Below, in pieces: positions 1 to 64,000 of a stretch of 64,000 bases of DNA. The position numbers and the translations under genes are program-made. Location of the stretch: NCBI RefSeq assembly GCF_004355225.1, contig NZ_CP037933.1, positions 3,534,001 through 3,598,000 of the forward strand. Reading direction: 5' to 3'. The notes beneath the pieces were generated by a model. It ran no database searches. It was not told the origin of the DNA and saw only the letters and a list, made by a program, of their open reading frames with translations. How positions within the stretch are numbered: the first letter of the stretch is position 1; every line of letters starts with the position of its first letter. The stretch is from Flavobacterium nackdongense. GTDB lineage: Bacteria > Bacteroidota > Bacteroidia > Flavobacteriales > Flavobacteriaceae.

Positions 1-427
1 CAACAATTCGATTTATTTTAGACAGTCCTACCACACGACCGTTCGAAATATAAGCTACGTGTGCCCTTCCGATGATGGGCAATAAGTGGTGCTCGCAAGT
101 AGAATAAACAGTAATGTTTTTTTCCACCAACATCTCTCCATATTTATAACTGTTTTCGAAAGTGGAAGCATTCGGTTTCTTGTTGGGATTTAATCCGCCA
201 AAAATTTCTTTTACAAACATTTTCGCTACGCGATTCGGCGTTCCTTTCAAGCTATCGTCTGTCAAATCCATACCTAGGGTAAGCAGCATGTTTTCTACAT
301 CTTTCTTAATTCTTTCAATTTTTTCATCGTCAGAAATAGCAAAAGCATCTGGTCTTACTGGGTTTTTTGCTGATGAACTGATATGATTGTTTCCTATTTC
401 GTCCTGAAATTCTTCGTTGTTGATCAT
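1..427 (-). CDS. folE: GTP cyclohydrolase I (3' end outside window)
   Basis: This cytosolic enzyme converts GTP to dihydroneopterin triphosphate, the first step of tetrahydrofolate synthesis. The reverse strand from an ATG at 427 reads [12 protein letters not shown] and continues into the family core, including [10 protein letters not shown] and the zinc-site block [11 protein letters not shown]. The reading frame runs off the left edge, so roughly the last third of the protein is missing. The N-terminal 30 residues are a polar extension of the kind common in this family. It is transcribed away from the neighbouring aminotransferase gene's end. Identification is firm; the 3' end is not visible. 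Confidence 0.93.
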
Positions 428-559
428 TAAAAGTTACAATTATGGTGTAAATAAAATTTAGGGGGTAAAGATAATTAATTAAAGCCAAAGAATTTCTAAA
501 GCTTTTGATAATTAATTCGAATAAATTGTATTTGAAAAAATGAAAATAAATGAATTTTT

Positions 560-1756
560 CTATCTCAAATTGTAAACTTCAATGGCTTTCTTTAGGATTT
601 GAACAGCGCGAACCAAATCTTCCTTTTTCAATACATAAGCAATGCGAACTTGATTCAATCCAACTCCCGGAGTCGAATAAAAACCGCCAGCTGGCGCAAC
701 CATTACAGTTTCGCCGTTTAAATTGTAGTTTTCGAGCAACCATTGGGCAAAGTCATCGGTATTGTCAACGGGGAGTTGAGCAATGCAGTAAAAAGCAGCT
801 TTTGGAGTAGTAACTATTACACCTTCAATTGTATTCAATTCGGCTATTAGCGCATCTCTTCTCTCTTTGTATTCTGAAATCACTTCGTCAAAATAGCTTT
901 GTGGAGTATCAATGGCAGCTTCACAAGCGATTTGTTCTATGGTTGGTGGACATAAGCGCGCTTGTGCAAATTTCATCGAAGCAGCGATTACTTCTCTGTT
1001 TTTGGTAACCATACAGCCAATTCGTGCGCCACACATACTGTATCTTTTGGAAACAGAATCAATCATTATGACGTTTTGCTCAATTCCTTTTAGGTTCATC
1101 ACCGAAAAGTGTCTGTCTCTCTCGTCGTAAATAAATTCGCGATACACTTCATCTGCGATTAAAAATAAATCGTGTTTTCGAACCAATTCTCCCAATTGAT
1201 TAATTTCAGATTCTGAATACAAATAGCCCGTCGGATTATTGGGATTACAGATTAAGATTGCCTTGGTTTTGGGAGTAATTGCTTTTTCAAATTCTTCAAT
1301 TGTTGGTAGTGTAAAACCGCTTTCTATAGTTGAAATAACGGGCACCACTCTAGCGCTTGATTCAGCTGAAAAGGCACTGTAATTGGCATAAAAGGGTTCT
1401 GGAATAATAACTTCGTCCTCGGGATCCATAATGCTGCCTAAGGCGAACAAAAGCGCTTCAGAACCACCGGTGGTAATCATTATGTCTTCAAACGAAACGT
1501 TTACATCTTGTCTGGTATAAAATTGGGCCAATTTTTTCCTATAACTTTCATAACCCGCCGAAGGACCATATTCTATGATGTCTAAGTCCATATTTTTGAT
1601 AGCTTCAATCGCTATTTCGGGACTTTTTATATCAGGTTGACCTATGTTTAAATGGTATACTTTATGGCCTTTTAATTTAGCCATATCAGCATAAGGAGCC
1701 AACTTTCGAATTGGCGATTCGGGCATTTTACGACCTCTAATAGAAATACTAGGCAT
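560..1756 (-). CDS. PLP-dependent class I aminotransferase
   Basis: The 398-residue protein is a fold-type I aminotransferase of the aspartate aminotransferase family. The pyridoxal-phosphate lysine is K237 in DSVSKRYSMCGARIG. Upstream family landmarks are TTGGSEALLFAL (cofactor phosphate region), CNPNNPTG and DEVYREF, and the conserved C-terminal arginine is in LNQVRIAY. Length is normal for the family. The substrate cannot be read from sequence; aspartate or a related amino acid is likely. It is a single gene with about 130 bp to its neighbours on each side. The start is the only ATG ahead of the conserved N-terminal segment RKMPESPIRKL. Confidence 0.88.
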   Translation of the reverse strand: MPSISIRGRKMPESPIRKLAPYADMAKLKGHKVYHLNIGQPDIKSPEIAIEAIKNMDLDIIEYGPSAGYESYRKKLAQFYTRQDVNVSFEDIMITTGGSEALLFALGSIMDPEDEVIIPEPFYANYSAFSAESSARVVPVISTIESGFTLPTIEEFEKAITPKTKAILICNPNNPTGYLYSESEINQLGELVRKHDLFLIADEVYREFIYDERDRHFSVMNLKGIEQNVIMIDSVSKRYSMCGARIGCMVTKNREVIAASMKFAQARLCPPTIEQIACEAAIDTPQSYFDEVISEYKERRDALIAELNTIEGVIVTTPKAAFYCIAQLPVDNTDDFAQWLLENYNLNGETVMVAPAGGFYSTPGVGLNQVRIAYVLKKEDLVRAVQILKKAIEVYNLR

Positions 1757-1879
1757 GTTTTGAAAATTTGCTGCAAATTTGCGACTTTTTTTTCGAAAAA
1801 AATCGCTTCAAATTTCTTAATTTGTTAATAAAAGGAGATAATTCTTCATTATTTCACTAACTTTATCAAAATATTTCAA

Positions 1880-3211
1880 ATGAAACAACTCCTCTTTTTG
1901 TGTTTTTTGATTGTTTTTGCTTTGCCAATTTCGGGACAAGATGGATTTCGCTTTGATAAAGGTGTCGATAGAGTGGCTGTACCTTTCAAAAACATCAATA
2001 ATTTGATTTTTATTCCCATAAATGTCAATGGTGTTGAATTAAATTTTCTGCTAGATACTGGGGTCGAGGAGACGATTCTCTTTAGTATGGAAGATAAAAA
2101 AGAAGTGAATTTTTACAATGTTGAAAAAATTTCGTTACGAGGTTTGGGGAGTGAGACTTCTATCGAAGGGTTGAAATCTACCAATAACACATTGGAAATT
2201 AAAGGTTTAAAATCTTCAAATCATCTGCTTTATATCGTGTTGGATCAAAGTTTTAATCTTTCGTCGCATGTTGGAATTCCTGTAAACGGTATTATTGGCT
2301 ATAATTTTTTTAGAAATAATTTAGTGGAAGTGAACTACACAAAAAAGCGCATCGTTGTATATGATGATACCGACAAAAACAGAGAGAAAATCGGTAAAAA
2401 ATTCCAAGCTGTTCCTATATCGATCGAGAGGTCTAAGCCCTATCTTGTTGGAAATGTTACTATTAATTCGGCTGAAATTCCTACTAAGTTATTACTCGAT
2501 ATCGGCAACAGTGATGCTATTTGGCTTTTCGAAAACAAAGAAAGAGGAATCACTATTCCAACAAAAAATTTCGAAGACTATTTAGGAAAAGGATTTAGTG
2601 GCGATGTCGAAGGAAAAAGAGCGCAGATTTCGAAATTTAGTTTTTCCAAATTTGATTTCAAAAACCCAATAGTGGCTTTCCCAGATTCTTCCTCTACTCG
2701 AAATGTAAAAATGGTGCAAGATCGAGCAGGTTCTGTTGGCGCAGAAATTTTACGCAGATTTAATTTAGTTTTTGATTATTCGAATAAGCAACTTTTTGTA
2801 AAGAAGAATGGCAGTTTTAATTCAGTTTTCAAGTACAATAAAAGCGGTGTCGAAATTCAGCATTATGGGCTGCAATGGGTTCAGGAAACGGTTCATTTGG
2901 AAACGGTTCCTTTGATAAGTACCGATGCTGCAGAGGTACGCCGACAAATGTCAGGAAATTATTTTAAATATAAATTTGCTTTGAAACCAATTTATATTAT
3001 TGCTCAAGTCAGGAAAAATTCCCCCGCAGCGCTTAGCGGACTTCAAAAAGGAGATGTAATCGTCAGTATCAATAGTAGGCCAGGGTATGATTATAGTTTA
3101 GAAAAAATCAATGCTTTATTGAAGTCGGAAGAAGAGGATTGGATTAGCTTTGAAGTGGAACGGGAAAGCCAAATTCTGAAATTTAAATTTCAATTGCAAA
3201 ACGTGTTGTAA
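1880..3211 (+). CDS. exported retropepsin-like aspartyl protease with PDZ domain
   Basis: This 443-residue protein begins with a signal peptide (MKQLLFLCFLIVFALPISG). Two aspartyl-protease half-sites are visible: FLLDTG with D59 and LLLDIG with D207, each followed by hydrophobic strands as in clan AA proteases. A PDZ domain occupies about residues 366-440 (AALSGLQKGDVIVSIN). The layout matches a family common in Bacteroidota, presumably a periplasmic or cell-surface peptidase. The second site is DIG rather than DTG/DSG, so activity as a single-chain two-aspartate enzyme is likely but unproven. A hairpin terminator follows immediately. Confidence 0.8.
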   Translation: MKQLLFLCFLIVFALPISGQDGFRFDKGVDRVAVPFKNINNLIFIPINVNGVELNFLLDTGVEETILFSMEDKKEVNFYNVEKISLRGLGSETSIEGLKSTNNTLEIKGLKSSNHLLYIVLDQSFNLSSHVGIPVNGIIGYNFFRNNLVEVNYTKKRIVVYDDTDKNREKIGKKFQAVPISIERSKPYLVGNVTINSAEIPTKLLLDIGNSDAIWLFENKERGITIPTKNFEDYLGKGFSGDVEGKRAQISKFSFSKFDFKNPIVAFPDSSSTRNVKMVQDRAGSVGAEILRRFNLVFDYSNKQLFVKKNGSFNSVFKYNKSGVEIQHYGLQWVQETVHLETVPLISTDAAEVRRQMSGNYFKYKFALKPIYIIAQVRKNSPAALSGLQKGDVIVSINSRPGYDYSLEKINALLKSEEEDWISFEVERESQILKFKFQLQNVL

Positions 3212-3214
3212 ATG

Positions 3215-3255
3215 AAAACGCTACTTGAATTTTGGACAAGAAGCGTTTTTTTATA
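3215..3255 (+). terminator. Rho-independent terminator
   Basis: A stem made of AAAACGCT-A-CTTG pairs with CAAG-A-AGCGTTTT and runs into a T tract, directly after the stop codon of the aspartyl protease gene. Confidence 0.75.
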
Positions 3256-3276
3256 TGTGGAAAGGAGTAAAAAGGT

Positions 3277-3591
3277 TTATTTTTTAAGCTCTAAATAATT
3301 TAAAGGGACGTCTAAAAATTCTTGGTAACTTGCACTGCTAGGTGGACCATCGTTCAATGATGAATGTTCAGCTATTCTAATGGTTATTTTCCCTGCATTG
3401 ATTTCTTTTCCCGAAACAATGTCTCCAATTTTAAAACATTTTTCAGCCAGTCCTACAACACCACCAACCGTTACAGTTGCACAATAAGGTTTTGTAAAAA
3501 CATAGGTTTGATCTGTTATGGTTTGATCATTTGTGCAACTCGCAATAATTATGAAAAATAATGGGATACTTAATTTAAAAATTGTTTTCAT
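3277..3591 (-). CDS. small lipoprotein, function unknown
   Basis: I do not recognise the family. From the ATG at 3591 the product is 104 residues, starting MKTIFKLSIPLFFIIIASC, a signal peptide with a lipobox ending at the cysteine, so an outer-membrane or periplasmic lipoprotein is predicted. An in-frame ATG at 3615 would add eight residues (MKKSHFLN) and make the signal peptide less typical; I prefer 3591. It lies just downstream of the DUF1573 gene with a very short gap, so the two are probably cotranscribed. Two cysteines in the mature part (KPYCATV and EKCFKIG) could form a disulfide. Confidence 0.65.
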   Translation of the reverse strand: MKTIFKLSIPLFFIIIASCTNDQTITDQTYVFTKPYCATVTVGGVVGLAEKCFKIGDIVSGKEINAGKITIRIAEHSSLNDGPPSSASYQEFLDVPLNYLELKK

Positions 3592-3620
3592 ATTTAAAAA
3601 GTGTGACTTTTTCATTTGAA

Positions 3621-4010
3621 TTAATCTGCAATTACATCACCCTTTATTTTCAAAGGGATTCTGCCGCCGGGATAATTTACCGCATTCGATTCGACCGTGA
3701 TGGTTTTTCGAATGGGACCTGGAATCATGCTGTATTTTACCTGAATTGTGCCCGTTTCCCCGGGATTAATGGCGCCGTTCGGTTTTGAAGGTATAGAAAA
3801 ACCGGGCGTTGAAAGTACATTGCTGATAATCAATGGAGCATCGCCAGTATTTGTAAATTCTATGGTTCTAATGCCGGTGTCGGCTTTTTTGGAAACAGTT
3901 CCATAATCGATAGTGTTGTCTTTGGCTCTGAATTCAATTTTAGGGCCATTTTGAGCATAACCAAAAAGGCTAGTCATTACAATTGCTATAAAAGTGATTC
4001 GATTTTTCAT
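3621..4010 (-). CDS. DUF1573 (Ig-like) exported protein
   Basis: The 129-residue product starts MKNRITFIAIVMTSLFGYAQ, a cleavable signal peptide. The mature part matches the DUF1573 pattern: FTNTGDAPLIISNV, then a proline/glycine turn and GTIQVKY, ending in an Ig-like strand set. The cysteine pair usual in this family (CGCT) is replaced by PGFSIP. The function of DUF1573 is not established; such proteins are frequent in Bacteroidota and probably bind at the cell surface. It heads a two-gene unit with the small lipoprotein. An ATG nine bases further upstream is also in frame. Confidence 0.75.
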   Translation of the reverse strand: MKNRITFIAIVMTSLFGYAQNGPKIEFRAKDNTIDYGTVSKKADTGIRTIEFTNTGDAPLIISNVLSTPGFSIPSKPNGAINPGETGTIQVKYSMIPGPIRKTITVESNAVNYPGGRIPLKIKGDVIAD

Positions 4011-4102
4011 TAGGATCATTTTAAATTCTGTTGAGTAAAAATACTTTATTTTAATTAAGTGGACAATTATTTATTTCGCTTTTTATACTGTACATAATTA
4101 TT

Positions 4103-4110
4103 TACTTTTG
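4103..4110 (+). promoter_or_regulatory. -7 box of valS promoter
   Basis: TACTTTTG fits the Bacteroidota -7 consensus TAnnTTTG and lies 62 bases before the chosen valS start. No clear -33 TTG at the usual spacing is visible. Confidence 0.5.
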
Positions 4111-4172
4111 CACACTATTAGAATTACAAAAATCAGACCAAAGCTAAATTTTGGTTGTAACAGTTGCTTTTT

Positions 4173-6806
4173 ATGACAATTCCTGCACAATTCGACGCTA
4201 AAACTATTGAAAATAAGTGGTATGACTACTGGATGAAAAACAAATATTTCCATTCGGAGCCCGACCATAGAACACCCTATACGATTGTTATTCCTCCGCC
4301 AAACGTGACAGGAGTCTTACATATGGGGCATATGCTGAACAATACTATTCAAGATGTTTTGATTCGTAGAGCCCGTCTCAAAGGCTTCAACGCTTGTTGG
4401 GTTCCCGGTACAGACCACGCATCCATTGCTACAGAAGCTAAAGTGGTTGCCAAACTAAAATCAGAGGGAATCAATAAATCGGATTTGAGTCGTGAGGAAT
4501 TTTTGAAACACGCTTACGATTGGACTGACAAATACGGAGGAACTATCCTGGAACAATTGAAACAATTGGGTTGTTCTTGCGATTGGGACAGAACCAAGTT
4601 CACGATGGATCCAGATATGTCGGCTTCTGTAATTAAATCATTTGTCGATTTATACAATAAAGGATTAATTTACCGCGGCTATCGAATGGTAAACTGGGAT
4701 CCGGAAGCCAAAACGACTTTGTCTGATGAAGAAGTGATTTACGAAGAACAACAAGGAAAATTATTTTTCCTAAAATATAAAATCGAAGGTTCAGAAGATT
4801 TCTTAACGGTTGCCACAACTCGTCCGGAAACTATTTTTGGAGATACTGCCATTTGTACCAACCCGAATGACGAGCGTTTTGCACATTTGAAAGGCAAAAA
4901 AGCGATTGTGCCCATTTGTGGCAGAGTAATTCCAATTATCGAAGACGAATATGTAGATGTAGAGTTTGGAACAGGTTGTTTGAAAGTGACTCCTGCTCAC
5001 GACCTGAATGATAAGGCATTGGGCGAAAAGCACAATTTAGAAATTATCGATATTTTCAATGAAGATGCTACACTAAATAGTTTTGGATTGCATTATCAAG
5101 GCAAAGACCGTTTCGTAGTACGTGCCGAAATTGCTAAAGAATTAGAGGAAAATGGTGATTTAGCAAAAACAGAAACGCATTTGAATAAAGTGGGCACTTC
5201 CGAAAGAACCAAAGCGGTAATCGAACCTCGTTTATCCGACCAATGGTTTTTGAAAATGGAGGATTTGGTGAAACCCGCTATTCAGTCGGTTTTAGTTGAT
5301 GGGGATATCAAATTGCATCCTAAACGTTTTGATAATACCTACGCACATTGGCTAAATAACATTCGCGATTGGAATATTTCCCGTCAATTGTGGTGGGGAC
5401 AACAAATTCCGGCCTATTTCTACGGCGATGGAAAAGAAGATTTTGTAGTTGCAGAGAATATTGAAGAGGCTTTAGTTTTAGCACAACAAACCACAAACAA
5501 TAAACAATTAACCATAAACGACTTAAAACAAGATGCCGATGCACTCGATACTTGGTTTTCGTCCTGGCTTTGGCCAATGTCGGTTTTTGGAGGAATTATG
5601 GATCCTGAAAACGAAGATTTTAACTATTATTATCCAACCAATGATTTAGTGACAGGTCCAGATATTTTGTTTTTCTGGGTGGCTCGAATGATAATTGCGG
5701 GATATGAATATACAGGCAAAAAACCATTTACGAATGTGTATTTGACTGGTTTGGTACGTGACAAGCAAAGACGTAAAATGTCGAAATCTTTAGGAAATTC
5801 GCCTGAACCATTAGAATTAATCGAAAAATTTGGTGCCGATGGCGTTCGTGTAGGTTTGCTTTTGAGCGCTTCTGCAGGAAATGATATTATGTTCGACGAA
5901 GAATTGTGCAACCAAGGAAAAGGCTTTACCAATAAAATCTGGAATGCCTTCAAATTGATAAAAGGTTGGGAAGTTTCGGATTCGATTCCGCAACCAGAAT
6001 CTTCGAAAGTGGCAATTGAATGGTATGAAGCCAAATTGCAACAAACACTTTTGGAAATCGAAGACAATTTCGAAAAATACAGAATATCCGATGCTTTAAT
6101 GGCAATTTATAAATTGGTTTGGGACGATTTCTGTTCTTGGTTCCTTGAAATGATTAAACCGGCTTACCAAAAGCCAATTGATAGTGTAACTTTAGCGAAA
6201 GCCATTGAAATGCTTGAAAACAATATGAAATTGTTGCATCCTTTTATGCCATTCTTGACCGAAGAAATTTGGCAATTATTGGCAGAAAGAACAGCAGAAG
6301 AAGCTTTGATTGTTTCGACTTGGCCAGAAATAATGCCATTTAATGCGCAATTAATTTCGGATTTCGAAAATACGATTGAAGTGATTTCAGGAATTAGAAC
6401 GATTCGTAAAGACAAGAACATTCCGTTCAAGGATACGATTGAATTGAAAGTAGTGAACAACGATAAATTTTCCACTTATTTTGATGCAGTGGTGACCAAA
6501 TTAGGAAACTTAACGTCCTTAGAATATGTTTCGGATAAAGTGGATGGCGCATTGTCTTTCCGTATCAAATCGAATGAATATTTCATTCCGATTACTGGAA
6601 ATATTGATGTTGCAGCCGAAATTGAAAAACTGACAGCTGAGTTAGTATACACCCAAGGATTCCTTAAATCAGTTCAAAATAAATTGTCTAACGAGAAATT
6701 TGTAAACGGTGCTCCAGAGAAAGTTTTGGCAAACGAAAGGCAAAAAGAAGCCGATGCATTGGCTACAATTGCCACATTGGAACAAAGTTTAGCTGGGTTG
6801 AAGTAA
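4173..6806 (+). CDS. valS: valine-tRNA ligase
   Basis: This cytosolic class I synthetase charges tRNA-Val. The 877-residue protein carries the HIGH-type motif as HMGH in PPNVTGVLHMGHML near residue 48, a CP1 editing domain (TTRPETIFGDTA), the KMSKS loop at residues 535-539, and a C-terminal coiled coil (KLTAELVYTQGFLKSVQNKL), all as in bacterial ValRS. The ATG at 4173 gives MTIPAQFDAKTIENKW, the conserved N-terminus; a TTG nine bases upstream is in frame but unlikely. Around 5484-5525 the gene holds a low-complexity stretch encoding QQTTNNKQLT, resembling AT-rich words seen between genes here, but it does not disturb the frame. Confidence 0.97.
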   Translation: MTIPAQFDAKTIENKWYDYWMKNKYFHSEPDHRTPYTIVIPPPNVTGVLHMGHMLNNTIQDVLIRRARLKGFNACWVPGTDHASIATEAKVVAKLKSEGINKSDLSREEFLKHAYDWTDKYGGTILEQLKQLGCSCDWDRTKFTMDPDMSASVIKSFVDLYNKGLIYRGYRMVNWDPEAKTTLSDEEVIYEEQQGKLFFLKYKIEGSEDFLTVATTRPETIFGDTAICTNPNDERFAHLKGKKAIVPICGRVIPIIEDEYVDVEFGTGCLKVTPAHDLNDKALGEKHNLEIIDIFNEDATLNSFGLHYQGKDRFVVRAEIAKELEENGDLAKTETHLNKVGTSERTKAVIEPRLSDQWFLKMEDLVKPAIQSVLVDGDIKLHPKRFDNTYAHWLNNIRDWNISRQLWWGQQIPAYFYGDGKEDFVVAENIEEALVLAQQTTNNKQLTINDLKQDADALDTWFSSWLWPMSVFGGIMDPENEDFNYYYPTNDLVTGPDILFFWVARMIIAGYEYTGKKPFTNVYLTGLVRDKQRRKMSKSLGNSPEPLELIEKFGADGVRVGLLLSASAGNDIMFDEELCNQGKGFTNKIWNAFKLIKGWEVSDSIPQPESSKVAIEWYEAKLQQTLLEIEDNFEKYRISDALMAIYKLVWDDFCSWFLEMIKPAYQKPIDSVTLAKAIEMLENNMKLLHPFMPFLTEEIWQLLAERTAEEALIVSTWPEIMPFNAQLISDFENTIEVISGIRTIRKDKNIPFKDTIELKVVNNDKFSTYFDAVVTKLGNLTSLEYVSDKVDGALSFRIKSNEYFIPITGNIDVAAEIEKLTAELVYTQGFLKSVQNKLSNEKFVNGAPEKVLANERQKEADALATIATLEQSLAGLK

Positions 6807-6943
6807 TCCTAACAATCTTTTTTAGATTTTTTATTTTTTTGTTGGCTAGCAGCTGCTTGTTATGCCTGGTTGCGAATCCTACCGTAGTTTTTCGTTAATT
6901 TTTCGGCTTTTTTTAAAGGTAAATTAGGAAACTAAGTTAAAAT

Positions 6944-7012
6944 AATACCCGGATGTCATATTGAAGGCGAGTAGTACTTGCATACAAGGTGATATGCGGG
7001 TATTTTATTTTA
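6944..7012 (+). terminator. long structured hairpin ending in a T-rich tail
   Basis: AATACCCG at 6944 pairs with CGGGTATT at 6997-7004 and is followed by TTATTTT. Inside it, ATGTCAT can pair with GTGATAT using G-U pairs, and GCGAG-tagta-CTTGC makes an inner stem. It sits about 140 bases after valS, further than a usual terminator, so it may end a long 3' UTR or be the end of a small RNA. The rest of the 438-base gap holds no gene that I can see apart from the promoter of the next gene. Confidence 0.5.
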
Positions 7013-7190
7013 AAAAAAGAATGAAAAAGTGTGTTAATTTTTTGTTCTATTTCTGCTTTGTATCCAGATTATGAGCACGAAAGGTCCATTTCTTCCCGAT
7101 TTTTGCTTAAAATTGGATTTTTTTCAACTTATTCGATGAATTACAGCCACTTATTTAACAATTTTGTATCTATCGAATAGTTTTTTATGT

Positions 7191-7198
7191 TAAATTTG
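7191..7198 (+). promoter_or_regulatory. -7 box of the T9SS protein promoter
   Basis: TAAATTTG matches TAnnTTTG, with a TTG 24 bases upstream (7164-7166), slightly long for the -33 spacing. The ATG follows 46 bases later. Confidence 0.5.
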
Positions 7199-7244
7199 CT
7201 ACAGATATTTTAACATCCCCATTAATAATTTAAAAAGAATACTA

Positions 7245-9533
7245 ATGAAACAAATTTTACACCATCTGAAACCTTCTTTACGGTATCAAATTCGAATTCT
7301 ACTCTTCCCGGTATTATTCGCTATGTTTAGCAACTTTGCCATTGCGCAAAACACTAGTGTGCCAGACGATAATTTCGAAGCTGCTTTGATAGCATTAGGC
7401 TATGATAGTGGGCCATTAGATAATGTGGTACCTACTGCCAATATTAATACTGTTACCAGTTTAGATCTCAAAAACAAAAACATTTCGGACCTGACCGGTA
7501 TTAAAGATTTTACTGCTTTGCAAACTTTAGATTGTGAGGGTAACAATTTGACTACTTTGGACGTTTCAGGATTATTAAATTTAACTTCTCTTGTTGCTCA
7601 GAATAATGTTAATTTGGCTACTGTTAACGTAAATACCAATGTAAATCTAACCTATCTTGATCTTTATATTACCTCACTTACTTCCTTGAATATAAGTGCA
7701 TTGGTGAATTTAACAGCTTTGGGTATTAGTAAATCCTCCTTGGTTAGTCTCGATGTAAGTATGGCTCCTGGTTTAGCTGATTTTTTTATCCAAGAAAATC
7801 CGTTACTAAGTAGCTTAGATATCAGAGGAACTAATTTAAGCAGTGTGTTTGCTGCTGATAATAACCCTAAATTAAGTTGTATTCTTGTTGACTATGTTCA
7901 GCCAGGAGGAAGTAATTGGGTAAAAGACCCTTGGGCCACCTATTGCAGCTTGACTACCTACAGCGGTGGAGTTTGGACTCCTGCAGCACCTACGACAGGC
8001 AATGCAGCCGTAATAGAGGATAATTATAGCGCGGCAGCCGATATCAACGCTTGCTCGTTGACCGTTAAGAATAATGCAACGGTTACAATTCCTTCGGGTT
8101 TTAATGTTAATTTAGTTGGAGCTCTAACTGTTGAGTCAGGAAGTACATTCACCTTAAGCAACAACTCCAATCTGCTTCAAGATAATGTCAACTCAACCAA
8201 TTCAGGTGCAATCAATGTAAACCGCGAGAGCAATCCTCTTTTCCGCTTAGATTTTACTTTATGGTCATCCCCAGTTTCAGGAGCACAAACCTTGGCTAAT
8301 TTTTCGCCTTTAACTTCTCTTAATCGTTTTTATACTTATAATTCAGGAACTGGGGCTTATAACTTTATTGCAAGCCCTGCTGCGACAGCTTTTTCCGTGG
8401 GAACTGGTTATTTAATTCGTATGCCTAATGAAGGTTCGGCTAATTACAATGTTGGTGCTGAAACTCTGGCATATCCTGGTGTGTTTACAGGGACTCCAAA
8501 TAATGGAACTATTAATATTACAGGTTTAACCCCTGGTACGTATGTCGCCGTAGGAAATCCTTATCCGTCCACTATCGGTGCTGATTTGTTTTTATCTAAT
8601 AATACATCAATAGATCCTACATTATACTTCTGGAGAAAAACAAATGCGGTTGCGAATACAACTTCTGCTTATGCAACTTGGACTCTTTTAGGAGGTACAG
8701 GAACAGCTGGTAGTTCAAATGCGCCAAATAACGTGGCGCCAGATGGCACGATTGCTGTAGGGCAAGGATTTATTGTAAAAACGAACGATTCAGATTTAAT
8801 TTTTACCAATACAATGAGAACAGCAAGCACAACTGCAAAGTTCTTCAAAACCAAAAAATTGGCAGATAAATCTCGTGTTTGGTTGAACTTAACCAATGCA
8901 ACAGGTGTTTTCAGTCAAGCTTTAATTGGTTATATGGATGGTGCTACAGAAGGTATCGATAGAGGGATTGATGGTAAATACATCAATGATAGCCCGATTG
9001 CATTGACCTCCTTGATCAATAACGAAGAATACACCATTCAAGGGCGTCCCGCTTTTGATGCAACTGATGTGGTAGCTTTAAATTTCAAAACTACTGTATC
9101 GGGCGATTATACCATAGCGATTGATCACGTGGATGGTTTATTCGCCACGGGTCAGGATATATATCTTTTGGACAACCAAACCGGAGCAGAAACTAACTTG
9201 AAGGAAGGATCTTATAGTTTTTCTGCAGTTGCAGGAGTGGATAACAGTAGATTCTCTTTAAAATACCAAAAAACATTAAAAGTCGATGCGGCAATGCTAA
9301 ACGATAACACAGTTCAGGTATACAAAAATAAAGGAATTTTATATGTGAATGCTGGAGCGAAAGTAATCAACAGCATCAAAGTATACGACGTTCAAGGAAG
9401 ACTTATTTTGGAACAAAAGAACGTGAAAGCTACTACTGCGACTTTAAATACTTTGAAAGTCAATAATCAAGTATTGATTGTTCGTGTTGCCGGTGAGGAT
9501 AATAGCGAAGTCACTAAAAAAGTAATGAATTAA
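7245..9533 (+). CDS. secreted leucine-rich-repeat protein with T9SS sorting domain
   Basis: The 762-residue protein has an N-terminal signal region (hydrophobic segment ending IAQN), then about six irregular leucine-rich repeats at residues 60-200 of the type LTTLDVSGLLNLTSL. A beta-rich middle follows, and a C-terminal type A sorting domain occupies about residues 690-762 (INSIKVYDVQGRLIL and the terminal KKVMN). The LRR start DDNFEAALIALGYD is typical of Flavobacteriaceae. The product should be exported through Sec, carried across the outer membrane by the type IX system, and anchored or released at the surface. The ligand is unknown. It is followed after 20 bases by a tiny membrane-anchored protein, probably in the same transcript. 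Confidence 0.88.
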   Translation: MKQILHHLKPSLRYQIRILLFPVLFAMFSNFAIAQNTSVPDDNFEAALIALGYDSGPLDNVVPTANINTVTSLDLKNKNISDLTGIKDFTALQTLDCEGNNLTTLDVSGLLNLTSLVAQNNVNLATVNVNTNVNLTYLDLYITSLTSLNISALVNLTALGISKSSLVSLDVSMAPGLADFFIQENPLLSSLDIRGTNLSSVFAADNNPKLSCILVDYVQPGGSNWVKDPWATYCSLTTYSGGVWTPAAPTTGNAAVIEDNYSAAADINACSLTVKNNATVTIPSGFNVNLVGALTVESGSTFTLSNNSNLLQDNVNSTNSGAINVNRESNPLFRLDFTLWSSPVSGAQTLANFSPLTSLNRFYTYNSGTGAYNFIASPAATAFSVGTGYLIRMPNEGSANYNVGAETLAYPGVFTGTPNNGTINITGLTPGTYVAVGNPYPSTIGADLFLSNNTSIDPTLYFWRKTNAVANTTSAYATWTLLGGTGTAGSSNAPNNVAPDGTIAVGQGFIVKTNDSDLIFTNTMRTASTTAKFFKTKKLADKSRVWLNLTNATGVFSQALIGYMDGATEGIDRGIDGKYINDSPIALTSLINNEEYTIQGRPAFDATDVVALNFKTTVSGDYTIAIDHVDGLFATGQDIYLLDNQTGAETNLKEGSYSFSAVAGVDNSRFSLKYQKTLKVDAAMLNDNTVQVYKNKGILYVNAGAKVINSIKVYDVQGRLILEQKNVKATTATLNTLKVNNQVLIVRVAGEDNSEVTKKVMN

Positions 9534-9553
9534 AACTTTAAAATCCAATTAAG

Positions 9554-9787
9554 ATGAAAAATAAATTTTTAAAATATTGTATAGCACTTTTTTTTATAGG
9601 TTCCACGACTATTGCTTTTGCTCAACCTGGTACAGGTTCCGACAACAATGGTATCGATGATAATGGTGGTGCAGACAGCACGCCGGCAACACCAATTGAC
9701 GATTATGTTGGAATTTTGACTTTAGTGGGTTTGTCTTATGTATTGTACAAAGTAAAAACCAATCAAAAAGAAGAAAAGGCTATCTAA
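9554..9787 (+). CDS. small exported protein with PID-type C-terminal sorting segment
   Basis: The 77-residue product has a signal peptide (MKNKFLKYCIALFFIGSTTIAFAQ), a short glycine/asparagine/aspartate linker, then PIDDYVGILTLVGLSYVLYK, one transmembrane helix with lysines after it. This tripartite form (PID-like motif, helix, basic tail) resembles the C-terminal sorting tails that Bacteroidota process by exosortase-like enzymes; I infer the role from form only. It is 20 bases after the LRR protein and ends at a strong terminator, so the two genes are likely one transcription unit. Confidence 0.7.
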   Translation: MKNKFLKYCIALFFIGSTTIAFAQPGTGSDNNGIDDNGGADSTPATPIDDYVGILTLVGLSYVLYKVKTNQKEEKAI

Positions 9788-9816
9788 TATAAATCGAAAA
9801 CTATAATTAGGTCATA

Positions 9817-9848
9817 AACCCTGTTCGTTTCGGACAGGGTTTTTTATT
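9817..9848 (+). terminator. strong Rho-independent terminator
   Basis: AACCCTGT-tCG-ttt-CGg-ACAGGGTT is followed by a T run, 30 bases after the small sorting-tail protein. Confidence 0.88.
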
Positions 9849-10423
9849 CGTTTTTTTTTATTTATCTCTCTGCATTGTGTATGCTTGTATTGCAGCCAAC
9901 GAATTTTAAAATCAGATACTGCCATAGAAATCCATTGCAGTTGCATTCATTTAGCGTTTGTATTTATCGTTATTTATCAAAGTTACCGTCAGCCGTCTTG
10001 TTCAAAATCAAGTACTTTTGGCATTGCTGTTTTTTGTTGGACTTCAAGATGTTCTACGCTTCATCTCGCTATTCATATATTCACAATGCAAAAGTAAAAT
10101 AGTACAAAAAAATCCTCCTAAAGCTCTTTTTTTATGATTACTAAAGTTAAGCGAGGAAGATTACCGAAGAATCGGGGTTGATTATGTTTAAAAGAGATTT
10201 CTTCTTAAAACCTTGGATTAACGATGGCTTTTTGATAACGTAAACATTTGACCACTAGTTAACTATTGGTTGTCGTGTCATGGCATAGGTTTTTGGATTG
10301 ACTGGTTTTTATGTAGAAATTTTAATTTAGGAAGCTTCACTTTTGCAATTAAATAAAAACTATTAGAATAAGTATTTGCTCCACTAATTTTTCAAACAAA
10401 ATTTATTTCGATGTACTTTGTTT

Positions 10424-10431
10424 TAAATTTG
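10424..10431 (+). promoter_or_regulatory. possible -7 box for an unassigned short transcript
   Basis: TAAATTTG fits the consensus; the -33 position 19 bases upstream reads TTT rather than TTG. No long gene lies downstream on this strand. Confidence 0.35.
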
Positions 10432-10465
10432 CCTCTATTTTAAATCCTACTAGGAACAAAAAAAT

Positions 10466-10504
10466 ATGTTATTACTACTTTTGTTTTTACAATTTATAAA
10501 TTAA
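10466..10504 (+). CDS. candidate leucine-rich mini-ORF (12 codons)
   Basis: The frame reads MLLLLLFLQFIN and stops. It begins 34 bases after a -7-like TAAATTTG and has AGGA upstream. A symmetrical hairpin follows at 10572. It looks like a leader peptide but no downstream gene on the same strand exists, because the TonB receptor is on the other strand. It may equally be chance in AT-rich DNA. Confidence 0.2.
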   Translation: MLLLLLFLQFIN

Positions 10505-10571
10505 GCATATCAAAGTCGGCTAGCTCTGAATTTTTCAAGGTTGGTGCAATGAGTGTTATCAGTAAAAGTAT

Positions 10572-10604
10572 AATCCCAATACTGAAAATATCAGGATTGG
10601 GATT
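10572..10604. terminator. inverted repeat downstream of the TonB receptor
   Basis: AATCCCAAT-a-CTGA pairs with TCAG-g-ATTGGGATT. It lies 70 bases beyond the receptor stop codon. Neither side has a strong T run, so it may be a weak terminator or a 3' stabilising hairpin. Confidence 0.45.
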
Positions 10605-10671
10605 ATAATGGGTATTACTACGGATGAACGCTATTTATGGATTTGCATACTCCATACCATTAAATCTTTTA

Positions 10672-12939
10672 TTAAAATTTGTATCGTAAACTAGTCATTA
10701 CCTGACGAGGTGCAATAGGATTTATGCTGTAATTTTCGTGTACCGTATAGTTCAGTTCATTAGTAATATTAGATACTTTGCAAAGTATAGAAATGTCGTG
10801 CCAAGTGTACCCAAGAGAGGCGTCTATTGTAGTATAACCTTCCAAAGGAATTTCGCGATCCCAAATGCCATTGGGTTTAGTTGGATCGTATTGGTTGTTC
10901 CAGCCCCCTAATCGGTCTCCTATATAATTCCCGATCGACCCGATCGATACGCCTTTCAATGGACCGGAAGGGATGGTATAGAAAAAGCTCAAGTTGGCGG
11001 TATGCGCTGGGGTTCTTACCAAGCGGTCTCCTTCAATAAAACTTCCTTTCGCTCCTGTGGTTTGGGTAAATCGCATATCGTTATAGCTATATCCTGCAAT
11101 AATATTTAGGCCCTCGATAGGATTGGCGGTTACATCTACTTCGACTCCTTTACTTTTGGTTTCACCGCTCAATGTTTTAATCGTTGTATCGGTGTTGACC
11201 GAACCATCCGCTCTGAATTCAGCTGTTTGAGCTAAATTGCTGTTGGTAATTTGATACACGGTGATATTAGTACTCAATATTCCTCTCCAAAAATCTTTTT
11301 TGATTCCCGCTTCGTATTGGTCAATAATCGAAGGTTTGATGGGTTGTAAGTCCACTGTAGTTCCCGTGTTTGGCGTAAATGAATTCGAATAACTAGCAAA
11401 TAACGACATATCTTTTGCAGGCTGATACACCAGTCCAACTTTGGGTGAAAATGCATTATCCAATCGTTTTGCCCCTTCAGTGATCGTGTTTTTTACTAAA
11501 TTTTCAGTGTCGGCCTGTGATTCTTGCCAAGACCAACGTAGTCCGGCTAAAAGTTTTATTTTCTCTGTGAATGAGATTAAATCTTGTGCAAAAACTCCAA
11601 AACGATTTGTGTTGGTATAAACAATTTGGGTGTTTGTTATGTTTTTTGGGATATCATTTCTTTGATTTGTAGGATCAAAAGAAAAGAGGTTTATTTTATC
11701 ATAATAATTGCTTGCATATTTTCCATCATTATTTATTGAAATGGCTTTTTCTGCAAAAGTAAAGGTGTAAGCTGTTGCGAATGAATTTTCCCAGTCTAGT
11801 CCTGTAAATACTTGATGTTTGATAGTTCCTGTTTTAAAACAGCCTTGTAAGCTCAATTGATTGCCTGCAATTTGCTCTAAATTTTTATTTTTCCCTAAAG
11901 GTCTATTCGTGTCCCCATAAACGGTTTCGTTTTTTTCGTCATTGGGTTGAATGCGTTCTGTGCCGAAAGATTCTCGATTATAAGTCTGATAAGAAGCATT
12001 GAAGTTTAACTTCCATTTTTTGTTGAAGTCGTGATTGACTAAGGCCGATGCACTGGTGGAAATTGTTTGTCCGGTAGACCAAAGGGCACCAAAATAGCTG
12101 TTTCTTGGGACATCTGCAATTTCTTTACCAATGGAACCAGTACCAAAATCAGGTGTCCAATCGGCTTTTAAATAATCTCCTTGCAGGGTTATTTGTGTCT
12201 TTTTTGTGGCATTCAATAGCAATGAAGGATTAAAATAGATGCGTTCGTTTTTGACAACATCTCTAAAGCTTTCTGAATTTTCGTATGATCCATTGATTCT
12301 ATAGGCGATGAATTTATTCAAAGGGCCATAAAAATCTAGGGTTGGTTTATAATAAGCATAACTTCCCACTTGCATTGTTACTTCACCTCCTTGTTTGAAA
12401 GATGGTGTTTTAGTTACTAAATTTAGAATACCTCCGGGCGCCACATTACCAAATAATAAAGCGGATCCTCCTTTTAGAAATTCCACTTTTTCTAGTCCAG
12501 TAACTTCGGGAATGGATCCAGAATTATAGCGGAAACCATTTTTAAACATATTATTGGCAGAAAGATCATACCCTCTTGAAAAAAAAGATTCAGTCGCTCC
12601 ACCTCGTGCCGAACTTACATAAACTCCGTTGGTGTTTTTTACAACTTCACTCAATCGAATGGCTTGTTGTTGTTCGATGATCTCGGCACCAATTACTTGA
12701 ATACTTTGCGGAACATCCATTGGTTTTAATCCAGAACGTAATGCAGTAACAGGTTTTGGGAGTTTGTTTTGAGTTACAACTACTTCTTTCAAAATCTCCC
12801 CTTTTTTGTTTTTTATGGTGTCAAAGCTTTCGAAAATAGCCTTGTCAGCCTCTGCAGATTCTGCCATCGATGGCGTGTTTTGGGAATACGTAGCACTGCA
12901 AATTAGTAACAGTAAACTAGCGGGTATTAAACGTTTCAT
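10672..12939 (-). CDS. TonB-dependent siderophore receptor
   Basis: The 755-residue outer-membrane receptor has a signal peptide (MKRLIPASLLLLICSATYS), a plug domain at about residues 50-170 with DVPQSIQVIGAEII, FFSRGYD and VEFLKGGSALLFGNVAPGGILNLVTK, and a beta-barrel ending in the aromatic SLRYKF. The plug signature is that of the FhuA/FoxA-type siderophore receptors, so ferric-siderophore import driven by TonB is the likely role. It lies downstream of an apbE/PepSY/DUF2271 operon on the same strand, which suggests that iron released from the siderophore is reduced by that module. It has its own promoter 35-65 bases upstream, flanked by two copies of a Fur-like motif. Confidence 0.93.
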   Translation of the reverse strand: MKRLIPASLLLLICSATYSQNTPSMAESAEADKAIFESFDTIKNKKGEILKEVVVTQNKLPKPVTALRSGLKPMDVPQSIQVIGAEIIEQQQAIRLSEVVKNTNGVYVSSARGGATESFFSRGYDLSANNMFKNGFRYNSGSIPEVTGLEKVEFLKGGSALLFGNVAPGGILNLVTKTPSFKQGGEVTMQVGSYAYYKPTLDFYGPLNKFIAYRINGSYENSESFRDVVKNERIYFNPSLLLNATKKTQITLQGDYLKADWTPDFGTGSIGKEIADVPRNSYFGALWSTGQTISTSASALVNHDFNKKWKLNFNASYQTYNRESFGTERIQPNDEKNETVYGDTNRPLGKNKNLEQIAGNQLSLQGCFKTGTIKHQVFTGLDWENSFATAYTFTFAEKAISINNDGKYASNYYDKINLFSFDPTNQRNDIPKNITNTQIVYTNTNRFGVFAQDLISFTEKIKLLAGLRWSWQESQADTENLVKNTITEGAKRLDNAFSPKVGLVYQPAKDMSLFASYSNSFTPNTGTTVDLQPIKPSIIDQYEAGIKKDFWRGILSTNITVYQITNSNLAQTAEFRADGSVNTDTTIKTLSGETKSKGVEVDVTANPIEGLNIIAGYSYNDMRFTQTTGAKGSFIEGDRLVRTPAHTANLSFFYTIPSGPLKGVSIGSIGNYIGDRLGGWNNQYDPTKPNGIWDREIPLEGYTTIDASLGYTWHDISILCKVSNITNELNYTVHENYSINPIAPRQVMTSLRYKF

Positions 12940-12945
12940 GATTCT

Positions 12946-13030
12946 TTATTTAGACTTATTAAAAATAATAATGCAAATATAAAAACCATTTTTGGTTCTA
13001 CAAAGTTTATTTAGACTAATTATGAATAAT
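12946..13030 (-). promoter_or_regulatory. two Fur-like boxes flanking the receptor promoter
   Basis: TTATTTAGACTTATTA at 12946 and TTTATTTAGACTAATTATG at 13006 lie on either side of the -7/-33 promoter. A close relative, TTATTTAGATTAAATAA, is found at 18761 upstream of the partner operon. Shared motif plus iron-uptake context suggests a Fur-type repressor site. The assignment is inference. Confidence 0.45.
12974..13004 (-). promoter_or_regulatory. promoter of the siderophore receptor
   Basis: On the minus strand TTTG (13004-13001), a spacer of 19 bases and TATATTTG (12981-12974) match the Bacteroidota -33/-7 promoter exactly. The receptor ATG follows 34 bases later. Confidence 0.75.
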
Positions 13031-13200
13031 ATTTTAATATTTTTTTAACTATTTGTTTGTTAGTTTTTTACAGCAGAAAATGGGTTGGTTTGATGTTTTA
13101 TTTCTTCTCTTTTCTAGACTTGCACCGTTTTTAATGACCTTTTGGCAAGCAAGATTTAAAAAAAAATTGTGTTTATTTTTGTAAGAGGTGTGATTTTTCT

Positions 13201-13290
13201 ATGGGTGATGTGGCTGCTGAACTTGAATTTGAAAAACTAGGAACATTTTGCAATGGTTTACAAGAAAATAGTGGATTGTTTCCTAGCTAA
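13201..13290 (+). CDS. candidate small ORF, 29 residues
   Basis: An ATG at 13201 opens MGDVAAELEFEKLGTF and closes after 29 codons at a TAA. A TATTTTTG box lies about 20 bases before it. The amino-acid mix is plausible for a small protein, but there is no homology cue. It sits in the gap between the receptor promoter and the 3' end of apbE, on the opposite strand to both; the rest of this 369-base gap is promoter DNA. Confidence 0.2.
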   Translation: MGDVAAELEFEKLGTFCNGLQENSGLFPS

Positions 13291-13308
13291 TAGAAAAGGA
13301 ATTGGGAA

Positions 13309-14304
13309 CTAAAGTTTGGTCTTAAATTTTTTGTTTCGAAAGTTTTTCGATTTCACGGTTTTCCCATCATCGGTAATCAGAATGCAACTATAATCAACGA
13401 ATTGATCGAGTAAAAGCAATCCTGCCGTTTTTCCTAAAACCATTATAGACGTACTCAAACCGTTTGCAGTTTCAGCATTGGGACCAATAACCGTAACGCT
13501 ACAAAGTCCAGTTGCTGGCATACCTGTTGCCGGATTGATAATGTGCGAATAGCGTTTGCCATCGAAAACCACGAATTTTTCATAGCTTCCGGAAGTGGTT
13601 ACAGCTCCTTTATTTATAGGAACAACGGCAACGATTTTTTCGGTATCAAATGGATTGGTGATGCCAATCTTCCAAGGTTTTCCATCGGGTTGTTCGCCCC
13701 AAGTGCTCATATCGCCCGAACCGTTTATAATTCCGGCTTGGATGCCTTTGTCCATCATCATTGCTCGGCATTTGTCGGTGGCATAACCTTCGCCTAATGC
13801 ACCGAACCCAATTTTCATTCCTTTTAATTTTAGGAAAATGGTCGATTGCAGGCTGTCCAAAACAATGTTTTTATACCCCACTTTTTCTACTGATTTTGTA
13901 ATGGCTTCCGCCGAAGGCATTTCGGTCATCGAGCCGTCGAATTTCCAGATTTTGTCCATTGCAGCAAAGCTGATGTCAAAAGCACCATTGGTAATTTCAG
14001 AAAAACGAATGGCTCTTTGTGTTAATACAAAAACTTCCCGATCCACTTTCACAGGACGAATGCCTGCATTTTGGTTCACTTCCGATATTTGTGAACTGGG
14101 TTTCCAGTCGGAAATTAAGTTTTCGATTCGACTAATTTCGGCAATGACCACAGCTATATTCTGTTCAGCAGAAAGTGAATCTTTGGCTACGATACTAATG
14201 TCGAAACGACCGCCCATCAATAAAGTAGTTCTTTTGCGCAAGACTTGGCTATGACTGCTGAAGTAGCAAAGGATTAAAAGAAGGAACAGTTGTTTCGCTG
14301 ACAT
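13309..14304 (-). CDS. apbE: FAD:protein FMN transferase
   Basis: ApbE attaches FMN covalently to a Ser/Thr of extracytoplasmic target proteins using FAD. The 331-residue protein has a signal peptide (MSAKQLFLLLILCYFSSHS) and the family landmarks FDISFAAMDKIWKF, IINGSGDMSTWGEQPDG, TTSGSYEKF and YSHIINPATGMPATG. Length is normal. It follows the PepSY-flavoreductase gene by 100 bases on the same strand, and DUF2271 lies upstream of that, so the likely acceptor is encoded in this operon. The order ankyrin-DUF2271-PepSY/flavoreductase-apbE-TonB receptor is consistent with an extracytoplasmic iron-reduction module. Confidence 0.93.
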   Translation of the reverse strand: MSAKQLFLLLILCYFSSHSQVLRKRTTLLMGGRFDISIVAKDSLSAEQNIAVVIAEISRIENLISDWKPSSQISEVNQNAGIRPVKVDREVFVLTQRAIRFSEITNGAFDISFAAMDKIWKFDGSMTEMPSAEAITKSVEKVGYKNIVLDSLQSTIFLKLKGMKIGFGALGEGYATDKCRAMMMDKGIQAGIINGSGDMSTWGEQPDGKPWKIGITNPFDTEKIVAVVPINKGAVTTSGSYEKFVVFDGKRYSHIINPATGMPATGLCSVTVIGPNAETANGLSTSIMVLGKTAGLLLLDQFVDYSCILITDDGKTVKSKNFRNKKFKTKL

Positions 14305-14403
14305 AACATTTTTTTATAAGGCTTGAAATAGACTTTTCAGGAAAATCGACAATAAAAAGATATTCTTTAATCCTGTTTCGGCTTCATCTCCTGCACTAAG
14401 GAT

Positions 14404-16581
14404 TTAATAACAATCCGTCAATATTTGCCCGTTGGCTTTGTAATCTGAAATAGTGAAAGTTGTTCTGCCAAGGCACAGTTGCTCCAGTACAGATTCCACG
14501 TCCTTTTGCATTGCCAATGAACCGCAAATCATCACAACGCCACCTTGTTTTAGTAAATCTTCAAAAAAATCGGCATCTCGTTGGATCAAATCCATTACGT
14601 GAATTGGGTTTGCCTCACGGGACAAAGCCAAATGAAAACATTGCAGTTGTTGCTTTTCTATCATTTCGTTGGCAAATTTTTTATAGCCAACAACCCTTTC
14701 GGTTTCATTTCGAAAGCCACAATACAAATGTGTTTCCGTTTTTTTCTTATTTTGTTCCAACATTCCAAGAAAGGGTGCAATTCCAGTTCCATTTGAAATT
14801 AGCGCTACTTTCGATGCCTTTTTCGGAAAATGAAAAGCTGGATTTTTTATGATTTGTGCCTTGATTATCGCACCAACTTTAAGTGAATTCAAATAGCCGG
14901 AACCCAATCCGTGAGGATGCAATTTTACAACAAGTTGAATGTTGCCAGAATAATTTCCGATGGAGTAGAGGCGTTCGCGATTGTCGTTTGCGGGATAAAT
15001 GGCCAATAAATCACCCGAACTACATTTGGCATTCAGCCCAGCCCGAAGTGTTAGCAAAAAGGTCTGTTCCGTATCGGAAACGGCAGTTTTCTTCAAAACC
15101 ACCAATTTTGTCAGCCCTTTTGGAATGTGATTGTAAACCGATGGAGTTGTGGAAAGCGGAATGCCCGTTTTGGCGCTCCATATTTTTGCCCAATCTACAA
15201 ATTCCTGCGCCGATTTGTCATTGATGGTATGTATTTCCACTAAACGTTCTGCCCAATTTTGTTTGGCTAGTTCAGCATCAATTTCATAAGCAAAACCACA
15301 AAAATCTGGGTAGGATTTTGAACCAAAACCAACGACCGAAACTTTGATTTTTTGCTTTTGTTGGGTTTGATTGAGCAGCGAAACAAATTCGGTGGCATTT
15401 GATGGAGAATCTCCCAATCCGTGGGTGGAAGTGAAAATGATGAGGTGTTCCGCTTTTGGGTAAACCGAATATTTATTCAATTCTGCAAAGAAAACTTTTT
15501 GGCCCTGAGCCAATAATTGTTTGTGAATCGCATTCGCAAATCGCAAGGAACTTCCATTTTCGGAACCAACCAATAAGATGAATTGGCTTTCCTCGGCTTT
15601 GTACTTGTTTTTGATGCGACTCGCTCTTCGTTTCAAGGTCATTGCAAAGCCCGAATAGATAAAAAACAGACTATTTAAACTCGCTATTACTAAATTGATC
15701 GCCCATAAAATACTGGTTCGACCGGTGTGCAAATCCAAACTCAAATCCGATAATTGCGCAGTCATTGCAGTTGGAGCTTCACTAATTACAGCACCGCTAA
15801 TTTGGTTGACTTCAATTTCTCGGTCTTTCAGTTTGATGATGTAATAATCTTCGGCATCATCCGAAAAAGGAAATTCAATTTTCTGGACATCTGCCAAAAG
15901 GGTGTTTTTAAAAAAGGATACTTCTTCTTTTTTTGAAATTGTGGTTTTTTCCACAACTTCGGTTTTTTCGAGGAAAAAATTGAATTTTTCCAAAGTCAAA
16001 TAAGTTCCCGAAAGAGCAATAATTAGAATCGGAATCAGTGATACTCTACCCAAGAAAATATGGTAATATTGTGCGAAATTTTCTTTTACAATTTTTGCAA
16101 ACAAACTGCGAATGCTTCGTTGTCTTTGCAGTACTAGCGCAAAACCAGAAATGGAAATCAGTGCCAACAAAAAGGAAATAAAACCCACCATAAAACGTCC
16201 CGTTTCTTTGAGGAATAAGGAGCGATGCAGTGCGGTAGTCCATTGTATAAACTCGCTTTTTTTGATGGGTTCTCCCAATACTTTCCCTGTTCTTGGGTCG
16301 ATGTAGGCATTGATATCATTGTCTTCTTGATCTATCCCTTGCAAGCGTACAAATTGGTTGTGATCGATGCTCAATTCAGTTATTTCTGGATAGGTTTTAC
16401 GAAGTATTGGCAGGGTTTTTTCAAGTGTGATGGAGTCGAAATTTTCTACTCGATAGGAAGGCATTTTTTCCTGAATGGCATCGACGGCTAGAATGACGCC
16501 CGTTACAGATGCCAATATCAAAAATACAGCAGAAAAAAGGGCCAAAGTCAAATGAGCGTACCGCCAAAAAGAGAGAGTCAT
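14404..16581 (-). CDS. PepSY transmembrane-flavodoxin-FAD/NAD reductase fusion
   Basis: The 725-residue inner-membrane flavoprotein has an N-terminal PepSY_TM part (about residues 1-320, four hydrophobic segments, with EYIQWT-like loops carrying the periplasmic PepSY domains). A flavodoxin domain follows at about 335-470 (LLVGSENGSSLRFA, FTSTHGLGDSPSNA). The C-terminus is a ferredoxin-reductase half: FAD site RERLYSIGNYS and nucleotide site LISNGTGIAPFLGML, ending in SDYKANGQILTDCY. This is the sulfite-reductase-flavoprotein-like type found beside TonB receptors, and probably moves electrons from cytosolic NAD(P)H to the periplasmic side. It is cotranscribed with DUF2271 upstream and apbE downstream. 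The acceptor is not known; ferric siderophore reduction is my inference. Confidence 0.88.
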   Translation of the reverse strand: MTLSFWRYAHLTLALFSAVFLILASVTGVILAVDAIQEKMPSYRVENFDSITLEKTLPILRKTYPEITELSIDHNQFVRLQGIDQEDNDINAYIDPRTGKVLGEPIKKSEFIQWTTALHRSLFLKETGRFMVGFISFLLALISISGFALVLQRQRSIRSLFAKIVKENFAQYYHIFLGRVSLIPILIIALSGTYLTLEKFNFFLEKTEVVEKTTISKKEEVSFFKNTLLADVQKIEFPFSDDAEDYYIIKLKDREIEVNQISGAVISEAPTAMTAQLSDLSLDLHTGRTSILWAINLVIASLNSLFFIYSGFAMTLKRRASRIKNKYKAEESQFILLVGSENGSSLRFANAIHKQLLAQGQKVFFAELNKYSVYPKAEHLIIFTSTHGLGDSPSNATEFVSLLNQTQQKQKIKVSVVGFGSKSYPDFCGFAYEIDAELAKQNWAERLVEIHTINDKSAQEFVDWAKIWSAKTGIPLSTTPSVYNHIPKGLTKLVVLKKTAVSDTEQTFLLTLRAGLNAKCSSGDLLAIYPANDNRERLYSIGNYSGNIQLVVKLHPHGLGSGYLNSLKVGAIIKAQIIKNPAFHFPKKASKVALISNGTGIAPFLGMLEQNKKKTETHLYCGFRNETERVVGYKKFANEMIEKQQLQCFHLALSREANPIHVMDLIQRDADFFEDLLKQGGVVMICGSLAMQKDVESVLEQLCLGRTTFTISDYKANGQILTDCY

Positions 16582-16616
16582 CGATGAATTGTGTTTTAAT
16601 AATAGGTTTGCTTAAA

Positions 16617-16705
16617 ATGTTGACACAGATTGACACAGATTTTTTTTGTAATTCTAGGGGTAAAACCGAAAGCAATTATCTGTAATCTGTGGAAATCTGC
16701 GTCAG
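16617..16705. repeat. ACACAGATT-type intergenic word repeat
   Basis: TTGACACAGATTGACACAGA at the left and an ATCTGTGG/ATCTGCGTCA run at the right form loosely inverted arms in the gap between DUF2271 and the PepSY gene. The same words recur at 42541, 44466, 50206 and 60200. Confidence 0.55.
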
Positions 16706-16717
16706 AAGATTTAGTAT

Positions 16718-17200
16718 TTAGATTTTATTCAATCTTACGTAACGAATATAGCCTTTACCTTCGGTTTTTGCCGCAAGACCCTCTGTTGTCAAGGGGATTT
16801 CGATATCATTTGCATAATATTTTTGATCTTCGACCGAGGATTCAAAACGCAATTTATATCCTTTGTTGATTTTGGCATCTTCAATTTCAATGGTGGTGAT
16901 GCTGCGGTCTCCGCCAGTAACCGAGGCTCCTGTCTTGGCACTGATATTTTCTTGCTTTTTAGATTGAAATTTGTGCCATTCTTTGATGGTTTTGTACCAT
17001 TTTTTGTCTTCGCCCATCACGTAAAGGGTTTTTTCGTATTCGCCTTTTGCATTAAGCAGCGAAACGGCCACATAGGCGCCTTCGCCAACATAGTTCGACA
17101 TTTGGAGCATACATTTGTATTTACTGCTTTGCGCCTTGGCTTGAAAAGATAGTAAGCAGATTATTGATGTTGTTAGCGCTATTTTAAATATTGAATTCAT
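16718..17200 (-). CDS. DUF2271 exported protein, possible FMN-carrying partner
   Basis: The 160-residue product has a signal peptide (MNSIFKIALTTSIICLLSFQAKA) and the DUF2271 pattern: YVAVSLLNAKGEYEKTLYVMG, KKWYKTIKEW, and a C-terminal YANDIEIPL/GYIRYVRL. DUF2271 genes commonly neighbour apbE and PepSY genes. At residues 90-95 it reads TGASVT, which resembles the SGATxT motif where ApbE attaches FMN in NqrC/RnfG; S93 would then be the acceptor. The link is inference. The gene starts four bases after the ankyrin gene stop and is clearly cotranscribed with it. Confidence 0.8.
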   Translation of the reverse strand: MNSIFKIALTTSIICLLSFQAKAQSSKYKCMLQMSNYVGEGAYVAVSLLNAKGEYEKTLYVMGEDKKWYKTIKEWHKFQSKKQENISAKTGASVTGGDRSITTIEIEDAKINKGYKLRFESSVEDQKYYANDIEIPLTTEGLAAKTEGKGYIRYVRLNKI

Positions 17201-17204
17201 TTTA

Positions 17205-18725
17205 TTATTTTAAAAATTCTAAATCGGTTTTCTTTTTGGTTAAAGTTTCATTCTCTTTTGCCAGGGCATAAGGACTTTCGTCAAAATCGGTTTTGATTTC
17301 TTTTTTGGCACCGATGGAAATAAGGTATTTCAAGATAAGATCATCTTTAGAAATCATCGCGGCTTTGTGCAAAGCGGTCAATCCGTCTTTATTTTTGGCA
17401 TTGATATCGATGTTTAAATCCGCTAATTTGGTCAATAAAGTCATATCATTTTTGATTACAGCAAAATGATATAAAGTATTGCCGTCCTTTTGTGGCGCTG
17501 TTAAATTGAAGCCTTTGTCTTGAAGCAATATTGTTTTTGCAGCAAAAGGATCTTGTTTTGGCGCATTAGACGATTCTGGATTTCGACCACCCATTCCGCC
17601 CGTCTGCGGACGATAAGATTGTACCAAATAATAACCTAAATTGTTTCCTTCTTTATCCAAAACCTTCGGATCGGCACCTTTGTTCAAAAGAACGCTTGCC
17701 GCTTCTGGAGTTCCTGATTTGATAGCCATTGTCAATGCCGATTCTCCTTTGTTGTTTTGAATATTGACGTTTTTGACGATGGGCAACAGCAGTTCTAAGG
17801 CCTCATTATCTCGAGCCGAAGCGGCAACCATCAAAACTGTATTTCCCTCATTATCGACTTTGTTTACTGCTACATCTTTCGCCAAAAAGTAATTAATGAT
17901 TTCGGTTTGCTTGGGCTTGCTTGCCAGCAAATGAAGGACAGTTTCACCCGATTTGCTCGTGGCGGTTGGTTTGATTTTTAAATCTTCTACCAAGTATTGG
18001 TACGTTTCAAGGCTGGTTGACTCTCTTCGAGAACCTTGAGCTGCAAATAGGAGTGCTTGGTCTGTAAATTTTACTCCTTTATCCAATAATGATTTCAAAA
18101 GTGAAATGTTACCTGATTTGGCAGCATAATTTAAGGCTGTATTTCCATCAGTATCAACCTCTTTTAGCGACATTCCCTTGGAAACGAAATAGCTCGAAAG
18201 TGTCAATGTTTTGTCGAAAGGAATTGCCATAAGCAAAAGAGTTTGGCCGTCTCGGTATTTTTTTTTGGGATCGATTCCCGCTTTGAAGAAAGCCTCGTAA
18301 AGTGCTGTATTATTTTGACCGCCAACGGCTGCAAATGTCAATGGTGTTTCGCCTTTGCTGTCTTCTAAATTAAGATCGGAACCTTTGGCAATCAAGTATT
18401 CCACGATTTCCACATTTCCTTTATTGGAAGCCCAGTGTAAATATATTCGGTTGTCGTGTGTCGATTTTGAAACTTCATTGCCGGGTTGTTCGATCAAGAA
18501 TTTTATGGTGGCTGCAGGCGCATCGCTGTTGATCGCCATCACTACAGCATCAAAGGCATTGGCGGTCGATGCGGATGGATTGTTGCCTTTTGCTATTTCA
18601 GCTTGAACAGCCGTTACATCTGGAGAAGTTTTCCAAAAAGACTGTTCCAAAAGACTGTTTTTTTGCTGTGCACTGGCCAATAGAGTCGCGACTAAAGCAA
18701 AGTAGATTGAAATATTTTTTTTCAT
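17205..18725 (-). CDS. exported ankyrin-repeat protein
   Basis: From the ATG at 18725 the 506-residue protein starts with a signal peptide (MKKNISIYFALVATLLASAQ) and is otherwise a solenoid of about eleven ankyrin repeats with recurrent G-T-ALHxAA and GADLN-like turns (for example DGNTALNYAAKSGN and DGLTALHKAAMI). It is probably periplasmic. Ankyrin proteins of this type head iron-acquisition operons in Flavobacteriaceae, but the partner is unknown; a scaffold for the DUF2271/PepSY complex is an inference. It is the first gene of the operon and follows a well-formed promoter. An ATG nine bases upstream is also in frame. Confidence 0.85.
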   Translation of the reverse strand: MKKNISIYFALVATLLASAQQKNSLLEQSFWKTSPDVTAVQAEIAKGNNPSASTANAFDAVVMAINSDAPAATIKFLIEQPGNEVSKSTHDNRIYLHWASNKGNVEIVEYLIAKGSDLNLEDSKGETPLTFAAVGGQNNTALYEAFFKAGIDPKKKYRDGQTLLLMAIPFDKTLTLSSYFVSKGMSLKEVDTDGNTALNYAAKSGNISLLKSLLDKGVKFTDQALLFAAQGSRRESTSLETYQYLVEDLKIKPTATSKSGETVLHLLASKPKQTEIINYFLAKDVAVNKVDNEGNTVLMVAASARDNEALELLLPIVKNVNIQNNKGESALTMAIKSGTPEAASVLLNKGADPKVLDKEGNNLGYYLVQSYRPQTGGMGGRNPESSNAPKQDPFAAKTILLQDKGFNLTAPQKDGNTLYHFAVIKNDMTLLTKLADLNIDINAKNKDGLTALHKAAMISKDDLILKYLISIGAKKEIKTDFDESPYALAKENETLTKKKTDLEFLK

Positions 18726-18760
18726 AGGGTACAATTGAAAAGGATAAAGTTTAATAATGC

Positions 18761-18780
18761 TTATTTAGATTAAATAAAAA
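18761..18780 (-). promoter_or_regulatory. Fur-like box at the ankyrin operon promoter
   Basis: TTATTTAGATTAAATAA shares its core with the two boxes at 12946 and 13006 near the siderophore receptor, and lies just downstream of the -7 box, a position suited to repression. Confidence 0.4.
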
Positions 18781-18785
18781 TAATG

Positions 18786-18815
18786 CAAATGTAAAACTAT
18801 TTTATAAATGAGCAA
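18786..18815 (-). promoter_or_regulatory. promoter of the ankyrin-DUF2271-PepSY-apbE operon
   Basis: On the minus strand TTG (18815-18813), 19 bases and TACATTTG (18793-18786) match the -33/-7 consensus with the same spacing as the receptor promoter. Confidence 0.7.
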
Positions 18816-19123
18816 TAATAAGTGGCGTAAAATCGCTGTTTAGGTATTAATTTTTTTTTGAATTCTTTATTGGAACGACTCCATAATTTACCTTCATAAA
18901 GCTTGATTTCTTGCCTTTTTTCAGTTTTGATTTAAGTAATTAATTCTGAAATAGTCCTTGTTTTGAGACTCTAGGCTGTCGTTTGCCTTGGGTGGATGCT
19001 GCTATCTTTTTTTAATGCATTCGATTTAGATTTGTATTAATACTTTTGAAAAACTTGTTTTTAGATGAAATAAAGCAAACAAGGTTTAAAGAAAAGAAAC
19101 CATTTAGTACAAAAAAAATATAG
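18816..19123. other. intergenic DNA without recognised feature
   Basis: About 300 AT-rich bases between the operon promoter and the 3' end of the next gene. I see no open frame of note, no clear terminator and no member of the repeat families found elsewhere in this window. Confidence 0.4.
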
Positions 19124-19597
19124 TTATTCCGTTTTCTTCATCGAATAACGAACGGAACTTGGTTTGTCTTGTTGAATTCCGGAAACCTCAATGAATAGTC
19201 GGTCTTTGGCAATGGGTTTGTAAACAATTTTTCGTGGATAATCCTGTTTCGGATTCTCAAAAACCAATTGCTTTTCGATTTCGATATTGCGTTTGAAAGT
19301 TATAGCTTGGTCATTGTTTTGACCTTTTATCGTCGAAATGTAAATAAGGTTTTCGCCTTTTTGTTGCAACTCCATTTTTTCGGAATGCAAGGTGTCTTTC
19401 TCTCTTATATAGTAGCTTTCGCCAATGAAGACGCTGTCGTTTAGTTTTTTCCAAGTTTCTAATAAATTGCCATTGTCCGATTTGTTTTCCCATTTTCCTA
19501 ACAACCAATCGTTGCCTACAATTTTAGAAACTTCCTTTGATTTTTGGCAAGAAGCGAACGTTAAGATTACAAGGAGAGCAAGTATTACATTTTTCAT
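19124..19597 (-). CDS. lipoprotein, DUF6265-like
   Basis: The 157-residue product starts MKNVILALLVILTFASC, an SPII signal, so it should be a lipoprotein. The body reads WLLGKWENKSDNG...ETWKKLNDSVFIGESY and FENPKQDYPRKIVY, the lipocalin-like pattern of DUF6265 proteins. Function is unknown. It is alone, between the iron operon and topB on the same strand, with 135 bases to the topB start. The family name is from memory of the motif pattern and is moderately sure. Confidence 0.68.
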   Translation of the reverse strand: MKNVILALLVILTFASCQKSKEVSKIVGNDWLLGKWENKSDNGNLLETWKKLNDSVFIGESYYIREKDTLHSEKMELQQKGENLIYISTIKGQNNDQAITFKRNIEIEKQLVFENPKQDYPRKIVYKPIAKDRLFIEVSGIQQDKPSSVRYSMKKTE

Positions 19598-19690
19598 AAT
19601 TAGAATTTATTAGGAGTTAATGAGTTTTCAAAAATAGGAAAAAAAACCGTGACCCGTGCGAGATCGAATTGACGAGGCAAATTTTGAAAT

Positions 19691-19734
19691 CAAATAAATT
19701 TGTGCAAATTCGTGTAATTCGTGTTTGCTTTTTT
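19691..19734. repeat. AATTCGTG intergenic word repeat
   Basis: AAATTCGTGTAATTCGTGTT lies directly downstream of the topB stop codon. The reverse-complement word CACGAATT occurs in clusters at 42541, 50206 and 60061. Confidence 0.55.
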
Positions 19735-22024
19735 AAATACCGTCCTTCAAAATAGCATAAACCAATTCTTTCGTTGCTTTTTGATCTTTTAGTTTAGCGC
19801 GAACCACATCAAACGGGACTTTAAAATCGCAACCCAATTTGTAGTCGCTGCAACGATAAGCGGTGTTTCCTTTGAGGATTGTTCCTTTCTTGCATTTTGG
19901 GCAAGCCAATGTATCTGGCTTTGGTTTCACGGCTGTTTTTTTCGCTTCCAGTTGGAGTTCGAAATTTTCGTCAAACCGAAGCAAACCTTCCACAGTTCCA
20001 GCTTCGGTTTTGAAGTCTTTTAAGTTTACGGTCGAGCCTTTTTGGAGTAAGCGCAAGTATTGGTTCTCGGATATTTTTTTGTCGGCAAAAGTGTAGGGTA
20101 ATACAAATCGACAACCGGCTTTGTAATCGCCGCAGCCGTAAGCCGATTTTCCTTTGATAAGCGTTGCTTTTTTACATTTCGGACAGACTTCGGCCAGAAT
20201 TCCTGCTGCTTTATTTTTCTCGACTACGTCCTCTTGTTTTTGAACACTTCCTGCGTGCGAAATATTGGCACCTCTTGTTTCTCTTCGCACTTCATAGACC
20301 AACTCCTCGACCATCAGTTTCATATTCTTGATGAAAGCACCTGCGGTAAACGTTCCTTTTTCAATATCTTTTAACTGCTTTTCCCAAGAACCCGTCAATT
20401 CTGCCGATTTCACTAATTCATTCTGAATCGTATCAATCAACTGAATTCCTGTTGGTGTGGGCAAAACCTGTTTTTTGTTTCGAACAATATATTGGCGTCT
20501 AAAAAGCGTTTCAATAATATTCGCCCGAGTTGATGGTCGTCCAATTCCGTTTTCTTTCATCAATTCACGGAGGTCCTCGTCATCGATTTGTTTTCCTGCG
20601 GTTTCCATAGCGCGTAGCAACGTTGCTTCCGTAAACTGATTGGGCGGTTTGGTTTCTTTTTCCAAGAATGAAGGCTGGTGTGGGCCTTTTTCGCCAACTA
20701 CAAAACTCGGCAAAACATCAGCTTCTTTTTCTTTGGCATTCGGGTCTTCAAAAACAACGCGAAAGCCTTTTTTTAAGATTTCTTTGCCGGTGGTTTTGAA
20801 TAGGACTTCGGCAGCTTTCCCCATTACGGTTGTATTGGCAACCAAACAATCGTCATAAAACACGGCAATAAAACGGCGTGTAATAATATCATAGACTTGC
20901 TGCTGATTGTATTGCAAATTGCTTTGAACGCCTGTTGGAATAATCGCGTGGTGATCGGTTACTTTTTTATCGTTGAAAACCTTAGGTGATTTTTTTATCT
21001 TTTTTTCCAAAAGCGGTTGCGTCAACCCAGCATAATTCGTCAAGTTTTTCAGAATTCCTGGCACTTTTGGATAAATATCATTCGGTAAGAAAGTAGTGTC
21101 CACTCTAGGATACGTCACTACTTTTTGTTCGTACAAAGTTTGGACAATCTTTAAGGTTTCATCTGCTGTAAAACCAAATTTGGTATTGCAATAGACTTGC
21201 AAACCCGTTAAATCGAAGAGTTTTGGAGCAAACTCATTGCCGTTCTTTTTGTCAATCGAAACAATTTCGAATTCACTTTCCTTGACTTTGTTGGCCAAAA
21301 CTTCGCCGTCTTCCTTATTCAAAAAGCGTCCTTCTTCATAGCTGAAAAGCGTTTCTCGATACAAGGTTTGCAATTCCCAATAGGGTTGCGGTTTGAAGTT
21401 TTCGATTTCTTTAAAGCGATCCACAACCATTGCCAATGTTGGTGTTTGCACGCGTCCGATAGACAAAACTTGTTTGTATCCGCCGTGTTTTACGGTGTAC
21501 AATCGGGTGGCATTCATACCCAATAACCAGTCGCCAATGGCTCTAGAAAATCCAGCGTAGAATAAATTATCGTAGTTGGCAGCCGGTTTCAAATTCTGAA
21601 AACCTTCCTTGATAGCTTCGGTGGTTAGGGACGAAATCCACAAGCGTTTAACTTCGCCTTTGTATTGGGCCTCGTTCATCACCCAGCGCTGAATGAGTTC
21701 TCCTTCTTGCCCCGCATCCCCGCAGTTGATGACCAAATCGGCTTTGTCGAACAAGCTTTTTATGATTTTGAACTGCTTCTGAACACCCGAATTATCGACC
21801 ACCTTGGTTTCGAATTTCTCAGGAAGCATCGGTAGGTTGTTGAGGTCCCAACTTTTCCAATGGGGTTTGTAATCGTTGGGTTCTTTCAAGGTGCACAAAT
21901 GCCCAAAAGTGTAAGTTACCTGATAGCCATTGCCTTCAAAATAGCCATCGTGCTTGGTATTGGCACCCAAAACGGATGCGATTTCGCGGGCGACACTTGG
22001 TTTTTCGGCAATACAGACCTTCAT
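19733..22024 (-). CDS. topB: DNA topoisomerase III (type IA)
   Basis: The enzyme relaxes or decatenates negatively supercoiled DNA through a 5'-phosphotyrosine. The 763-residue protein has the Toprim start KVCIAEKPSVAREIA, the acidic motif NCGDAGQEGE (DxD-type metal site), GRVQTPTLAMVVDRF, and the active tyrosine Y305 in VTYPRVDT. Conserved ENGIGRPSTRANI follows. Two C-terminal four-cysteine repeats at about 608-640 and 706-740 (CPKCKKATLIKG, CPKCKKGTILKG) are zinc or zinc-like DNA-binding modules as in many Bacteroidota. Length fits. It stands alone with its own upstream region. Confidence 0.94.
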   Translation of the reverse strand: MKVCIAEKPSVAREIASVLGANTKHDGYFEGNGYQVTYTFGHLCTLKEPNDYKPHWKSWDLNNLPMLPEKFETKVVDNSGVQKQFKIIKSLFDKADLVINCGDAGQEGELIQRWVMNEAQYKGEVKRLWISSLTTEAIKEGFQNLKPAANYDNLFYAGFSRAIGDWLLGMNATRLYTVKHGGYKQVLSIGRVQTPTLAMVVDRFKEIENFKPQPYWELQTLYRETLFSYEEGRFLNKEDGEVLANKVKESEFEIVSIDKKNGNEFAPKLFDLTGLQVYCNTKFGFTADETLKIVQTLYEQKVVTYPRVDTTFLPNDIYPKVPGILKNLTNYAGLTQPLLEKKIKKSPKVFNDKKVTDHHAIIPTGVQSNLQYNQQQVYDIITRRFIAVFYDDCLVANTTVMGKAAEVLFKTTGKEILKKGFRVVFEDPNAKEKEADVLPSFVVGEKGPHQPSFLEKETKPPNQFTEATLLRAMETAGKQIDDEDLRELMKENGIGRPSTRANIIETLFRRQYIVRNKKQVLPTPTGIQLIDTIQNELVKSAELTGSWEKQLKDIEKGTFTAGAFIKNMKLMVEELVYEVRRETRGANISHAGSVQKQEDVVEKNKAAGILAEVCPKCKKATLIKGKSAYGCGDYKAGCRFVLPYTFADKKISENQYLRLLQKGSTVNLKDFKTEAGTVEGLLRFDENFELQLEAKKTAVKPKPDTLACPKCKKGTILKGNTAYRCSDYKLGCDFKVPFDVVRAKLKDQKATKELVYAILKDGI

Positions 22025-22161
22025 TTTTTACTACTCATTTTAAAGCTGCAAAGTAGTAATTTAGAAATTGGTATCGAAATGAAATGTAGCGGAGTTATGA
22101 ACGGCTTGGCAATTCGAAGTTTTTTCAGGAGCAGAATCATTGGTTTTTTCAAGAACTAATC

Positions 22162-22230
22162 GTCCTGCTGTACGCTGTATCTTTTGTGTCGAACCCCGCC
22201 ACAAAAGGATGCCGCTTCCATCAGGGCTAA
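22162..22230 (-). repeat. CCTGATGG/CAGCAGGA element, copy A
   Basis: On the minus strand it starts TAGCCCTGATGGAAGCGGCA, contains the hairpin TTTTGTG...CACAAAA and ends AGCGTACAGCAGGAC. Copies B (28096) and C (32655) share both ends but not the middle. Confidence 0.7.
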
Positions 22231-22327
22231 AGATTACGTTTTGTTTTCATAATAACGAAAGAGAAAATGCCGTATATTACTTTGTCTATTCTCATTGACT
22301 GCTAAATTTTTAGATAATTTAAATAAG

Positions 22328-22410
22328 TGTTGTTCAAACACAACAAAAAATATATAAAATTGTTGTTTATGTTTAACAATTTTAAGTATATTTGCTGTTT
22401 AAAAACAACA
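22328..22410 (+). promoter_or_regulatory. promoter and triple inverted repeat upstream of the AAA ATPase
   Basis: A -7 box TATATTTG is at 22387-22394. Three inverted repeats with a TGTTGTT/AACAACA core surround it: TGTTGT...ACAACA (22328-22345), ATTGTT...AACAAT (22359-22380) and TGCTGTTT-aa-AAACAACA (22393-22410). Their clustering on the promoter suggests operator sites. Confidence 0.5.
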
Positions 22411-22412
22411 TT

Positions 22413-23603
22413 ATGGAAGATCTTATTTTAGAATTTCAAGAAAAAATAACTTTTGTATCCTTGAAATTTCAACGGTATTTGATTGATAAAATGGATTTGA
22501 ATAATCGATTGATTGCCGTAAAAGGAGCTAGAGGTTCAGGAAAAACCACTTTGTTGTTGCAAATTGCAAAAAGAAAATTACCGCTAAAAAGTACGCTTTA
22601 TGTAAGTTTGGATCATATTTATTTTTTTGAAAATAAATTATATGATTTGGCAAAGCTGTTTGTGAAATTTGGTGGCACTCATTTATTGTTGGACGAAGTG
22701 CATAAATACCCCAATTGGTCCAGAGAGATCAAATTAATTTATGACAATTTCCCCACTTTAAACATTGTTTTTACTTCTTCTTCAATGCTCGAAATTTACA
22801 AAGCCGAATCGGATTTGAGTCGAAGAGCGGTTTCTTATACCTTAAAAGAGTTGTCTTTTAGGGAGTTTATTGAGTTAGATACCAATAAAAAATTTCCCGT
22901 TTTTTCTTTAGAAGAAATTTTGAATAATCACAACGAAATAGCTTCAAAAATGCTGGAAGAGATGAAGCCCTTGCCGCTTTTTGCAAGATATTTGCAAATG
23001 GGAGCATACCCGTATTTCAAAGAAAGTGAGAATGATTATCCTCAAAAATTACGCAACACTATAAATTTAATCATCGAAATAGATATTAATGCGGTCGAAG
23101 ATTTGAATTACGAAACCTTGGTCAAATTGAAAAAATTATTGATAACTGTTGCAACGAGTGCCCCATTTACGCCCAACATTACCAAGCTGAGCGAAAAAGT
23201 GGGCGTTTCTAGAAACACCTTGATTCAGGCTATAAAAATTCTAGACCGTGCGGGATTAGTAAACGAATTATACAAAGACACCTCAGGAATTGGCGTTTTG
23301 ACAAAACCCGAAAAATTGTTTTTGAACAATACCAATTTGATGTATGCTTTGGCAAAAGAGAATATCAATATTGGGAATGTAAGGGAAACGTTTTTCCTAA
23401 ACCAATTCAAAGATTTACACGAAATTAATTTGTCTCTTCAAGCCGATTTTTTGGTCAATAAAAAATATACCTTCGAAATAGGAGGCAAAAACAAAACCAG
23501 AAAACAAATTATCGACATACCTGATTCATACATTGCCAAGGATATGATAGAAATAGGCTATGGGACTATTATTCCAGTTTGGCTGTTTGGGTTTATGTAT
23601 TAG
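22413..23603 (+). CDS. AAA_14-type ATP-binding protein
   Basis: The 396-residue protein has a Walker A motif at residues 38-45 (GARGSGKTT), a Walker B (HLLLDEVHK) and the sensor-like VFTSSSML, then a winged-helix-like segment (LSEKVGVSRNTLIQAIKILDRAGLV) and a C-terminal restriction-nuclease-like fold hint (ADFLVNKKYTFEIGGKNK). This is the AAA_14/DUF4143-like architecture of unknown physiological role, frequent as solitary accessory genes in bacteria. The ATG at 22413 is preferred because the promoter -7 box covers the upstream in-frame TTG. The upstream TGTTGTT repeats may be its own operators. Confidence 0.8.
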   Translation: MEDLILEFQEKITFVSLKFQRYLIDKMDLNNRLIAVKGARGSGKTTLLLQIAKRKLPLKSTLYVSLDHIYFFENKLYDLAKLFVKFGGTHLLLDEVHKYPNWSREIKLIYDNFPTLNIVFTSSSMLEIYKAESDLSRRAVSYTLKELSFREFIELDTNKKFPVFSLEEILNNHNEIASKMLEEMKPLPLFARYLQMGAYPYFKESENDYPQKLRNTINLIIEIDINAVEDLNYETLVKLKKLLITVATSAPFTPNITKLSEKVGVSRNTLIQAIKILDRAGLVNELYKDTSGIGVLTKPEKLFLNNTNLMYALAKENINIGNVRETFFLNQFKDLHEINLSLQADFLVNKKYTFEIGGKNKTRKQIIDIPDSYIAKDMIEIGYGTIIPVWLFGFMY

Positions 23604-23627
23604 TCTGGAATGATTTGTTTTACCACC

Positions 23628-23756
23628 TTCGCTCCGCAAAGTCTCTGACTTTGAGGATGTGTGTATCAGTCTAAGACTGACATAAAAGGATTTAAAAACA
23701 AATCGGTTGAAAACCTAAATTCACTACCTCAAAGTCGAGAGAATTTGTGGGGCTGG
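23628..23756. repeat. inverted-repeat element with CCTCAAAGTC ends
   Basis: GACTTTGAGG at 23647-23656 is repeated inverted as CCTCAAAGTC at 23727-23736, and the match extends imperfectly outward for about 25 bases on each side. Inner hairpins CAAAGTC-tct-GACTTTG (23637-23653) and TCAGTC-taa-GACTGA (23666-23680) are present. It resembles a miniature inverted-repeat element. Confidence 0.55.
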
Positions 23757-23776
23757 CTTTACTGCACCGTTGGAGA

Positions 23777-24100
23777 TTAGTAGTTCCCAAACATTTTTTT
23801 AGCTTCTTTCCAAGGCAATACATCTTCCTTTTGAATTCGTTGGGATTGGATTTTAGATGAAAATTTTTTGGATTGTTTCATCGCTTCCAAATGGGTGCCG
23901 TTGCGATAAAACGCGTCAATTTCATTCTCGTTTTCCCACAAAGTCATGGTGTACCAAACTTTCAAATTCCAACTGCCTGTTACCTTGTGTTTTTTGCAAT
24001 TGGATTGCTGTAGTTCTTTTATGATTTGACTATTAAACTTAAAAAAAGCAATCAGCTTTGAATAAGAATCTAACTCGATTTTAGTGACGGAAAGGATCAT
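23777..24100 (-). CDS. DUF3291-like dimeric alpha-beta barrel protein
   Basis: The 107-residue protein reads VTKIELDSYSKLIAFFKFN, then VTGSWNLKVWYTMTLWENENEIDAFYRNGTHLEAMKQ, the pattern of small antibiotic-monooxygenase-like (dimeric ferredoxin-like) proteins annotated as DUF3291. No signal peptide. The catalytic role is not known. It is convergent with the AAA ATPase and divergent from the DsbA-like gene, in a stretch where each gene is bounded by palindromic repeats. Confidence 0.65.
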   Translation of the reverse strand: MILSVTKIELDSYSKLIAFFKFNSQIIKELQQSNCKKHKVTGSWNLKVWYTMTLWENENEIDAFYRNGTHLEAMKQSKKFSSKIQSQRIQKEDVLPWKEAKKMFGNY

Positions 24101-24201
24101 ATGGTTTGGTTGTGTTGGATGGAATGCTTACAAAGATTGATAATTTATGTTTATAAATGCACAATAGCTACAAAAAATATTTTCTATAGCCATTGTGTTA
24201 T

Positions 24202-24301
24202 GTTATGTCTGCCCTAGTTTGTGGGCACAGAATGCACCCGAGCTTTTGCGAACTGACGAAGTAATTCTGCGCTAGCGATTGTGGATATACGAGCGATCGA
24301 G
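24202..24301. repeat. 100-bp direct repeat, copy 1
   Basis: This copy runs from GTTATGTCTGCCCTAG to GAGCGATCGAG. Copy 2 at 25204 has about five differences in 100 bases and the same orientation, exactly 1002 bases away, so the two flank the DsbA-like gene. Internal CAGAAT...ATTCTG can form a stem. Confidence 0.85.
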
Positions 24302-24398
24302 TTTCCCAATAAAAAACTAAAATAAAAACAGCCCAAAACCAATTTGATTACTTTTGCAGCACAAAATTAAGTGGTAATGCCAAAAAAGGAATCGCAAG

Positions 24399-25115
24399 AT
24401 GGGAAATAAATTGAAAATACAGATTTGGTCGGACATTATGTGTCCGTTTTGTTATATAGGAAAAAGAAGGATTGAAGAAGCATTAAGCCAGTTCGAACAT
24501 AAAGAAGCTGTTGCTATTGAATGGAAAAGCTTTGAGTTGGATGCTAGTTTCATTCCATCTGCGGATGATAATTTAATTGAACACTTAGCCGAAAAGTATC
24601 AAAAAGATACGGATTGGGCGCAAACTATGGTAGATAATATGGCACAGAATGCGAAGGGAGTTGGGCTGGATTTTCATTTTGAGAAAGCTGTTTTGGCTAA
24701 TTCCCACAACGCCCACCGATTGTTGCATTTAGCCAAAAAAAATGATCTCGCCAACGAATTGGAAGAATTGCTGTTCAAGTCCTATCTAACAGACGGCAAA
24801 GATTTAAATAGTTTGACTACTTTGAGTGAATTGGGAATTGCGGTAGGGCTCGAAGCTGATGCTGTAGCCCAAGTTTTGCATTCCAACACCTACAGCGAAG
24901 ACGTAAAACAAGACATTCAAGAAGCAAATGCAATTGGCGTTCGGGGCGTTCCTTTTTTTGTTTTCGACAATAAATACGCCATTTCCGGTGCACAACCCAC
25001 AACGGCTTTTTTACAAACTTTGGAAAAAGTGTGGCAAGAAGGACAATTTGACACAAAAGTGACGCTATTGAACACCTCCACCGATAACAGTTGTGATATC
25101 AATGGGTGTGATTGA
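24399..25115 (+). CDS. DsbA family oxidoreductase (FrnE-like)
   Basis: The 238-residue thioredoxin-fold protein has the active site C15-P-F-C18 in DIMCPFCYIGKRRIE, the helical insertion, and the conserved cis-proline region GVRGVPFFVFDNKYAISGAQP. This is the FrnE subgroup (2-hydroxychromene-2-carboxylate isomerase/DsbA-like), cytosolic because no signal peptide is present. Probable role is thiol-disulfide exchange under oxidative stress. The C-terminus carries two further cysteines (NSCDINGCD). It is bounded on both sides by the 100-bp direct repeat, which hints at movement or duplication as a unit. Confidence 0.9.
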   Translation: MGNKLKIQIWSDIMCPFCYIGKRRIEEALSQFEHKEAVAIEWKSFELDASFIPSADDNLIEHLAEKYQKDTDWAQTMVDNMAQNAKGVGLDFHFEKAVLANSHNAHRLLHLAKKNDLANELEELLFKSYLTDGKDLNSLTTLSELGIAVGLEADAVAQVLHSNTYSEDVKQDIQEANAIGVRGVPFFVFDNKYAISGAQPTTAFLQTLEKVWQEGQFDTKVTLLNTSTDNSCDINGCD

Positions 25116-25203
25116 GTAAATAGGCAACCAAACGAAATGATTGACTTAGTCGAATTTACTTCATCAGTCGCTGCGTTCGTGTTATTTTGTGTTGCAGCGG
25201 TAG

Positions 25204-25303
25204 GTTATGTCTGCTCTCGTTTGTGGGCCCAGAATGCACCCGAGCTTTTGCGAACTGACGAAGTAATTCTGCGCTAGCGATTGTGGATATCCGAGCAATC
25301 GAG
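25204..25303. repeat. 100-bp direct repeat, copy 2
   Basis: It is about 95 percent identical by eye to the copy at 24202, in the same orientation, and its right end abuts the stop codon of the next lipoprotein gene. Confidence 0.85.
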
Positions 25304-25304
25304 A

Positions 25305-25733
25305 TTATAAATCTTTAGTTCGTATTTCCTGCCCTAGAGTATGAGCTTTAGATTCTTCGCCCATAAACACGTTTTTTTTGATAAAAATGATATAATACGA
25401 TTTGTAATTTTGTGGTTTTGCCAATGCTTTTTTTATTGATGCAGCGATTTCTATTAATTCTCGGCTGTCTGGATTTGTCATTACTGGTACTTTAGTGCTG
25501 TTTATTAGGCAAACAGTCAAGCAGGAGTCGGTTTCTTTTTTGTTGTCCCAATTTTCATAATTGATACTTTCGCAATGATATGCTTTTTTTATGCTGTCAA
25601 TCGTTTTTCCGTTGTCTGCAAACTCGGGTTGTCCCATTGTTGCTACTGCTGTGGTTTTTGGATGAGTACTTGAACAATTGTAAAAGCCAAGTGAAATCGT
25701 TAAAATACAAAAAAGAGTAGATTTTAGTTTCAT
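25305..25733 (-). CDS. lipoprotein, function unknown
   Basis: I do not recognise this family. The 142-residue product starts MKLKSTLFCILTISLGFYNC, an SPII signal with the cysteine after YN. The mature part is polar, with two close cysteines (DSCLTVCLIN) and a lysine-rich end (IRTKDL). It ends right against copy 2 of the 100-bp repeat and is followed on the other side by another orphan lipoprotein; both are on the minus strand but separated by a GC-rich hairpin, so separate transcription is possible. Confidence 0.65.
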   Translation of the reverse strand: MKLKSTLFCILTISLGFYNCSSTHPKTTAVATMGQPEFADNGKTIDSIKKAYHCESINYENWDNKKETDSCLTVCLINSTKVPVMTNPDSRELIEIAASIKKALAKPQNYKSYYIIFIKKNVFMGEESKAHTLGQEIRTKDL

Positions 25734-25780
25734 GAGTTATGTTGTTTAATGGATTTATGCTTTAATCTAGTTAGTGTTCA

Positions 25781-25803
25781 CGAGCGGGACGCTCGCGCTA
25801 GCG
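25781..25803. repeat. GC-rich hairpin CGAGCG-GGA-CGCTCG plus CGCTAGCG
   Basis: A perfect six-base stem (25781-25795) is followed by the palindrome CGCTAGCG. The same octamer appears inside both 100-bp repeats and in the terminator at 31352. Confidence 0.6.
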
Positions 25804-25816
25804 GGGGGGAACTATT

Positions 25817-26353
25817 TTATTTCCAAAAATTAGATATGGCGTTGAACTGCTCTTCGTTATTTCCTTGATTTTCATATTTATATAAATTATCCCAATAAAT
25901 TTCGCCACCTATTTTCACGAATACTTTATAATATCCTTTTGGAAGGTTTCCAATATTTATACCAATACTCTTAGAAGATTGTCCGCTTAGAGATAAATTT
26001 GAGGATGAGATAATTGATTGTTCGCTGTACAAATTTGTATTCAGAATAGAGTTAAAATTTACTTCTTGATGAATTTTTTCCGGATTTGCGGGCACTAACC
26101 ATACATCTGTAACATTTTCTTGTGCTGAGATGTAGACTGTTTCTATGGCCGGATCAGGATAAAGGAATAACTTGTTATTTACTAAAACGTTTGGGTTTCC
26201 AAGTTGTCGTGGTATTTCATTTGGGTCTCCTGTTTCTCTGAAATTAACTCCAGTTACTAAACTCAAGGCTGTCTTATTCGTTTGGGTTTCCGTTTCATCA
26301 TTATTGCAACTTAATGCCATAATAAGGATAAGAATAAATAAAATTTTCTTCAT
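25817..26353 (-). CDS. lipoprotein, function unknown
   Basis: The 178-residue product begins MKKILFILILIMALSC, an SPII signal. The mature protein contains ETVYISAQENVTDVWLVPANPEKI and KGYYKVFVKIGGEIYWDN, a beta-sandwich-like pattern reminiscent of small secreted regulatory or carbohydrate-binding folds, but I cannot name a family. GC-rich hairpins at 25781 and 26376 bound the gene on both sides. Confidence 0.65.
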   Translation of the reverse strand: MKKILFILILIMALSCNNDETETQTNKTALSLVTGVNFRETGDPNEIPRQLGNPNVLVNNKLFLYPDPAIETVYISAQENVTDVWLVPANPEKIHQEVNFNSILNTNLYSEQSIISSSNLSLSGQSSKSIGINIGNLPKGYYKVFVKIGGEIYWDNLYKYENQGNNEEQFNAISNFWK

Positions 26354-26375
26354 ATGAAATTACTTTAAAGTGTTA

Positions 26376-26425
26376 GCAGGCACTCGTTGCAAACGAGCGC
26401 CAGTTGGCGCCAGTTGTGGCGAAGT
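26376..26425. repeat. GC-rich palindromic cluster
   Basis: CACTCGTTGCAAACGAGCG contains the stem CTCGTT-gca-AACGAG, followed by CCAGTTGGCGCCAG with palindromic GGCGCC. It separates the orphan lipoprotein from the TlpA-like gene. Confidence 0.5.
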
Positions 26426-26440
26426 TTGAGGTCAGTTTAT

Positions 26441-27655
26441 TCATAGATTCTTTTTTATGATTTCCTCAAGTGTGTCCTCAAACCCTTTTTCGTAACCATC
26501 TTGAGTGAAAATTAATTTTCCTGCCTTGTCAATTAAATACATTGCTGGATAACTCGAAACTTGATAATCTTTTGCTGTATCTTCTCCACTTAAAAAAACT
26601 GTATATTTAATTCTTCGTTTAGAAAGAAATACTTCAACTTCATCTTTCTTTTTATCGATTGGGTCAATGCCGATAACTCGAAGTCCCTTGCTCTTATATT
26701 TTTCGCTTAATGCTTGCAAACCTGGAAGTGCTAGCATACAAGGGTAACATGCTTTGAAGAAGAAGTCAATCAACACAAGTTGTCCTTTTAAACTTTTCAA
26801 ACTTACTTTTTCATCAGTTAAAGAAAGTAATTCCCAGTTCGGTGCAATTGTATCTGTTGGCAAAAGAAAATGGACAGGTTTTTTGATTGGAACATAATTT
26901 TTCAACTTGTAAAAAGTCGGAATAGAATTTAGTGTCAGAATATTTTCGTCTTTCAAGTTGTTTATTTCGTATTTGTTTAGAACATCTTTTTCATATTGAT
27001 ACATAGTATCGTTTTCCATTTTTAAGTCATAAGCAATAGAATGTTGAATAGGAATCAAATCGTCTTTCTTAATCCAATAGTGGTACTCCTGTCGCAAAGT
27101 TTTCATTGCCACTGTACTGTCGTTTTCAGGAATCTTATTTACTTGAATGTGATAACATAAAGCACCGTTCAAGTTTTCTTCACCAATAAATTTAAAAACA
27201 TGTTTGTTGTCAATAAAGTCGGAGTCATGTTGTAACGGATAACTTTTTTTGCTTGACAGCGGTGAATCTAATAAGTAATTATCAGCAAATGATTTAAATT
27301 CATTTGCCCACAAAGATTTTGACATTATTGTTGCTGTGCTGTCCTTAGAAGTTGTTTGTACAAAATCATCACCTGTATACATCGCTTCATTTAATGTAGC
27401 GTCATCCGAAAATGATTTACAATGAAAAGCAGAAGAGCAAAGAGAATCGTTCTTCAACTTTTTGAAGGATAAGTTAAAGGAACTCTTTGTGGTATCCTTT
27501 TCACTTATGCGCTTCCTGTAAGTTGTCATTTCGTAGTAGCCGTTCTGAACAGATTGGCATTTTTCGTATGATTGTTTCAAAATCACTTTTGCATCTTGTC
27601 CGAAAGAAGCAATACACAACAAAAGTAGTCCTATGGTGAGCAAATTATTTTTCAT
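26441..27655 (-). CDS. TlpA-like periplasmic thioredoxin-fold protein
   Basis: From the ATG at 27655 the 404-residue protein has a signal peptide (MKNNLLTIGLLLLCIASFGQ), a large N-terminal region (about residues 20-260) of lipoprotein-like beta character (ALCYHIQVNKI, EYHYWIKKDD), and a C-terminal thioredoxin domain with the active site C-Y-P-C (KACYPCMLALPGL) and cis-proline YPAMYLID. This two-part layout is common in Bacteroidota, where the TlpA domain acts in periplasmic disulfide reduction. An upstream in-frame ATG (27706) would overlap the promoter box at 27695-27702, so the later start is chosen. Confidence 0.85.
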   Translation of the reverse strand: MKNNLLTIGLLLLCIASFGQDAKVILKQSYEKCQSVQNGYYEMTTYRKRISEKDTTKSSFNLSFKKLKNDSLCSSAFHCKSFSDDATLNEAMYTGDDFVQTTSKDSTATIMSKSLWANEFKSFADNYLLDSPLSSKKSYPLQHDSDFIDNKHVFKFIGEENLNGALCYHIQVNKIPENDSTVAMKTLRQEYHYWIKKDDLIPIQHSIAYDLKMENDTMYQYEKDVLNKYEINNLKDENILTLNSIPTFYKLKNYVPIKKPVHFLLPTDTIAPNWELLSLTDEKVSLKSLKGQLVLIDFFFKACYPCMLALPGLQALSEKYKSKGLRVIGIDPIDKKKDEVEVFLSKRRIKYTVFLSGEDTAKDYQVSSYPAMYLIDKAGKLIFTQDGYEKGFEDTLEEIIKKNL

Positions 27656-27694
27656 TGTCGTTTTATTTTTATCTATTGTTTTTTGTATAATGTG

Positions 27695-27702
27695 CAAAGT
27701 TA
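27695..27702 (-). promoter_or_regulatory. -7 box of the TlpA-like gene
   Basis: On the minus strand TAACTTTG matches TAnnTTTG, 39 bases before the chosen ATG. Confidence 0.55.
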
Positions 27703-27897
27703 GCACTGTCCATAAGCATAGCCACTAACTAGTATATTTAAGTAGTAAATCTTCATAAATGTATCCGAAATGCGTTGATTGGCTAAACTTTATTACGTTT
27801 TTTGTCTTTCAAATATAAAGATTTTAAACGAAAATACTGACTAATTGCTATTAATTTTTTAAATCTTTTCCAAAACTAACTCCTTTTGAATCAGTAA

Positions 27898-27917
27898 TTT
27901 TACGGAAAACCGTAAAA
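27898..27917. other. orphan palindromic hairpin TTTTACGG-aaaa-CCGTAAAA
   Basis: A perfect eight-base stem with AAAA loop is followed on the + strand by GAGTG and a T run. No gene ends here on the + strand. Otherwise the 600-base gap between the TlpA-like gene and prfA holds promoters and repeats only; an open frame at 27859-28086 looks non-coding. Confidence 0.45.
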
Positions 27918-28095
27918 GAGTGTTTTTTTTGTTATTTTTTTTTAGTTTCAGAGGGAATGCAAGTTCTTTTAGGCTTCTCGATACAATTTTGAATAGTAAA
28001 GCTGTCGCATTACTATTAAAAAACACTCGAAGTGACGGAGAAAGGGAAAGAGTTATTTCGATGGAAAGAAATAGCGAATTGTTCAACGACTGCCC

Positions 28096-28166
28096 CTAGC
28101 CCTGATGGTAGCGGCATCCTTTTTCTGGCTTTTTCTGCCAGAAAAAGATATAGCGGACAGCAGGAT
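28096..28166 (+). repeat. CCTGATGG/CAGCAGGA element, copy B
   Basis: It begins CTAGCCCTGATGGTAGCGGC, contains the hairpin TTTTTCTGGC-tttttct-GCCAGAAAAA, and ends AGCGGACAGCAGGATT. Copies A (22162) and C (32655) share the ends and replace the middle. Confidence 0.75.
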
Positions 28167-28182
28167 TAAGCTCCTGAAAAAA

Positions 28183-28216
28183 ATCTGAAATCTAAAATCT
28201 GCAATCTGCAATCTTT
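28183..28216 (+). repeat. degenerate tandem word AATCTGCAATCTGCAATCT
   Basis: Six or so overlapping ATCT(A/G)(A/C)A words lead directly into the prfA promoter. Related runs are at 44045 (CTTCTAACTTCCAACTTCTA) and 54027. Confidence 0.5.
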
Positions 28217-28220
28217 TCAC

Positions 28221-28228
28221 TAAATTTG
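28221..28228 (+). promoter_or_regulatory. -7 box of prfA
   Basis: TAAATTTG matches the consensus and lies 26 bases before the prfA ATG. Confidence 0.6.
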
Positions 28229-28253
28229 CACTCCAAAATAAAGGGACAAGAAT

Positions 28254-29330
28254 ATGTTAGATAGACTTCAATATGTAAAGCAGCGTTTCGACGAGATTTC
28301 GGATTTGATTATTCAACCCGATGTGATTGCCGATCAAAAGCGTTATGTGCTACTGAACCAAGAGTATAAAAGCATCAAAGCTTTGGTGGAGAAAAGAGAA
28401 GAATACATTTTGGTTTTGGCCAATATCGATGAAGCCAACGAAATCATTGCGGATGGTAGTGATCCTGATATGACCGAAATGGCCAAGATGCAACTCGAAG
28501 AAGCCAAAGAACGTTTGCCAGAACTAGAGGACGAAATCAAATTTATGTTGATTCCGAAAGACCCTGAAGATGCCAAAAACGTAATGGTCGAAATTCGTGC
28601 CGGAACGGGTGGGGATGAAGCGAGTATTTTTGCAGGAGATTTGTTCCGTATGTACACCAAATATTGCGAAGGAATGGGTTGGAGAACTTCGGTTGTGGAT
28701 ATGAACGAAGGCACTTCGGGCGGTTTCAAAGAGATAATTTTTGAAGTGACTGGCGAAGATGTTTACGGTACTTTGAAGTTTGAAGCGGGTGTTCACCGTG
28801 TGCAACGGGTACCACAAACGGAAACTCAGGGACGTGTTCACACCTCGGCAGCAACGGTTATGGTGCTTCCGGAAGCGGAGGAATTTGATGTGCAAATTGA
28901 TATGAACGATGTTCGTGTGGATTTCTTCTGTTCGTCAGGACCTGGTGGACAATCGGTAAATACTACGAAATCGGCGGTTCGTTTGACGCACATTCCAACT
29001 GGATTGGTGGCGCAATGTCAGGATCAGAAATCGCAACATAAGAATAAAGATAAAGCTTTAATCGTTTTGCGTTCTCGTTTATACGAAATGGAATTGGCCA
29101 AAAAACAAGCGGAAGATGCGACCAAACGTACTTCGCAAGTGAGTTCAGGTGACCGTTCGGCTAAAATTAGAACGTATAATTACGCTCAAGGTCGTGTAAC
29201 CGATCACAGAGTGGGATTGACATTGTACGATTTAGGAAATATTATGAATGGTGATATCCAGAAAATTGTTGACGAATTGCAATTGGTGAACAATATGGAA
29301 AAACTGAAAGAAGCGAGTGAAGTTTTTTAA
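28254..29330 (+). CDS. prfA: peptide chain release factor 1
   Basis: The factor recognises UAG and UAA and triggers peptide release. The 358-residue protein carries the GGQ motif at residues 231-233 in [20 protein letters not shown], and [21 protein letters not shown] in the decoding domain, which matches RF1 rather than RF2. The C-terminal [12 protein letters not shown] is conserved. Length is normal and no programmed frameshift is visible. It is a single gene ended by a TIR element and a terminator, upstream of pyrF. Confidence 0.96.
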
Positions 29331-29336
29331 AATAAA

Positions 29337-29466
29337 TTAAACGCATAGAAACATAGAAAAAAAGAAAGGGATAGCCCAATTCTTGGGTTATCATAGCTAT
29401 GATTTACTATATTTAAGTGAAATGCCTTTTTTAAATTGTATAAAAACTATGTTTCTATGCGTTTAA
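29337..29466. repeat. ACATAG element with perfect 20-bp terminal inverted repeats
   Basis: TTAAACGCATAGAAACATAG (29337-29356) is mirrored as its exact complement at 29447-29466. The interior has a GATAgCCCAA-ttc-TTGGGTTATC hairpin and the palindrome TCATAGCTATGA, and TGAAATGCC. Related elements are at 50305, 55829 and 56072. The element sits directly after prfA. Confidence 0.85.
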
Positions 29467-29506
29467 AAATAAAAATTTAGTTGCATTCAAAGTGAATGTA
29501 TCAAGA

Positions 29507-29540
29507 AATGTCAATCTTGTAAGGTTGGCATTTTTTATTT
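29507..29540 (+). terminator. Rho-independent terminator
   Basis: AATGTCAATCTT pairs with AGGTTGGCATT (some G-U pairs) and is followed by TTTTTATTT. It ends the prfA transcript before the pyrF promoter. Confidence 0.75.
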
Positions 29541-29565
29541 GTGTACTTAGTGCATTCGTCGTGGC

Positions 29566-29596
29566 TTTGTGGTTCAAAAACTTTAAACTAACTTTG
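29566..29596 (+). promoter_or_regulatory. promoter of pyrF
   Basis: TTTG (29566-29569), a 19-base spacer and TAACTTTG (29589-29596) form a perfect -33/-7 promoter. The TTG start codon follows 31 bases after the -7 box. Confidence 0.75.
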
Positions 29597-29627
29597 CCCA
29601 ACAATAAACCACAAACAACACACCGTT

Positions 29628-30440
29628 TTGACAACGCAACAACTTACAGACCAAATCAAAATCAAAAAATCCTTCCTTTGCGTTGGATTGGACGTTGATT
29701 TGAATAAAATTCCGCAGCATTTATTGGAACTCGAAGACCCAATTTTCGAATTCAACAAAGCGATTATTGATGCCACACACGATTTGGCGGTTTCGTATAA
29801 ACCCAATACCGCTTTTTATGAGGCTTATGGGATTAAGGGTTGGCAATCTTTGCAAAAAACCATTCATTATATCAACGAAAACTATCCTGAAATCTTCACG
29901 ATTGCCGATGCGAAACGGGGTGATATTGGGAATACTTCTTCGATGTATGCCAAGGCTTTCTTCGAAGATTTGAATTTTGACAGCGTGACTGTTGCTCCTT
30001 ATATGGGGAAAGATTCGGTGGAACCTTTTCTAGCTTTCGAAAACAAGCACACGATTATGTTGGCTTTGACTTCTAATGAAGGCGCTTTTGATTTTCAGAC
30101 CTTGACTGTGGATGGGAAAGAATTGTACAAACAGGTTTTGGAAACCTCAAAAACTTGGAAGAATTCAGAAAACTTAATGTATGTTGTTGGAGCCACTAAA
30201 GCGGAATATTTTACTGAAATCCGAAAAATTGTTCCCGATAGTTTCTTGTTGGTTCCCGGTGTTGGCGCCCAAGGAGGAAGCCTTTCGGAAGTGTGCAAAT
30301 ATGGAATGAATGCTAATGTTGGTTTACTAATCAACTCGTCGAGAGCGATTATTTACGCTTCCAAAGGAACTGATTTTGCCGAAAAGGCTAGGGAAGAAGC
30401 TTTGAAAATGCAGGAAGAGATGGAAGAAATTTTAAAATGA
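29628..30440 (+). CDS. pyrF: orotidine 5'-phosphate decarboxylase, TTG start
   Basis: The enzyme decarboxylates OMP to UMP. The 270-residue protein carries the catalytic array D94-x-K96-xx-D99 in [13 protein letters not shown] and ends in the phosphate-binding VPGVGAQGG and SSRAIIYAS. This is the longer, mycobacterial-type OMP decarboxylase. No ATG precedes the conserved region; a TAA lies 39 bases upstream in frame, so the start must be TTG at 29628 ([20 protein letters not shown]) or a rare codon just before it. A near-perfect promoter supports this. The next gene, an alpha/beta hydrolase, is separated by an inverted repeat. Confidence 0.93.
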
Positions 30441-30452
30441 TTGCTGATTTTC

Positions 30453-30547
30453 GATTAACGATTTTTGATTTCTGATAGGTAAAATCCTAAAAAAAGGACA
30501 TACTCATATTAATTATCACAAAAATCTAAAATCAAAAATCGTTAATC
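30453..30547. repeat. GATTAACGATTTTTGATTT inverted repeat, copy 1
   Basis: GATTAACGATTTTTGATTT (30453-30471) recurs as its exact complement at 30529-30547, a perfect 19-bp inverted repeat with a 57-base centre, filling the gap between pyrF and the hydrolase gene. Confidence 0.8.
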
Positions 30548-30563
30548 ATCATTCAAAAATCGT

Positions 30564-31349
30564 ATGATAAACTACATCACATATACAAACCAAAACAGCG
30601 ATCAGTGGGTGACTTTTGTCCACGGAGCTGGCGGTAGTTCGTCTATATGGTTCAAGCAAATTCGGGATTTCAAGAGTCAGTATAATGTGTTGTTATTGGA
30701 TTTAAGAGGCCACGGTAATTCGAATTCCCAAATAAAGAAAGCTTTTAAACAAAAATACACTTTCGAAGCTATCGCCAATGATGTTCTGGAGGTTATCGAC
30801 CATCTCAAAATCGAAAAATCACATTTTGTGGGGATTTCTCTAGGTACGATTCTCATTCGACAATTGGCCGAAATGCATCCCGAACGTGTGCAAAGTATGA
30901 TTCTGGGAGGAGCTATCTTGAAAATGAATTTTCGCTCTCAAATCCTTATGAAAGTGGGCAATACGTTCAAGTATGTATTACCTTATTTAGTGTTGTATAA
31001 GTTTTTTGCCTTTGTGATTATGCCTCGAAAGAGCCACAAACAGTCGCGTTTGCTTTTCATCAATGAAGCCAAGAAGTTGTACCAAAAAGAATTTATCAAA
31101 TGGTTCAAACTTACCGCCGAAATCAATCCCGTGTTGAAGTGTTTTCGTCAAGTAGAATTGAATATACCTACGCTTTATGTAATGGGCGAAGAAGATTATA
31201 TGTTTTTACCTTCGGTTCGACAAGTGGTCGAAAAGCATTATAAATCTTCGAAATTATTCGTGATTCAGCAGTGCGGCCACGTGGTGAATGTAGAGCAGCC
31301 GGCCATTTTCAACAATGCAAGCCTATCTTTTATCAATTTAGCCCAATAA
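30564..31349 (+). CDS. alpha/beta hydrolase
   Basis: The 261-residue protein has the oxyanion motif HGAGGSSSIWF, the nucleophile serine S92 in HFVGISLGTILIRQLAEMHP (G-x-S-x-G), the acid in YVMGEEDYMF and the histidine in QQCGHVVNVEQP, the standard catalytic triad order. No signal peptide. Substrate is unknown; small ester or C-C bond hydrolase activity is typical. It ends 3 bases before the first of two twin terminator-ended units. Confidence 0.88.
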   Translation: MINYITYTNQNSDQWVTFVHGAGGSSSIWFKQIRDFKSQYNVLLLDLRGHGNSNSQIKKAFKQKYTFEAIANDVLEVIDHLKIEKSHFVGISLGTILIRQLAEMHPERVQSMILGGAILKMNFRSQILMKVGNTFKYVLPYLVLYKFFAFVIMPRKSHKQSRLLFINEAKKLYQKEFIKWFKLTAEINPVLKCFRQVELNIPTLYVMGEEDYMFLPSVRQVVEKHYKSSKLFVIQQCGHVVNVEQPAIFNNASLSFINLAQ

Positions 31350-31418
31350 AAAATGTCCCGCGCTAGCGAGACATTCTTTAACTAACCAAAACCAAAATAA
31401 TAAATAACCAGTTTATTA
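31345..31418 (-). ncRNA. candidate small RNA, twin unit 1
   Basis: On the minus strand, a -7-like CATCTTTG (31431-31424) precedes about 70 bases ending in the hairpin AATGTC-t-CGC-tagc-GCG-g-GACATT (31375-31352) and a T-rich tail. The body GGTTATTTATTATTTTGG and TTGGTTAGTTAAAG is almost identical to unit 2 about 270 bases away, while the terminator stem sequence differs and stays paired. No coding frame is visible. Transcription is inferred, not shown. Confidence 0.5.
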
Positions 31419-31619
31419 CTCTGCAAAGATGCGACAGTTTCCGATTTTTTGCTGTTAAACGAATGTTATTTGTTTGTTGGAGTTACGTTAATTTTTTGAA
31501 TTTTATTTAACATTTCCGAAAAAGAGACAAGTATAATGTTGGTAATTAGTGATTTGTTGCGAATAGAGTGTGATTTTTTGAAATTTGGTTACTGTAAGTT
31601 ATGTACTTGCTTTTACTTC

Positions 31620-31697
31620 AAAAAAAAAATGCCCCACAAAATGTGAGGCAATCTTTAACTAACCAAAAACCAAAATAATAAATAACCAGTTTATTAC
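31620..31697 (-). ncRNA. candidate small RNA, twin unit 2
   Basis: On the minus strand CATCTTTG (31709-31702) precedes the same body as unit 1 and ends in TGCCTCACA-ttt-TGTGGGGCA (31650-31630) plus nine T residues. It lies in the 3' direction of purU (stop at 31781), so it could alternatively be the purU 3' UTR and terminator. The conserved region extends about 60 bases upstream of the -7-like box in both copies, as a shared promoter would. Confidence 0.5.
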
Positions 31698-31780
31698 TCT
31701 GCAAAGATGCGACAGTTTTCGATTTTGTGCTGTTAAAACTCTGTTATTACTTTGTTGCAGTTTCGTTAACTTTTTAACGC

Positions 31781-32635
31781 TCACGAGAAAACAACCGTTT
31801 TATTGTCAAAAACCATCGTTTTTCGCTCTGCGTGCAGTTTTATCGCTCTGGCCAAAACAATGCGTTCCAAATCTCGTCCTTTCATAATAAAATCCTCGAC
31901 CGAATTGATGTGCGAAACCCGGGTAATGTCCTGCTCAATAATAGGACCTTCATCCAATTCTTCGGTCACATAATGGCTCGTGGCGCCAATAATTTTTACG
32001 CCCCTATTAAAGGCCGAATGATAGGGTTTCGCCCCAGGAAAAGCCGGTAAAAAAGAGTGATGAATATTGATGATTTTATGTTCGTAAATCGAAATCAATT
32101 TTGGAGTGATAATTTGCATATAGCGCGCCAAAACAATAAAATCTATTGCATATTTTTTGAGCAATTCCAAGTGTTGTTTTTCGCCTTCTTCCTTATTGTC
32201 TTTGGTAAAGGGTACGCAATAAAACGGAATGTCAAACCGATTAGCAACCGACCTTAAGTCCCAATGATTGCTGATGATTAGCGGGATTTCAACATTGAAT
32301 TCACCCGCACTATAACGCCCCAAAATATCAAACAAACAATGGTCGTATTTCGACACAAACAAGGCCATTTTCAATTTTTGTTCTTTCGGATGAATCTCCC
32401 AAGCCATATTGAAATCTGTTGCAATAGTTTGTTCAAAAACGTTTTTTATGGCAGTCAAATTCGAGTTGGGGTTGGTCAATTCGCATTCCAAACGCATAAA
32501 AAACACATTTTGCTCAAAATCAACATGTTGATCAATATAAGTGATGTTTCCCTCCACGCGCACAATAAAATCAGTCACTGCGGCAATAATCCCTTTTTGG
32601 TCTTTGCAATGAATGAGAATGGTAATTTTTTGCAT
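31781..32635 (-). CDS. purU: formyltetrahydrofolate deformylase
   Basis: The enzyme hydrolyses 10-formyl-THF to THF and formate, balancing one-carbon pools. The 284-residue protein has an N-terminal ACT domain (ITILIHCKDQKGIIAAVTDFI) and a formyltransferase domain with VLARYMQIITP, NIHHSFLPAFPGAKPYHSAF and GATSHYVTEELDEGPII. The catalytic Asn-His-Asp triad region is intact. Length fits. It faces away from icmF, and downstream it runs toward the twin small-RNA units. Confidence 0.95.
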   Translation of the reverse strand: MQKITILIHCKDQKGIIAAVTDFIVRVEGNITYIDQHVDFEQNVFFMRLECELTNPNSNLTAIKNVFEQTIATDFNMAWEIHPKEQKLKMALFVSKYDHCLFDILGRYSAGEFNVEIPLIISNHWDLRSVANRFDIPFYCVPFTKDNKEEGEKQHLELLKKYAIDFIVLARYMQIITPKLISIYEHKIINIHHSFLPAFPGAKPYHSAFNRGVKIIGATSHYVTEELDEGPIIEQDITRVSHINSVEDFIMKGRDLERIVLARAIKLHAERKTMVFDNKTVVFS

Positions 32636-32654
32636 ACTATTTTATTTTGAAGCT

Positions 32655-32791
32655 CATCCTGCTGTCCATTGCAAGTCCTCACTATAAAAACTGTTTTTCT
32701 AAGGCCTAAAAAGAGCTTCCTGCGGTCTCTTTTTTAGGCCAAGAAAATCAAGTTTTTATCGTTCCGGGCTTTCCATTTCCATCAGGGCTAG
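32655..32791 (-). repeat. CCTGATGG/CAGCAGGA element, copy C
   Basis: On the minus strand it begins TAGCCCTGATGGAAATGG and ends GGACAGCAGGATGA, with a large central hairpin (TTGGCCTAAAAAAGAG pairing with CTCTTTTTAGGCC) different from copies A and B. It occupies most of the gap between purU and icmF; the remaining bases up to icmF are AT-rich and hold no clear -7 box. Confidence 0.7.
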
Positions 32792-32942
32792 GCAATCCGT
32801 TTTACACTATTTTTCATCAAAACTAAACTTATTTTTTTAGAATTAATAGTAAGTTTTTGCATTTTATAGTTATTCTAATTTTCAATGCATATTGCTTAAA
32901 AAATTCCGTAAATTGCAACGATAAATTATCATATTCATAATA

Positions 32943-35900
32943 ATGGAAAGTTTAAAACGGTATATTCCTGAAAATAAAGTTCGAATTGTAACTGCTGCCT
33001 CGTTGTTCGATGGCCACGATGCGGCGATCAATATTATGCGAAGAATTATACAGTCAACAGGAGTCGAGGTCATACATTTAGGTCACGACCGCAGTGTACA
33101 GGAAGTGGTAAATACTGCTATTCAGGAAGATGCCAATGCTATTGCTTTGACTTCCTATCAAGGCGGTCACAATGAATATTTCAAATACATGCGTGATTTA
33201 CTGTGCGAAAAAGGAGCCTCTCATATCAAAATTTTTGGTGGCGGAGGTGGAGTCATTCTGCAATCTGAAATCGAAGCCTTACATGCCTACGGAATTACCA
33301 GAATTTATTCGCCAGACGATGGTCGAGCAATGGGTTTGCAGGGAATGATCGATGATTTGGTAAAGCAATCCGATTTTTGCCCCCAAAGCCCCGAAGGGGG
33401 AGTTCCTGATATTGAAATTCGATTACGAAATAGAGAAGTTAATACAATTGCAAGATTAATTTCTTTGGCCGAAAATAATCAAGAACAATTTCACCAGTTA
33501 TTCGCTGCTCCCCCTTCGGGGGCGGGGGGGGCTGTTCTAGGAATTACCGGAACCGGTGGCGCAGGAAAATCTTCTTTGGTCGATGAATTAGTGCGTCGTT
33601 TTCTGATGGACTTCCCTGAAAAAACCATTGGAATCATTTCAGTAGATCCCTCCAAAAGGAAAACAGGAGGTGCATTACTTGGCGATAGAATTCGGATGAA
33701 TGCCATCAATAATCCCAGAGTTTATATGCGTTCTTTGGCCACTCGACAATCGAATTTGGCTTTGTCCAAATACGTTGCCGATGCGATTCAGGTCATCAAA
33801 GCAGCAAAATACGATCTTATCATTCTTGAAACTTCCGGTATTGGACAATCCGATACCGAAATCACAGAGCATTCCGATGTTTCTCTTTATGTGATGACGC
33901 CAGAATTTGGTGCCGCAACCCAATTGGAAAAAATCGATATGCTCGATTTTGCTGATCTGGTTGCTATCAATAAATTCGACAAACGAGGTTCACTCGATGC
34001 TTTACGCGATGTGAAAAAACAATACCAACGCAACCATAATATGTGGGATGCAGATTTAGATACCTTACCTGTTTTCGGAACCATCGCTTCGCAATTCAAT
34101 GATCCTGGGATGAATACCTTGTACAAGGCGGTAATGAACATAATTCAAGAGAAAACAGATTCCGATTTGAAATCTTCTTTTGTGATTTCGAATGAAATGA
34201 GCGAGAAAATATTCGTGATTCCGCCACACCGAACCCGTTATTTATCTGAAATTGCTGAGAATAATCGAAAATATGATGCTACGGCATTGACACAAGTGGA
34301 AGTAGCTCAGAAATTATATGGTATTTTCAAAACGATCGAATCTGTTTCGGGAAAAACCCCTGAATTGAACAAAGCGGGAATTAATGAAGATTCAGTTTTA
34401 CCAACAGTTTTGGAATTGGAGAAAGCCGGTGCTACCGAAAATAAAATTTTTATCAATTTATTACTCAATCAATTCGACAAGTTGAAAATGGATTTGGATT
34501 CCTATAATTGGGAAATCATCCTGACTTGGAACGAGAAAATCAAATCGTACAAAGAACCATTTTATACTTTTAAGGTTCGAAACAAAGAAATTAAAATTGA
34601 AACGCACACCCAATCGCTTTCGCATACCCAAATTCCGAAAATTGCTTTGCCAAAGTACCAAGCTTGGGGTGATATTTTACGTTGGAATTTACAGGAAAAC
34701 GTACCGGGAGAATTTCCTTATACAGCTGGTTTGTATCCTTTTAAAAGAGAAGGAGAAGATCCGTCACGTATGTTTGCTGGAGAAGGAGGTCCCGAAAGAA
34801 CTAATAAACGCTTTCATTATGTGAGTGCCGGTTTACCTGCCAAACGCCTTTCCACGGCTTTTGATAGCGTCACTTTATACGGAAATGACCCTCACATTCG
34901 CCCTGATATTTACGGGAAAATTGGCAATGCCGGAGTTTCTATATGTTGTTTGGACGATGCAAAAAAGTTGTATTCTGGTTTCGATTTAGTCGATGCCATG
35001 ACTTCGGTGAGTATGACTATCAATGGACCGGCACCGATGCTTTTGGGCTTTTTTATGAATGCAGCTATCGATCAACAATGCGAAAAATACATTATCGAAA
35101 ATAAGTTAGAGCATTTAGTTGATTCAAAATTAACTGAGATATATGAATCTAAAGGCTTAAGACGACCAAAATACCAAGGAGAAATTCCTAAAAGCCCCTC
35201 CTTCGGAGGGGTTGGGGAGGCTCTAGGGTTGTTGCTTTTGGGCGTGACGGGAGACCAAGTTTTGCCTTTGGCTATTTATAATGAGATCAAAGCCAAAACC
35301 CTTTCGAATGTTCGAGGAACAGTTCAGGCGGATATTCTCAAAGAAGATCAAGCACAAAACACTTGCATATTTTCGACAGAATTTGCTTTGCGATTGATGG
35401 GCGACGTGCAGGAATATTTCATTTCGAAAAAGGTGCAAAACTTTTATTCGGTTTCCATTTCGGGTTATCATATTGCCGAAGCAGGCGCCAACCCAATTTC
35501 GCAATTGGCATTCACACTTTCTAATGGTTTTACATATGTAGAATATTATTTGAGTCGTGGAATGAACATCAATGATTTTGGGCCCAATTTATCGTTCTTT
35601 TTCTCCAACGGAATTGATCCAGAATATGCGGTAATTGGTCGTGTAGCCCGTAAAATTTGGGCGAAAGCTTTGAAATACAAATATGGAGCCAACGAAAGAG
35701 CCCAAATGTTGAAATACCACATTCAGACTTCGGGTCGCTCGCTGCATGCTCAGGAAATCGATTTTAATGATATTCGAACTACTTTGCAGGCTTTGTATGC
35801 TATTTATGATAACTGCAATTCCTTGCACACCAATGCCTATGACGAGGCTATTACTACTCCAACAGAGGAAAGTGTGCGTCGTGCGATGGCGATTCAGTTG

Positions 35901-36413
35901 ATTATTAATAAGGAATTAGGACTGACCAAAAACGAAAATCCAATTCAAGGTTCCTTTATTATAGAAGAGTTGACCGACTTGGTAGAAGAGGCCGTTTTGC
36001 TGGAATTTGACCGAATTACCGAACGGGGTGGCGTTTTGGGTGCGATGGAGACCATGTACCAAAGAAGCAAAATCCAAGAAGAGAGTTTGTATTATGAAAC
36101 GCTGAAACACACCGGCGAGTTCCCCATAATTGGAGTGAATACGTTCTTGAGTTCTAAGGGTTCTCCGACGATTATTCCGGCCGAAGTGATTCGTGCCACC
36201 GAAATGGAGAAAAAATATCAAATTACCATGTTGGATAATTTGCATAAAACCCATCGAGAAGCTGTCGATTTGAATTTGAAAAAACTGAAAGAAGCTGCCA
36301 TTCAAAACGAAAATATATTTGAACATTTAATGGAAGCCACCAAGGTTTGTTCGTTAGGGCAAATCACTACTGCACTATTTGAAGTTGGTGGTCAGTATCG
36401 AAGAAATATGTAA
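32943..36413 (+). CDS. icmF: fused isobutyryl-CoA mutase (B12 domain-MeaB GTPase-mutase)
   Basis: This 1156-residue enzyme interconverts isobutyryl-CoA and n-butyryl-CoA (or related acyl-CoAs) with adenosylcobalamin. Order: B12-binding domain at 1-140 with the axial histidine H25 in FDGHDAAIN; MeaB-like G-protein chaperone with P-loop [12 protein letters not shown] near 199-212; then the mutase TIM barrel with [19 protein letters not shown] and [19 protein letters not shown], the IcmF signature rather than methylmalonyl-CoA mutase. Three short in-frame inserts, at about residues 145-153, 189-196 and 750-760 ([22 protein letters not shown]), are encoded by GC-rich palindromes and look like inserted repeats tolerated in linkers. 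The gene is alone. Confidence 0.93.
33379..33402 (+). repeat. in-frame GC palindrome 1 in icmF
   Basis: GCCCCCAAAGCCCCGAAGGG and two following G/A bases encode the insert PQSPEGG in the linker after the B12 domain. Its reverse complement is nearly identical to the element at 33508. Confidence 0.75.
33508..33532 (-). repeat. in-frame GC palindrome 2 in icmF
   Basis: CTCCCCCTTCGGGGGCGGGG and further Gs encode PPSGAGG just before the P-loop. It is the element of 33379 in opposite orientation, about 130 bases away. Confidence 0.75.
35191..35222 (+). repeat. in-frame GC palindrome 3 in icmF
   Basis: The stem GCCCCTCC-TTCG-GGAGGGG followed by TTGGGGAGG encodes [10 protein letters not shown] inside the mutase domain, between helix IPK and LGLLLLG. 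It has the same pyrimidine arm, TTCG loop and repeated purine arm as the two upstream copies. Confidence 0.8.
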
Positions 36414-36459
36414 GCAGAGAACCCCTTTTTGCGTAGCAAAAACGGTGTGAATCGTTTAT

Positions 36460-36475
36460 CCCGCTTTTTAGCGGG
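36460..36475 (+). terminator. hairpin CCCGCT-tttt-AGCGGG after icmF
   Basis: A perfect six-base stem, the first of two similar hairpins between icmF and the DUF1543 gene. It may act as a terminator or as a REP-like element. Confidence 0.5.
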
Positions 36476-36494
36476 AGCTTAGGGAACAATTCAT

Positions 36495-36516
36495 CCCGAT
36501 GAAAATCGGGGTCTAT
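36495..36516 (+). terminator. hairpin CCCGAT-gaaa-ATCGGG with T tail
   Basis: A six-base stem with GAAA loop is followed by GTCTATTTTTGG. It is the better terminator candidate for icmF. Confidence 0.6.
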
Positions 36517-36604
36517 TTTTGGTTCAAAATTGATAGGAACTACTTTTTGCATAATAGAAAATTGGCGAATTACTTATTTTAAAAAAAATCTGATTTTACA
36601 AGAT

Positions 36605-37174
36605 TTAAAAATGGATTTTATCTAGTTTTAAGTATCCAATGTGCAATACATCCGCTTCTGTTGATTCAATCGGCGATAGTTTCAAAGAGTACAATTCTTT
36701 GTATTGTTTTGATAAAATATCAGACACATTATAAATATCATCCACATCGATTCCATATTTATCGTCAATGTGTGATGTGGCCCCTTTGAAACCGCAATGT
36801 TTATAGAAAGTGGTTGCTTTAGCATTTTTGGAGGCAACGCTTAAATTTTTTGCCACAGTTAAAATTTTATAGTGGTATTCTTCAAATTCATTTTCTTTGT
36901 ATCCGCCAAGATTAATAAAAAATAAATTTTCTAATACGGGTTCTATCACAAGTTTTTTAGAAACAATTTCAATCGAATAATTATCCACGATCTTCACTTC
37001 GCGCCAAGCATCAATGTGGATTTTCCCCTTGGCTTCCGGCCAAAACGCTTTAATTTGTGGTACCAAATCTTTTAAGTTTTTGCCAATTCCAAAAAAAACA
37101 TCGTGCTGTTCTGTATATCGCCCTTCGGGTTTGCAGCCCAAAATGACCATGTATAATTTAAGTTCCTTGCTCAT
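36605..37174 (-). CDS. DUF1543 protein, probably leaderless mRNA
   Basis: From the ATG at 37174 the 189-residue protein starts MSKELKLYMVILGCKPEGR, then TEQHDVFFGIG and IDAWREV, the DUF1543 pattern repeated in two halves (second half starts FFINLGGYKENEFEEYHY). Function is unknown; conserved across Flavobacteriaceae. Further in-frame upstream codons exist to 37252, but a -7 box (TATATTTG, 37186-37179) ends only four bases before the ATG, so the transcript probably starts at the A of ATG. No signal peptide. Confidence 0.8.
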   Translation of the reverse strand: MSKELKLYMVILGCKPEGRYTEQHDVFFGIGKNLKDLVPQIKAFWPEAKGKIHIDAWREVKIVDNYSIEIVSKKLVIEPVLENLFFINLGGYKENEFEEYHYKILTVAKNLSVASKNAKATTFYKHCGFKGATSHIDDKYGIDVDDIYNVSDILSKQYKELYSLKLSPIESTEADVLHIGYLKLDKIHF

Positions 37175-37178
37175 ACTA

Positions 37179-37186
37179 CAAATATA
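37179..37186 (-). promoter_or_regulatory. -7 box abutting the DUF1543 start
   Basis: TATATTTG on the minus strand with TAGT between it and ATG places the expected transcription start at or next to the initiation codon. Confidence 0.6.
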
Positions 37187-37278
37187 ATTCAATATATTTT
37201 CATTAAATTTAAATAAAAAAATGTATTTTGGTTTGATTTTTGGAATAATCACAACGAACCCATTAAAAACAAGAAATC

Positions 37279-37791
37279 ATGAAAAAATTAATTACACTTT
37301 TAGCCGTTATCGGAATGTTTGCTTTTCAAGGATGTACAGGGCCAGAAGGTCCTCCAGGTCCTCCAGGTCAAGATGGTTTAATAGCCGAAGTATTTGAACT
37401 TAAAAATATCAATTTCTCATACAATGCGACAGATGGGTATAATATATACCAAAAGCTAACTCCAGCTATTTATGATTCCGATGTGATTTTAATTTATAGA
37501 TTGTCTGGAACAATCAATTCGAGTACGCCTATTTGGCAACTGATTCCTAGGACATTGTATGTTCCTCAAGGAGAATTGGATTATGATTTCGATTTCAGTA
37601 AAGAAGATTTTACCATTTTTGCCGGAGGAACCTATAATTTATCATTAACTCCACAGTATTTGAACAATCAAACTTTTAGAATTGTTATCCTGCCTGGAAG
37701 TTTTTCTTCGACCTTGAATGTTAGTAATTATGCTGAAGTAATGTCGGCTTTGAATTTTAAAGAAAACGATATTCAGAAGATTAATTTCTAG
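37279..37791 (+). CDS. lipoprotein with short collagen-like segment
   Basis: The 170-residue product starts MKKLITLLAVIGMFAFQGC, an SPII signal. Immediately after the lipid cysteine comes TGPEGPPGPPGQDG, four Gly-x-y collagen-like triplets, then a beta-rich domain (FSYNATDGYNIYQK, FRIVILPG). Such collagen-stub lipoproteins are common in Flavobacteriaceae; the role is unknown, perhaps surface display. It is divergent from the DUF1543 gene and ends at a very strong shared terminator. Confidence 0.82.
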   Translation: MKKLITLLAVIGMFAFQGCTGPEGPPGPPGQDGLIAEVFELKNINFSYNATDGYNIYQKLTPAIYDSDVILIYRLSGTINSSTPIWQLIPRTLYVPQGELDYDFDFSKEDFTIFAGGTYNLSLTPQYLNNQTFRIVILPGSFSSTLNVSNYAEVMSALNFKENDIQKINF

Positions 37792-37802
37792 ATGAATTGG
37801 TT

Positions 37803-37857
37803 TTAAAACACGAAAAGGAAATCGCAAGATTTCCTTTTCGTGTTTTAAGTATTTTTT
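37803..37857 (+). terminator. 21-bp stem bidirectional terminator
   Basis: TTAAAACACGAAAAGGAAAT pairs perfectly with its complement around a GCAA loop and runs into AAGTATTTTTTT. The terC stop codon on the opposite strand is inside the right arm, so the two convergent genes share this structure. Confidence 0.92.
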
Positions 37858-38810
37858 TTAGAAACTGAAGTTGTTTCCTCACTCAATCTCAAGGACACAA
37901 CTATACCTATAGCAAGTGATAGCGCGATGAAACCTAATGAAGCCCATTCGGGGACTTCGATGAAGTCATGAAATAGCATTTTTAATCCAACAAAGGATAA
38001 AATAGCAATCAAACTGTATTCCAAATAGCTAAATCTTTCGAGCATATTAGCCAAAAAGAAATACATAGAACGCAAGCCTAAAATGGCGAAAATATTGGAA
38101 CTGAACACTAAAAACGGATCGGAAGTGATTGCCAAAATCGCTGGAACACTATCTACGGCAAACAAGACGTCCATCACTTCGATAATAATTAACGCGACAA
38201 ATAAGGGCGTTGCGGCAGTAAGATGTCTTTTTTTTACAAAAAAATGTTCACCATCGATATGAGCAGATACCGGAATCACTTTGCGTAATGTTTTATAAAT
38301 CAGTGATTTTTTAGGTTCAAATTTATCATCGTCCTTGGCGAACAACATTTTGATCGCGGTGTAAATCAAAAATAGTCCGAAAAGATAGGTGGTCCAAGTG
38401 AATTTATTGATGAGCATCACTCCAAAGAATATCATCAATCCTCTGAAAACAATCGCACCTAATATTCCCCAAAACAATACGCGATGTTGGTATTTTTGCG
38501 GAATTCTGAACGATGAGAAAATAATGGCTATCACAAAAATGTTGTCTACACTTAGCGATAACTCAATCAAATAACCTGTGATGAATTTCATCGAAGCTAC
38601 TGTTGGTTTCAGTGCATCGGGATTGGCGACATAATTGTTGGCGTAAAGCCAATAAACCACACCAGAAAATAAAAAGGAGATAGTTACCCAAATAGCAGTC
38701 CATTTGCTTGCTTCTTTGGTATTAATGATGTGAGGTGTTTTATTGAAAACGCCCAAATCCAGCGCCAGAAATACTAAGATTGCGCTTATAAATAAAATCC
38801 AAACTATCAT
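37845..38810 (-). CDS. TerC family integral membrane protein
   Basis: The 321-residue protein has about nine transmembrane helices and the TerC signatures DLGVFNKTP, LIELSLSVDNIFVIA (acidic metal-site helix) and VMDVLFAVDSVPAILAI, with a second FSSNIFAILGLRSMYFFLAN. Members such as Alx/MeeF/TerC export manganese or act in metal and tellurite resistance. No Mn riboswitch is recognisable in the short upstream gap. It has its own -7 box and ends inside a shared terminator. Confidence 0.92.
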   Translation of the reverse strand: MIVWILFISAILVFLALDLGVFNKTPHIINTKEASKWTAIWVTISFLFSGVVYWLYANNYVANPDALKPTVASMKFITGYLIELSLSVDNIFVIAIIFSSFRIPQKYQHRVLFWGILGAIVFRGLMIFFGVMLINKFTWTTYLFGLFLIYTAIKMLFAKDDDKFEPKKSLIYKTLRKVIPVSAHIDGEHFFVKKRHLTAATPLFVALIIIEVMDVLFAVDSVPAILAITSDPFLVFSSNIFAILGLRSMYFFLANMLERFSYLEYSLIAILSFVGLKMLFHDFIEVPEWASLGFIALSLAIGIVVSLRLSEETTSVSKKNT

Positions 38811-38830
38811 ATACGGTTATGTTTAGAGTA

Positions 38831-38838
38831 CAAATATA
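38831..38838 (-). promoter_or_regulatory. -7 box of the TerC gene
   Basis: TATATTTG on the minus strand, 20 bases before the ATG. No good -33 TTG at 19 bases. Confidence 0.55.
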
Positions 38839-38884
38839 ACTTTTGAAGATGATATAAAAATAGGATTTTTAATTTTTAATGCAT

Positions 38885-38916
38885 AAAAAAAGTGCCTTCA
38901 TTTCTGAAAGCACTTT
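38885..38916 (-). terminator. terminator of the GSII gene
   Basis: On the minus strand AAAGTGCTTTCA pairs with TGAAgGCACTTT and is followed by a T run. Confidence 0.85.
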
Positions 38917-38938
38917 TGATGTTCTTATTAAATTAGAA

Positions 38939-39952
38939 TTACAAAGCTGATTTTACAGTTTTGATGATTCTTGCGGCAATTTTGTATGGATCACCATTCG
39001 ATGCCGGTCTTCTGTCTTCTAAATATCCTTTCCAACCATTTTTAACAGTGTATAAAGGAATACGAATAGAACATCCTCTATCAGAAACTCCATAAGAGAA
39101 ATCGTGGATTGATGCTGTTTCGTGTTTACCAGTCAAACGTTGTTCGTTGTAAGCTCCATAAACTGCAATGTGTTCTTCAGTTACTGGACGGAAAGCTTCA
39201 CAAATTTTGTCATATACCGCTTTGTCACCACAAGTTCTTAAAACCTCGTTGGAGAAGTTGGCGTGCATACCTGAACCATTCCAATCGGTGTCACCAAGTG
39301 GTTTTGGGTGGTATTCGATATAGTAACCATATTTTTCAGTCAAACGATCCAACATATAACGAGCAACCCAAATTTCATCTCCAGCTAATTTTGCTCCTTT
39401 GGCAAACAATTGAAATTCCCATTGTCCACAAGCTACTTCTTGATTGATTCCTTCGAAATTAAGACCAGCAGCGATACACAAATCAGCGTGTTCTTCTACT
39501 AATTTTCTTCCGTGAGTGTTTTTTCCACCTACTGAACAGTAGTACATACCTTGTGGCGCTGGGTAACCTCCTACAGGGAAACCAAGTGGCAACAAAGTTT
39601 TAGTATCCATAATGAAATACTCTTGCTCGAAACCAAACCAGAAATCACCATCATCATCAATAGTCGCTCTACCATTTGATGGGTGTGGAGTTCCATCAGC
39701 ATTCATAACCTCAGTCATTACTAAATATCCATTAATACGAGTTGGATCTGGATAAATAGCTACAGGAACTAACATACAGTCAGAAGATCCACCTTCTGCT
39801 TGTCTTGTTGAAGACCCGTCAAATGACCAATTTCCAATTTCTTCTAATGTTCCTTTAAAATTTTCGTGTTCTTCTACTTTAGTTTTACTTCTAAGGTTTT
39901 GAGTTGGTTCATAACCATCCAACCAAAGGTATTCTAATTTGATTTTTGCCAT
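38939..39952 (-). CDS. glnA: glutamine synthetase, GSII-type
   Basis: The 337-residue protein condenses ammonia and glutamate with ATP. It is the short eukaryote-like GSII form: N-terminal beta-grasp IKLEYLWLDGYEP, WSFDGSSTRQAEGGSSDCMLVPVA, catalytic-domain EQEYFIMD, and NGSGMHANFSNE. Length matches GSII (about 340) rather than the 470-residue GSI. It is divergent from a GSIII gene, with only 200 bases between them, which indicates joint nitrogen control. No adenylylation loop of GSI is present. Confidence 0.94.
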   Translation of the reverse strand: MAKIKLEYLWLDGYEPTQNLRSKTKVEEHENFKGTLEEIGNWSFDGSSTRQAEGGSSDCMLVPVAIYPDPTRINGYLVMTEVMNADGTPHPSNGRATIDDDGDFWFGFEQEYFIMDTKTLLPLGFPVGGYPAPQGMYYCSVGGKNTHGRKLVEEHADLCIAAGLNFEGINQEVACGQWEFQLFAKGAKLAGDEIWVARYMLDRLTEKYGYYIEYHPKPLGDTDWNGSGMHANFSNEVLRTCGDKAVYDKICEAFRPVTEEHIAVYGAYNEQRLTGKHETASIHDFSYGVSDRGCSIRIPLYTVKNGWKGYLEDRRPASNGDPYKIAARIIKTVKSAL

Positions 39953-39988
39953 GATATTATAAATTAATTGTGTTTTTTAAATATTATG

Positions 39989-39996
39989 CAAATATA
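39989..39996 (-). promoter_or_regulatory. -7 box of the GSII gene
   Basis: TATATTTG on the minus strand, 36 bases before the ATG. Confidence 0.6.
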
Positions 39997-40063
39997 AAAT
40001 AAAAGTATTGTTTGTGTAAATTAATGGGGTGTAAAATAGTATATAGAATGTTATTTTTATGAA

Positions 40064-40084
40064 TACCCCATAATTATAGGGGTA
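40064..40084. promoter_or_regulatory. 21-bp palindrome between the two glutamine synthetase genes
   Basis: TACCCC-ATAATTATA-GGGGTA is close to a perfect palindrome and lies between the two divergent -7 boxes. A further GGGGTGTAAA half-site is at 40025. It is a candidate operator for a nitrogen regulator. Confidence 0.5.
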
Positions 40085-40126
40085 AATTTATAAAATTTAA
40101 ATTTTTTATATGCTAAAATTAATAAT

Positions 40127-40134
40127 TACCTTTG
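40127..40134 (+). promoter_or_regulatory. -7 box of the GSIII gene
   Basis: TACCTTTG fits the consensus, 18 bases before the ATG at 40153. Confidence 0.6.
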
Positions 40135-40152
40135 TTCAAAATTATTCAAATT

Positions 40153-42342
40153 ATGGCCACTTTACGATTTCAAGCTTTAAATGAAGCCTCCAGCAGAAAA
40201 CCGGTTCAATTTGCAGAGATGAATCGAAAATCTCTTCTTTTTGGGTCCAATGTTTTTAATGAAAAAGCAATGAAGCAATATTTGACTTCTGATGCTTTAA
40301 AGGCGGTGCAAAGTGCTGTTTTAAACGGTACGAAAATTGACAGAAAACTAGCCGATTATATCGCTATGGGTATGAAAGAATGGGCTTTGTCTAAAGGTGT
40401 GACGCATTATACGCATTGGTTTCAGCCTTTGACGGGAAGTACAGCGGAGAAACACGACGCTTTTTTCGAAACCTCGTATGATGGCAGTGATCCCGTAGAA
40501 AAATTTGGCGGCGGACAACTGGTTCAGCAAGAGCCCGATGCCTCTAGTTTTCCTAACGGCGGTATCCGAAATACTTTCGAGGCGAGAGGATATACTGCTT
40601 GGGACCCGACATCACCTGCTTTTATTTACGGAACTACTCTGTGTATTCCAACGGTTTTCATATCGTATACTGGCGAAGCATTAGACAATAAAATTCCTTT
40701 ATTAAGAGCACTTTCTGCCATCGATGAAGCTGCAACAGATATTTGTAAATATTTCGATAAAAATGTAAAAAAAGTTACGGCAACCCTTGGCTGGGAACAA
40801 GAATATTTCTTGGTAGATAGTGCCTTGGCAAATACACGTCCTGATTTGATGATGACGGGTCGAACGTTGTTAGGTCATACTTCGGCCAAAGGGCAACAAT
40901 TAGATGATCATTATTTTGGTTCCATTCCGAGTCGCGCTTTGACCTATATGCGAGATTTAGAACAAGAATGTATGTTGCTTGGAATTCCGGTAAAAACACG
41001 CCATAACGAGGTGGCTCCCAATCAATTTGAATTGGCACCTATTTTCGAAGAAACCAATTTGGCGGTAGATCACAACTGTTTGTTGATGGATGTAATGCAA
41101 AAAGTGGCCGAACGTCACGATTTTAAGGTGTTATTGCACGAAAAACCATTCAAAGGAGTTAATGGTTCAGGGAAACACAACAACTGGTCATTAGCTACAG
41201 ACACTGGTGTCAATTTGTTAAGCCCTAGCAAAACACCGATGAGTAATTTGCAGTTTTTGGCCTTCTTTATCAATACTATCAAAGCGGTCAATGATTATGA
41301 AACCCTTTTGAGAGCTGCAATAGCAACAGCAAGTAATGATCATAGATTGGGCGCCAACGAAGCGCCACCTGCTATTATTTCGGTTTTTATTGGCGAACAA
41401 TTGACCAAAGTTTTGGCAGAATTAGAAGGGGTAACCGATGGTAAATTATCGCCTGAAGAAAAAACCGATTTAAAATTGAATGTCGTAGGCAAAATTCCAG
41501 AAGTAATTTTAGATAATACTGACCGTAATAGAACTTCGCCTTTTGCTTTTACTGGAAATAAATTTGAGTTCAGAGCAGTTGGTTCGTCTGCCAATTGTTC
41601 GAATGCTATGACTACTTTGAACACTATTGTTGCCAAACAATTGAAAGATTTTAAAGTCGAAGTAGATGCTTTAATAGATGGTAAGGGTCTGAAAAAAGAC
41701 GAAGCTATTTTTAATGTGCTCCGAGAGTACATCAAGGTTTCTAAAAATATTCTTTTCGAAGGCGATGGGTACAGCGAAGCGTGGGAAAAAGAAGCTGCCA
41801 AAAGAGGTTTGAGCAATTTCAAAACGACTCCCGAAGCTTTGAAAGCCAGAGTTTCTAAACAAGCTTTGAACTTATTTTCCGAAATGGGAATCCTAAATCA
41901 CGTAGAAATGGAAGCGCGCTACGAAATCGAATTGGAAGAATACACCAAGAAAATCCAAATCGAAGGCAGAGTTCTTGGAGATCTTTCTATCAATCACGTG
42001 ATTCCAACGGCTATTCGCTACCAAAACACTTTGATTGAAAATGTGAAAGGATTAAAAGATATTTTTGGCGATGAGTTCAAAACTTTGGCCAAAGAACAAA
42101 TTTCAATAATTCGAGAAATTTCAGGTCATATCGAAGGTATTAATTCTAAAGTGGAAGAGATGACCAACGAACGAAAAATAGCTAATCATCTTACCGATGC
42201 TCAAGCGATGGCCGAAGCCTATTGCAATAAAGTGAAACCTTTTTTCGAAGAAATCAGAAATCATAGCGATAAATTGGAGTTATTGATTGATGATGAAATT
42301 TGGACACTTACTAAATACAGAGAATTGTTGTTGACAAAATAA
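40153..42342 (+). CDS. glnN: glutamine synthetase III
   Basis: The 729-residue protein is the large GSIII form found in Bacteroidota and cyanobacteria. Visible signatures are MKEWALSKGVTHYTHWFQPLTGSTAEKHD, GWEQEYFLVD, NEVAPNQFELAPIFEETN (ammonia/glutamate site region) and NGSGKHNNWS. The C-terminal third is helical. The ATG at 40153 (MATLRFQALNEASS) is chosen over an upstream TTG because it follows the promoter correctly. It ends at a terminator, and is divergent from GSII with a shared palindrome. Confidence 0.95.
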   Translation: MATLRFQALNEASSRKPVQFAEMNRKSLLFGSNVFNEKAMKQYLTSDALKAVQSAVLNGTKIDRKLADYIAMGMKEWALSKGVTHYTHWFQPLTGSTAEKHDAFFETSYDGSDPVEKFGGGQLVQQEPDASSFPNGGIRNTFEARGYTAWDPTSPAFIYGTTLCIPTVFISYTGEALDNKIPLLRALSAIDEAATDICKYFDKNVKKVTATLGWEQEYFLVDSALANTRPDLMMTGRTLLGHTSAKGQQLDDHYFGSIPSRALTYMRDLEQECMLLGIPVKTRHNEVAPNQFELAPIFEETNLAVDHNCLLMDVMQKVAERHDFKVLLHEKPFKGVNGSGKHNNWSLATDTGVNLLSPSKTPMSNLQFLAFFINTIKAVNDYETLLRAAIATASNDHRLGANEAPPAIISVFIGEQLTKVLAELEGVTDGKLSPEEKTDLKLNVVGKIPEVILDNTDRNRTSPFAFTGNKFEFRAVGSSANCSNAMTTLNTIVAKQLKDFKVEVDALIDGKGLKKDEAIFNVLREYIKVSKNILFEGDGYSEAWEKEAAKRGLSNFKTTPEALKARVSKQALNLFSEMGILNHVEMEARYEIELEEYTKKIQIEGRVLGDLSINHVIPTAIRYQNTLIENVKGLKDIFGDEFKTLAKEQISIIREISGHIEGINSKVEEMTNERKIANHLTDAQAMAEAYCNKVKPFFEEIRNHSDKLELLIDDEIWTLTKYRELLLTK

Positions 42343-42361
42343 GACGACATTTCTTTTATTA

Positions 42362-42398
42362 AAATGCCTTGCCAAAAACAGGAGAGGCATTTTTTTTT
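42362..42398 (+). terminator. terminator after GSIII
   Basis: AAATGCCT pairs with AGGCATTT around a 15-base loop, followed by a T run. Confidence 0.75.
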
Positions 42399-42404
42399 GT
42401 AATA

Positions 42405-42720
42405 TGTAGAATCTGCTAAATCTGTGTGCCAAATTTTGTGAAATTTTAAAAAATTATTTTTCGGGTAAATTGGTGAAATGCGTGTCTGCCTTTTAAAAGC
42501 AAATGCTTAAAAACGCCATCAAGGTATTCGCGTTTAAAATTTTCACACACGAATTGCACGAATCAGCACAAATTGTATTACTATTTTAAATTAAACTCTA
42601 CGAATTTTAGTTGTTTTTAAGAATTCGTGTAATCAAAACAGATTGAAATCTGTGTCAATTTGTGACCCGAGCGATAGCGGACAGGCGAAGCAAATCTGTG
42701 TCAATTTTTTTTCAAAAGCG
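42405..42720. repeat. cluster of CACGAATT and ATCTGTGTCAATT words
   Basis: Over about 300 bases the gap before purM holds several copies of CACGAATT/AATTCGTG (42549, 42624) and ATCTGTGTCAATTT (42648, 42695), with a short GAGCGATAGCGGACAGGCGAA between. They form several possible imperfect stems. No gene is seen here. Confidence 0.6.
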
Positions 42721-42771
42721 AATGCCCTGAAACGCAATAGGCAAAACCCAAAAAAAAGATTTATATTTGCG

Positions 42772-42779
42772 CTATCCTG
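42772..42779 (+). promoter_or_regulatory. -7 box of purM
   Basis: TATATTTG, 38 bases before the ATG at 42817, with the 5' UTR CCTGCCAAGGCGGACAATC. Confidence 0.6.
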
Positions 42780-42816
42780 CCAAGGCGGACAATCAACAAA
42801 ATTTCAATACTACAAA

Positions 42817-43995
42817 ATGAGTTCAGATTCTAGTAAACGGTACGCACAAAGAGGCGTTTCAGCATCTAAAGAAGATGTACATAACGCCATCAAAAACATC
42901 GACAAAGGATTATTTCCACAAGCATTTTGTAAAATTGTCCCTGATTATTTAACTAATGACGAAGAATATTGTCTCATTATGCACGCAGATGGAGCAGGAA
43001 CCAAATCGTCATTGGCATATATGTATTGGAAAGAAACTGGAGACATTTCGGTTTGGAAAGGCATTGCACAAGACGCTTTGATTATGAATATCGACGACTT
43101 ATTGTGCGTGGGAGTAACGGATAATATCTTGCTTTCATCCACCATCGGAAGAAATAAAAACCTAATTCCTGCCGAAGTTATTTCGGCTATCATCAACGGA
43201 ACAGAGGAATTAATCAAAGAATTGGATTCTTTTGGCGTAACCATTCATTCCACCGGTGGCGAAACTGCCGATGTAGGCGATATTGTTCGCACCATCATCG
43301 TAGATTCAACGGTTACGGCTCGAATGAAGCGCTCTAAAGTAATTGATAATGCTAATATTAAAGCGGGCGATGTTATCGTCGGATTGGAATCTTTCGGTCA
43401 AGCCACTTACGAAAAAAGCTATAATGGCGGAATGGGAAGTAACGGACTGACATCGGCACGTCACGATGTTTTCGGGAAATATTTGGCCACCAAATATCCG
43501 GAGAGTTACGATGCTGCCGTTCCTGAAGAATTAATCTATTCCGGTCAGGTAAAACTAACCGATGCGGTCGAAAATTCACCCATCGACGCGGGACAATTAG
43601 TACTTTCGCCAACCCGAACTTATGCACCCATCATCAAGAAAATTTTAGATCAATATACTTCCAATGAAATTCACGGTATGGTGCATTGTAGCGGAGGAGC
43701 CCAAACCAAGATTTTGCATTTTATTCAAAATCTACATATCATAAAAGACAATCTATTTCCTGTTCCACCATTGTTTAAACTCATTCAAGAGCAATCCAAA
43801 ACCGATTGGAAAGAAATGTATCAAGTGTTCAATTGCGGTCATCGTATGGAAATTTACGTTCCCGAAGCCGTTGCTCAGGATATTATCGCGATTTCAAAAT
43901 CGTTTAATGTCAACGCACAAATCGTGGGTCGAGTAGAATCTTCCGACGCTAAAAAACTAACCATTAGCAGCGAATACCGTACTTTCGAATATTAA
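42817..43995 (+). CDS. purM: phosphoribosylformylglycinamidine cyclo-ligase
   Basis: AIR synthase closes FGAM to AIR in purine synthesis. From the ATG at 42817 the 392-residue protein reads MSSDSSKRYAQRGVSASKEDV, then ADGAGTKSSLAYMYW, DALIMNIDDLLCVGV and GGETADVGDIV, the ATP-grasp-like PurM folds (AIRS N and C). A longer reading from 42643 would translate promoter and repeat DNA. The isolated position and own promoter suggest single-gene regulation. A region encoding FGQATYEKSYNGGMGSNGLTSARHD belongs to the C-terminal AIRS domain. Confidence 0.94.
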   Translation: MSSDSSKRYAQRGVSASKEDVHNAIKNIDKGLFPQAFCKIVPDYLTNDEEYCLIMHADGAGTKSSLAYMYWKETGDISVWKGIAQDALIMNIDDLLCVGVTDNILLSSTIGRNKNLIPAEVISAIINGTEELIKELDSFGVTIHSTGGETADVGDIVRTIIVDSTVTARMKRSKVIDNANIKAGDVIVGLESFGQATYEKSYNGGMGSNGLTSARHDVFGKYLATKYPESYDAAVPEELIYSGQVKLTDAVENSPIDAGQLVLSPTRTYAPIIKKILDQYTSNEIHGMVHCSGGAQTKILHFIQNLHIIKDNLFPVPPLFKLIQEQSKTDWKEMYQVFNCGHRMEIYVPEAVAQDIIAISKSFNVNAQIVGRVESSDAKKLTISSEYRTFEY

Positions 43996-44044
43996 AAAAT
44001 GTTTAAAGTTTAAGGTTGTTTAATCCTTGATGACACAATTTTTA

Positions 44045-44078
44045 TAACTTCTAACTTCCAACTTCTAACTTCTAACTT
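44045..44078 (+). repeat. tandem CTTCTAACTTCCAACTTCTA words
   Basis: Four near-repeats of a seven- to eight-base word lead straight into the next gene start, like the AATCTGCAATCT run before prfA. Confidence 0.5.
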
Positions 44079-44082
44079 TAAA

Positions 44083-44439
44083 ATGTACGAACTCCTTTTT
44101 TGGCAATATCAAGACGGAATTTATCTCAACCATCATTTGGTGTACGAAGCCTTGGTCGAACAGCAAGAAGTCGAAGGACTCGAAATACTTCCGGTACAAG
44201 TCATCCTGAATCGTATCCAAGCGGTGTTTTCGAGTTGGGAAAAAGTAGATGAAAACAGCTGGAAAAACAGCAAAGGTAAAGGAGCTTTTCAAATCAAAAC
44301 CACGCCACAAAGCATCCAAATCCATTGCTACGGAACCGAAGGCAAAACAATGAATTTGCTTGCCGACACTTTGGAAGAATTCAAATGTCCGCTCTACGAT
44401 CCACAGGTTCCGGTGCGTTACGATGAATTTAATGAATAG
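44083..44439 (+). CDS. small conserved protein, function unknown
   Basis: The 118-residue protein starts MYELLFWQYQDGIYLNHHLVYE and ends with an acidic tail (PLYDPQVPVRYDEFNE). No signal peptide or membrane segment. The composition is typical of a compact cytosolic fold, and similar short genes near GNAT genes are common in Flavobacteriaceae, but I cannot assign a family. It follows purM by 87 bases and precedes a GNAT gene on the same strand, so it may be part of the same transcription unit. Confidence 0.55.
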   Translation: MYELLFWQYQDGIYLNHHLVYEALVEQQEVEGLEILPVQVILNRIQAVFSSWEKVDENSWKNSKGKGAFQIKTTPQSIQIHCYGTEGKTMNLLADTLEEFKCPLYDPQVPVRYDEFNE

Positions 44440-44465
44440 ATCATATTTCATTACATCTTCATTAA

Positions 44466-44511
44466 ACAAATCTGTGTAAATCCTTTTAACCTGCGTCATT
44501 CGTGTACTATT
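44466..44511. repeat. ATCTGTGTAAATCC word repeat
   Basis: AAATCTGTGTAAATCC and ATTCGTGTAC lie between the two short genes; part of the same word family as 42541 and 60200. Confidence 0.4.
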
Positions 44512-44524
44512 CAATATAAATCCT

Positions 44525-45127
44525 ATGCCAATAAACTTTAACTTCTCACAAAATCTAATCATCGAAGACGACTTTGTTTTACTTCGTCTATTACAGGAAT
44601 CGGATGTTGAACATTTATTGGAAATTGCCATCAACGAGCCAGAAACTTGGAAATATTCACTAATTCCGGCACACGGACAAGAAAATTTGACGAAATACAT
44701 TCAGCACGCTGTAAAATCCAGAGAAAATAAAACCGAATTTCCTTTTATCGTTTTCGACAAGAAATTAGAAAAATATGCTGGAAGTACTCGTTTTTATGAT
44801 ATTCAATTGCCGTTCAAAACCTTGCAATTGGGTTACACTTGGTACGGAAAAGATTTTCGCGGAACAGGACTAAACAAGCATTGTAAATTTCTTCTTTTGC
44901 AATTTGCTTTCGAAACTCTTGGAATGGAACGGGTAGAATTTCGTGCCGACAATAATAACCAGCTCAGCATTGCTGCAATGAAAAGCATCGGTTGTAAAGT
45001 GGAAGGTATTTTAAGAAATCATATGCCCACTTTTGAAAGCGAAGCACGACGGGACAGTATTATTTTGAGTATTCTTCGCAACGAATGGTTTGGTGAAGTG
45101 AAAGACCATTTAAAAGCGAAATTGTGA
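44525..45127 (+). CDS. GNAT family N-acetyltransferase
   Basis: The 200-residue protein has the RimJ/RimL-like pattern: DDFVLLRLLQESDVEHLLEIA, then the acetyl-CoA loop region GYTWYGKDFRGTGLNKHCKFLLLQFAFE and the conserved VEFRADNNNQLSIAAMKSIGC. It should be a cytosolic acetyltransferase acting on a protein N-terminus or small amine. Same strand and short gap to the preceding gene and to the YegP-like gene that follows. Confidence 0.85.
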   Translation: MPINFNFSQNLIIEDDFVLLRLLQESDVEHLLEIAINEPETWKYSLIPAHGQENLTKYIQHAVKSRENKTEFPFIVFDKKLEKYAGSTRFYDIQLPFKTLQLGYTWYGKDFRGTGLNKHCKFLLLQFAFETLGMERVEFRADNNNQLSIAAMKSIGCKVEGILRNHMPTFESEARRDSIILSILRNEWFGEVKDHLKAKL

Positions 45128-45214
45128 CGGTATAAATCCAATTTATGCTACAATTTCCGAAAGTTGAGCCCCTTCTTTATCCTTTTTAACTCCATTAACA
45201 ATCTGCATTTCATT

Positions 45215-45562
45215 ATGGGAACCTTCGTTATCAGCAAGCGATTTGATGATCGTTATAAATTTGTCTTCACTTCTCGAAAAGGGAAAACTATTTTTACCAG
45301 CCCTTCAATGGAGCTAAAGATGGAATGCGAAGATTGTATCGAAGCCATAAAGGCCAATATCGAACTGTACACTTACGTAAAAGCTAGGGCTGCCAACGGA
45401 AAATATTTTTTCAAAATGATGCTCGAAGAAACGGTAATCGCCACCAGCCGAAAATACACCACACCCTTATTGCTCGAAAAAGGCATCGACGAAATTATTC
45501 GTACTGCTGTAAAGTCTGACGTGTTGGATTTTACGATGAATGAATTTGTGTTTGAGGATTAG
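45215..45562 (+). CDS. YegP family protein (DUF1508)
   Basis: From the ATG at 45215 the product is 115 residues: MGTFVISKRFDDRYKFVFTSRKG, then CEDCIEAIKANIELYTYVKARAANGKYFFKM and a C-terminal DVLDFTMNEFVFED. DUF1508 proteins are small stand-alone folds of unknown function; the fold binds as a two-repeat unit. The last 30 bases are duplicated at 46357, beyond a toxin-antitoxin pair inserted in opposite orientation. A longer frame begins at 45164 but has no support. Confidence 0.78.
   Translation: MGTFVISKRFDDRYKFVFTSRKGKTIFTSPSMELKMECEDCIEAIKANIELYTYVKARAANGKYFFKMMLEETVIATSRKYTTPLLLEKGIDEIIRTAVKSDVLDFTMNEFVFED
45524..45553 (+). repeat. 30-bp direct repeat, copy 1 (inside yegP 3' end)
   Basis: TTGGATTTTACGATGAATGA and the next ten bases, near the end of the YegP-like gene, recur identically at 46357. 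Confidence 0.85.
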
Positions 45563-45604
45563 GATTGCGTATAAATATGTAAACTTATTTTAGAAGAGAC
45601 ACTT

Positions 45605-45961
45605 TTAATAGCTTTGTATTAATACGTCGGTCGGAATATTTAATTCATTGTGTAATTGTCGTATCATTTCTAATGATAATTTTCTTTTTCGACTTAGTAT
45701 TTCACTCGCACGGCTTTTAAAACCTACAATTTTTGCTAAATCATTTTGGCTATATCCCATTTGATCCATTCTGAATTTTATAGCTTCAATTGGATCTGGC
45801 AAATCAATCGGAAAATGTTCGTTTTCATATTGGTCAATCAACATTCCTAAAAGTTCTAATTCGTCGCCTTCTTCCGTTCCTCTTTTTGAATCAAAAATTA
45901 CTTCAAGTCTTTCTAATGCTTGATGGTAATCGTTTTCTGTTTTGATAAGATTGATGTTCAT
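45605..45961 (-). CDS. higA: HigA-type antitoxin (HTH)
   Basis: The 118-residue antitoxin has a Xre-type helix-turn-helix: GYSQNDLAKIVGFKSRASEILSRKRKL, and an N-terminal helical arm (NDYHQALERLEVIFDSK). It follows the toxin gene with a three-base gap on the same strand (toxin first, as in HigBA). It should neutralise HigB and repress the operon promoter. The pair lies between two identical 30-bp repeats. Confidence 0.85.
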   Translation of the reverse strand: MNINLIKTENDYHQALERLEVIFDSKRGTEEGDELELLGMLIDQYENEHFPIDLPDPIEAIKFRMDQMGYSQNDLAKIVGFKSRASEILSRKRKLSLEMIRQLHNELNIPTDVLIQSY

Positions 45962-45964
45962 AAT

Positions 45965-46258
45965 TTAAATGGTGTTGGCGTTAATTTTATCATATTCTCC
46001 GTGAGTTCCAATAAATCGAATCCAAACCATTTGGTATTCAAAACTTATTTTTGCAATCAATCGGTAATTGTTACCCTTGATATTGAAAACAACTCGATTG
46101 TTATTCAGAATACTGGCACTTGGATATTCTTCTTTAATTTGGTTCGGATTTTTCCATTCTGATTTTTGAACTTCTCGAAACCAAGATTTCAATTGTTGTT
46201 CGCAATCTTCATGCTTTACCCAAAAATCCCGCAATATCTTTTTCGCAATTACTCTCAA
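45965..46258 (-). CDS. higB: HigB-type toxin, TTG start
   Basis: The 97-residue product from the TTG at 46258 reads (M)RVIAKKILRDFWVKHEDCEQQLKSWF, the usual HigB_toxin start, then VFNIKGNNYRLIAKISFEYQMVWIRFIGTHGEYDKI, the RelE-like barrel with the conserved basic and aromatic residues. HigB cleaves mRNA at the ribosome. An ATG at 46291 is in frame but lies upstream of a -7 box, which is inside the extra codons. Spacing to higA is three bases. Confidence 0.82.
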   Translation of the reverse strand: MRVIAKKILRDFWVKHEDCEQQLKSWFREVQKSEWKNPNQIKEEYPSASILNNNRVVFNIKGNNYRLIAKISFEYQMVWIRFIGTHGEYDKINANTI

Positions 46259-46268
46259 CTCTTTTTTA

Positions 46269-46276
46269 CAAAGATA
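46269..46276 (-). promoter_or_regulatory. -7 box of higBA
   Basis: TATCTTTG on the minus strand ends 10 bases before the TTG start of higB. No clear -33 at 19 bases. Confidence 0.55.
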
Positions 46277-46356
46277 TAAATTATTTACCAATTTGGGAAC
46301 TAGAAGTGTTTGTTTTTTTGATTGCGATTTACATAAACTGATTACGATAGCATGTT

Positions 46357-46386
46357 TTGGATTTTACGATGAATGAATTTGTGTTT
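46357..46386 (+). repeat. 30-bp direct repeat, copy 2
   Basis: Identical to 45524-45553 in the 3' end of the YegP-like gene, but followed by unrelated, non-coding sequence. The 833 bases between the copies contain higBA. Confidence 0.85.
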
Positions 46387-46489
46387 CCGGTTAGATGTTT
46401 GTATTTGAAGTGGTTAGATTGTTATTTCAACTTTATTTATTATGTTAAGAATACAAAACAAAAGTGGGCTAGTTTGTTTATTTCTATTT

Positions 46490-47110
46490 TTAGAAATGCC
46501 AGCCAATTTTACAAGACAGTTCTCCTTGAATTTTTTTGGTTTTATATTCAGTGTTTTCTACAGCTATTTTATTGTTATCCATCACATAATGTATTGCAGC
46601 CCAAGGTTCAATATAAAAATTTTTATACACTTTGAATATATAGCCACTTCCTGCCGTTGCTACGTAGTTTTTAAAATGATAATCTTGATCATTCAACTTA
46701 GAAGTTATGTTGTTATTCCATTGTTCCATACCGGTGCCAAACCACCATCCCTTGAAATTGTTTTTAAGGAAATAGTCGAAAATCAGAGCGGTAGCGGTTG
46801 TTTTTAAATCTGTAAAGTCATCATTTCCAGTAATATTGTCTGGGGTGGAAAACCCTGCAATAACACCTCTAACCCTAAACTTTTTATACCCATACCACAA
46901 TTGCGCTGAATAACCAAAATCACCAGCTGTTGCGCTCAGAATTGGGGGCAATAAATCGATAGCGACGCCCACAGTTTGTTTAATTATAAGACTGTCTATT
47001 TCAGAATTTTGAATTGGTTTTTGCGGTTTTGCTTCATTTGAAACAGATTGTGCTGAGATTGTTGTTGCTACAGAGAAAAGAATAGCAAAAAGAGTGAATT
47101 GCTTTTTCAT
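46490..47110 (-). CDS. outer-membrane beta-barrel protein
   Basis: The 206-residue protein has a signal peptide (MKKQFTLFAILFSVATTISAQ) and a mature part rich in alternating strands with aromatic girdle residues (LWYGYKKFRVRGVIAGF, KNFYIEPWAAIHYVMDN) and a final phenylalanine (KIGWHF), the C-terminal signature of outer-membrane barrels. Family not identified. Its promoter region, if any, lies in the 80 bases before the Crp/Fnr gene stop. It may be regulated by that neighbouring regulator. Confidence 0.75.
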   Translation of the reverse strand: MKKQFTLFAILFSVATTISAQSVSNEAKPQKPIQNSEIDSLIIKQTVGVAIDLLPPILSATAGDFGYSAQLWYGYKKFRVRGVIAGFSTPDNITGNDDFTDLKTTATALIFDYFLKNNFKGWWFGTGMEQWNNNITSKLNDQDYHFKNYVATAGSGYIFKVYKNFYIEPWAAIHYVMDNNKIAVENTEYKTKKIQGELSCKIGWHF

Positions 47111-47190
47111 ATCATAATGGTTTTTAAATTATGATGCAAATGTCAGCACAAAAATGAGGGCAATTGCTCCACATTTGTTACCATTTTTTT

Positions 47191-47772
47191 TTAATCGAAT
47201 AATTGTTTCCGAATTCGGCTTAAAGACTTCGGGGCAATTCCGAGATAGTTTGCTATATGATACAGTGGCACTCTTTGAAGGATATTCGGATAATGGTAAA
47301 GCAGCTTTTTATAGCGATCTGTTGCTGAAAGTAATTGCAAATCTATACTTTGCTGCGCAATCTTTAAAAATGATTGTTCCATTAAAATCCTTCCCAATCT
47401 TTCTAATTTTGGAATACGGATATATAATTCAGACAATCTTTTTTGCGAAATAACTAATAATTCGCAGGTTTCGATGGCCTTGATACTAATTAATGATTTT
47501 GAATTAGTCAGTCGGCTTTGGTTGACGGTGACCCAATCTTCTTCAAAAGAAAAGTCTATGGTAATTTCATCGCAGTTTGCTTTGCGTTGGAAATAAATTA
47601 GAATTCCAGAGTTCACAAATCCAATGTAGTCGCAAATAGTGCCTTCTTCAAGAAAAAGCTCATTTTTAGCCAGCTTGCGCAAAGTAAAAGATTCACATAA
47701 AACTAGGAATTCCTCATCAGTCAATGTGACTATTGAGCTAATACTTTTTTTTAGGATGTTAAATCTATACAT
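47191..47772 (-). CDS. Crp/Fnr family transcriptional regulator
   Basis: The 193-residue protein has a cyclic-nucleotide-binding-like beta roll (ELFLEEGTICDYIGFVNSGILIYFQRK) with no complete cAMP-contact set, and a C-terminal helix-turn-helix (RVPLYHIANYLGIAPKSLSRIRKQL). The ligand is unknown. It is upstream of and convergent in strand with the outer-membrane protein gene, so an autoregulatory or operon relation is possible. Length is typical for Bacteroidota members of this family. Confidence 0.88.
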   Translation of the reverse strand: MYRFNILKKSISSIVTLTDEEFLVLCESFTLRKLAKNELFLEEGTICDYIGFVNSGILIYFQRKANCDEITIDFSFEEDWVTVNQSRLTNSKSLISIKAIETCELLVISQKRLSELYIRIPKLERLGRILMEQSFLKIAQQSIDLQLLSATDRYKKLLYHYPNILQRVPLYHIANYLGIAPKSLSRIRKQLFD

Positions 47773-48015
47773 GGCTTTTACTTCGAGTTGCGGTTTTGGT
47801 ACATCTTAATCGCGAAAATGTGGTAACTTATATTCTAGAATAAAGCCTCAAAAAATTTCAACATTAAGTGGAATATTTAGTGATCATCAAAGGTAATTAA
47901 TTTTTATTACCACTAGAGTTTCTATTAAGCACTGGTATCATTGTAAATTAACAGAAGAAGTTATTGGCGAGCCTGATCTGCATTGCTTGTTACAAATAAA
48001 CAGTCTCGATTTCAA

Positions 48016-48552
48016 TTATTTTACTTCAATTTTGTCAATCAGCAACTCGAAACTTTCTTGCTTATAATTAGCAATTAAAAAAGCTAGTTGTTCTATTTTA
48101 GCTCCATCATAATTGGGGATATTCAATTTGTTGCCGCGGAAAGAAGCGTACATTTCTGAAATTGGAATTTCAATAACTTCCCATTGTTTACTGGTCTGAA
48201 ATTGGTAAACGTAGGAATAATAATCATTTCGATTTGATTTTACTCGGAATTGGTATTGCTTTCCATCGCCTTTTATTCGAATGCTGAAAATCTTTTTATT
48301 TCCAAGACTTTTAGCTACTAGATTATGCTGCACAGAGCAAAAACCGCCATTGTTCTCTAATGAAACGGCTCCGGTAAAACGACCGTGGCCGTCGGAGTCC
48401 ATGCCAAATTGACTATTGGAACGCCCGCCCATTACTACGTCATTGACTATATTCCAGTCGTCCGAGTTACTTGTCTTGTTGAAATCTACTAAAACAATTG
48501 GGTCCATAGCGAAAAATAAAAATGCGAGCAATAAATTTACACCTAAATTCAT
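48016..48552 (-). CDS. CIA30 family protein
   Basis: The 178-residue protein starts with a hydrophobic segment (MNLGVNLLLAFLFFAM) and reads VLVDFNKTSNSDDWNIVNDVVMGGRSNSQF and FTGAVSLENNGGFCSVQHNL, the CIA30 (NADH:ubiquinone oxidoreductase intermediate-associated) domain. Bacterial members have no fixed role; they may act in assembly or as carbohydrate-binding-like modules. Signal peptide or membrane anchor suggests an exported form. Single gene; the 240 bases upstream up to the L,D-transpeptidase hold nothing clear. Confidence 0.85.
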   Translation of the reverse strand: MNLGVNLLLAFLFFAMDPIVLVDFNKTSNSDDWNIVNDVVMGGRSNSQFGMDSDGHGRFTGAVSLENNGGFCSVQHNLVAKSLGNKKIFSIRIKGDGKQYQFRVKSNRNDYYSYVYQFQTSKQWEVIEIPISEMYASFRGNKLNIPNYDGAKIEQLAFLIANYKQESFELLIDKIEVK

Positions 48553-48793
48553 AAATTCCTCTTTTACAAAATCTACAGCAATTTGTAGTTGGTTGAATTA
48601 CAAATTTATATCAAATGTAAATAGTCCGCTTTTATATTAACTTTTGAGCTTAAAACATTAACGTTTGTTAAGTCTATAGTCAGTCCATTTTGTTATTGAA
48701 AATGAGTGTAGTAATAGAATTTTATCTAAAAATTACAACTATTTATTCTAAATTCTCCAGGCTTATTCTGATGTTTTGCCTTTTATAATGAAT

Positions 48794-49417
48794 CTATTTG
48801 TAAATCCACATCAAAACAGGTTTGGTACTTACTTTTAATAAAGGATCGATTATTTTAAAGCTGTTATTAGAAATTGTTGGGCATCCCCAACCTTCGGGAG
48901 TTCCCTTCGGATAGATTTCTTCATCTGAAACAACTTCCCACGAATGGAATACAATAAAGCGTTTGAATGCATTACTATTTGTCGATTCCAGTCCGTGTAA
49001 AAAATATTTAATGTTTACTCCCCAGTCGCTATGAGCTCTTGCTCCAATCTTGTATTTACCAAGCGATGAACAATGGCTCCCATCAACATTACTGAATTTT
49101 GGAGTTTCTTTTGAAAAATCATAGTTCCACGGATTATCCCCACATCCGTGTCCTACCAAAAAACTGTTTGTTATTTTGTTTTTTTTGAAATCCCAAACGA
49201 CAAACCTTTTGACACCTGAATGCAAACTCATATCAATCAAAATACAAAAGTCCTCATTGAACTTTTTAGTTTTACAAAAAGACAATGCTTCCTTTGCTTT
49301 TAATCTAGTATTCGCAACATTAATAGTTGGATTTTTAGCATCTGTATTTTTAACAGGTGGGTTGTTGCATCCTAAAAAAGATGTCGAAAAAATCACCAAT
49401 ATTGAGATTAGCTTCAT
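48794..49417 (-). CDS. murein L,D-transpeptidase-like lipoprotein
   Basis: The 207-residue product starts MKLISILVIFSTSFLGC, an SPII signal. The catalytic part holds FCILIDMSLHSGVKRFVVWDF, GHGCGDNPW, and VFHSWEVVSDEEIYPKGTPEGWGCPTISN, the histidine and cysteine of the L,D-transpeptidase catalytic domain family (PF13645 type). It should modify peptidoglycan cross-links in the periplasm. A 22-base gap separates it from aroE on the same strand, so the two may be cotranscribed although unrelated in function. Confidence 0.87.
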   Translation of the reverse strand: MKLISILVIFSTSFLGCNNPPVKNTDAKNPTINVANTRLKAKEALSFCKTKKFNEDFCILIDMSLHSGVKRFVVWDFKKNKITNSFLVGHGCGDNPWNYDFSKETPKFSNVDGSHCSSLGKYKIGARAHSDWGVNIKYFLHGLESTNSNAFKRFIVFHSWEVVSDEEIYPKGTPEGWGCPTISNNSFKIIDPLLKVSTKPVLMWIYK

Positions 49418-49439
49418 TGGGTATTATAAATGATAGAAA

Positions 49440-50192
49440 TTACTTATTCCAAATCCTCCAAGCTTTCTCCGCCTGAAAAACCAGCATATCCTGTCCGTTT
49501 TTGATTTGTGCTCCTTGTGCTTTGGCTTTTTTTAGGAATTGGGTTTCTGCAGGATTGTAAATCAAATCGTAAGCGATATGTTTGTCGGTGAAATATTCGT
49601 AGGGAATTAGTGGAAATGCATCTGTATTTGGACTAGTTCCCACAGGAGTCGAGTTGATGATGATTTGGTAATGTTCAAAAGTAGTCAGATTGATACGGTC
49701 ATAATCGATAACAGCTTCTTTGGCTTCTCGAGAAACAAAAGTGTATAAAATTCCCAATTTTTCCAAGGCATACGCTACCCCTTTAGAGGCACCACCAGTT
49801 CCCAGAATCAAGGCTTTTTTATGATGAGGTTGCAATAAGGGTTCCAATGATTTCATAAAACCGTAATAGTCGGTGTTGTACCCTTTCAGTTTGCCTTTTT
49901 TGGTAAATTTGATGGTGTTTACGGCGCCAATTTCGGTGGCAATTTTAGACAATTTATCCAAATACGGTATCACGACTTCTTTGTACGGAATCGTCACGTT
50001 CATTCCTTTGAGGTCGGGCGTGTTTTTTATAATTTCGGGGAAAGCAGTGATTTCGGGAATATCAAAATTCTCATAAGTACAGCCTTCAAAGATACTGTCC
50101 TTACTGAATTTATCGGTAAAATAACCTTTCGAAAAAGAATAACTGATGTTGCGCCCCAGTAAACCAAAACGTTTGCGAATTGTATCTAGCAT
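49440..50192 (-). CDS. aroE: shikimate dehydrogenase
   Basis: The enzyme reduces 3-dehydroshikimate with NADPH. From the ATG at 50192 the 250-residue protein reads MLDTIRKRFGLLGRNISYSFSKGYF, then the catalytic NVTIPYKE (lysine), the Rossmann site ALILGTGGASKGVAYAL and STPVGTSP. Longer frames to 50231 have no support. Its upstream region carries a word repeat at 50206 and an ACATAG element at 50305; it heads no operon other than the possible L,D-transpeptidase. Confidence 0.92.
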   Translation of the reverse strand: MLDTIRKRFGLLGRNISYSFSKGYFTDKFSKDSIFEGCTYENFDIPEITAFPEIIKNTPDLKGMNVTIPYKEVVIPYLDKLSKIATEIGAVNTIKFTKKGKLKGYNTDYYGFMKSLEPLLQPHHKKALILGTGGASKGVAYALEKLGILYTFVSREAKEAVIDYDRINLTTFEHYQIIINSTPVGTSPNTDAFPLIPYEYFTDKHIAYDLIYNPAETQFLKKAKAQGAQIKNGQDMLVFQAEKAWRIWNK

Positions 50193-50205
50193 TGTTTTTG
50201 TTTTT

Positions 50206-50274
50206 AAAACACGAATTTCACCAATTTCCACTAACTAATTTGTGAGAATTTGTGAAATCTGTGTCAGTTTTTTT
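50206..50274. repeat. CACGAATT...ATCTGTG word repeat
   Basis: ACACGAATTTCACCAATTTC at the left and TGTGAAATCTGTGTCAG at the right form an imperfect inverted pair just before aroE. Same words as 42541 and 60061. Confidence 0.55.
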
Positions 50275-50304
50275 ATTGTTGTAGCAAGAGATTCTGTAAA
50301 TAGT

Positions 50305-50441
50305 TTTTAGCCACATAGTTATATTGAATGTATAATTCACAAAGTTTTTCATAGGTATTTCATTTGCTCATAGCTATGAATTCTATGATAAGCTAAGTGC
50401 CTTTTCTTTTAAAGAATAATAACTTTTCTATGTGGTTTAAA
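50305..50441 (-). repeat. ACATAG element
   Basis: Terminal inverted repeats TTTTAGCCACATAG and CTATGTGGTTTAAA enclose the palindrome CTCATAGCTATGA and TGAAATACC. Related to 29337, 55829 and 56072. It fills most of the gap between aroE and the TPR gene. Confidence 0.75.
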
Positions 50442-50474
50442 CTTTTAACATTAATAAAGTCAGACTATTAAAAA

Positions 50475-51869
50475 TTACTTTTTGTGTTTGGCAATGTAGT
50501 TTTGTACCATTTTTCGAGACCAAACTACTGGGAATAAGTCTTCTAAAATGATATAATTGTCAAAATTTAACCGCAAGGCGTTGCTCAAATGAAACTTGGC
50601 TTTGATGTTATTCTGTGCCATAAAATACAAGCCTGCCAAACGATATTCGATTTCGTTTTCTTCTGGGAAATATTCTGTCGCTTGCAATAAAGTTTGAGCA
50701 GCACTATCAAATTCGCCTAAAAACTGCAAAATATCAACCCAAAATAACCAAGTGTCTAGAGAATGATCCCCAAACTCCACCGCTTTCCGATAGCCAAATT
50801 CAGCTTCCTCAAAATGGTTCATTTGTTTGCTAATCGTGGCATATCTTTTCCAATACAACCTGTTTTGATTATCGATAGCCAGCGCTTTATTGACAAAAAA
50901 CAAGGCTTTTTGGAAGTTCTTTTGGCGCACGTAAAAATCAGTAATAGCAATCCAACCTTTGTCCAAAAGTGGATCTTCGTGCACTGTTTTGTTGAAATAT
51001 TTTAGAGCTTGCACTTTATTACCTAGCTTTTCATAGCATTTTCCAATTCGAAGCAAAGCATAAGAAGTGGCATCGTCTAATTCGATAGTCCTGTTGTAAC
51101 TTTCGATGGCTTCTTCGTATTTTTTTAATCGTTCTAGTGCTTTGGCGCGTTCCATAAACGCACCCATAAATTCGTCGTCGATGAGTGTCGCATAATCAAA
51201 AGCGCGAATGGCACTCTCGTATTCTTTTAAGCCATAATGCAAACGACCCATTTGATGCCAAGCGATTTCGCTGTAGGGATTCTGATCGATGTATTTTGCC
51301 AAATAAGCAATAGCCTCCCGATTTTGATCTAAAAATTCGAAGCAATACACCACGTTATAAAGTGCGGATTGTTCTTCGAGATCGACTTCTAAGCATTTGA
51401 TGAAGCTATCTTTGGCCATTTCTAGATTGTCCATAAAGAGGTATTCCATCCCAATCAAATTATAGACGTCGGCATAATCATCGGTATAGGTTAGCGCAAT
51501 ATTGAGCAATTCAACCGCTTTTTCGTGATTGTCTCTTTTAGAATAAATATTGGCTTTTTGAATGTAAATTTCCTCGTTGGTGGGTTCGATGGCGTACAAT
51601 TCGTTCAATAGCTTTTCAGCCTGTTCGAGCTTGTCGTCATAAACTAGCATCTCTACTTGTACTAACTTGAGTCCTGTAGAGCGAGGATGTTGCTCTAATG
51701 CTAATTTTAAGGCTTTTTTGGCCAAGTTGGCCTTCCCGATATCGAGATAATGAAGGATGATTTCTTCGAATTCCTCAGAGTCAAAAAAGAGCACTTTGTT
51801 GGTTTTCAACATTGACTCAAATTTAGATAAGGATAAGTTATAGTCCTCTTCTTCTTCGCTTAATTGCAT
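50475..51869 (-). CDS. tetratricopeptide-repeat protein
   Basis: The 464-residue protein starts with an acidic helix (MQLSEEEEDYNLSLSKFESML) and is otherwise a TPR solenoid with about ten repeats (for example AIRAFDYATLIDDEFMGAFMERAKAL and KYEEAIESYNRTIELDDATSYALLRIGKCYEKLG). No signal peptide or membrane helix, so cytosolic scaffold is likely. Partner unknown. Single gene with its own 220-base upstream region that holds a GATTAACGATT-type repeat. Confidence 0.85.
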   Translation of the reverse strand: MQLSEEEEDYNLSLSKFESMLKTNKVLFFDSEEFEEIILHYLDIGKANLAKKALKLALEQHPRSTGLKLVQVEMLVYDDKLEQAEKLLNELYAIEPTNEEIYIQKANIYSKRDNHEKAVELLNIALTYTDDYADVYNLIGMEYLFMDNLEMAKDSFIKCLEVDLEEQSALYNVVYCFEFLDQNREAIAYLAKYIDQNPYSEIAWHQMGRLHYGLKEYESAIRAFDYATLIDDEFMGAFMERAKALERLKKYEEAIESYNRTIELDDATSYALLRIGKCYEKLGNKVQALKYFNKTVHEDPLLDKGWIAITDFYVRQKNFQKALFFVNKALAIDNQNRLYWKRYATISKQMNHFEEAEFGYRKAVEFGDHSLDTWLFWVDILQFLGEFDSAAQTLLQATEYFPEENEIEYRLAGLYFMAQNNIKAKFHLSNALRLNFDNYIILEDLFPVVWSRKMVQNYIAKHKK

Positions 51870-51983
51870 AGGTTATTTTTTTTGAGTTTGCCCAAATAAA
51901 AGTAGGCAACCTAGATGTTATTGTGAGGAAAATTTTGAATTGTTGTGAACAATTTAATTAACAGGTTTGATTGCAGAATGTAG

Positions 51984-52096
51984 AGTAACGATTTCTGATT
52001 TTTGATTTCCTTAAAAAAAAACAAAATGTCAATTTTTATGGCAATGTTAATTTTTCAATCTGAAATCAAAAATCGCTAATCAGTAATCTTAAATCA
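51984..52096. repeat. GATTTTTGATTTC inverted repeat, copy 2
   Basis: AACGATTTCTGATTTTTGAT at the left and GAAATCAAAAATCGCTAATC at the right are inverted to each other, as in copies at 30453 and 60601. The right arm overlaps the 3' end of the aminotransferase gene. Confidence 0.7.
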
Positions 52097-53267
52097 ATAT
52101 TCCATCCATCACCTCCAGCATTATGGCGCAACCTTCCCGAATTTCATCTTCCGAAATGGTTAATGGTGGTGTAATTCTTATGGCATTGGCTTCGAATAAA
52201 AGCCAAAACAGAATCAATCCCTTGTCTTGGCATTTTAGAATCACTTCATTAGTAATCTCGGCGCTTTCTGTCATTGCTGCCAACATCAATCCTTTTCCTC
52301 GAATTTCTTTAATCAAAGGATGTACCAAAAGTGATTTGAAGAGCTTTTCTTTCTCTAAAGTTTCCGCCATTAAATTAGTTTCGGTAATTTCCTGCAAAGT
52401 GGCTAAGCAGGCTGCCGCAATGACAGGATGGCCACCAAAAGTCGTGATATGACCTAGTTTTGGATCGTGACTCAACAAGTCCATCATTTCAGACGAAGCG
52501 GTAAAAGCACCCACTGGCATTCCGGCACCCATTCCTTTTCCCATCACCACAATATCGGGGATGACATCGTAATTTTGGAATCCAAAAAGTTTTCCAGTTC
52601 GGCCAAAACCCGGCTGGATTTCGTCGAGAATCATCATCGCACCTACTTCGGTGCAACGTTCGCGAACTTTTTTAAGGAAATCGTTCTGAGGTTGAATAAA
52701 TCCAGCACCACCTTGAATGGTTTCGAGTAGAATTCCGGCAGTTTTGGTGGTTATTTTTTCTAAATCGGCTTCGTTGTTGAAAGTGATAAAATCGACATCG
52801 GGAATCAACGGTCGAAAAATTTGTTTGCGTTCTTCGAATCCCATCACGCTCATCGAACCCATTGTATTGCCGTGATAGGCGTTATGGCAAGAAATCAATT
52901 GGCTTCTTCCTGTGGTTCTTCGGGCGAGTTTTAAAGCACCTTCAATAGCTTCTGTACCGGAATTGACCAAATAGGTTTTTTTTAATGGTTCAGGTAGGAA
53001 CGAAGCCATCAATTTGCAATATTCGACTGCGGGACTTTGCGAATATTCGCCATAGACCATCACGTGTGAATATTTATCCAATTGGTCTTTTATCGCCTGA
53101 TTGACTCTTGGCGGTTGGTGTCCAAGAGTGCAAGCCGAAACCCCAGCGACAAAATCCAAGTATTTTTTGTTGTTGGTGTCGAAAATATAAGACCCTTTGG
53201 CATGCGAAACCTTCATTCCTAAAGGATAAGGAGACGTTTGGGCTTGGTATTTTAGGAAATCGTTCAC
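52089..53267 (-). CDS. class III aminotransferase
   Basis: The 392-residue protein (GTG start at 53267, VNDFLKYQAQTSPYPLG) has the class III pattern: GTEAIEGALKLARRTTGR, the pyrophosphate/PLP region MMILDEIQPGFGRTG and the PLP lysine in VVMGKGMGAGMPVGAF. Such enzymes act on ornithine, 4-aminobutyrate or acetylornithine; the substrate is open. Longer upstream reading to 53306 translates the CGCAAAGA word repeat and is unlikely. It is 42 bases from the stop of the next gene on the same strand. Confidence 0.88.
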   Translation of the reverse strand: MNDFLKYQAQTSPYPLGMKVSHAKGSYIFDTNNKKYLDFVAGVSACTLGHQPPRVNQAIKDQLDKYSHVMVYGEYSQSPAVEYCKLMASFLPEPLKKTYLVNSGTEAIEGALKLARRTTGRSQLISCHNAYHGNTMGSMSVMGFEERKQIFRPLIPDVDFITFNNEADLEKITTKTAGILLETIQGGAGFIQPQNDFLKKVRERCTEVGAMMILDEIQPGFGRTGKLFGFQNYDVIPDIVVMGKGMGAGMPVGAFTASSEMMDLLSHDPKLGHITTFGGHPVIAAACLATLQEITETNLMAETLEKEKLFKSLLVHPLIKEIRGKGLMLAAMTESAEITNEVILKCQDKGLILFWLLFEANAIRITPPLTISEDEIREGCAIMLEVMDGILI

Positions 53268-53278
53268 GTTGTTGTTTT

Positions 53279-53312
53279 TTTTTACCGCAAAGACGCAAGA
53301 ACGCAAAGATTA
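53279..53312. repeat. CCGCAAAGACGCAAGAACGC word repeat
   Basis: ACCGCAAAGACGCAAGAACG and CAAAGATT form a short tandem word upstream of the aminotransferase, of the kind CGCAAAGAACGCAAAG often seen in intergenic DNA of this group. Confidence 0.5.
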
Positions 53313-53873
53313 CGGAGTTTTGTTTGTTGATTGGATTGTAATTTTATTAAAACCTTTTTCCAGAGGAATTAAAACTTTGTTTTTCAAGTCTATTTTGTAT
53401 TTGTAAGTAAAAAGACTGTCAGTCTCTTGTATTAGATTGTCTTTTTTTAAAGTGAGAATATTATCTTTAATTTCATAATTTCCTTTTTTATAACAAGTCC
53501 ATTCCACTTGTTTAATTGTTATGACGAAACTTTCATTCTCATTAAGTGTTATTTGTTTATCATAAAAATGATCAACGTAGCCAATCAATACTGCATCTTT
53601 ATTGTTTTCAGATTCATCTAATGGTTGAGTTATAAAAAATAAATTCAGAAGAAAAACTATTAAAATTATAATGTAAATTTTATAATCAAATTTTCTTTTA
53701 ATTAAATCATATACTACTATGACTATTGAAGATAGGATAAAAATAAAACAAAGAAACAGCCATATTAATCCTTCAAACATTCCAGAACAATAATCTCCAA
53801 AATGGATGTACATTTTTATGGTTAATAAACCTAAAAAAGAAAGTATTCCATATTTGATATAATTGTTGTTCAC
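53310..53873 (-). CDS. small membrane protein, function unknown
   Basis: From the GTG at 53873 the 187-residue product reads (M)NNNYIKYGILSFLGLLTIKMYIHFG, then two further hydrophobic stretches (FIFILSSIVIVVYDL, FDYKIYIIILIVFLLNLFF) and a soluble C-terminal domain with WTCYKKGNYEI. No family recognised. Reading further upstream would translate a palindromic repeat at 53899-53999 into arginine-rich nonsense, so the GTG start is preferred. Three membrane helices suggest an inner-membrane location. Confidence 0.65.
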   Translation of the reverse strand: MNNNYIKYGILSFLGLLTIKMYIHFGDYCSGMFEGLIWLFLCFIFILSSIVIVVYDLIKRKFDYKIYIIILIVFLLNLFFITQPLDESENNKDAVLIGYVDHFYDKQITLNENESFVITIKQVEWTCYKKGNYEIKDNILTLKKDNLIQETDSLFTYKYKIDLKNKVLIPLEKGFNKITIQSTNKTP

Positions 53874-53898
53874 TTTTTTAAATTTTTTTTCTTGAAAC

Positions 53899-53999
53899 TT
53901 GTCATTCCGACGAAGGTGGCATCTCATCAATTGCTCTCGTTTGTTGGGATTGCTTCGCCTGTTCGCTGTTGCTCGAGTCCTCCTTCGTCGGAATGACAA
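53899..53999. repeat. inverted-repeat element with 18-bp arms TTGTCATTCCGACGAAGG
   Basis: The left arm at 53899-53916 is mirrored exactly at 53982-53999. The centre has GGTGGCATCTCATCAATTGC. A trace of the same arm (TCCTACGGAATGACAA) is at 60163-60184. Confidence 0.85.
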
Positions 54000-54026
54000 A
54001 TAAAGGGCATATTATTTCTGTAAAAC

Positions 54027-54057
54027 TGCTATCTGCAACCTGCCACCTGCAATCTAC
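54027..54057. repeat. degenerate CTGCAACCTGCCACCTGCAA words
   Basis: Repeats of (A/C)CTGC(A/C)A words lie across the stop codon region of the OstA-like gene; same type as 28183. Confidence 0.45.
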
Positions 54058-55682
54058 TTTCTCTTCTTCTTATCGTAATTCAAAGTTTCCTTCCGGACTT
54101 TCATTGGGACATTTTCCTTGGCTTCTTCGTCTTTGCCTTGTTTGACCAGTTTGTCGTTTTCTATATTTTCTTCTGGCGGAAAAATATCGTCTTTCGATTT
54201 TATTCGTTCTTCGCCACGCCAGATCATTCCTCTCAGTTTTCTGTCGGGTTCAGGCAGGTCTTTTTCGGGATAAATCGTGCCTTCAACTTGCTTGAAAAAA
54301 GTGATGTCTTCTATTTCGTTTTTATCAAAAATGATATTGATTTTACTGCTCACATTTTTGTTGATACCAATGAGTTCTTGGGCATCATTTCGCATATAAT
54401 AAATGACCTCGGTATTTTTTATGACATCTACTTCGTGGAGTTTTCCTTCCAAGAATTTACCAAACAGATTTTGACCCTTGACTTGGTTATAGCCCGTACC
54501 AATTGTGTCTTTCGAGATTATAAAAGTATTATTCAAGACTTTGAGCGAATCGAGTTTTTGGGTTTTCTTATCGCCAATGAGATGCATAATGTCACCGGTG
54601 ATTTGGCTTTCACCGTTCCAAAGGATAGGGTTTCCAATTAGTTTTGTCAAAGCCGTTTTCGAATTAGAATGAATGGAATCACATTTGCCACTCATATCGG
54701 TTTTATAAAAACGTACGTTTTTGAAAGCGCGAATAATTCGGTTGCCTTCAGGACCAGTAACCATCAGTTTTTTTCCGTGGATATAAACCGAATCGTTTTC
54801 GACCAGATTAATCGCTACGGCTCTTTTGGTGACAAACATCGAGTCTTTGTTTTTATACAGTTCGGCGTAGTGTCCTTTCACAATCCCTTTGTTGATAGAG
54901 TCGGTAATTTTTACATTTCGGGTGGCAGATGCAAATTCTACATTGCGGTCATAATACAAACTATCGCCTTCAATCAATCGGTCGTCGTATTTGATGTAGG
55001 ACTTTCGAAGAAAATGGGCTAGATTTTTTTTGGTATCATAAAAGCCTTTTTCGGTATAAATATAATTGGCTTTGCTAGTTATCGTCGAGGGTCCAAAAAG
55101 GTACGAATGTCCTGAATTAGTATAATAATCCAAGTGGTTTGATTTCATTACATACTTAGGATTTGTAATGGTAACAGCCGTCAGAAATTGGAACTTTTTC
55201 TCAGCAACATAGTATTTTCCCGATTTACTTTTTAGAATATTGTCTCTGTTGGTAATGGTTCCGTTGGTGTTGTAAAAAACTTCTTGGGTGTTGCGGTCAA
55301 AATTGATGGTATCGGTAACTAAAGTCGATTGTGGCGAACGCATTTTGGCATCACCAGTGGCAAAAGCTTTTTTCATATTACCATTGTATTCGGCGTATTT
55401 GCTATTCAAATACAAAGTATCACCTTGAACCAATTGCACATTTCCAAAGGCTTTGATGTAGTTTTCGTTTTGAAAATAATAGGCTTTGTTGCAGGTCATA
55501 ATGATGCCGTCGTGGTTGATACGAACATTGCCAGTGAGCAAAGCCGCATCTGGAGCTTCGACTTGGTTGACATCAAAGAAATCAGAATTTTCAATGATAA
55601 TTTTTTTTGGAGCTTGCGCCAAAAGGTTTTGGAAACTCAAAACTACCCAACAGCAACTAATGAAAAAGAAAAATTTATTCAA
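54054..55682 (-). CDS. OstA-like (LptA/LptD-related) exported protein
   Basis: The 542-residue product has a signal peptide (MNKFFFFISCCWVVLSFQNLLA) and repeats of the OstA/LptA beta-jellyroll type: LLTGNVRINHDGIIMTCNKAYYF, NVQLVQGDTLYLNSKYAEYNG, NVKITDSINKGIVKGHYAELYK. In Gram-negative bacteria this fold moves lipopolysaccharide or is part of outer-membrane assembly. The C-terminal 80 residues are charged and low in complexity (KSKDDIFPPEENIEND, lysine-rich end). It has the usual length for the Bacteroidota form. Upstream DNA holds a tandem pair of ACATAG elements. Confidence 0.85.
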   Translation of the reverse strand: MNKFFFFISCCWVVLSFQNLLAQAPKKIIIENSDFFDVNQVEAPDAALLTGNVRINHDGIIMTCNKAYYFQNENYIKAFGNVQLVQGDTLYLNSKYAEYNGNMKKAFATGDAKMRSPQSTLVTDTINFDRNTQEVFYNTNGTITNRDNILKSKSGKYYVAEKKFQFLTAVTITNPKYVMKSNHLDYYTNSGHSYLFGPSTITSKANYIYTEKGFYDTKKNLAHFLRKSYIKYDDRLIEGDSLYYDRNVEFASATRNVKITDSINKGIVKGHYAELYKNKDSMFVTKRAVAINLVENDSVYIHGKKLMVTGPEGNRIIRAFKNVRFYKTDMSGKCDSIHSNSKTALTKLIGNPILWNGESQITGDIMHLIGDKKTQKLDSLKVLNNTFIISKDTIGTGYNQVKGQNLFGKFLEGKLHEVDVIKNTEVIYYMRNDAQELIGINKNVSSKINIIFDKNEIEDITFFKQVEGTIYPEKDLPEPDRKLRGMIWRGEERIKSKDDIFPPEENIENDKLVKQGKDEEAKENVPMKVRKETLNYDKKKRK

Positions 55683-55828
55683 TGGATGTATTTTTCGCCA
55701 AATTTAAGAAAAAGCAAACAACCCTAAACGATATTATGATTTATTTATAAGTGTATTTGTCAGTATTGCCACAATTTAATTCTTCCCACAAAGCCATAAA
55801 TTTATAATGTTGAATTGGGTATTGCTTT

Positions 55829-55998
55829 TTTAAACCACATAGAAAAATCCGTATATTAAATTAATTTTTGAGGCGTTTCACTATGCACAGTGGCTCATAG
55901 TTTGTTAGATTAAAAAAGATTATTCTCCAATCTATGTTTAAATGAAATGCCTATGCAGACTTTTTCTTTAAATGTATTTCATTCTATGTGGTTTTAAA
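55829..55998 (+). repeat. ACATAG element, tandem copy 1
   Basis: TTTAAACCACATAGAA and TTCTATGTGGTTTTAAA terminal inverted repeats enclose GGCTCATAG and AAATGAAATGCCTATGCAGA. With its flanks it belongs to a roughly 243-base tandem duplication (55800-56285). Confidence 0.85.
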
Positions 55999-56071
55999 AT
56001 TTTATAAGAGTTACAAGTAATTTTGAGTCTTAAAGGCAATTATCTACATTATTGTATAGGGCATTACTTTT

Positions 56072-56243
56072 TCAAACTACATAGAAAAGTTTTGGCATTC
56101 AATTAGTTGTTGAGACGTTTCATTTTGCATAGTGGCTCATAGTTTGGCTGATTAAAAAATCGATTATTCTCCATTCTTTGATTAAATGAAATGCCTATGC
56201 AGACTTTTTCTTTATATTTATTTCATTCTATGTGGTTTTAAAA
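56072..56243 (+). repeat. ACATAG element, tandem copy 2
   Basis: A second copy, about 80-85 percent identical to the first by eye, in the same orientation. Together they explain most of the 790-base gap before the GH13 gene. Confidence 0.85.
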
Positions 56244-56474
56244 TTTTATAACAGATAAAAGTAATTTTGTGTCTTAATGGCAATTTCGATTTAGAAAAAA
56301 ATTATCAACAAAAAGCAATACTGTTTCGTTGTAGTTCGAATTTTAGGGCATAGTTCTCGATAAATTTTGAAGAATTCTCAAATTGAAGTCAAAAAAAATG
56401 TATTTTTAGATGTTCTTAATTCATTTGAGTTGAATTTCATAATTAGGTATTAAAATCTGAAAAAATAATTTACT

Positions 56475-58340
56475 ATGATAAAAAAAATAACTATTGTTGC
56501 AAGTATTAGCACAGTACTTTTGGCAACAGCTTGTAAAACATCAGCAGGAAAAATGGAAACAGAAAAAAAACAAACAGCACCTAATAAAGAAGTTGTTTAT
56601 CAGGTATTTACTAGGTTGTTTGGCAATAAAAATACCACTAATAAACCTTGGGGAACCATCGAAGAAAATGGAGTAGGAAAGTTCAATGATTTTACGGACA
56701 AAGCCTTGAAAGAGCTTAAGGATTTGGGTGTAACGGCAGTTTGGTACACAGGAGTTCCGCATCACGCTTTGGTTCGCGATTACACTTCGATTGGCATTTC
56801 CAACGACGACCCTGAAGTGGTTAAAGGTCGTGCCGGTTCGCCCTATGCTGTGAAAGATTATTATAATGTAAACCCCGATTTGGCAGTAAATCCTGCGAAT
56901 CGTTTGCAAGAATTTGAAGACCTGATTGCACGAACTCACAAAGCGGGAATGAAAGTCATAATTGATATTGTTCCCAATCATATTGCTCGAAAATACGAAG
57001 GAAAAAGCAATCCAAAAGGCGTAAAAGATTTTGGTGCCGATGATGATGTTTCGGTAGAATACAAAAGCGACAATAACTTTTATTATATCCCCAATACCCG
57101 TTTTGAAATACCTGATGCGGGTAAACCTTTAAACGGTGAAAGCAATCCACTAATTGACGGAAAATTTGAAGAATTCCCAGCAAAATGGACCGGTAACGGT
57201 TCGAGATTGGCAAAACCAGACAAAAACGATTGGTACGAAACGGTAAAAGTCAATTATGGAATTCGTCCCGATGGCTCCAAAGATTTTCCAGAACTTCCTT
57301 CAGGTTTTGATACCAAATCCTGTCAGGAACATTTCGATTTTTGGGCTGATAAAGAGGTGCCGAGTTCTTGGAAAAAATTTCGCGATATCGCTTTGTATTG
57401 GACAGCCAAAGGAGTAGATGGTTTCCGTTATGATATGGCCGAAATGGTGCCTTATGAGTTCTGGAGCTATATGAATTCGGCAATAAAAGTAAAGAATCCT
57501 GATGCTTTCTTGATGGCAGAAGTCTATAATCCGAATGAGTATCGAAATTATATTCGCCTCGGAAAAATGGATTATTTGTATGACAAAGTCGAAACTTACG
57601 ATCATTTGAAAGCCGTGATTCAAGGAAAAACTTGGCCAGATGGACTTTCTGATATTCAGCATCGAATGGCTGATATTGAACATAATATGTTGAAGTTTTT
57701 AGACAATCACGATGAACAACGCTTGGCAAGTCCAGAATTTGCAGGAACGCCAGAAAAAGGAAAACCACTAATGGTGGTTTCTGCGACAATTAGTACGGCG
57801 CCAACAATGATTTATTTTGGTCAGGAAGTAGGAGAAGCTGGAAATGAAAACGCTGGTTTCGGAACACATTCTCGAACTTCAATTTTCGATTATATCGGAG
57901 TTCCCAATCATCAACGATGGATGAATGGTGGTGTTTTTGATGGAGGTCAACTTTCTCAAAGCGAAAAAGATTTGCGTGATTTTTACAAACGATTGTTGAA
58001 TTTTTCTATCAGCAGTTCGGCTTTGATGGGCAAATTTCAAGAAATTCAAACGGCTAACCGAAACATTACACCCGGTTACGACATTGCCATTTATTCTTAT
58101 GTTCGTTGGTCTGACACTCAAAAACTGATTGTGGTAACTAATTTTTATGCTGAGGCTTCCAGTAATTTCGAATTGCGAATCCCAGCTGATATTATCCAAA
58201 AATGGAATTTGAAAGATGGAACTTATGCCATCACCGATCAATTGTATCAAAAGAAAACGACGCAATTGAAGGTTGAAAACGGAGAAGGAAAAGCACAAAT
58301 CAGCATTGGCCCTTCTGAATCGTTTATTTTTCAGTTGTAG
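56475..58340 (+). CDS. GH13 alpha-amylase family lipoprotein
   Basis: The 621-residue product starts MIKKITIVASISTVLLATAC, an SPII signal, so a surface or periplasmic lipoprotein. The GH13 regions are complete: DIVPNH in VIIDIVPNHIARK, catalytic nucleophile D320 in GFRYDMAEM, acid-base E349 in FLMAEVYNP and D413 in FLDNHDEQR. A C-terminal beta domain follows. It should hydrolyse alpha-glucans, perhaps a maltodextrin. It is not obviously part of the fucose cluster downstream, which is on the other strand. Confidence 0.9.
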   Translation: MIKKITIVASISTVLLATACKTSAGKMETEKKQTAPNKEVVYQVFTRLFGNKNTTNKPWGTIEENGVGKFNDFTDKALKELKDLGVTAVWYTGVPHHALVRDYTSIGISNDDPEVVKGRAGSPYAVKDYYNVNPDLAVNPANRLQEFEDLIARTHKAGMKVIIDIVPNHIARKYEGKSNPKGVKDFGADDDVSVEYKSDNNFYYIPNTRFEIPDAGKPLNGESNPLIDGKFEEFPAKWTGNGSRLAKPDKNDWYETVKVNYGIRPDGSKDFPELPSGFDTKSCQEHFDFWADKEVPSSWKKFRDIALYWTAKGVDGFRYDMAEMVPYEFWSYMNSAIKVKNPDAFLMAEVYNPNEYRNYIRLGKMDYLYDKVETYDHLKAVIQGKTWPDGLSDIQHRMADIEHNMLKFLDNHDEQRLASPEFAGTPEKGKPLMVVSATISTAPTMIYFGQEVGEAGNENAGFGTHSRTSIFDYIGVPNHQRWMNGGVFDGGQLSQSEKDLRDFYKRLLNFSISSSALMGKFQEIQTANRNITPGYDIAIYSYVRWSDTQKLIVVTNFYAEASSNFELRIPADIIQKWNLKDGTYAITDQLYQKKTTQLKVENGEGKAQISIGPSESFIFQL

Positions 58341-58350
58341 ATTTTTCAAT

Positions 58351-58375
58351 CCTGTCAGGATTATGCAATGACAGG
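58351..58375 (+). terminator. hairpin CCTGTCA...TGACAGG after the GH13 gene
   Basis: A seven-base stem with 11-base loop, followed by TAGTTTGTTTTAG; a weak terminator candidate. Confidence 0.5.
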
Positions 58376-58428
58376 TAGTTTGTTTTAGTATTGAGATGTT
58401 TCGCTAGTAACAGTTTTAGTGAAATGAA

Positions 58429-59208
58429 CTACAACGACCTGTCTAAATGCGTATAACCACCATCCACATAAATCAATTGACCTGTGGTGTGACTGGATTT
58501 ATCAGAAAGTAAGAAAACCACCATATTGGCAATTTCTTCCACAGTAGTCATTCTATTTTCAAAAGGTATCGTATCGGTAATTTCTTTTAATTTTTCAGTA
58601 GGATTATCAAAAGTTTGCAACCAATTTTCATACAAAGGCGTATGACATTCTGCAACAATTAAAGCATTAACTCTTATTGAATAAGGTATTAATTCTACCG
58701 CCCATTCTCTTGTTAGTGCATTTCGCCCACCATTTGCAGCTGCATAAGCTGATGTTCCACCTTGACCTGTATCGGCAGTTTTTGACCCAATATTAATGAT
58801 GCTTCCTTTTGATTTTTTTAATTCTGGCAAAGCGTGATGCGCCATTAAATAGTAATGCACTAAGTTTTTATGCAATGAAGCCATAAAGCTTTCGTAGTTT
58901 CCAGATTCTAATCCAACACTGTCGTTGGCTCCGGCATTATTAACTAATCCATCAATTCGGCCACAATTTAAGATGACTTCTTGTATTGCTTTTTCGCAAT
59001 CGTTTGGATTTGAAAGTTCTGCTTGAGCACTTTTGGCTGTAAAACCCATTGCTTCAATTTCGGCTACTGCTTTAAGATTGTCTGCTTCTTTGCGACCAAT
59101 TATAACAGGAATAGCGCCTTCTTGTGCCAATACTTTACATATTCCTAAACCAATACCTTTGGCCCCGCCAGTTACAATTACTACTTTGTCTTTTAAGTTT
59201 AAATTCAT
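58429..59208 (-). CDS. SDR oxidoreductase of the fucose cluster
   Basis: The 259-residue Rossmann-fold protein has the TGGAKGIG dinucleotide site, NNAGAN and the S142/Y155 catalytic pair, but the usual lysine of YxxxK is N159 (SAYAAANGGRN). In the pathway L-fucose to pyruvate and lactate, an SDR oxidises either L-fucose (at C1) or 2-keto-3-deoxy-L-fuconate. Context (GH29, mutarotase, lactonase, FAH hydrolase, lutCB) supports this role. The missing lysine suggests altered activity or a changed proton relay. Twelve bases separate it from the lactonase gene. Confidence 0.85.
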   Translation of the reverse strand: MNLNLKDKVVIVTGGAKGIGLGICKVLAQEGAIPVIIGRKEADNLKAVAEIEAMGFTAKSAQAELSNPNDCEKAIQEVILNCGRIDGLVNNAGANDSVGLESGNYESFMASLHKNLVHYYLMAHHALPELKKSKGSIINIGSKTADTGQGGTSAYAAANGGRNALTREWAVELIPYSIRVNALIVAECHTPLYENWLQTFDNPTEKLKEITDTIPFENRMTTVEEIANMVVFLLSDKSSHTTGQLIYVDGGYTHLDRSL

Positions 59209-59219
59209 TTTTTTCTATT

Positions 59220-60050
59220 TTATAAATTATAAAATGCGATGGCATTGCCACCCCAAATTTTTTCTTGATCTTCCTTCGAGAATTTAGAATAATAATCAGC
59301 AACAATATCGAACGAATCTTTATAAGTTGCTGCCAACAAACTTACCGGCCAATCACTGCCAAATAGCAAACGATTGATTCCAAAAGCTTCGGTTACTACA
59401 TCTAAACAATAGGTGAAATCGCTTGTTTTCCAATGTTTCCAATCGGCTTCGGTAACCAAACCCGAAACTTTGCAATATACATTGGGGCAAGATGCTATTT
59501 CTCGCATTCCTTTTTCCCAATCGGCAAAATCGGTTTGCTTGAAATTGGGTTTTGCCAAATGGTCGATGACAAATTTCTGATTGGGAAAGCGTTTTACAAA
59601 CTCGAACGCCACGGGCAAATGTTTTGGAAAAATTAAAATATCATAGGTAAAATGATGCTTTTCTAATTGGGCAATTCCCTCGCAAAAAGCTGTACCCAAA
59701 AGGAAATTTTCATCCGCTTCTCCTTGTACAATATGCCGAAAACCTTTCAGTTTTTTGAACTGGGAAAAATAGTCTAATCTCGAAACTAAATCTGGACTTC
59801 GCAAATCAATCCAACCTACAACTCCTTTTATAAAGTCATTATTTTCAGCAAGTCCCAGCAAAAAATGGGTTTCTTCTTCGCTTTGATCGGCTTGTACGGC
59901 AATACAACCATCAACGTTATTTTCTTGCAATATTGGTTGCAAATCTTCAGGTAGAAAATCCCGCTGAATTACCTTCATATCATCAGTAATCCAAGCGTCT
60001 TTAACCGGATGGTATTTCCAAAAATGTTGGTGACTGTCTATTTTTTTCAT
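59220..60050 (-). CDS. amidohydrolase family lactonase (L-fuconolactonase type)
   Basis: The 276-residue TIM-barrel hydrolase begins KKIDSHQHFWKYHPV (metal-binding H-x-H) and ends with the conserved LLFGSDWPVS. This COG3618 group includes L-fuconolactonase and L-rhamnonolactonase. It would open L-fucono-1,5-lactone to L-fuconate. It is flanked by the SDR and the mutarotase on the same strand; the gap to the mutarotase gene (60061-60250) holds word repeats. Confidence 0.85.
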   Translation of the reverse strand: MKKIDSHQHFWKYHPVKDAWITDDMKVIQRDFLPEDLQPILQENNVDGCIAVQADQSEEETHFLLGLAENNDFIKGVVGWIDLRSPDLVSRLDYFSQFKKLKGFRHIVQGEADENFLLGTAFCEGIAQLEKHHFTYDILIFPKHLPVAFEFVKRFPNQKFVIDHLAKPNFKQTDFADWEKGMREIASCPNVYCKVSGLVTEADWKHWKTSDFTYCLDVVTEAFGINRLLFGSDWPVSLLAATYKDSFDIVADYYSKFSKEDQEKIWGGNAIAFYNL

Positions 60051-60060
60051 TTGATAAAAA

Positions 60061-60250
60061 GTTTTTAAACACGAATTTCACGAATTTCACGAATTACCAC
60101 GAATTTTTTGATACTTATTAAGGCTGTTTGTCACGCTGTAAGCGTCCCTACTCTCGAGTGTTTGAGATTCCTACGGAATGACAAATAGAAAAAACAAGTG
60201 TATGAAAAAAATCCGTGTAAATCTGTTTAATCCTTGAAATCCGTGGCCAA
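60061..60250. repeat. CACGAATT and ATCCGTGTAAATC word repeats
   Basis: ACGAATTTCACGAATTTCAC (60066) and ATCCGTGTAAATCTG (60209) bracket a fragment ending TCCTACGGAATGACAA. The same words occur before purM, aroE and the GNAT gene. Confidence 0.65.
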
Positions 60251-60586
60251 TTAAAGCTCGAATATTTTCTCCATCAACATCCATTTCTCGCCCGGCTTTG
60301 CCCAAGGCAGTGCTTGCTGAAATTTCCACATCAAGTCTTCCCATTCTTGCACTTTGGGATTAGAAGCATCCGCAGCCGATTTTTTGTCAAACGAAAAGTC
60401 TTCGTTGGCTTCGATAATCATAAACATTCGGTTGCCCACATTGTAAATATCCAAAACCGTAATGCCTGATTCCTTGATACTTGCAATGATTTCTGGCCAC
60501 ACTTCTTGATGGTAAGCCTTGTATTGCGCCATTAATTGTGCATCGTCTTTCAGGTCTAATGCGAGACAGTATTTTTGCGTATTCAT
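60251..60586 (-). CDS. L-rhamnose/L-fucose mutarotase
   Basis: The 111-residue protein has the RhaM fold pattern: YKAYHQEVWPEIIASIKESGI, DIYNVGNRMFMIIEA and WEDLMWKFQQALPWAKPGEKW. It converts the alpha and beta anomers of L-rhamnose or L-fucose. In this cluster L-fucose is the likely substrate. No signal peptide. Confidence 0.9.
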   Translation of the reverse strand: MNTQKYCLALDLKDDAQLMAQYKAYHQEVWPEIIASIKESGITVLDIYNVGNRMFMIIEANEDFSFDKKSAADASNPKVQEWEDLMWKFQQALPWAKPGEKWMLMEKIFEL

Positions 60587-60600
60587 AACAATTTATTTTT

Positions 60601-60796
60601 TGATTTAAGATTTTTGATTAACGATTCTTGATTTAAGATTTTCTGATATCAATGAACCAGACAATTTATTCCAGTTTGGTATTAACGATGCTACATTTAT
60701 CAAACTACTCAATTAGTCAATATTTAGCATAGCTCAATCCTAAATCAAAAATCGTTAATCTGCATTCAAGAATCAATATTCTACAATCTAAAATCT
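60601..60796. repeat. GATTAACGATT inverted repeat, copy 3
   Basis: GATTTTTGATTAACGATTCT (60610 region) and AAATCAAAAATCGTTAATC (60742 region) are inverted to each other, with extra GATTTAAGATT-like words. It lies between the mutarotase and FAH hydrolase genes. Confidence 0.7.
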
Positions 60797-61648
60797 CTAT
60801 TTGTAAGCTACCGCCACTTGTTTACTGCTTCCTAAACCTTCCATTCCTAATTCAACCACATCGCCTACTTTGATGTAAACTGGGTTTGGTTTAATGCCCA
60901 ATCCAACTCCTGGAGGTGTTCCTGTGCTGATGACATCGCCTGGAAGTAAAGTCATAAACTGACTTAAATAATGCACCAAAAATGGAATTTTGAAAATTAA
61001 ATTCGAGGTATTACTGTTCTGATATGTTTTTCCGTTTACGGTCAACCACATCGACAAATTATTTACATCTTCAATTTCATCGGTTGTTGCCATAAAGGGT
61101 CCAAGTGGTGCAAATGTGTCGCAACCTTTTCCTTTTGCCCATTGACCTCCACGTTCCAATTGATAGGCTCTTTCGCTATAATCGTTGTGCAAACAATAAC
61201 CAGCTACATAATCCATCGCATCGGCTTCTGCAACATAACTTGCTTTTTTACCCACTACAAATGCCAACTCAATTTCCCAGTCGGTTTTTTCGCTGTTTTT
61301 TGGAATAACTAAATCATCATTCGGTCCACACAAAGCGGTTGTTGATTTGAAGAATATGATAGGCTCGTCGGGAATTGGTGCATTCGTTTCACGACAGTGA
61401 TCGACATAATTCAATCCAATACAAATAATTTTTGAAGGTCTAGCCACTGCCGAACCCAAACGAACATCAGCATCCACTTCTGGCAAACTAGGATTGCTTT
61501 CTAAAGCTTTTTGTAATTTTTCTAATCCATTTTCTGCAAAAAAGGATTCGTTGTAATCGGTAACAATTGAAGAAACATCGAATCTTTTTTCTCCAATTAA
61601 AATGCCTGGTTTTTCTTGACCAGCTGCTCCAAAACGTATTAGTTTCAT
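60797..61648 (-). CDS. fumarylacetoacetate hydrolase family protein
   Basis: The 283-residue enzyme carries ICIGLNYVDHCRETNAP, the metal site region DWEIELAFVVGKKA, GYCLHNDYSERAYQ, KGCDTFAPLGPFM and TGTPPGVG. In this cluster it most likely cleaves 2,4-diketo-3-deoxy-L-fuconate to pyruvate and L-lactate (or hydrolyses a related ketoacid). Cytosolic, same strand as the neighbours. Confidence 0.88.
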   Translation of the reverse strand: MKLIRFGAAGQEKPGILIGEKRFDVSSIVTDYNESFFAENGLEKLQKALESNPSLPEVDADVRLGSAVARPSKIICIGLNYVDHCRETNAPIPDEPIIFFKSTTALCGPNDDLVIPKNSEKTDWEIELAFVVGKKASYVAEADAMDYVAGYCLHNDYSERAYQLERGGQWAKGKGCDTFAPLGPFMATTDEIEDVNNLSMWLTVNGKTYQNSNTSNLIFKIPFLVHYLSQFMTLLPGDVISTGTPPGVGLGIKPNPVYIKVGDVVELGMEGLGSSKQVAVAYK

Positions 61649-61693
61649 TTTTCTAAATTTTTATAAATATAATTAATTTCAAAAGTGTTTTTA

Positions 61694-63049
61694 TTATTTC
61701 AATATCAATTCAACTACCGCAATCTCAACATTCGGTTTATTAACTGGTAAAGCCAAAACCAATTCGCCTTCTACTTTCTCTGAATCAGGTTGGTGCGACG
61801 ATTTAGCAATGAATTTTATTTCTGAATTGTCGTGTAAAAATTGTGCATATTTAACTTTATCTTTCATATCCGCCAAGGCAATTTTACCCGTTGGATAGTT
61901 GATGAGGTGCAAATACAAGCGTCTAGTTTTTGGATTGTAGGTGTACAAGCAATTGGCAGGAAGTTTGAATTCCTCTGGAGCTTGGGTACATCCGTAAATA
62001 GAAGGACTGTTGTATTTCATCCATTCGCCCATTGATTTTAAGGCACTTTCGCTTCTGTAATCCAAATAGCCACGAGCTGTTGGACCCACATTCAGCAATA
62101 AATTGCCGCCTTTGCTCACATTTTCGATCAACATTGAAATGAGCTGACTTGGACTTTTCCAGTTTTTTTCATCGCGATAATAACCCCAAGACCCTGAAAA
62201 AGTCTGACAAGATTCCCAAGGCACTTTTTTGCCATCAACTTCTGGCCATTTGGCTGGCATATATTGTTCGGGTGTTACAAAATCCCAACCGCCTTCTACT
62301 TTGTTCAAATCCAAACGGTTGTTTACCATTATTTTGGGTTGTAATTTTCGTACTAATTTCAATAAATTTTCCGAATCCCATTCCTTATTCCCTTTTTCAG
62401 CATAAGAAAAATCAAACCACATTAAGCTAATTTCGCCATAATTAGTCAGCAATTCTGTAACCTGATTTTTCATATAGGCTCGGTATTTGTTCATATCCCG
62501 AGTTTTATTGATGCTGTCCATTTTAACTTTATTGTCTTTTGGTTTCAAAGGATGAAATTGGTCTAAGGTAAAATCAGGATGGTGCCAATCGATTAAGGAA
62601 TAATAAAATCCAACTTTAATTCCTTCGGCGCGCATTGCATCGGCAACTTCTTTCAAAGCATCGCGTTTGAAAGGCGTGTTGGTAATTTTATAATCGGTAA
62701 ACTTGCTGTCCCAGTTGCAAAAACCTTCGTGGTGTTTGGCGGTAATGACAAAATATTTCATTCCCGCTTCTTTTGCCATTCGTGCCCATTCTTTGGGTTG
62801 AAACAAATCGGGATTGTACAATTCAAAATACTTTTGGTAGTCTTCGTCAGTAATTTTTTCGTTACTACGAACCCATTCGTGGCGTGCTGGCATTGCATAC
62901 AATCCCCAGTGACAGAACATTCCGAAACGCGCTTCTGTCCACCATTTCATTCGTTCGGTTTTTTGCTCGGGCGTTTCTTTAGGAAGCTGCGCTTGTGCAT
63001 TTCCAAGAAATAATAAAAAGATTGCAATTGTTAAAAGAAGTTTTTTCAT
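61694..63049 (-). CDS. alpha-L-fucosidase (GH29)
   Basis: The 451-residue protein has a signal peptide (MKKLLLTIAIFLLFLGNAQA), ARFGMFCHWGLYAMPARHEW, and TAKHHEGFCNWDS, and the nucleophile D213 in SLMWFDFSYAEKG. The C-terminal part is a beta domain. It releases L-fucose from glycans at the periplasm or cell surface and feeds the cytosolic steps encoded beside it. Gap to the FAH gene is 45 bases. Confidence 0.93.
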   Translation of the reverse strand: MKKLLLTIAIFLLFLGNAQAQLPKETPEQKTERMKWWTEARFGMFCHWGLYAMPARHEWVRSNEKITDEDYQKYFELYNPDLFQPKEWARMAKEAGMKYFVITAKHHEGFCNWDSKFTDYKITNTPFKRDALKEVADAMRAEGIKVGFYYSLIDWHHPDFTLDQFHPLKPKDNKVKMDSINKTRDMNKYRAYMKNQVTELLTNYGEISLMWFDFSYAEKGNKEWDSENLLKLVRKLQPKIMVNNRLDLNKVEGGWDFVTPEQYMPAKWPEVDGKKVPWESCQTFSGSWGYYRDEKNWKSPSQLISMLIENVSKGGNLLLNVGPTARGYLDYRSESALKSMGEWMKYNSPSIYGCTQAPEEFKLPANCLYTYNPKTRRLYLHLINYPTGKIALADMKDKVKYAQFLHDNSEIKFIAKSSHQPDSEKVEGELVLALPVNKPNVEIAVVELILK

Positions 63050-63076
63050 TTTGGTTATAAATTTTAAAATTAGTTG

Positions 63077-63652
63077 CTATTCTACTACATAAATCGTCGC
63101 CGTTCTTGCGCCGTGAGCACCAATGACTAATGACTGTTCGATATCGGCAGTTTTAGATGGTCCGGCGATGAAAACACCAAAACCTTCTTTGGCAATATCA
63201 ATTTGCTGATAGGCGTGATGCATTGTAGTTACGATGTCTTTTTTATGGATAACCAACATCAAATGCTGACAAATAAAGGGCAATAATCGATTCCCCATTT
63301 GGCTTTCATACAACCAAACCGAACCATTTTCAGCAACACCTAGCGTGGCTCTGAGATAGACTTTTTCTAATTTTTCTAATTCGAAAGACGTTAGCATTAC
63401 AATTTGCTTGTCAACATCGTCAATCATATTGATTACCAGTTGTCCGCTGGCTTTATCTTTTTGAATTTGATTATTTAAAATGGCAATATCAGACAGCAAT
63501 TCAACTTTTCCGCCAATTCCTTCCAGCACTTTTTTAAATTGAGTATAATTATCTTCGTAACTTATTACGGTATCTAAATCGATGGTTGGCGGCGCAACCA
63601 AATCCGGTTGGTTGGCTGCAATAGCATTTAGTATTTTATCTCTTGAACTCAT
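63077..63652 (-). CDS. lutC: LutC/YkgG-type lactate utilisation protein
   Basis: The 191-residue LUD-domain protein reads VSYEDNYTQFKKVLEGIGG, RATLGVAENGSVWLYE, and the C-terminal SLVIGAHGARTATIYVVE. Together with LutB and LutA it oxidises L-lactate to pyruvate. It is in the same strand and direction as the fucose genes, 27 bases before the fucosidase start. This suits removal of L-lactate released from L-fucose. Confidence 0.9.
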   Translation of the reverse strand: MSSRDKILNAIAANQPDLVAPPTIDLDTVISYEDNYTQFKKVLEGIGGKVELLSDIAILNNQIQKDKASGQLVINMIDDVDKQIVMLTSFELEKLEKVYLRATLGVAENGSVWLYESQMGNRLLPFICQHLMLVIHKKDIVTTMHHAYQQIDIAKEGFGVFIAGPSKTADIEQSLVIGAHGARTATIYVVE

Positions 63653-63660
63653 TGTTACTC

Positions 63661-64000
63661 CTAATTTTTTTGTGAATTACCGTTTTTCTTATACCAATCT
63701 CGGAAAGATTCCTTGGGCGGTTTTGGCATTTCTCGTTGTTTGTACCAAGGATTCAATTGGTTATTGGTAATAAATGGTACAACACGCATTACCCATCGTC
63801 CGATTTTTCCTGTAAGACGGTAAATGGCTGGATACGAAAACAACACCGCCATTCCGTTCATACCGATTTTTTTAGTAGTATCGACATAGCCATTTTTCAC
63901 AATTTCTTGTCGCCACTTCCACAATTGCTCGTGTATATTGATTTTTACGGGACAAACATTGGTACAACTACCACAAAGTGTGGAGGCAAAAGGCAAATCA
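63661..64000 (-). CDS. lutB: LutB iron-sulfur protein, C-terminal part
   Basis: The frame enters from the right edge and ends after 113 codons. It has the 4Fe-4S motif CGSCTNVCPVKINIH and the LutB-specific end (RWVMRVVPFITNNQLNPW). The rest of the protein, including its first ferredoxin domain, lies beyond the window. Eight bases separate it from lutC, so the two are cotranscribed. Confidence 0.85.
   Translation of the reverse strand, partial: DLPFASTLCGSCTNVCPVKINIHEQLWKWRQEIVKNGYVDTTKKIGMNGMAVLFSYPAIYRLTGKIGRWVMRVVPFITNNQLNPWYKQREMPKPPKESFRDWYKKNGNSQKN

Follow-up and report, generated by a model that had tools for sequence, protein, structure and literature searches.

A dispersed three-part repeat with the layout of potential intrastrand triplex elements, carried in frame by icmF and other genes of Flavobacterium nackdongense

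The window analysed here, a stretch of 64,000 nucleotides from the genome of Flavobacterium nackdongense, contains icmF, and three short G/C-rich hairpin elements lie in the reading frame of this gene. The features concerned are the following.

32943-36413, + strand: icmF (fused isobutyryl-CoA mutase), one open frame of 1156 aa that hosts all three elements
33379-33402, - strand: element 1, GCCCCCAAAGCCCCGAAGGGGGAG, in frame in icmF, peptide CPQSPEGG, imperfect central arm
33403-33507, + strand: linker native to icmF that separates elements 1 and 2; the MeaB domain's N-terminal helix is part of it
33508-33533, + strand: element 2, CTCCCCCTTCGGGGGCGGGGGGGGCT, in frame in icmF, peptide PPSGAGGA
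35193-35222, + strand: element 3, AGCCCCTCCTTCGGAGGGGTTGGGGAGGCT, in frame in icmF, 10-residue peptide

The icmF product has Pfam matches to B12-binding, MeaB and MM_CoA_mutase, and its best match among solved structures is the fused isobutyryl-CoA mutase 4xc6. A preliminary description of this DNA, made from its letters, had located the three in-frame hairpins to within 2 bases of the positions given above. It had also named GAA as a loop, which is incorrect, the first loop being TTC (or cTTCGg), and had regarded elements 1 and 2 as near-identical and opposite in orientation; their orientations are indeed (-) and (+), but the two sequences are only related: in element 1 the second loop is CTTT and the central arm is shorter by one G. 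The tail of element 1 (the end formed by its third strand, described below) is at 33379, facing the B12-binding side at its conserved end (..DLVKQSDF), and the tails of elements 2 and 3 each adjoin a conserved protein block, element 2 being placed immediately before the P-loop strand of the G-protein domain, as had been proposed. The idea of a dispersed repeat that is tolerated in frame in protein linkers is borne out by recurrence of the DNA itself: element 3 has an exact copy in hemC, with 37 identical bases in common, and the 26-mer of element 2 is found again in a trpG-like gene. Besides icmF and the trpG-like gene of this genome, the variant CTCCCCCTTCGGGGGCGGGGGGGGCT, in which the usual TTA is replaced and which is read as PPSGAGGA, is present in frame in L297 (genome G128) and L309 (genome G161), which are different genes of different species.

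The elements are built of a C-arm, a 3-base loop, a purine arm, 2-4 further bases and a purine third strand that mirrors the G-arm. Site 3 of icmF is parsed as CCCCTCC-TTC-GGAGGGG-TT-GGGGAGG, the polA element as CCTTCCCC-TTC-GGGGAAGG-TTG-GGATGGGG, and the ribosomal-spacer element as CTCCCCC-TTC-GGGGGAG-CTG-GAGGGGG. The mirror relation was assessed on 118 distinct elements taken from portions of three genomes; of these, 39 are informative in that they have an A in a purine arm of at least 6 bases, and an A was counted as mirrored when A or T stands opposite it. The third strand is a perfect mirror in 32 of these 39, compared with 20% when arms were re-paired with the tails of other elements, and it matched 57 of 59 arm adenines, compared with 74% in the re-paired control; a direct-repeat reading of the third strand fits only 5 of the 39. 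The preliminary description had likened the elements to Rickettsia palindromic elements, a comparison that is not supported: with its mirror-image third G-strand the build differs from a plain palindrome and points instead to the potential intrastrand triplex (PIT/TM) repeats. The published TM_ECO stem is 8-9 nt long; variants with arms of 8-10 bp exist here, and the arms of the commonest copies, at 5 bp, are below the stem minimum of 6 nt given for a published finder. Since the arms of these commonest copies are uniform C5/G5, which fits the layout but is uninformative, the class placement rests on the longer variants. The corresponding E. coli pattern, TM_ECO, is given as CCCTCNCCC-N3-6-GGGNGAGGG-N3-GGGNGAGGG, with TTA as the second loop of type A (PMC4666352). 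Judged by the order and symmetry of its strands, the family has the class-II PIT/TM layout, the triplex itself being putative; for the E. coli motif, in vivo DMS footprinting gave no support for a stable triplex (PMC4666352).

The 11-base core CYCCTTYGGRG has 79 matches in the genome and 3 for the reversed control, which agrees with the expectation that the same DNA words would recur elsewhere, and CCCCTTCGGGG has 32 matches in the 4,217,227-bp genome and none in its reversed control; the commonest copy is TTCCCCCTTCGGGGGTTAGGGGGCT. Within the window, CCTTCGG occurs 14 times against 3.79 expected, and for the 23-base core of element 3, when as many as 3 mismatches are allowed, there is a single occurrence against 0.00 expected. 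An anatomical finder applied to an even sample of 40 x 20 kb together with the window (864 kb) called 22 elements, against 1 when the sequence was reversed; in the window it called the three of icmF and no others. The same core is present at least once in 139 of 150 genomes of the genus, with counts from 0 to 79; about 27 of the 150 have at least 20 matches, and G014, G079, G128, G161 and G162 have 65-71. Element calls were based on one pattern and on a hand-made finder run on stretches around the pattern matches, so that the count of diverged partners is too low; beside several lone copies a decayed partner can be recognized by eye.

Alignments of icmF covered 29 relatives (57 of 60 genomes matched) and, separately, 80 loci plus L044, two sets that may overlap. 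Most homologues have unrelated residues at these variable linker sites, and elements at sites 1 and 2 were called in only 6 of the 80 loci (L074, L075, L080, L082, L106 and L138), as well as in L044, which equals L080 over the compared stretch; the predicted lack of the elements in other icmF genes is therefore largely confirmed. Both members of the pair were called in five of the six loci and only the first in L082, where the second is visible by eye; no further element was called elsewhere in the gene in these six. With our own locus included, all 6 complete icmF pairs run (-) then (+). In Salegentibacter (L106) and in a Bacteroidia MAG (L138) the stems are unlike those of our genome and the third strands are altered to match, and sites 1 and 2 are not private to this lineage, contrary to what had been supposed, other genera having different elements there. 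Nor are the insertions simple ones with exact boundaries. At site 3, where no element was called in any of the 80 loci or the 29 relatives, approximately 10-15 native bases (the EGNNG codons) are replaced, with a net gain of 18 bp, and at sites 1 and 2 the length of the linker is close to that in element-free homologues with a type B linker. Because the DNA at 33403-33507 is homologous to that of the relatives, it is not inserted DNA. Many other Flavobacterium have an unrelated, element-free icmF linker (type A). Our icmF departs from the type A gene L076 mainly in the linker, and over much of the remaining gene it matches L076 as well as it matches the type B gene L074; thus, the linker has a separate history. 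Between 33354 and 33560, linker types A and B do not track overall icmF similarity, as if the segment had been exchanged.

Eleven of the 76 element calls in the genome fall within ORFs and are over 60 bp away from each end: three in icmF, two in polA, two in hemC, one in the gene for RNase HII, one in that for a lipoyl-domain acyltransferase, one in a presumed type I specificity subunit and one near the start of a 609-aa putative outer-membrane receptor. Gene names rest on Pfam or PDB matches or, where there are none, on the sequences themselves. The polA pair, at approximately aa 308-316 and 350-358, lies between the Pfam matches for the 5'-3' exonuclease (to 268) and the 3'-5' exonuclease (from 369) and brackets a conserved stretch, KKSNEDQFDLFGF, and the gain in length is below that of one element. 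Among 29 relatives, polA has a decaying (+) copy in L246 (G028) and L247 (G067), recognized by eye, and a different (-) copy nearby in L262 and L265, called by the finder. The acyltransferase copy (approximately aa 166-173) is likewise placed between Pfam matches, E3_binding (to 160) and the catalytic domain (from 212), and the hemC and RNase HII copies fall within a Pfam domain match. In hemC, of which our genome has both pair members, a single (-) copy is found among 29 relatives in L332 (G014) and L333 (G066), with a net gain of 33 bp relative to L338; this is roughly the length of an entire element and would be compatible with clean insertion as well. Copies are in addition read as N-terminal extensions of hemW- and hutU-like proteins, both names being backed by Pfam, and of what we take to be trpG-, dinB-, dnaE- and glycosyltransferase-like proteins. 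In-frame copies account for 10 of 29 calls in G161, some of them in apparent isoleucyl-, leucyl- and valyl-tRNA synthetase genes as we read them, and for 3 of 29 in G128.

The copies are ordered and oriented in a regular manner, the tail being turned to constrained sequence and the head to the spacer. Neighbouring calls up to 250 bp apart run (-) then (+) in 24 of 25 cases in our genome (3 of the 24 being the copies of one ribosomal spacer), in 8 of 8 in G128 and in 6 of 8 in G161; the three exceptions in our genome and G161 are same-strand neighbours, and a (+) then (-) order was not found among these cases. After removal of 8 ribosomal-operon and 11 internal calls from the 76, 57 calls were analysed for their distance to ORFs. 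These were taken automatically from the first ATG with a minimum of 100 aa, which makes start distances approximate. In 30 of the 57 the tail is no more than 10 bp away from the start or stop of an ORF, compared with 8.5% under random placement and orientation in the same spacers, and within -45 to +10 of an ORF boundary in 39, the other 18 being outside this range; the head is found in neither range (0/57). In G128 the tails are so placed in 15 of 23 cases and the heads in 0 of 22 (null 8.4%, with 30 of 66 pattern matches covered), and a weaker bias was obtained for G161, with 6 of 15 tails and 0 of 17 heads (null 6.0%, 30 of 67 covered). By hand, one ribosomal copy was placed approximately 8 bp past the 3' end of the 23S rRNA, with its tail towards the 23S, and the pair in the tRNA-Ala/23S spacer is not against mature RNA ends, being approximately 86 and 125 bp off. 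For all 7 in-protein copies tested, conservation is higher over the 8 residues next to the tail than over the 8 next to the head (mean 0.86 vs. 0.39), and this holds for 5 of 5 without hemC, whose two head-side values of 0.00 reflect residues that have no counterpart in the relatives. This test left out 8 of 81 rows at icmF sites 1-2 (the element-bearing rows and L100, in which site 1 has apparently decayed, by eye), none at site 3, 5 of 29 for polA and 3 of 29 for hemC.

It is tempting to speculate, though with more doubt than confidence, that these placements follow a directional rule, in which the tail rests against constrained sequence (a start, a stop, an rRNA end or a conserved block) and the head faces dispensable DNA, the element acting in a polar manner to remodel or replace the DNA next to its head, as far as what selection defends. 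As the placement recurs at starts, stops, one rRNA end and protein blocks, and on either transcription strand, a cause at the level of DNA rather than RNA would be expected. If true, the rule would explain why pairs bracket spacers, why different lineages have used the same IcmF linkers repeatedly and why local instability is reported near such motifs.

Descriptions of PIT/TM repeats in bacteria go back more than twenty years, the earlier work reportedly including that of Hoyne and Maher in 2002, and to our knowledge they have no accepted function or mode of spread. The E. coli family resembles ours in its C-arm, short loop, G-arm, 3-base second loop (TTA, type A) and second G-arm, in being G/C-rich and dispersed with copy numbers that vary strongly between relatives, and in forming some inverted pairs, 5 in E. 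coli K-12 (Holder et al. 2015, PMC4666352). On the other hand, the E. coli copies are always intergenic, show no preferred distance to ORFs and have 9-nt stems (PMC4666352), whereas here 11 of 76 calls are inside ORFs, core genes have copies in frame, the tails adjoin constrained sequence and many stems are only 5-8 bp. REPs and REPINs are likewise hairpins of 20-40 bp that form inverted dimers and are in some cases inside genes (PMC3733652; PMC6006769). Our family differs from them in its mirror third strand, in its strong tail-to-gene orientation and in that no repeat-flanked RAYT was seen in the genome; the GTAG or CGTC end tag of REPs is absent from the consensus, which by eye ends in TTCC.. 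and ..GGGGGCT. We know of no mirror third strand in REPs. Rickettsia palindromic elements are kept in frame within protein genes, essential ones included, and we are not aware of a mirror third strand in them either. Ours are similarly dispersed palindromes in frame in protein genes (icmF, polA, hemC and others); they are set apart, by description rather than by sequence, in being shorter and in following the tail rule. Genes with RPEs are mentioned in PMC3733652 in the context of intragenic repeats. Given a PIT-like anatomy, and as no cognate RAYT was seen in this genome, both Rickettsia elements and REPs fit poorly.

Several other explanations can be weighed against these data. That the G/C-rich codons are ordinary, lineage-specific Pro/Gly linker residues and palindromic by accident would accord with the variability of the sites, at which most homologues have unrelated residues, but this is hardly credible, because identity extends over 37 bases of DNA with hemC and 26 with the trpG-like gene, the same DNA yields different peptides in its two orientations, the core has its 79 genome matches, and the elements of other lineages keep the three-part symmetry at the DNA level. 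Functional signals at gene boundaries, acting in mRNA end protection, stop-start coupling or transcription control, with the in-frame copies as strays, would account for tails that adjoin stops and starts. Four spacers between pair members were folded, and such spacers can form a long RNA stem, with z of -8.10 for an operon spacer (which we take to be metH-metF), -5.67 for the icmF pair and -3.04 for a trp spacer; for the argC-argD-like spacer, however, z is only -1.62. RNA pairing across a pair is possible, but alone it does not explain the intragenic copies. Order and orientation are identical inside proteins, copy number ranges from 0 to 79 across the 150 genus genomes, and neither promoter nor terminator activity was seen for the PIT motifs of E. 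coli (PMC4666352); an origin as boundary signals is thus unlikely.

Quite unlikely, too, is that these are REP- or REPIN-type elements moved in trans by a RAYT (TnpA-REP), with the (-)/(+) pairs as REPINs or as the inverted ends of a MITE. Close inverted pairs are the usual arrangement (24 of 25 neighbouring calls), intragenic REPs have been reported, some in genes for DNA synthesis and repair (PMC3733652), and the RAYTs of Bacteroidetes include subclass 2.4 and subclass 2.6, which has atypical structures at its flanks (PMC6006769). The genome also contains seven Y1_Tnp genes (L067-L073, at 2309408, 729955, 2505237, 2420923, 3651416, 682182 and 3304352), but no element of the family was called in the seven loci of 3.2-3.4 kb around them in this one genome, and mobilisation by RAYT was rejected since no cognate gene was seen. 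The near flanks of these IS200/RAYT-like genes each bear their own, different palindromes; in L068, tandem CAATTCAAGGCTGRGGG units lie downstream of the gene. Insertion of the whole of 33379-33533 as one unit (MITE or REPIN) was rejected because the intervening DNA is native in icmF and contains the conserved KKSNEDQFDLFGF in polA, and the replacement of target bases at icmF site 3 also stands against this reading. The data do not support local templating between the two members of a pair, as partners are no more alike than shuffled ones: the mean edit distance is 6.65 in our pairs and 7.00 (sd 0.43) after shuffling, with 102 of 500 shuffles as low (162/500 in G128 and 173/500 in G161).

Taken jointly, the data are best explained by a dispersed family of the PIT/TM type that has spread without a dedicated transposase and survives only where it is tolerated, to which we assign a probability of roughly 0.7. 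The anatomy, the dispersal, the orientation and the lack of a cognate RAYT among the seven Y1_Tnp genes argue for this explanation, as do the exchange of native bases at icmF site 3, the small gain in polA and the native DNA between the pair members in icmF and polA. Weighing against simple versions of it are the dissimilarity of partners, the 18 of 57 copies off the ORF boundaries, the weaker bias in G161, the tRNA-Ala/23S pair, the 33-bp gain in hemC and the E. coli footprint. Copies would most likely arise when replication or repair goes wrong at the folded single strand, through stalling, template switching and small flanking deletions. Selection would then spare only open-frame copies in spacers and flexible linkers, with the unstable head side away from constrained DNA, and this instability of the head flank may account for the orientation. 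The IcmF loops would be a tolerated by-product rather than an adaptation. The interpretation offered in the preliminary description is, as a whole, partly supported.

The PIT/TM class is already known; the tail rule, the in-frame copies in core genes and the reuse of linkers by elements whose third strands match may be new. In the open-access literature, no in-frame PIT repeats and no tail rule were found among the matches listed, and searches with repeat strings gave, among the matches listed, nothing on such repeats in Flavobacterium. Coding copies in polar placement offer a handle on function and spread, because alignments allow them to be dated and one flank is predicted by the rule to be unstable. 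They also represent a route by which repeat DNA gives core enzymes short Pro/Gly peptides, and annotated N- or C-terminal peptides of this type should be regarded with caution, as they can be repeat-derived.

Two further observations were made. The gene-start copies at 153969, 159966, 429656, 430952, 1273214, 2599375 and 3359150 (L205, L207, L214, L226 and L234) have, by eye, a second hairpin upstream of the form CCTAYT-(loop with ACCCC)-ARTAGG, the arms of which vary in step (CCTATT/AATAGG, CCTACT/AGTAGG) and the loop of which could pair with TTAGGGG of the repeat. In addition, three matches to the Flavo-1 RNA (Rfam RF01705) were found, at L220:10361-10436, L220:3701-3783 and L205:5431-5573.
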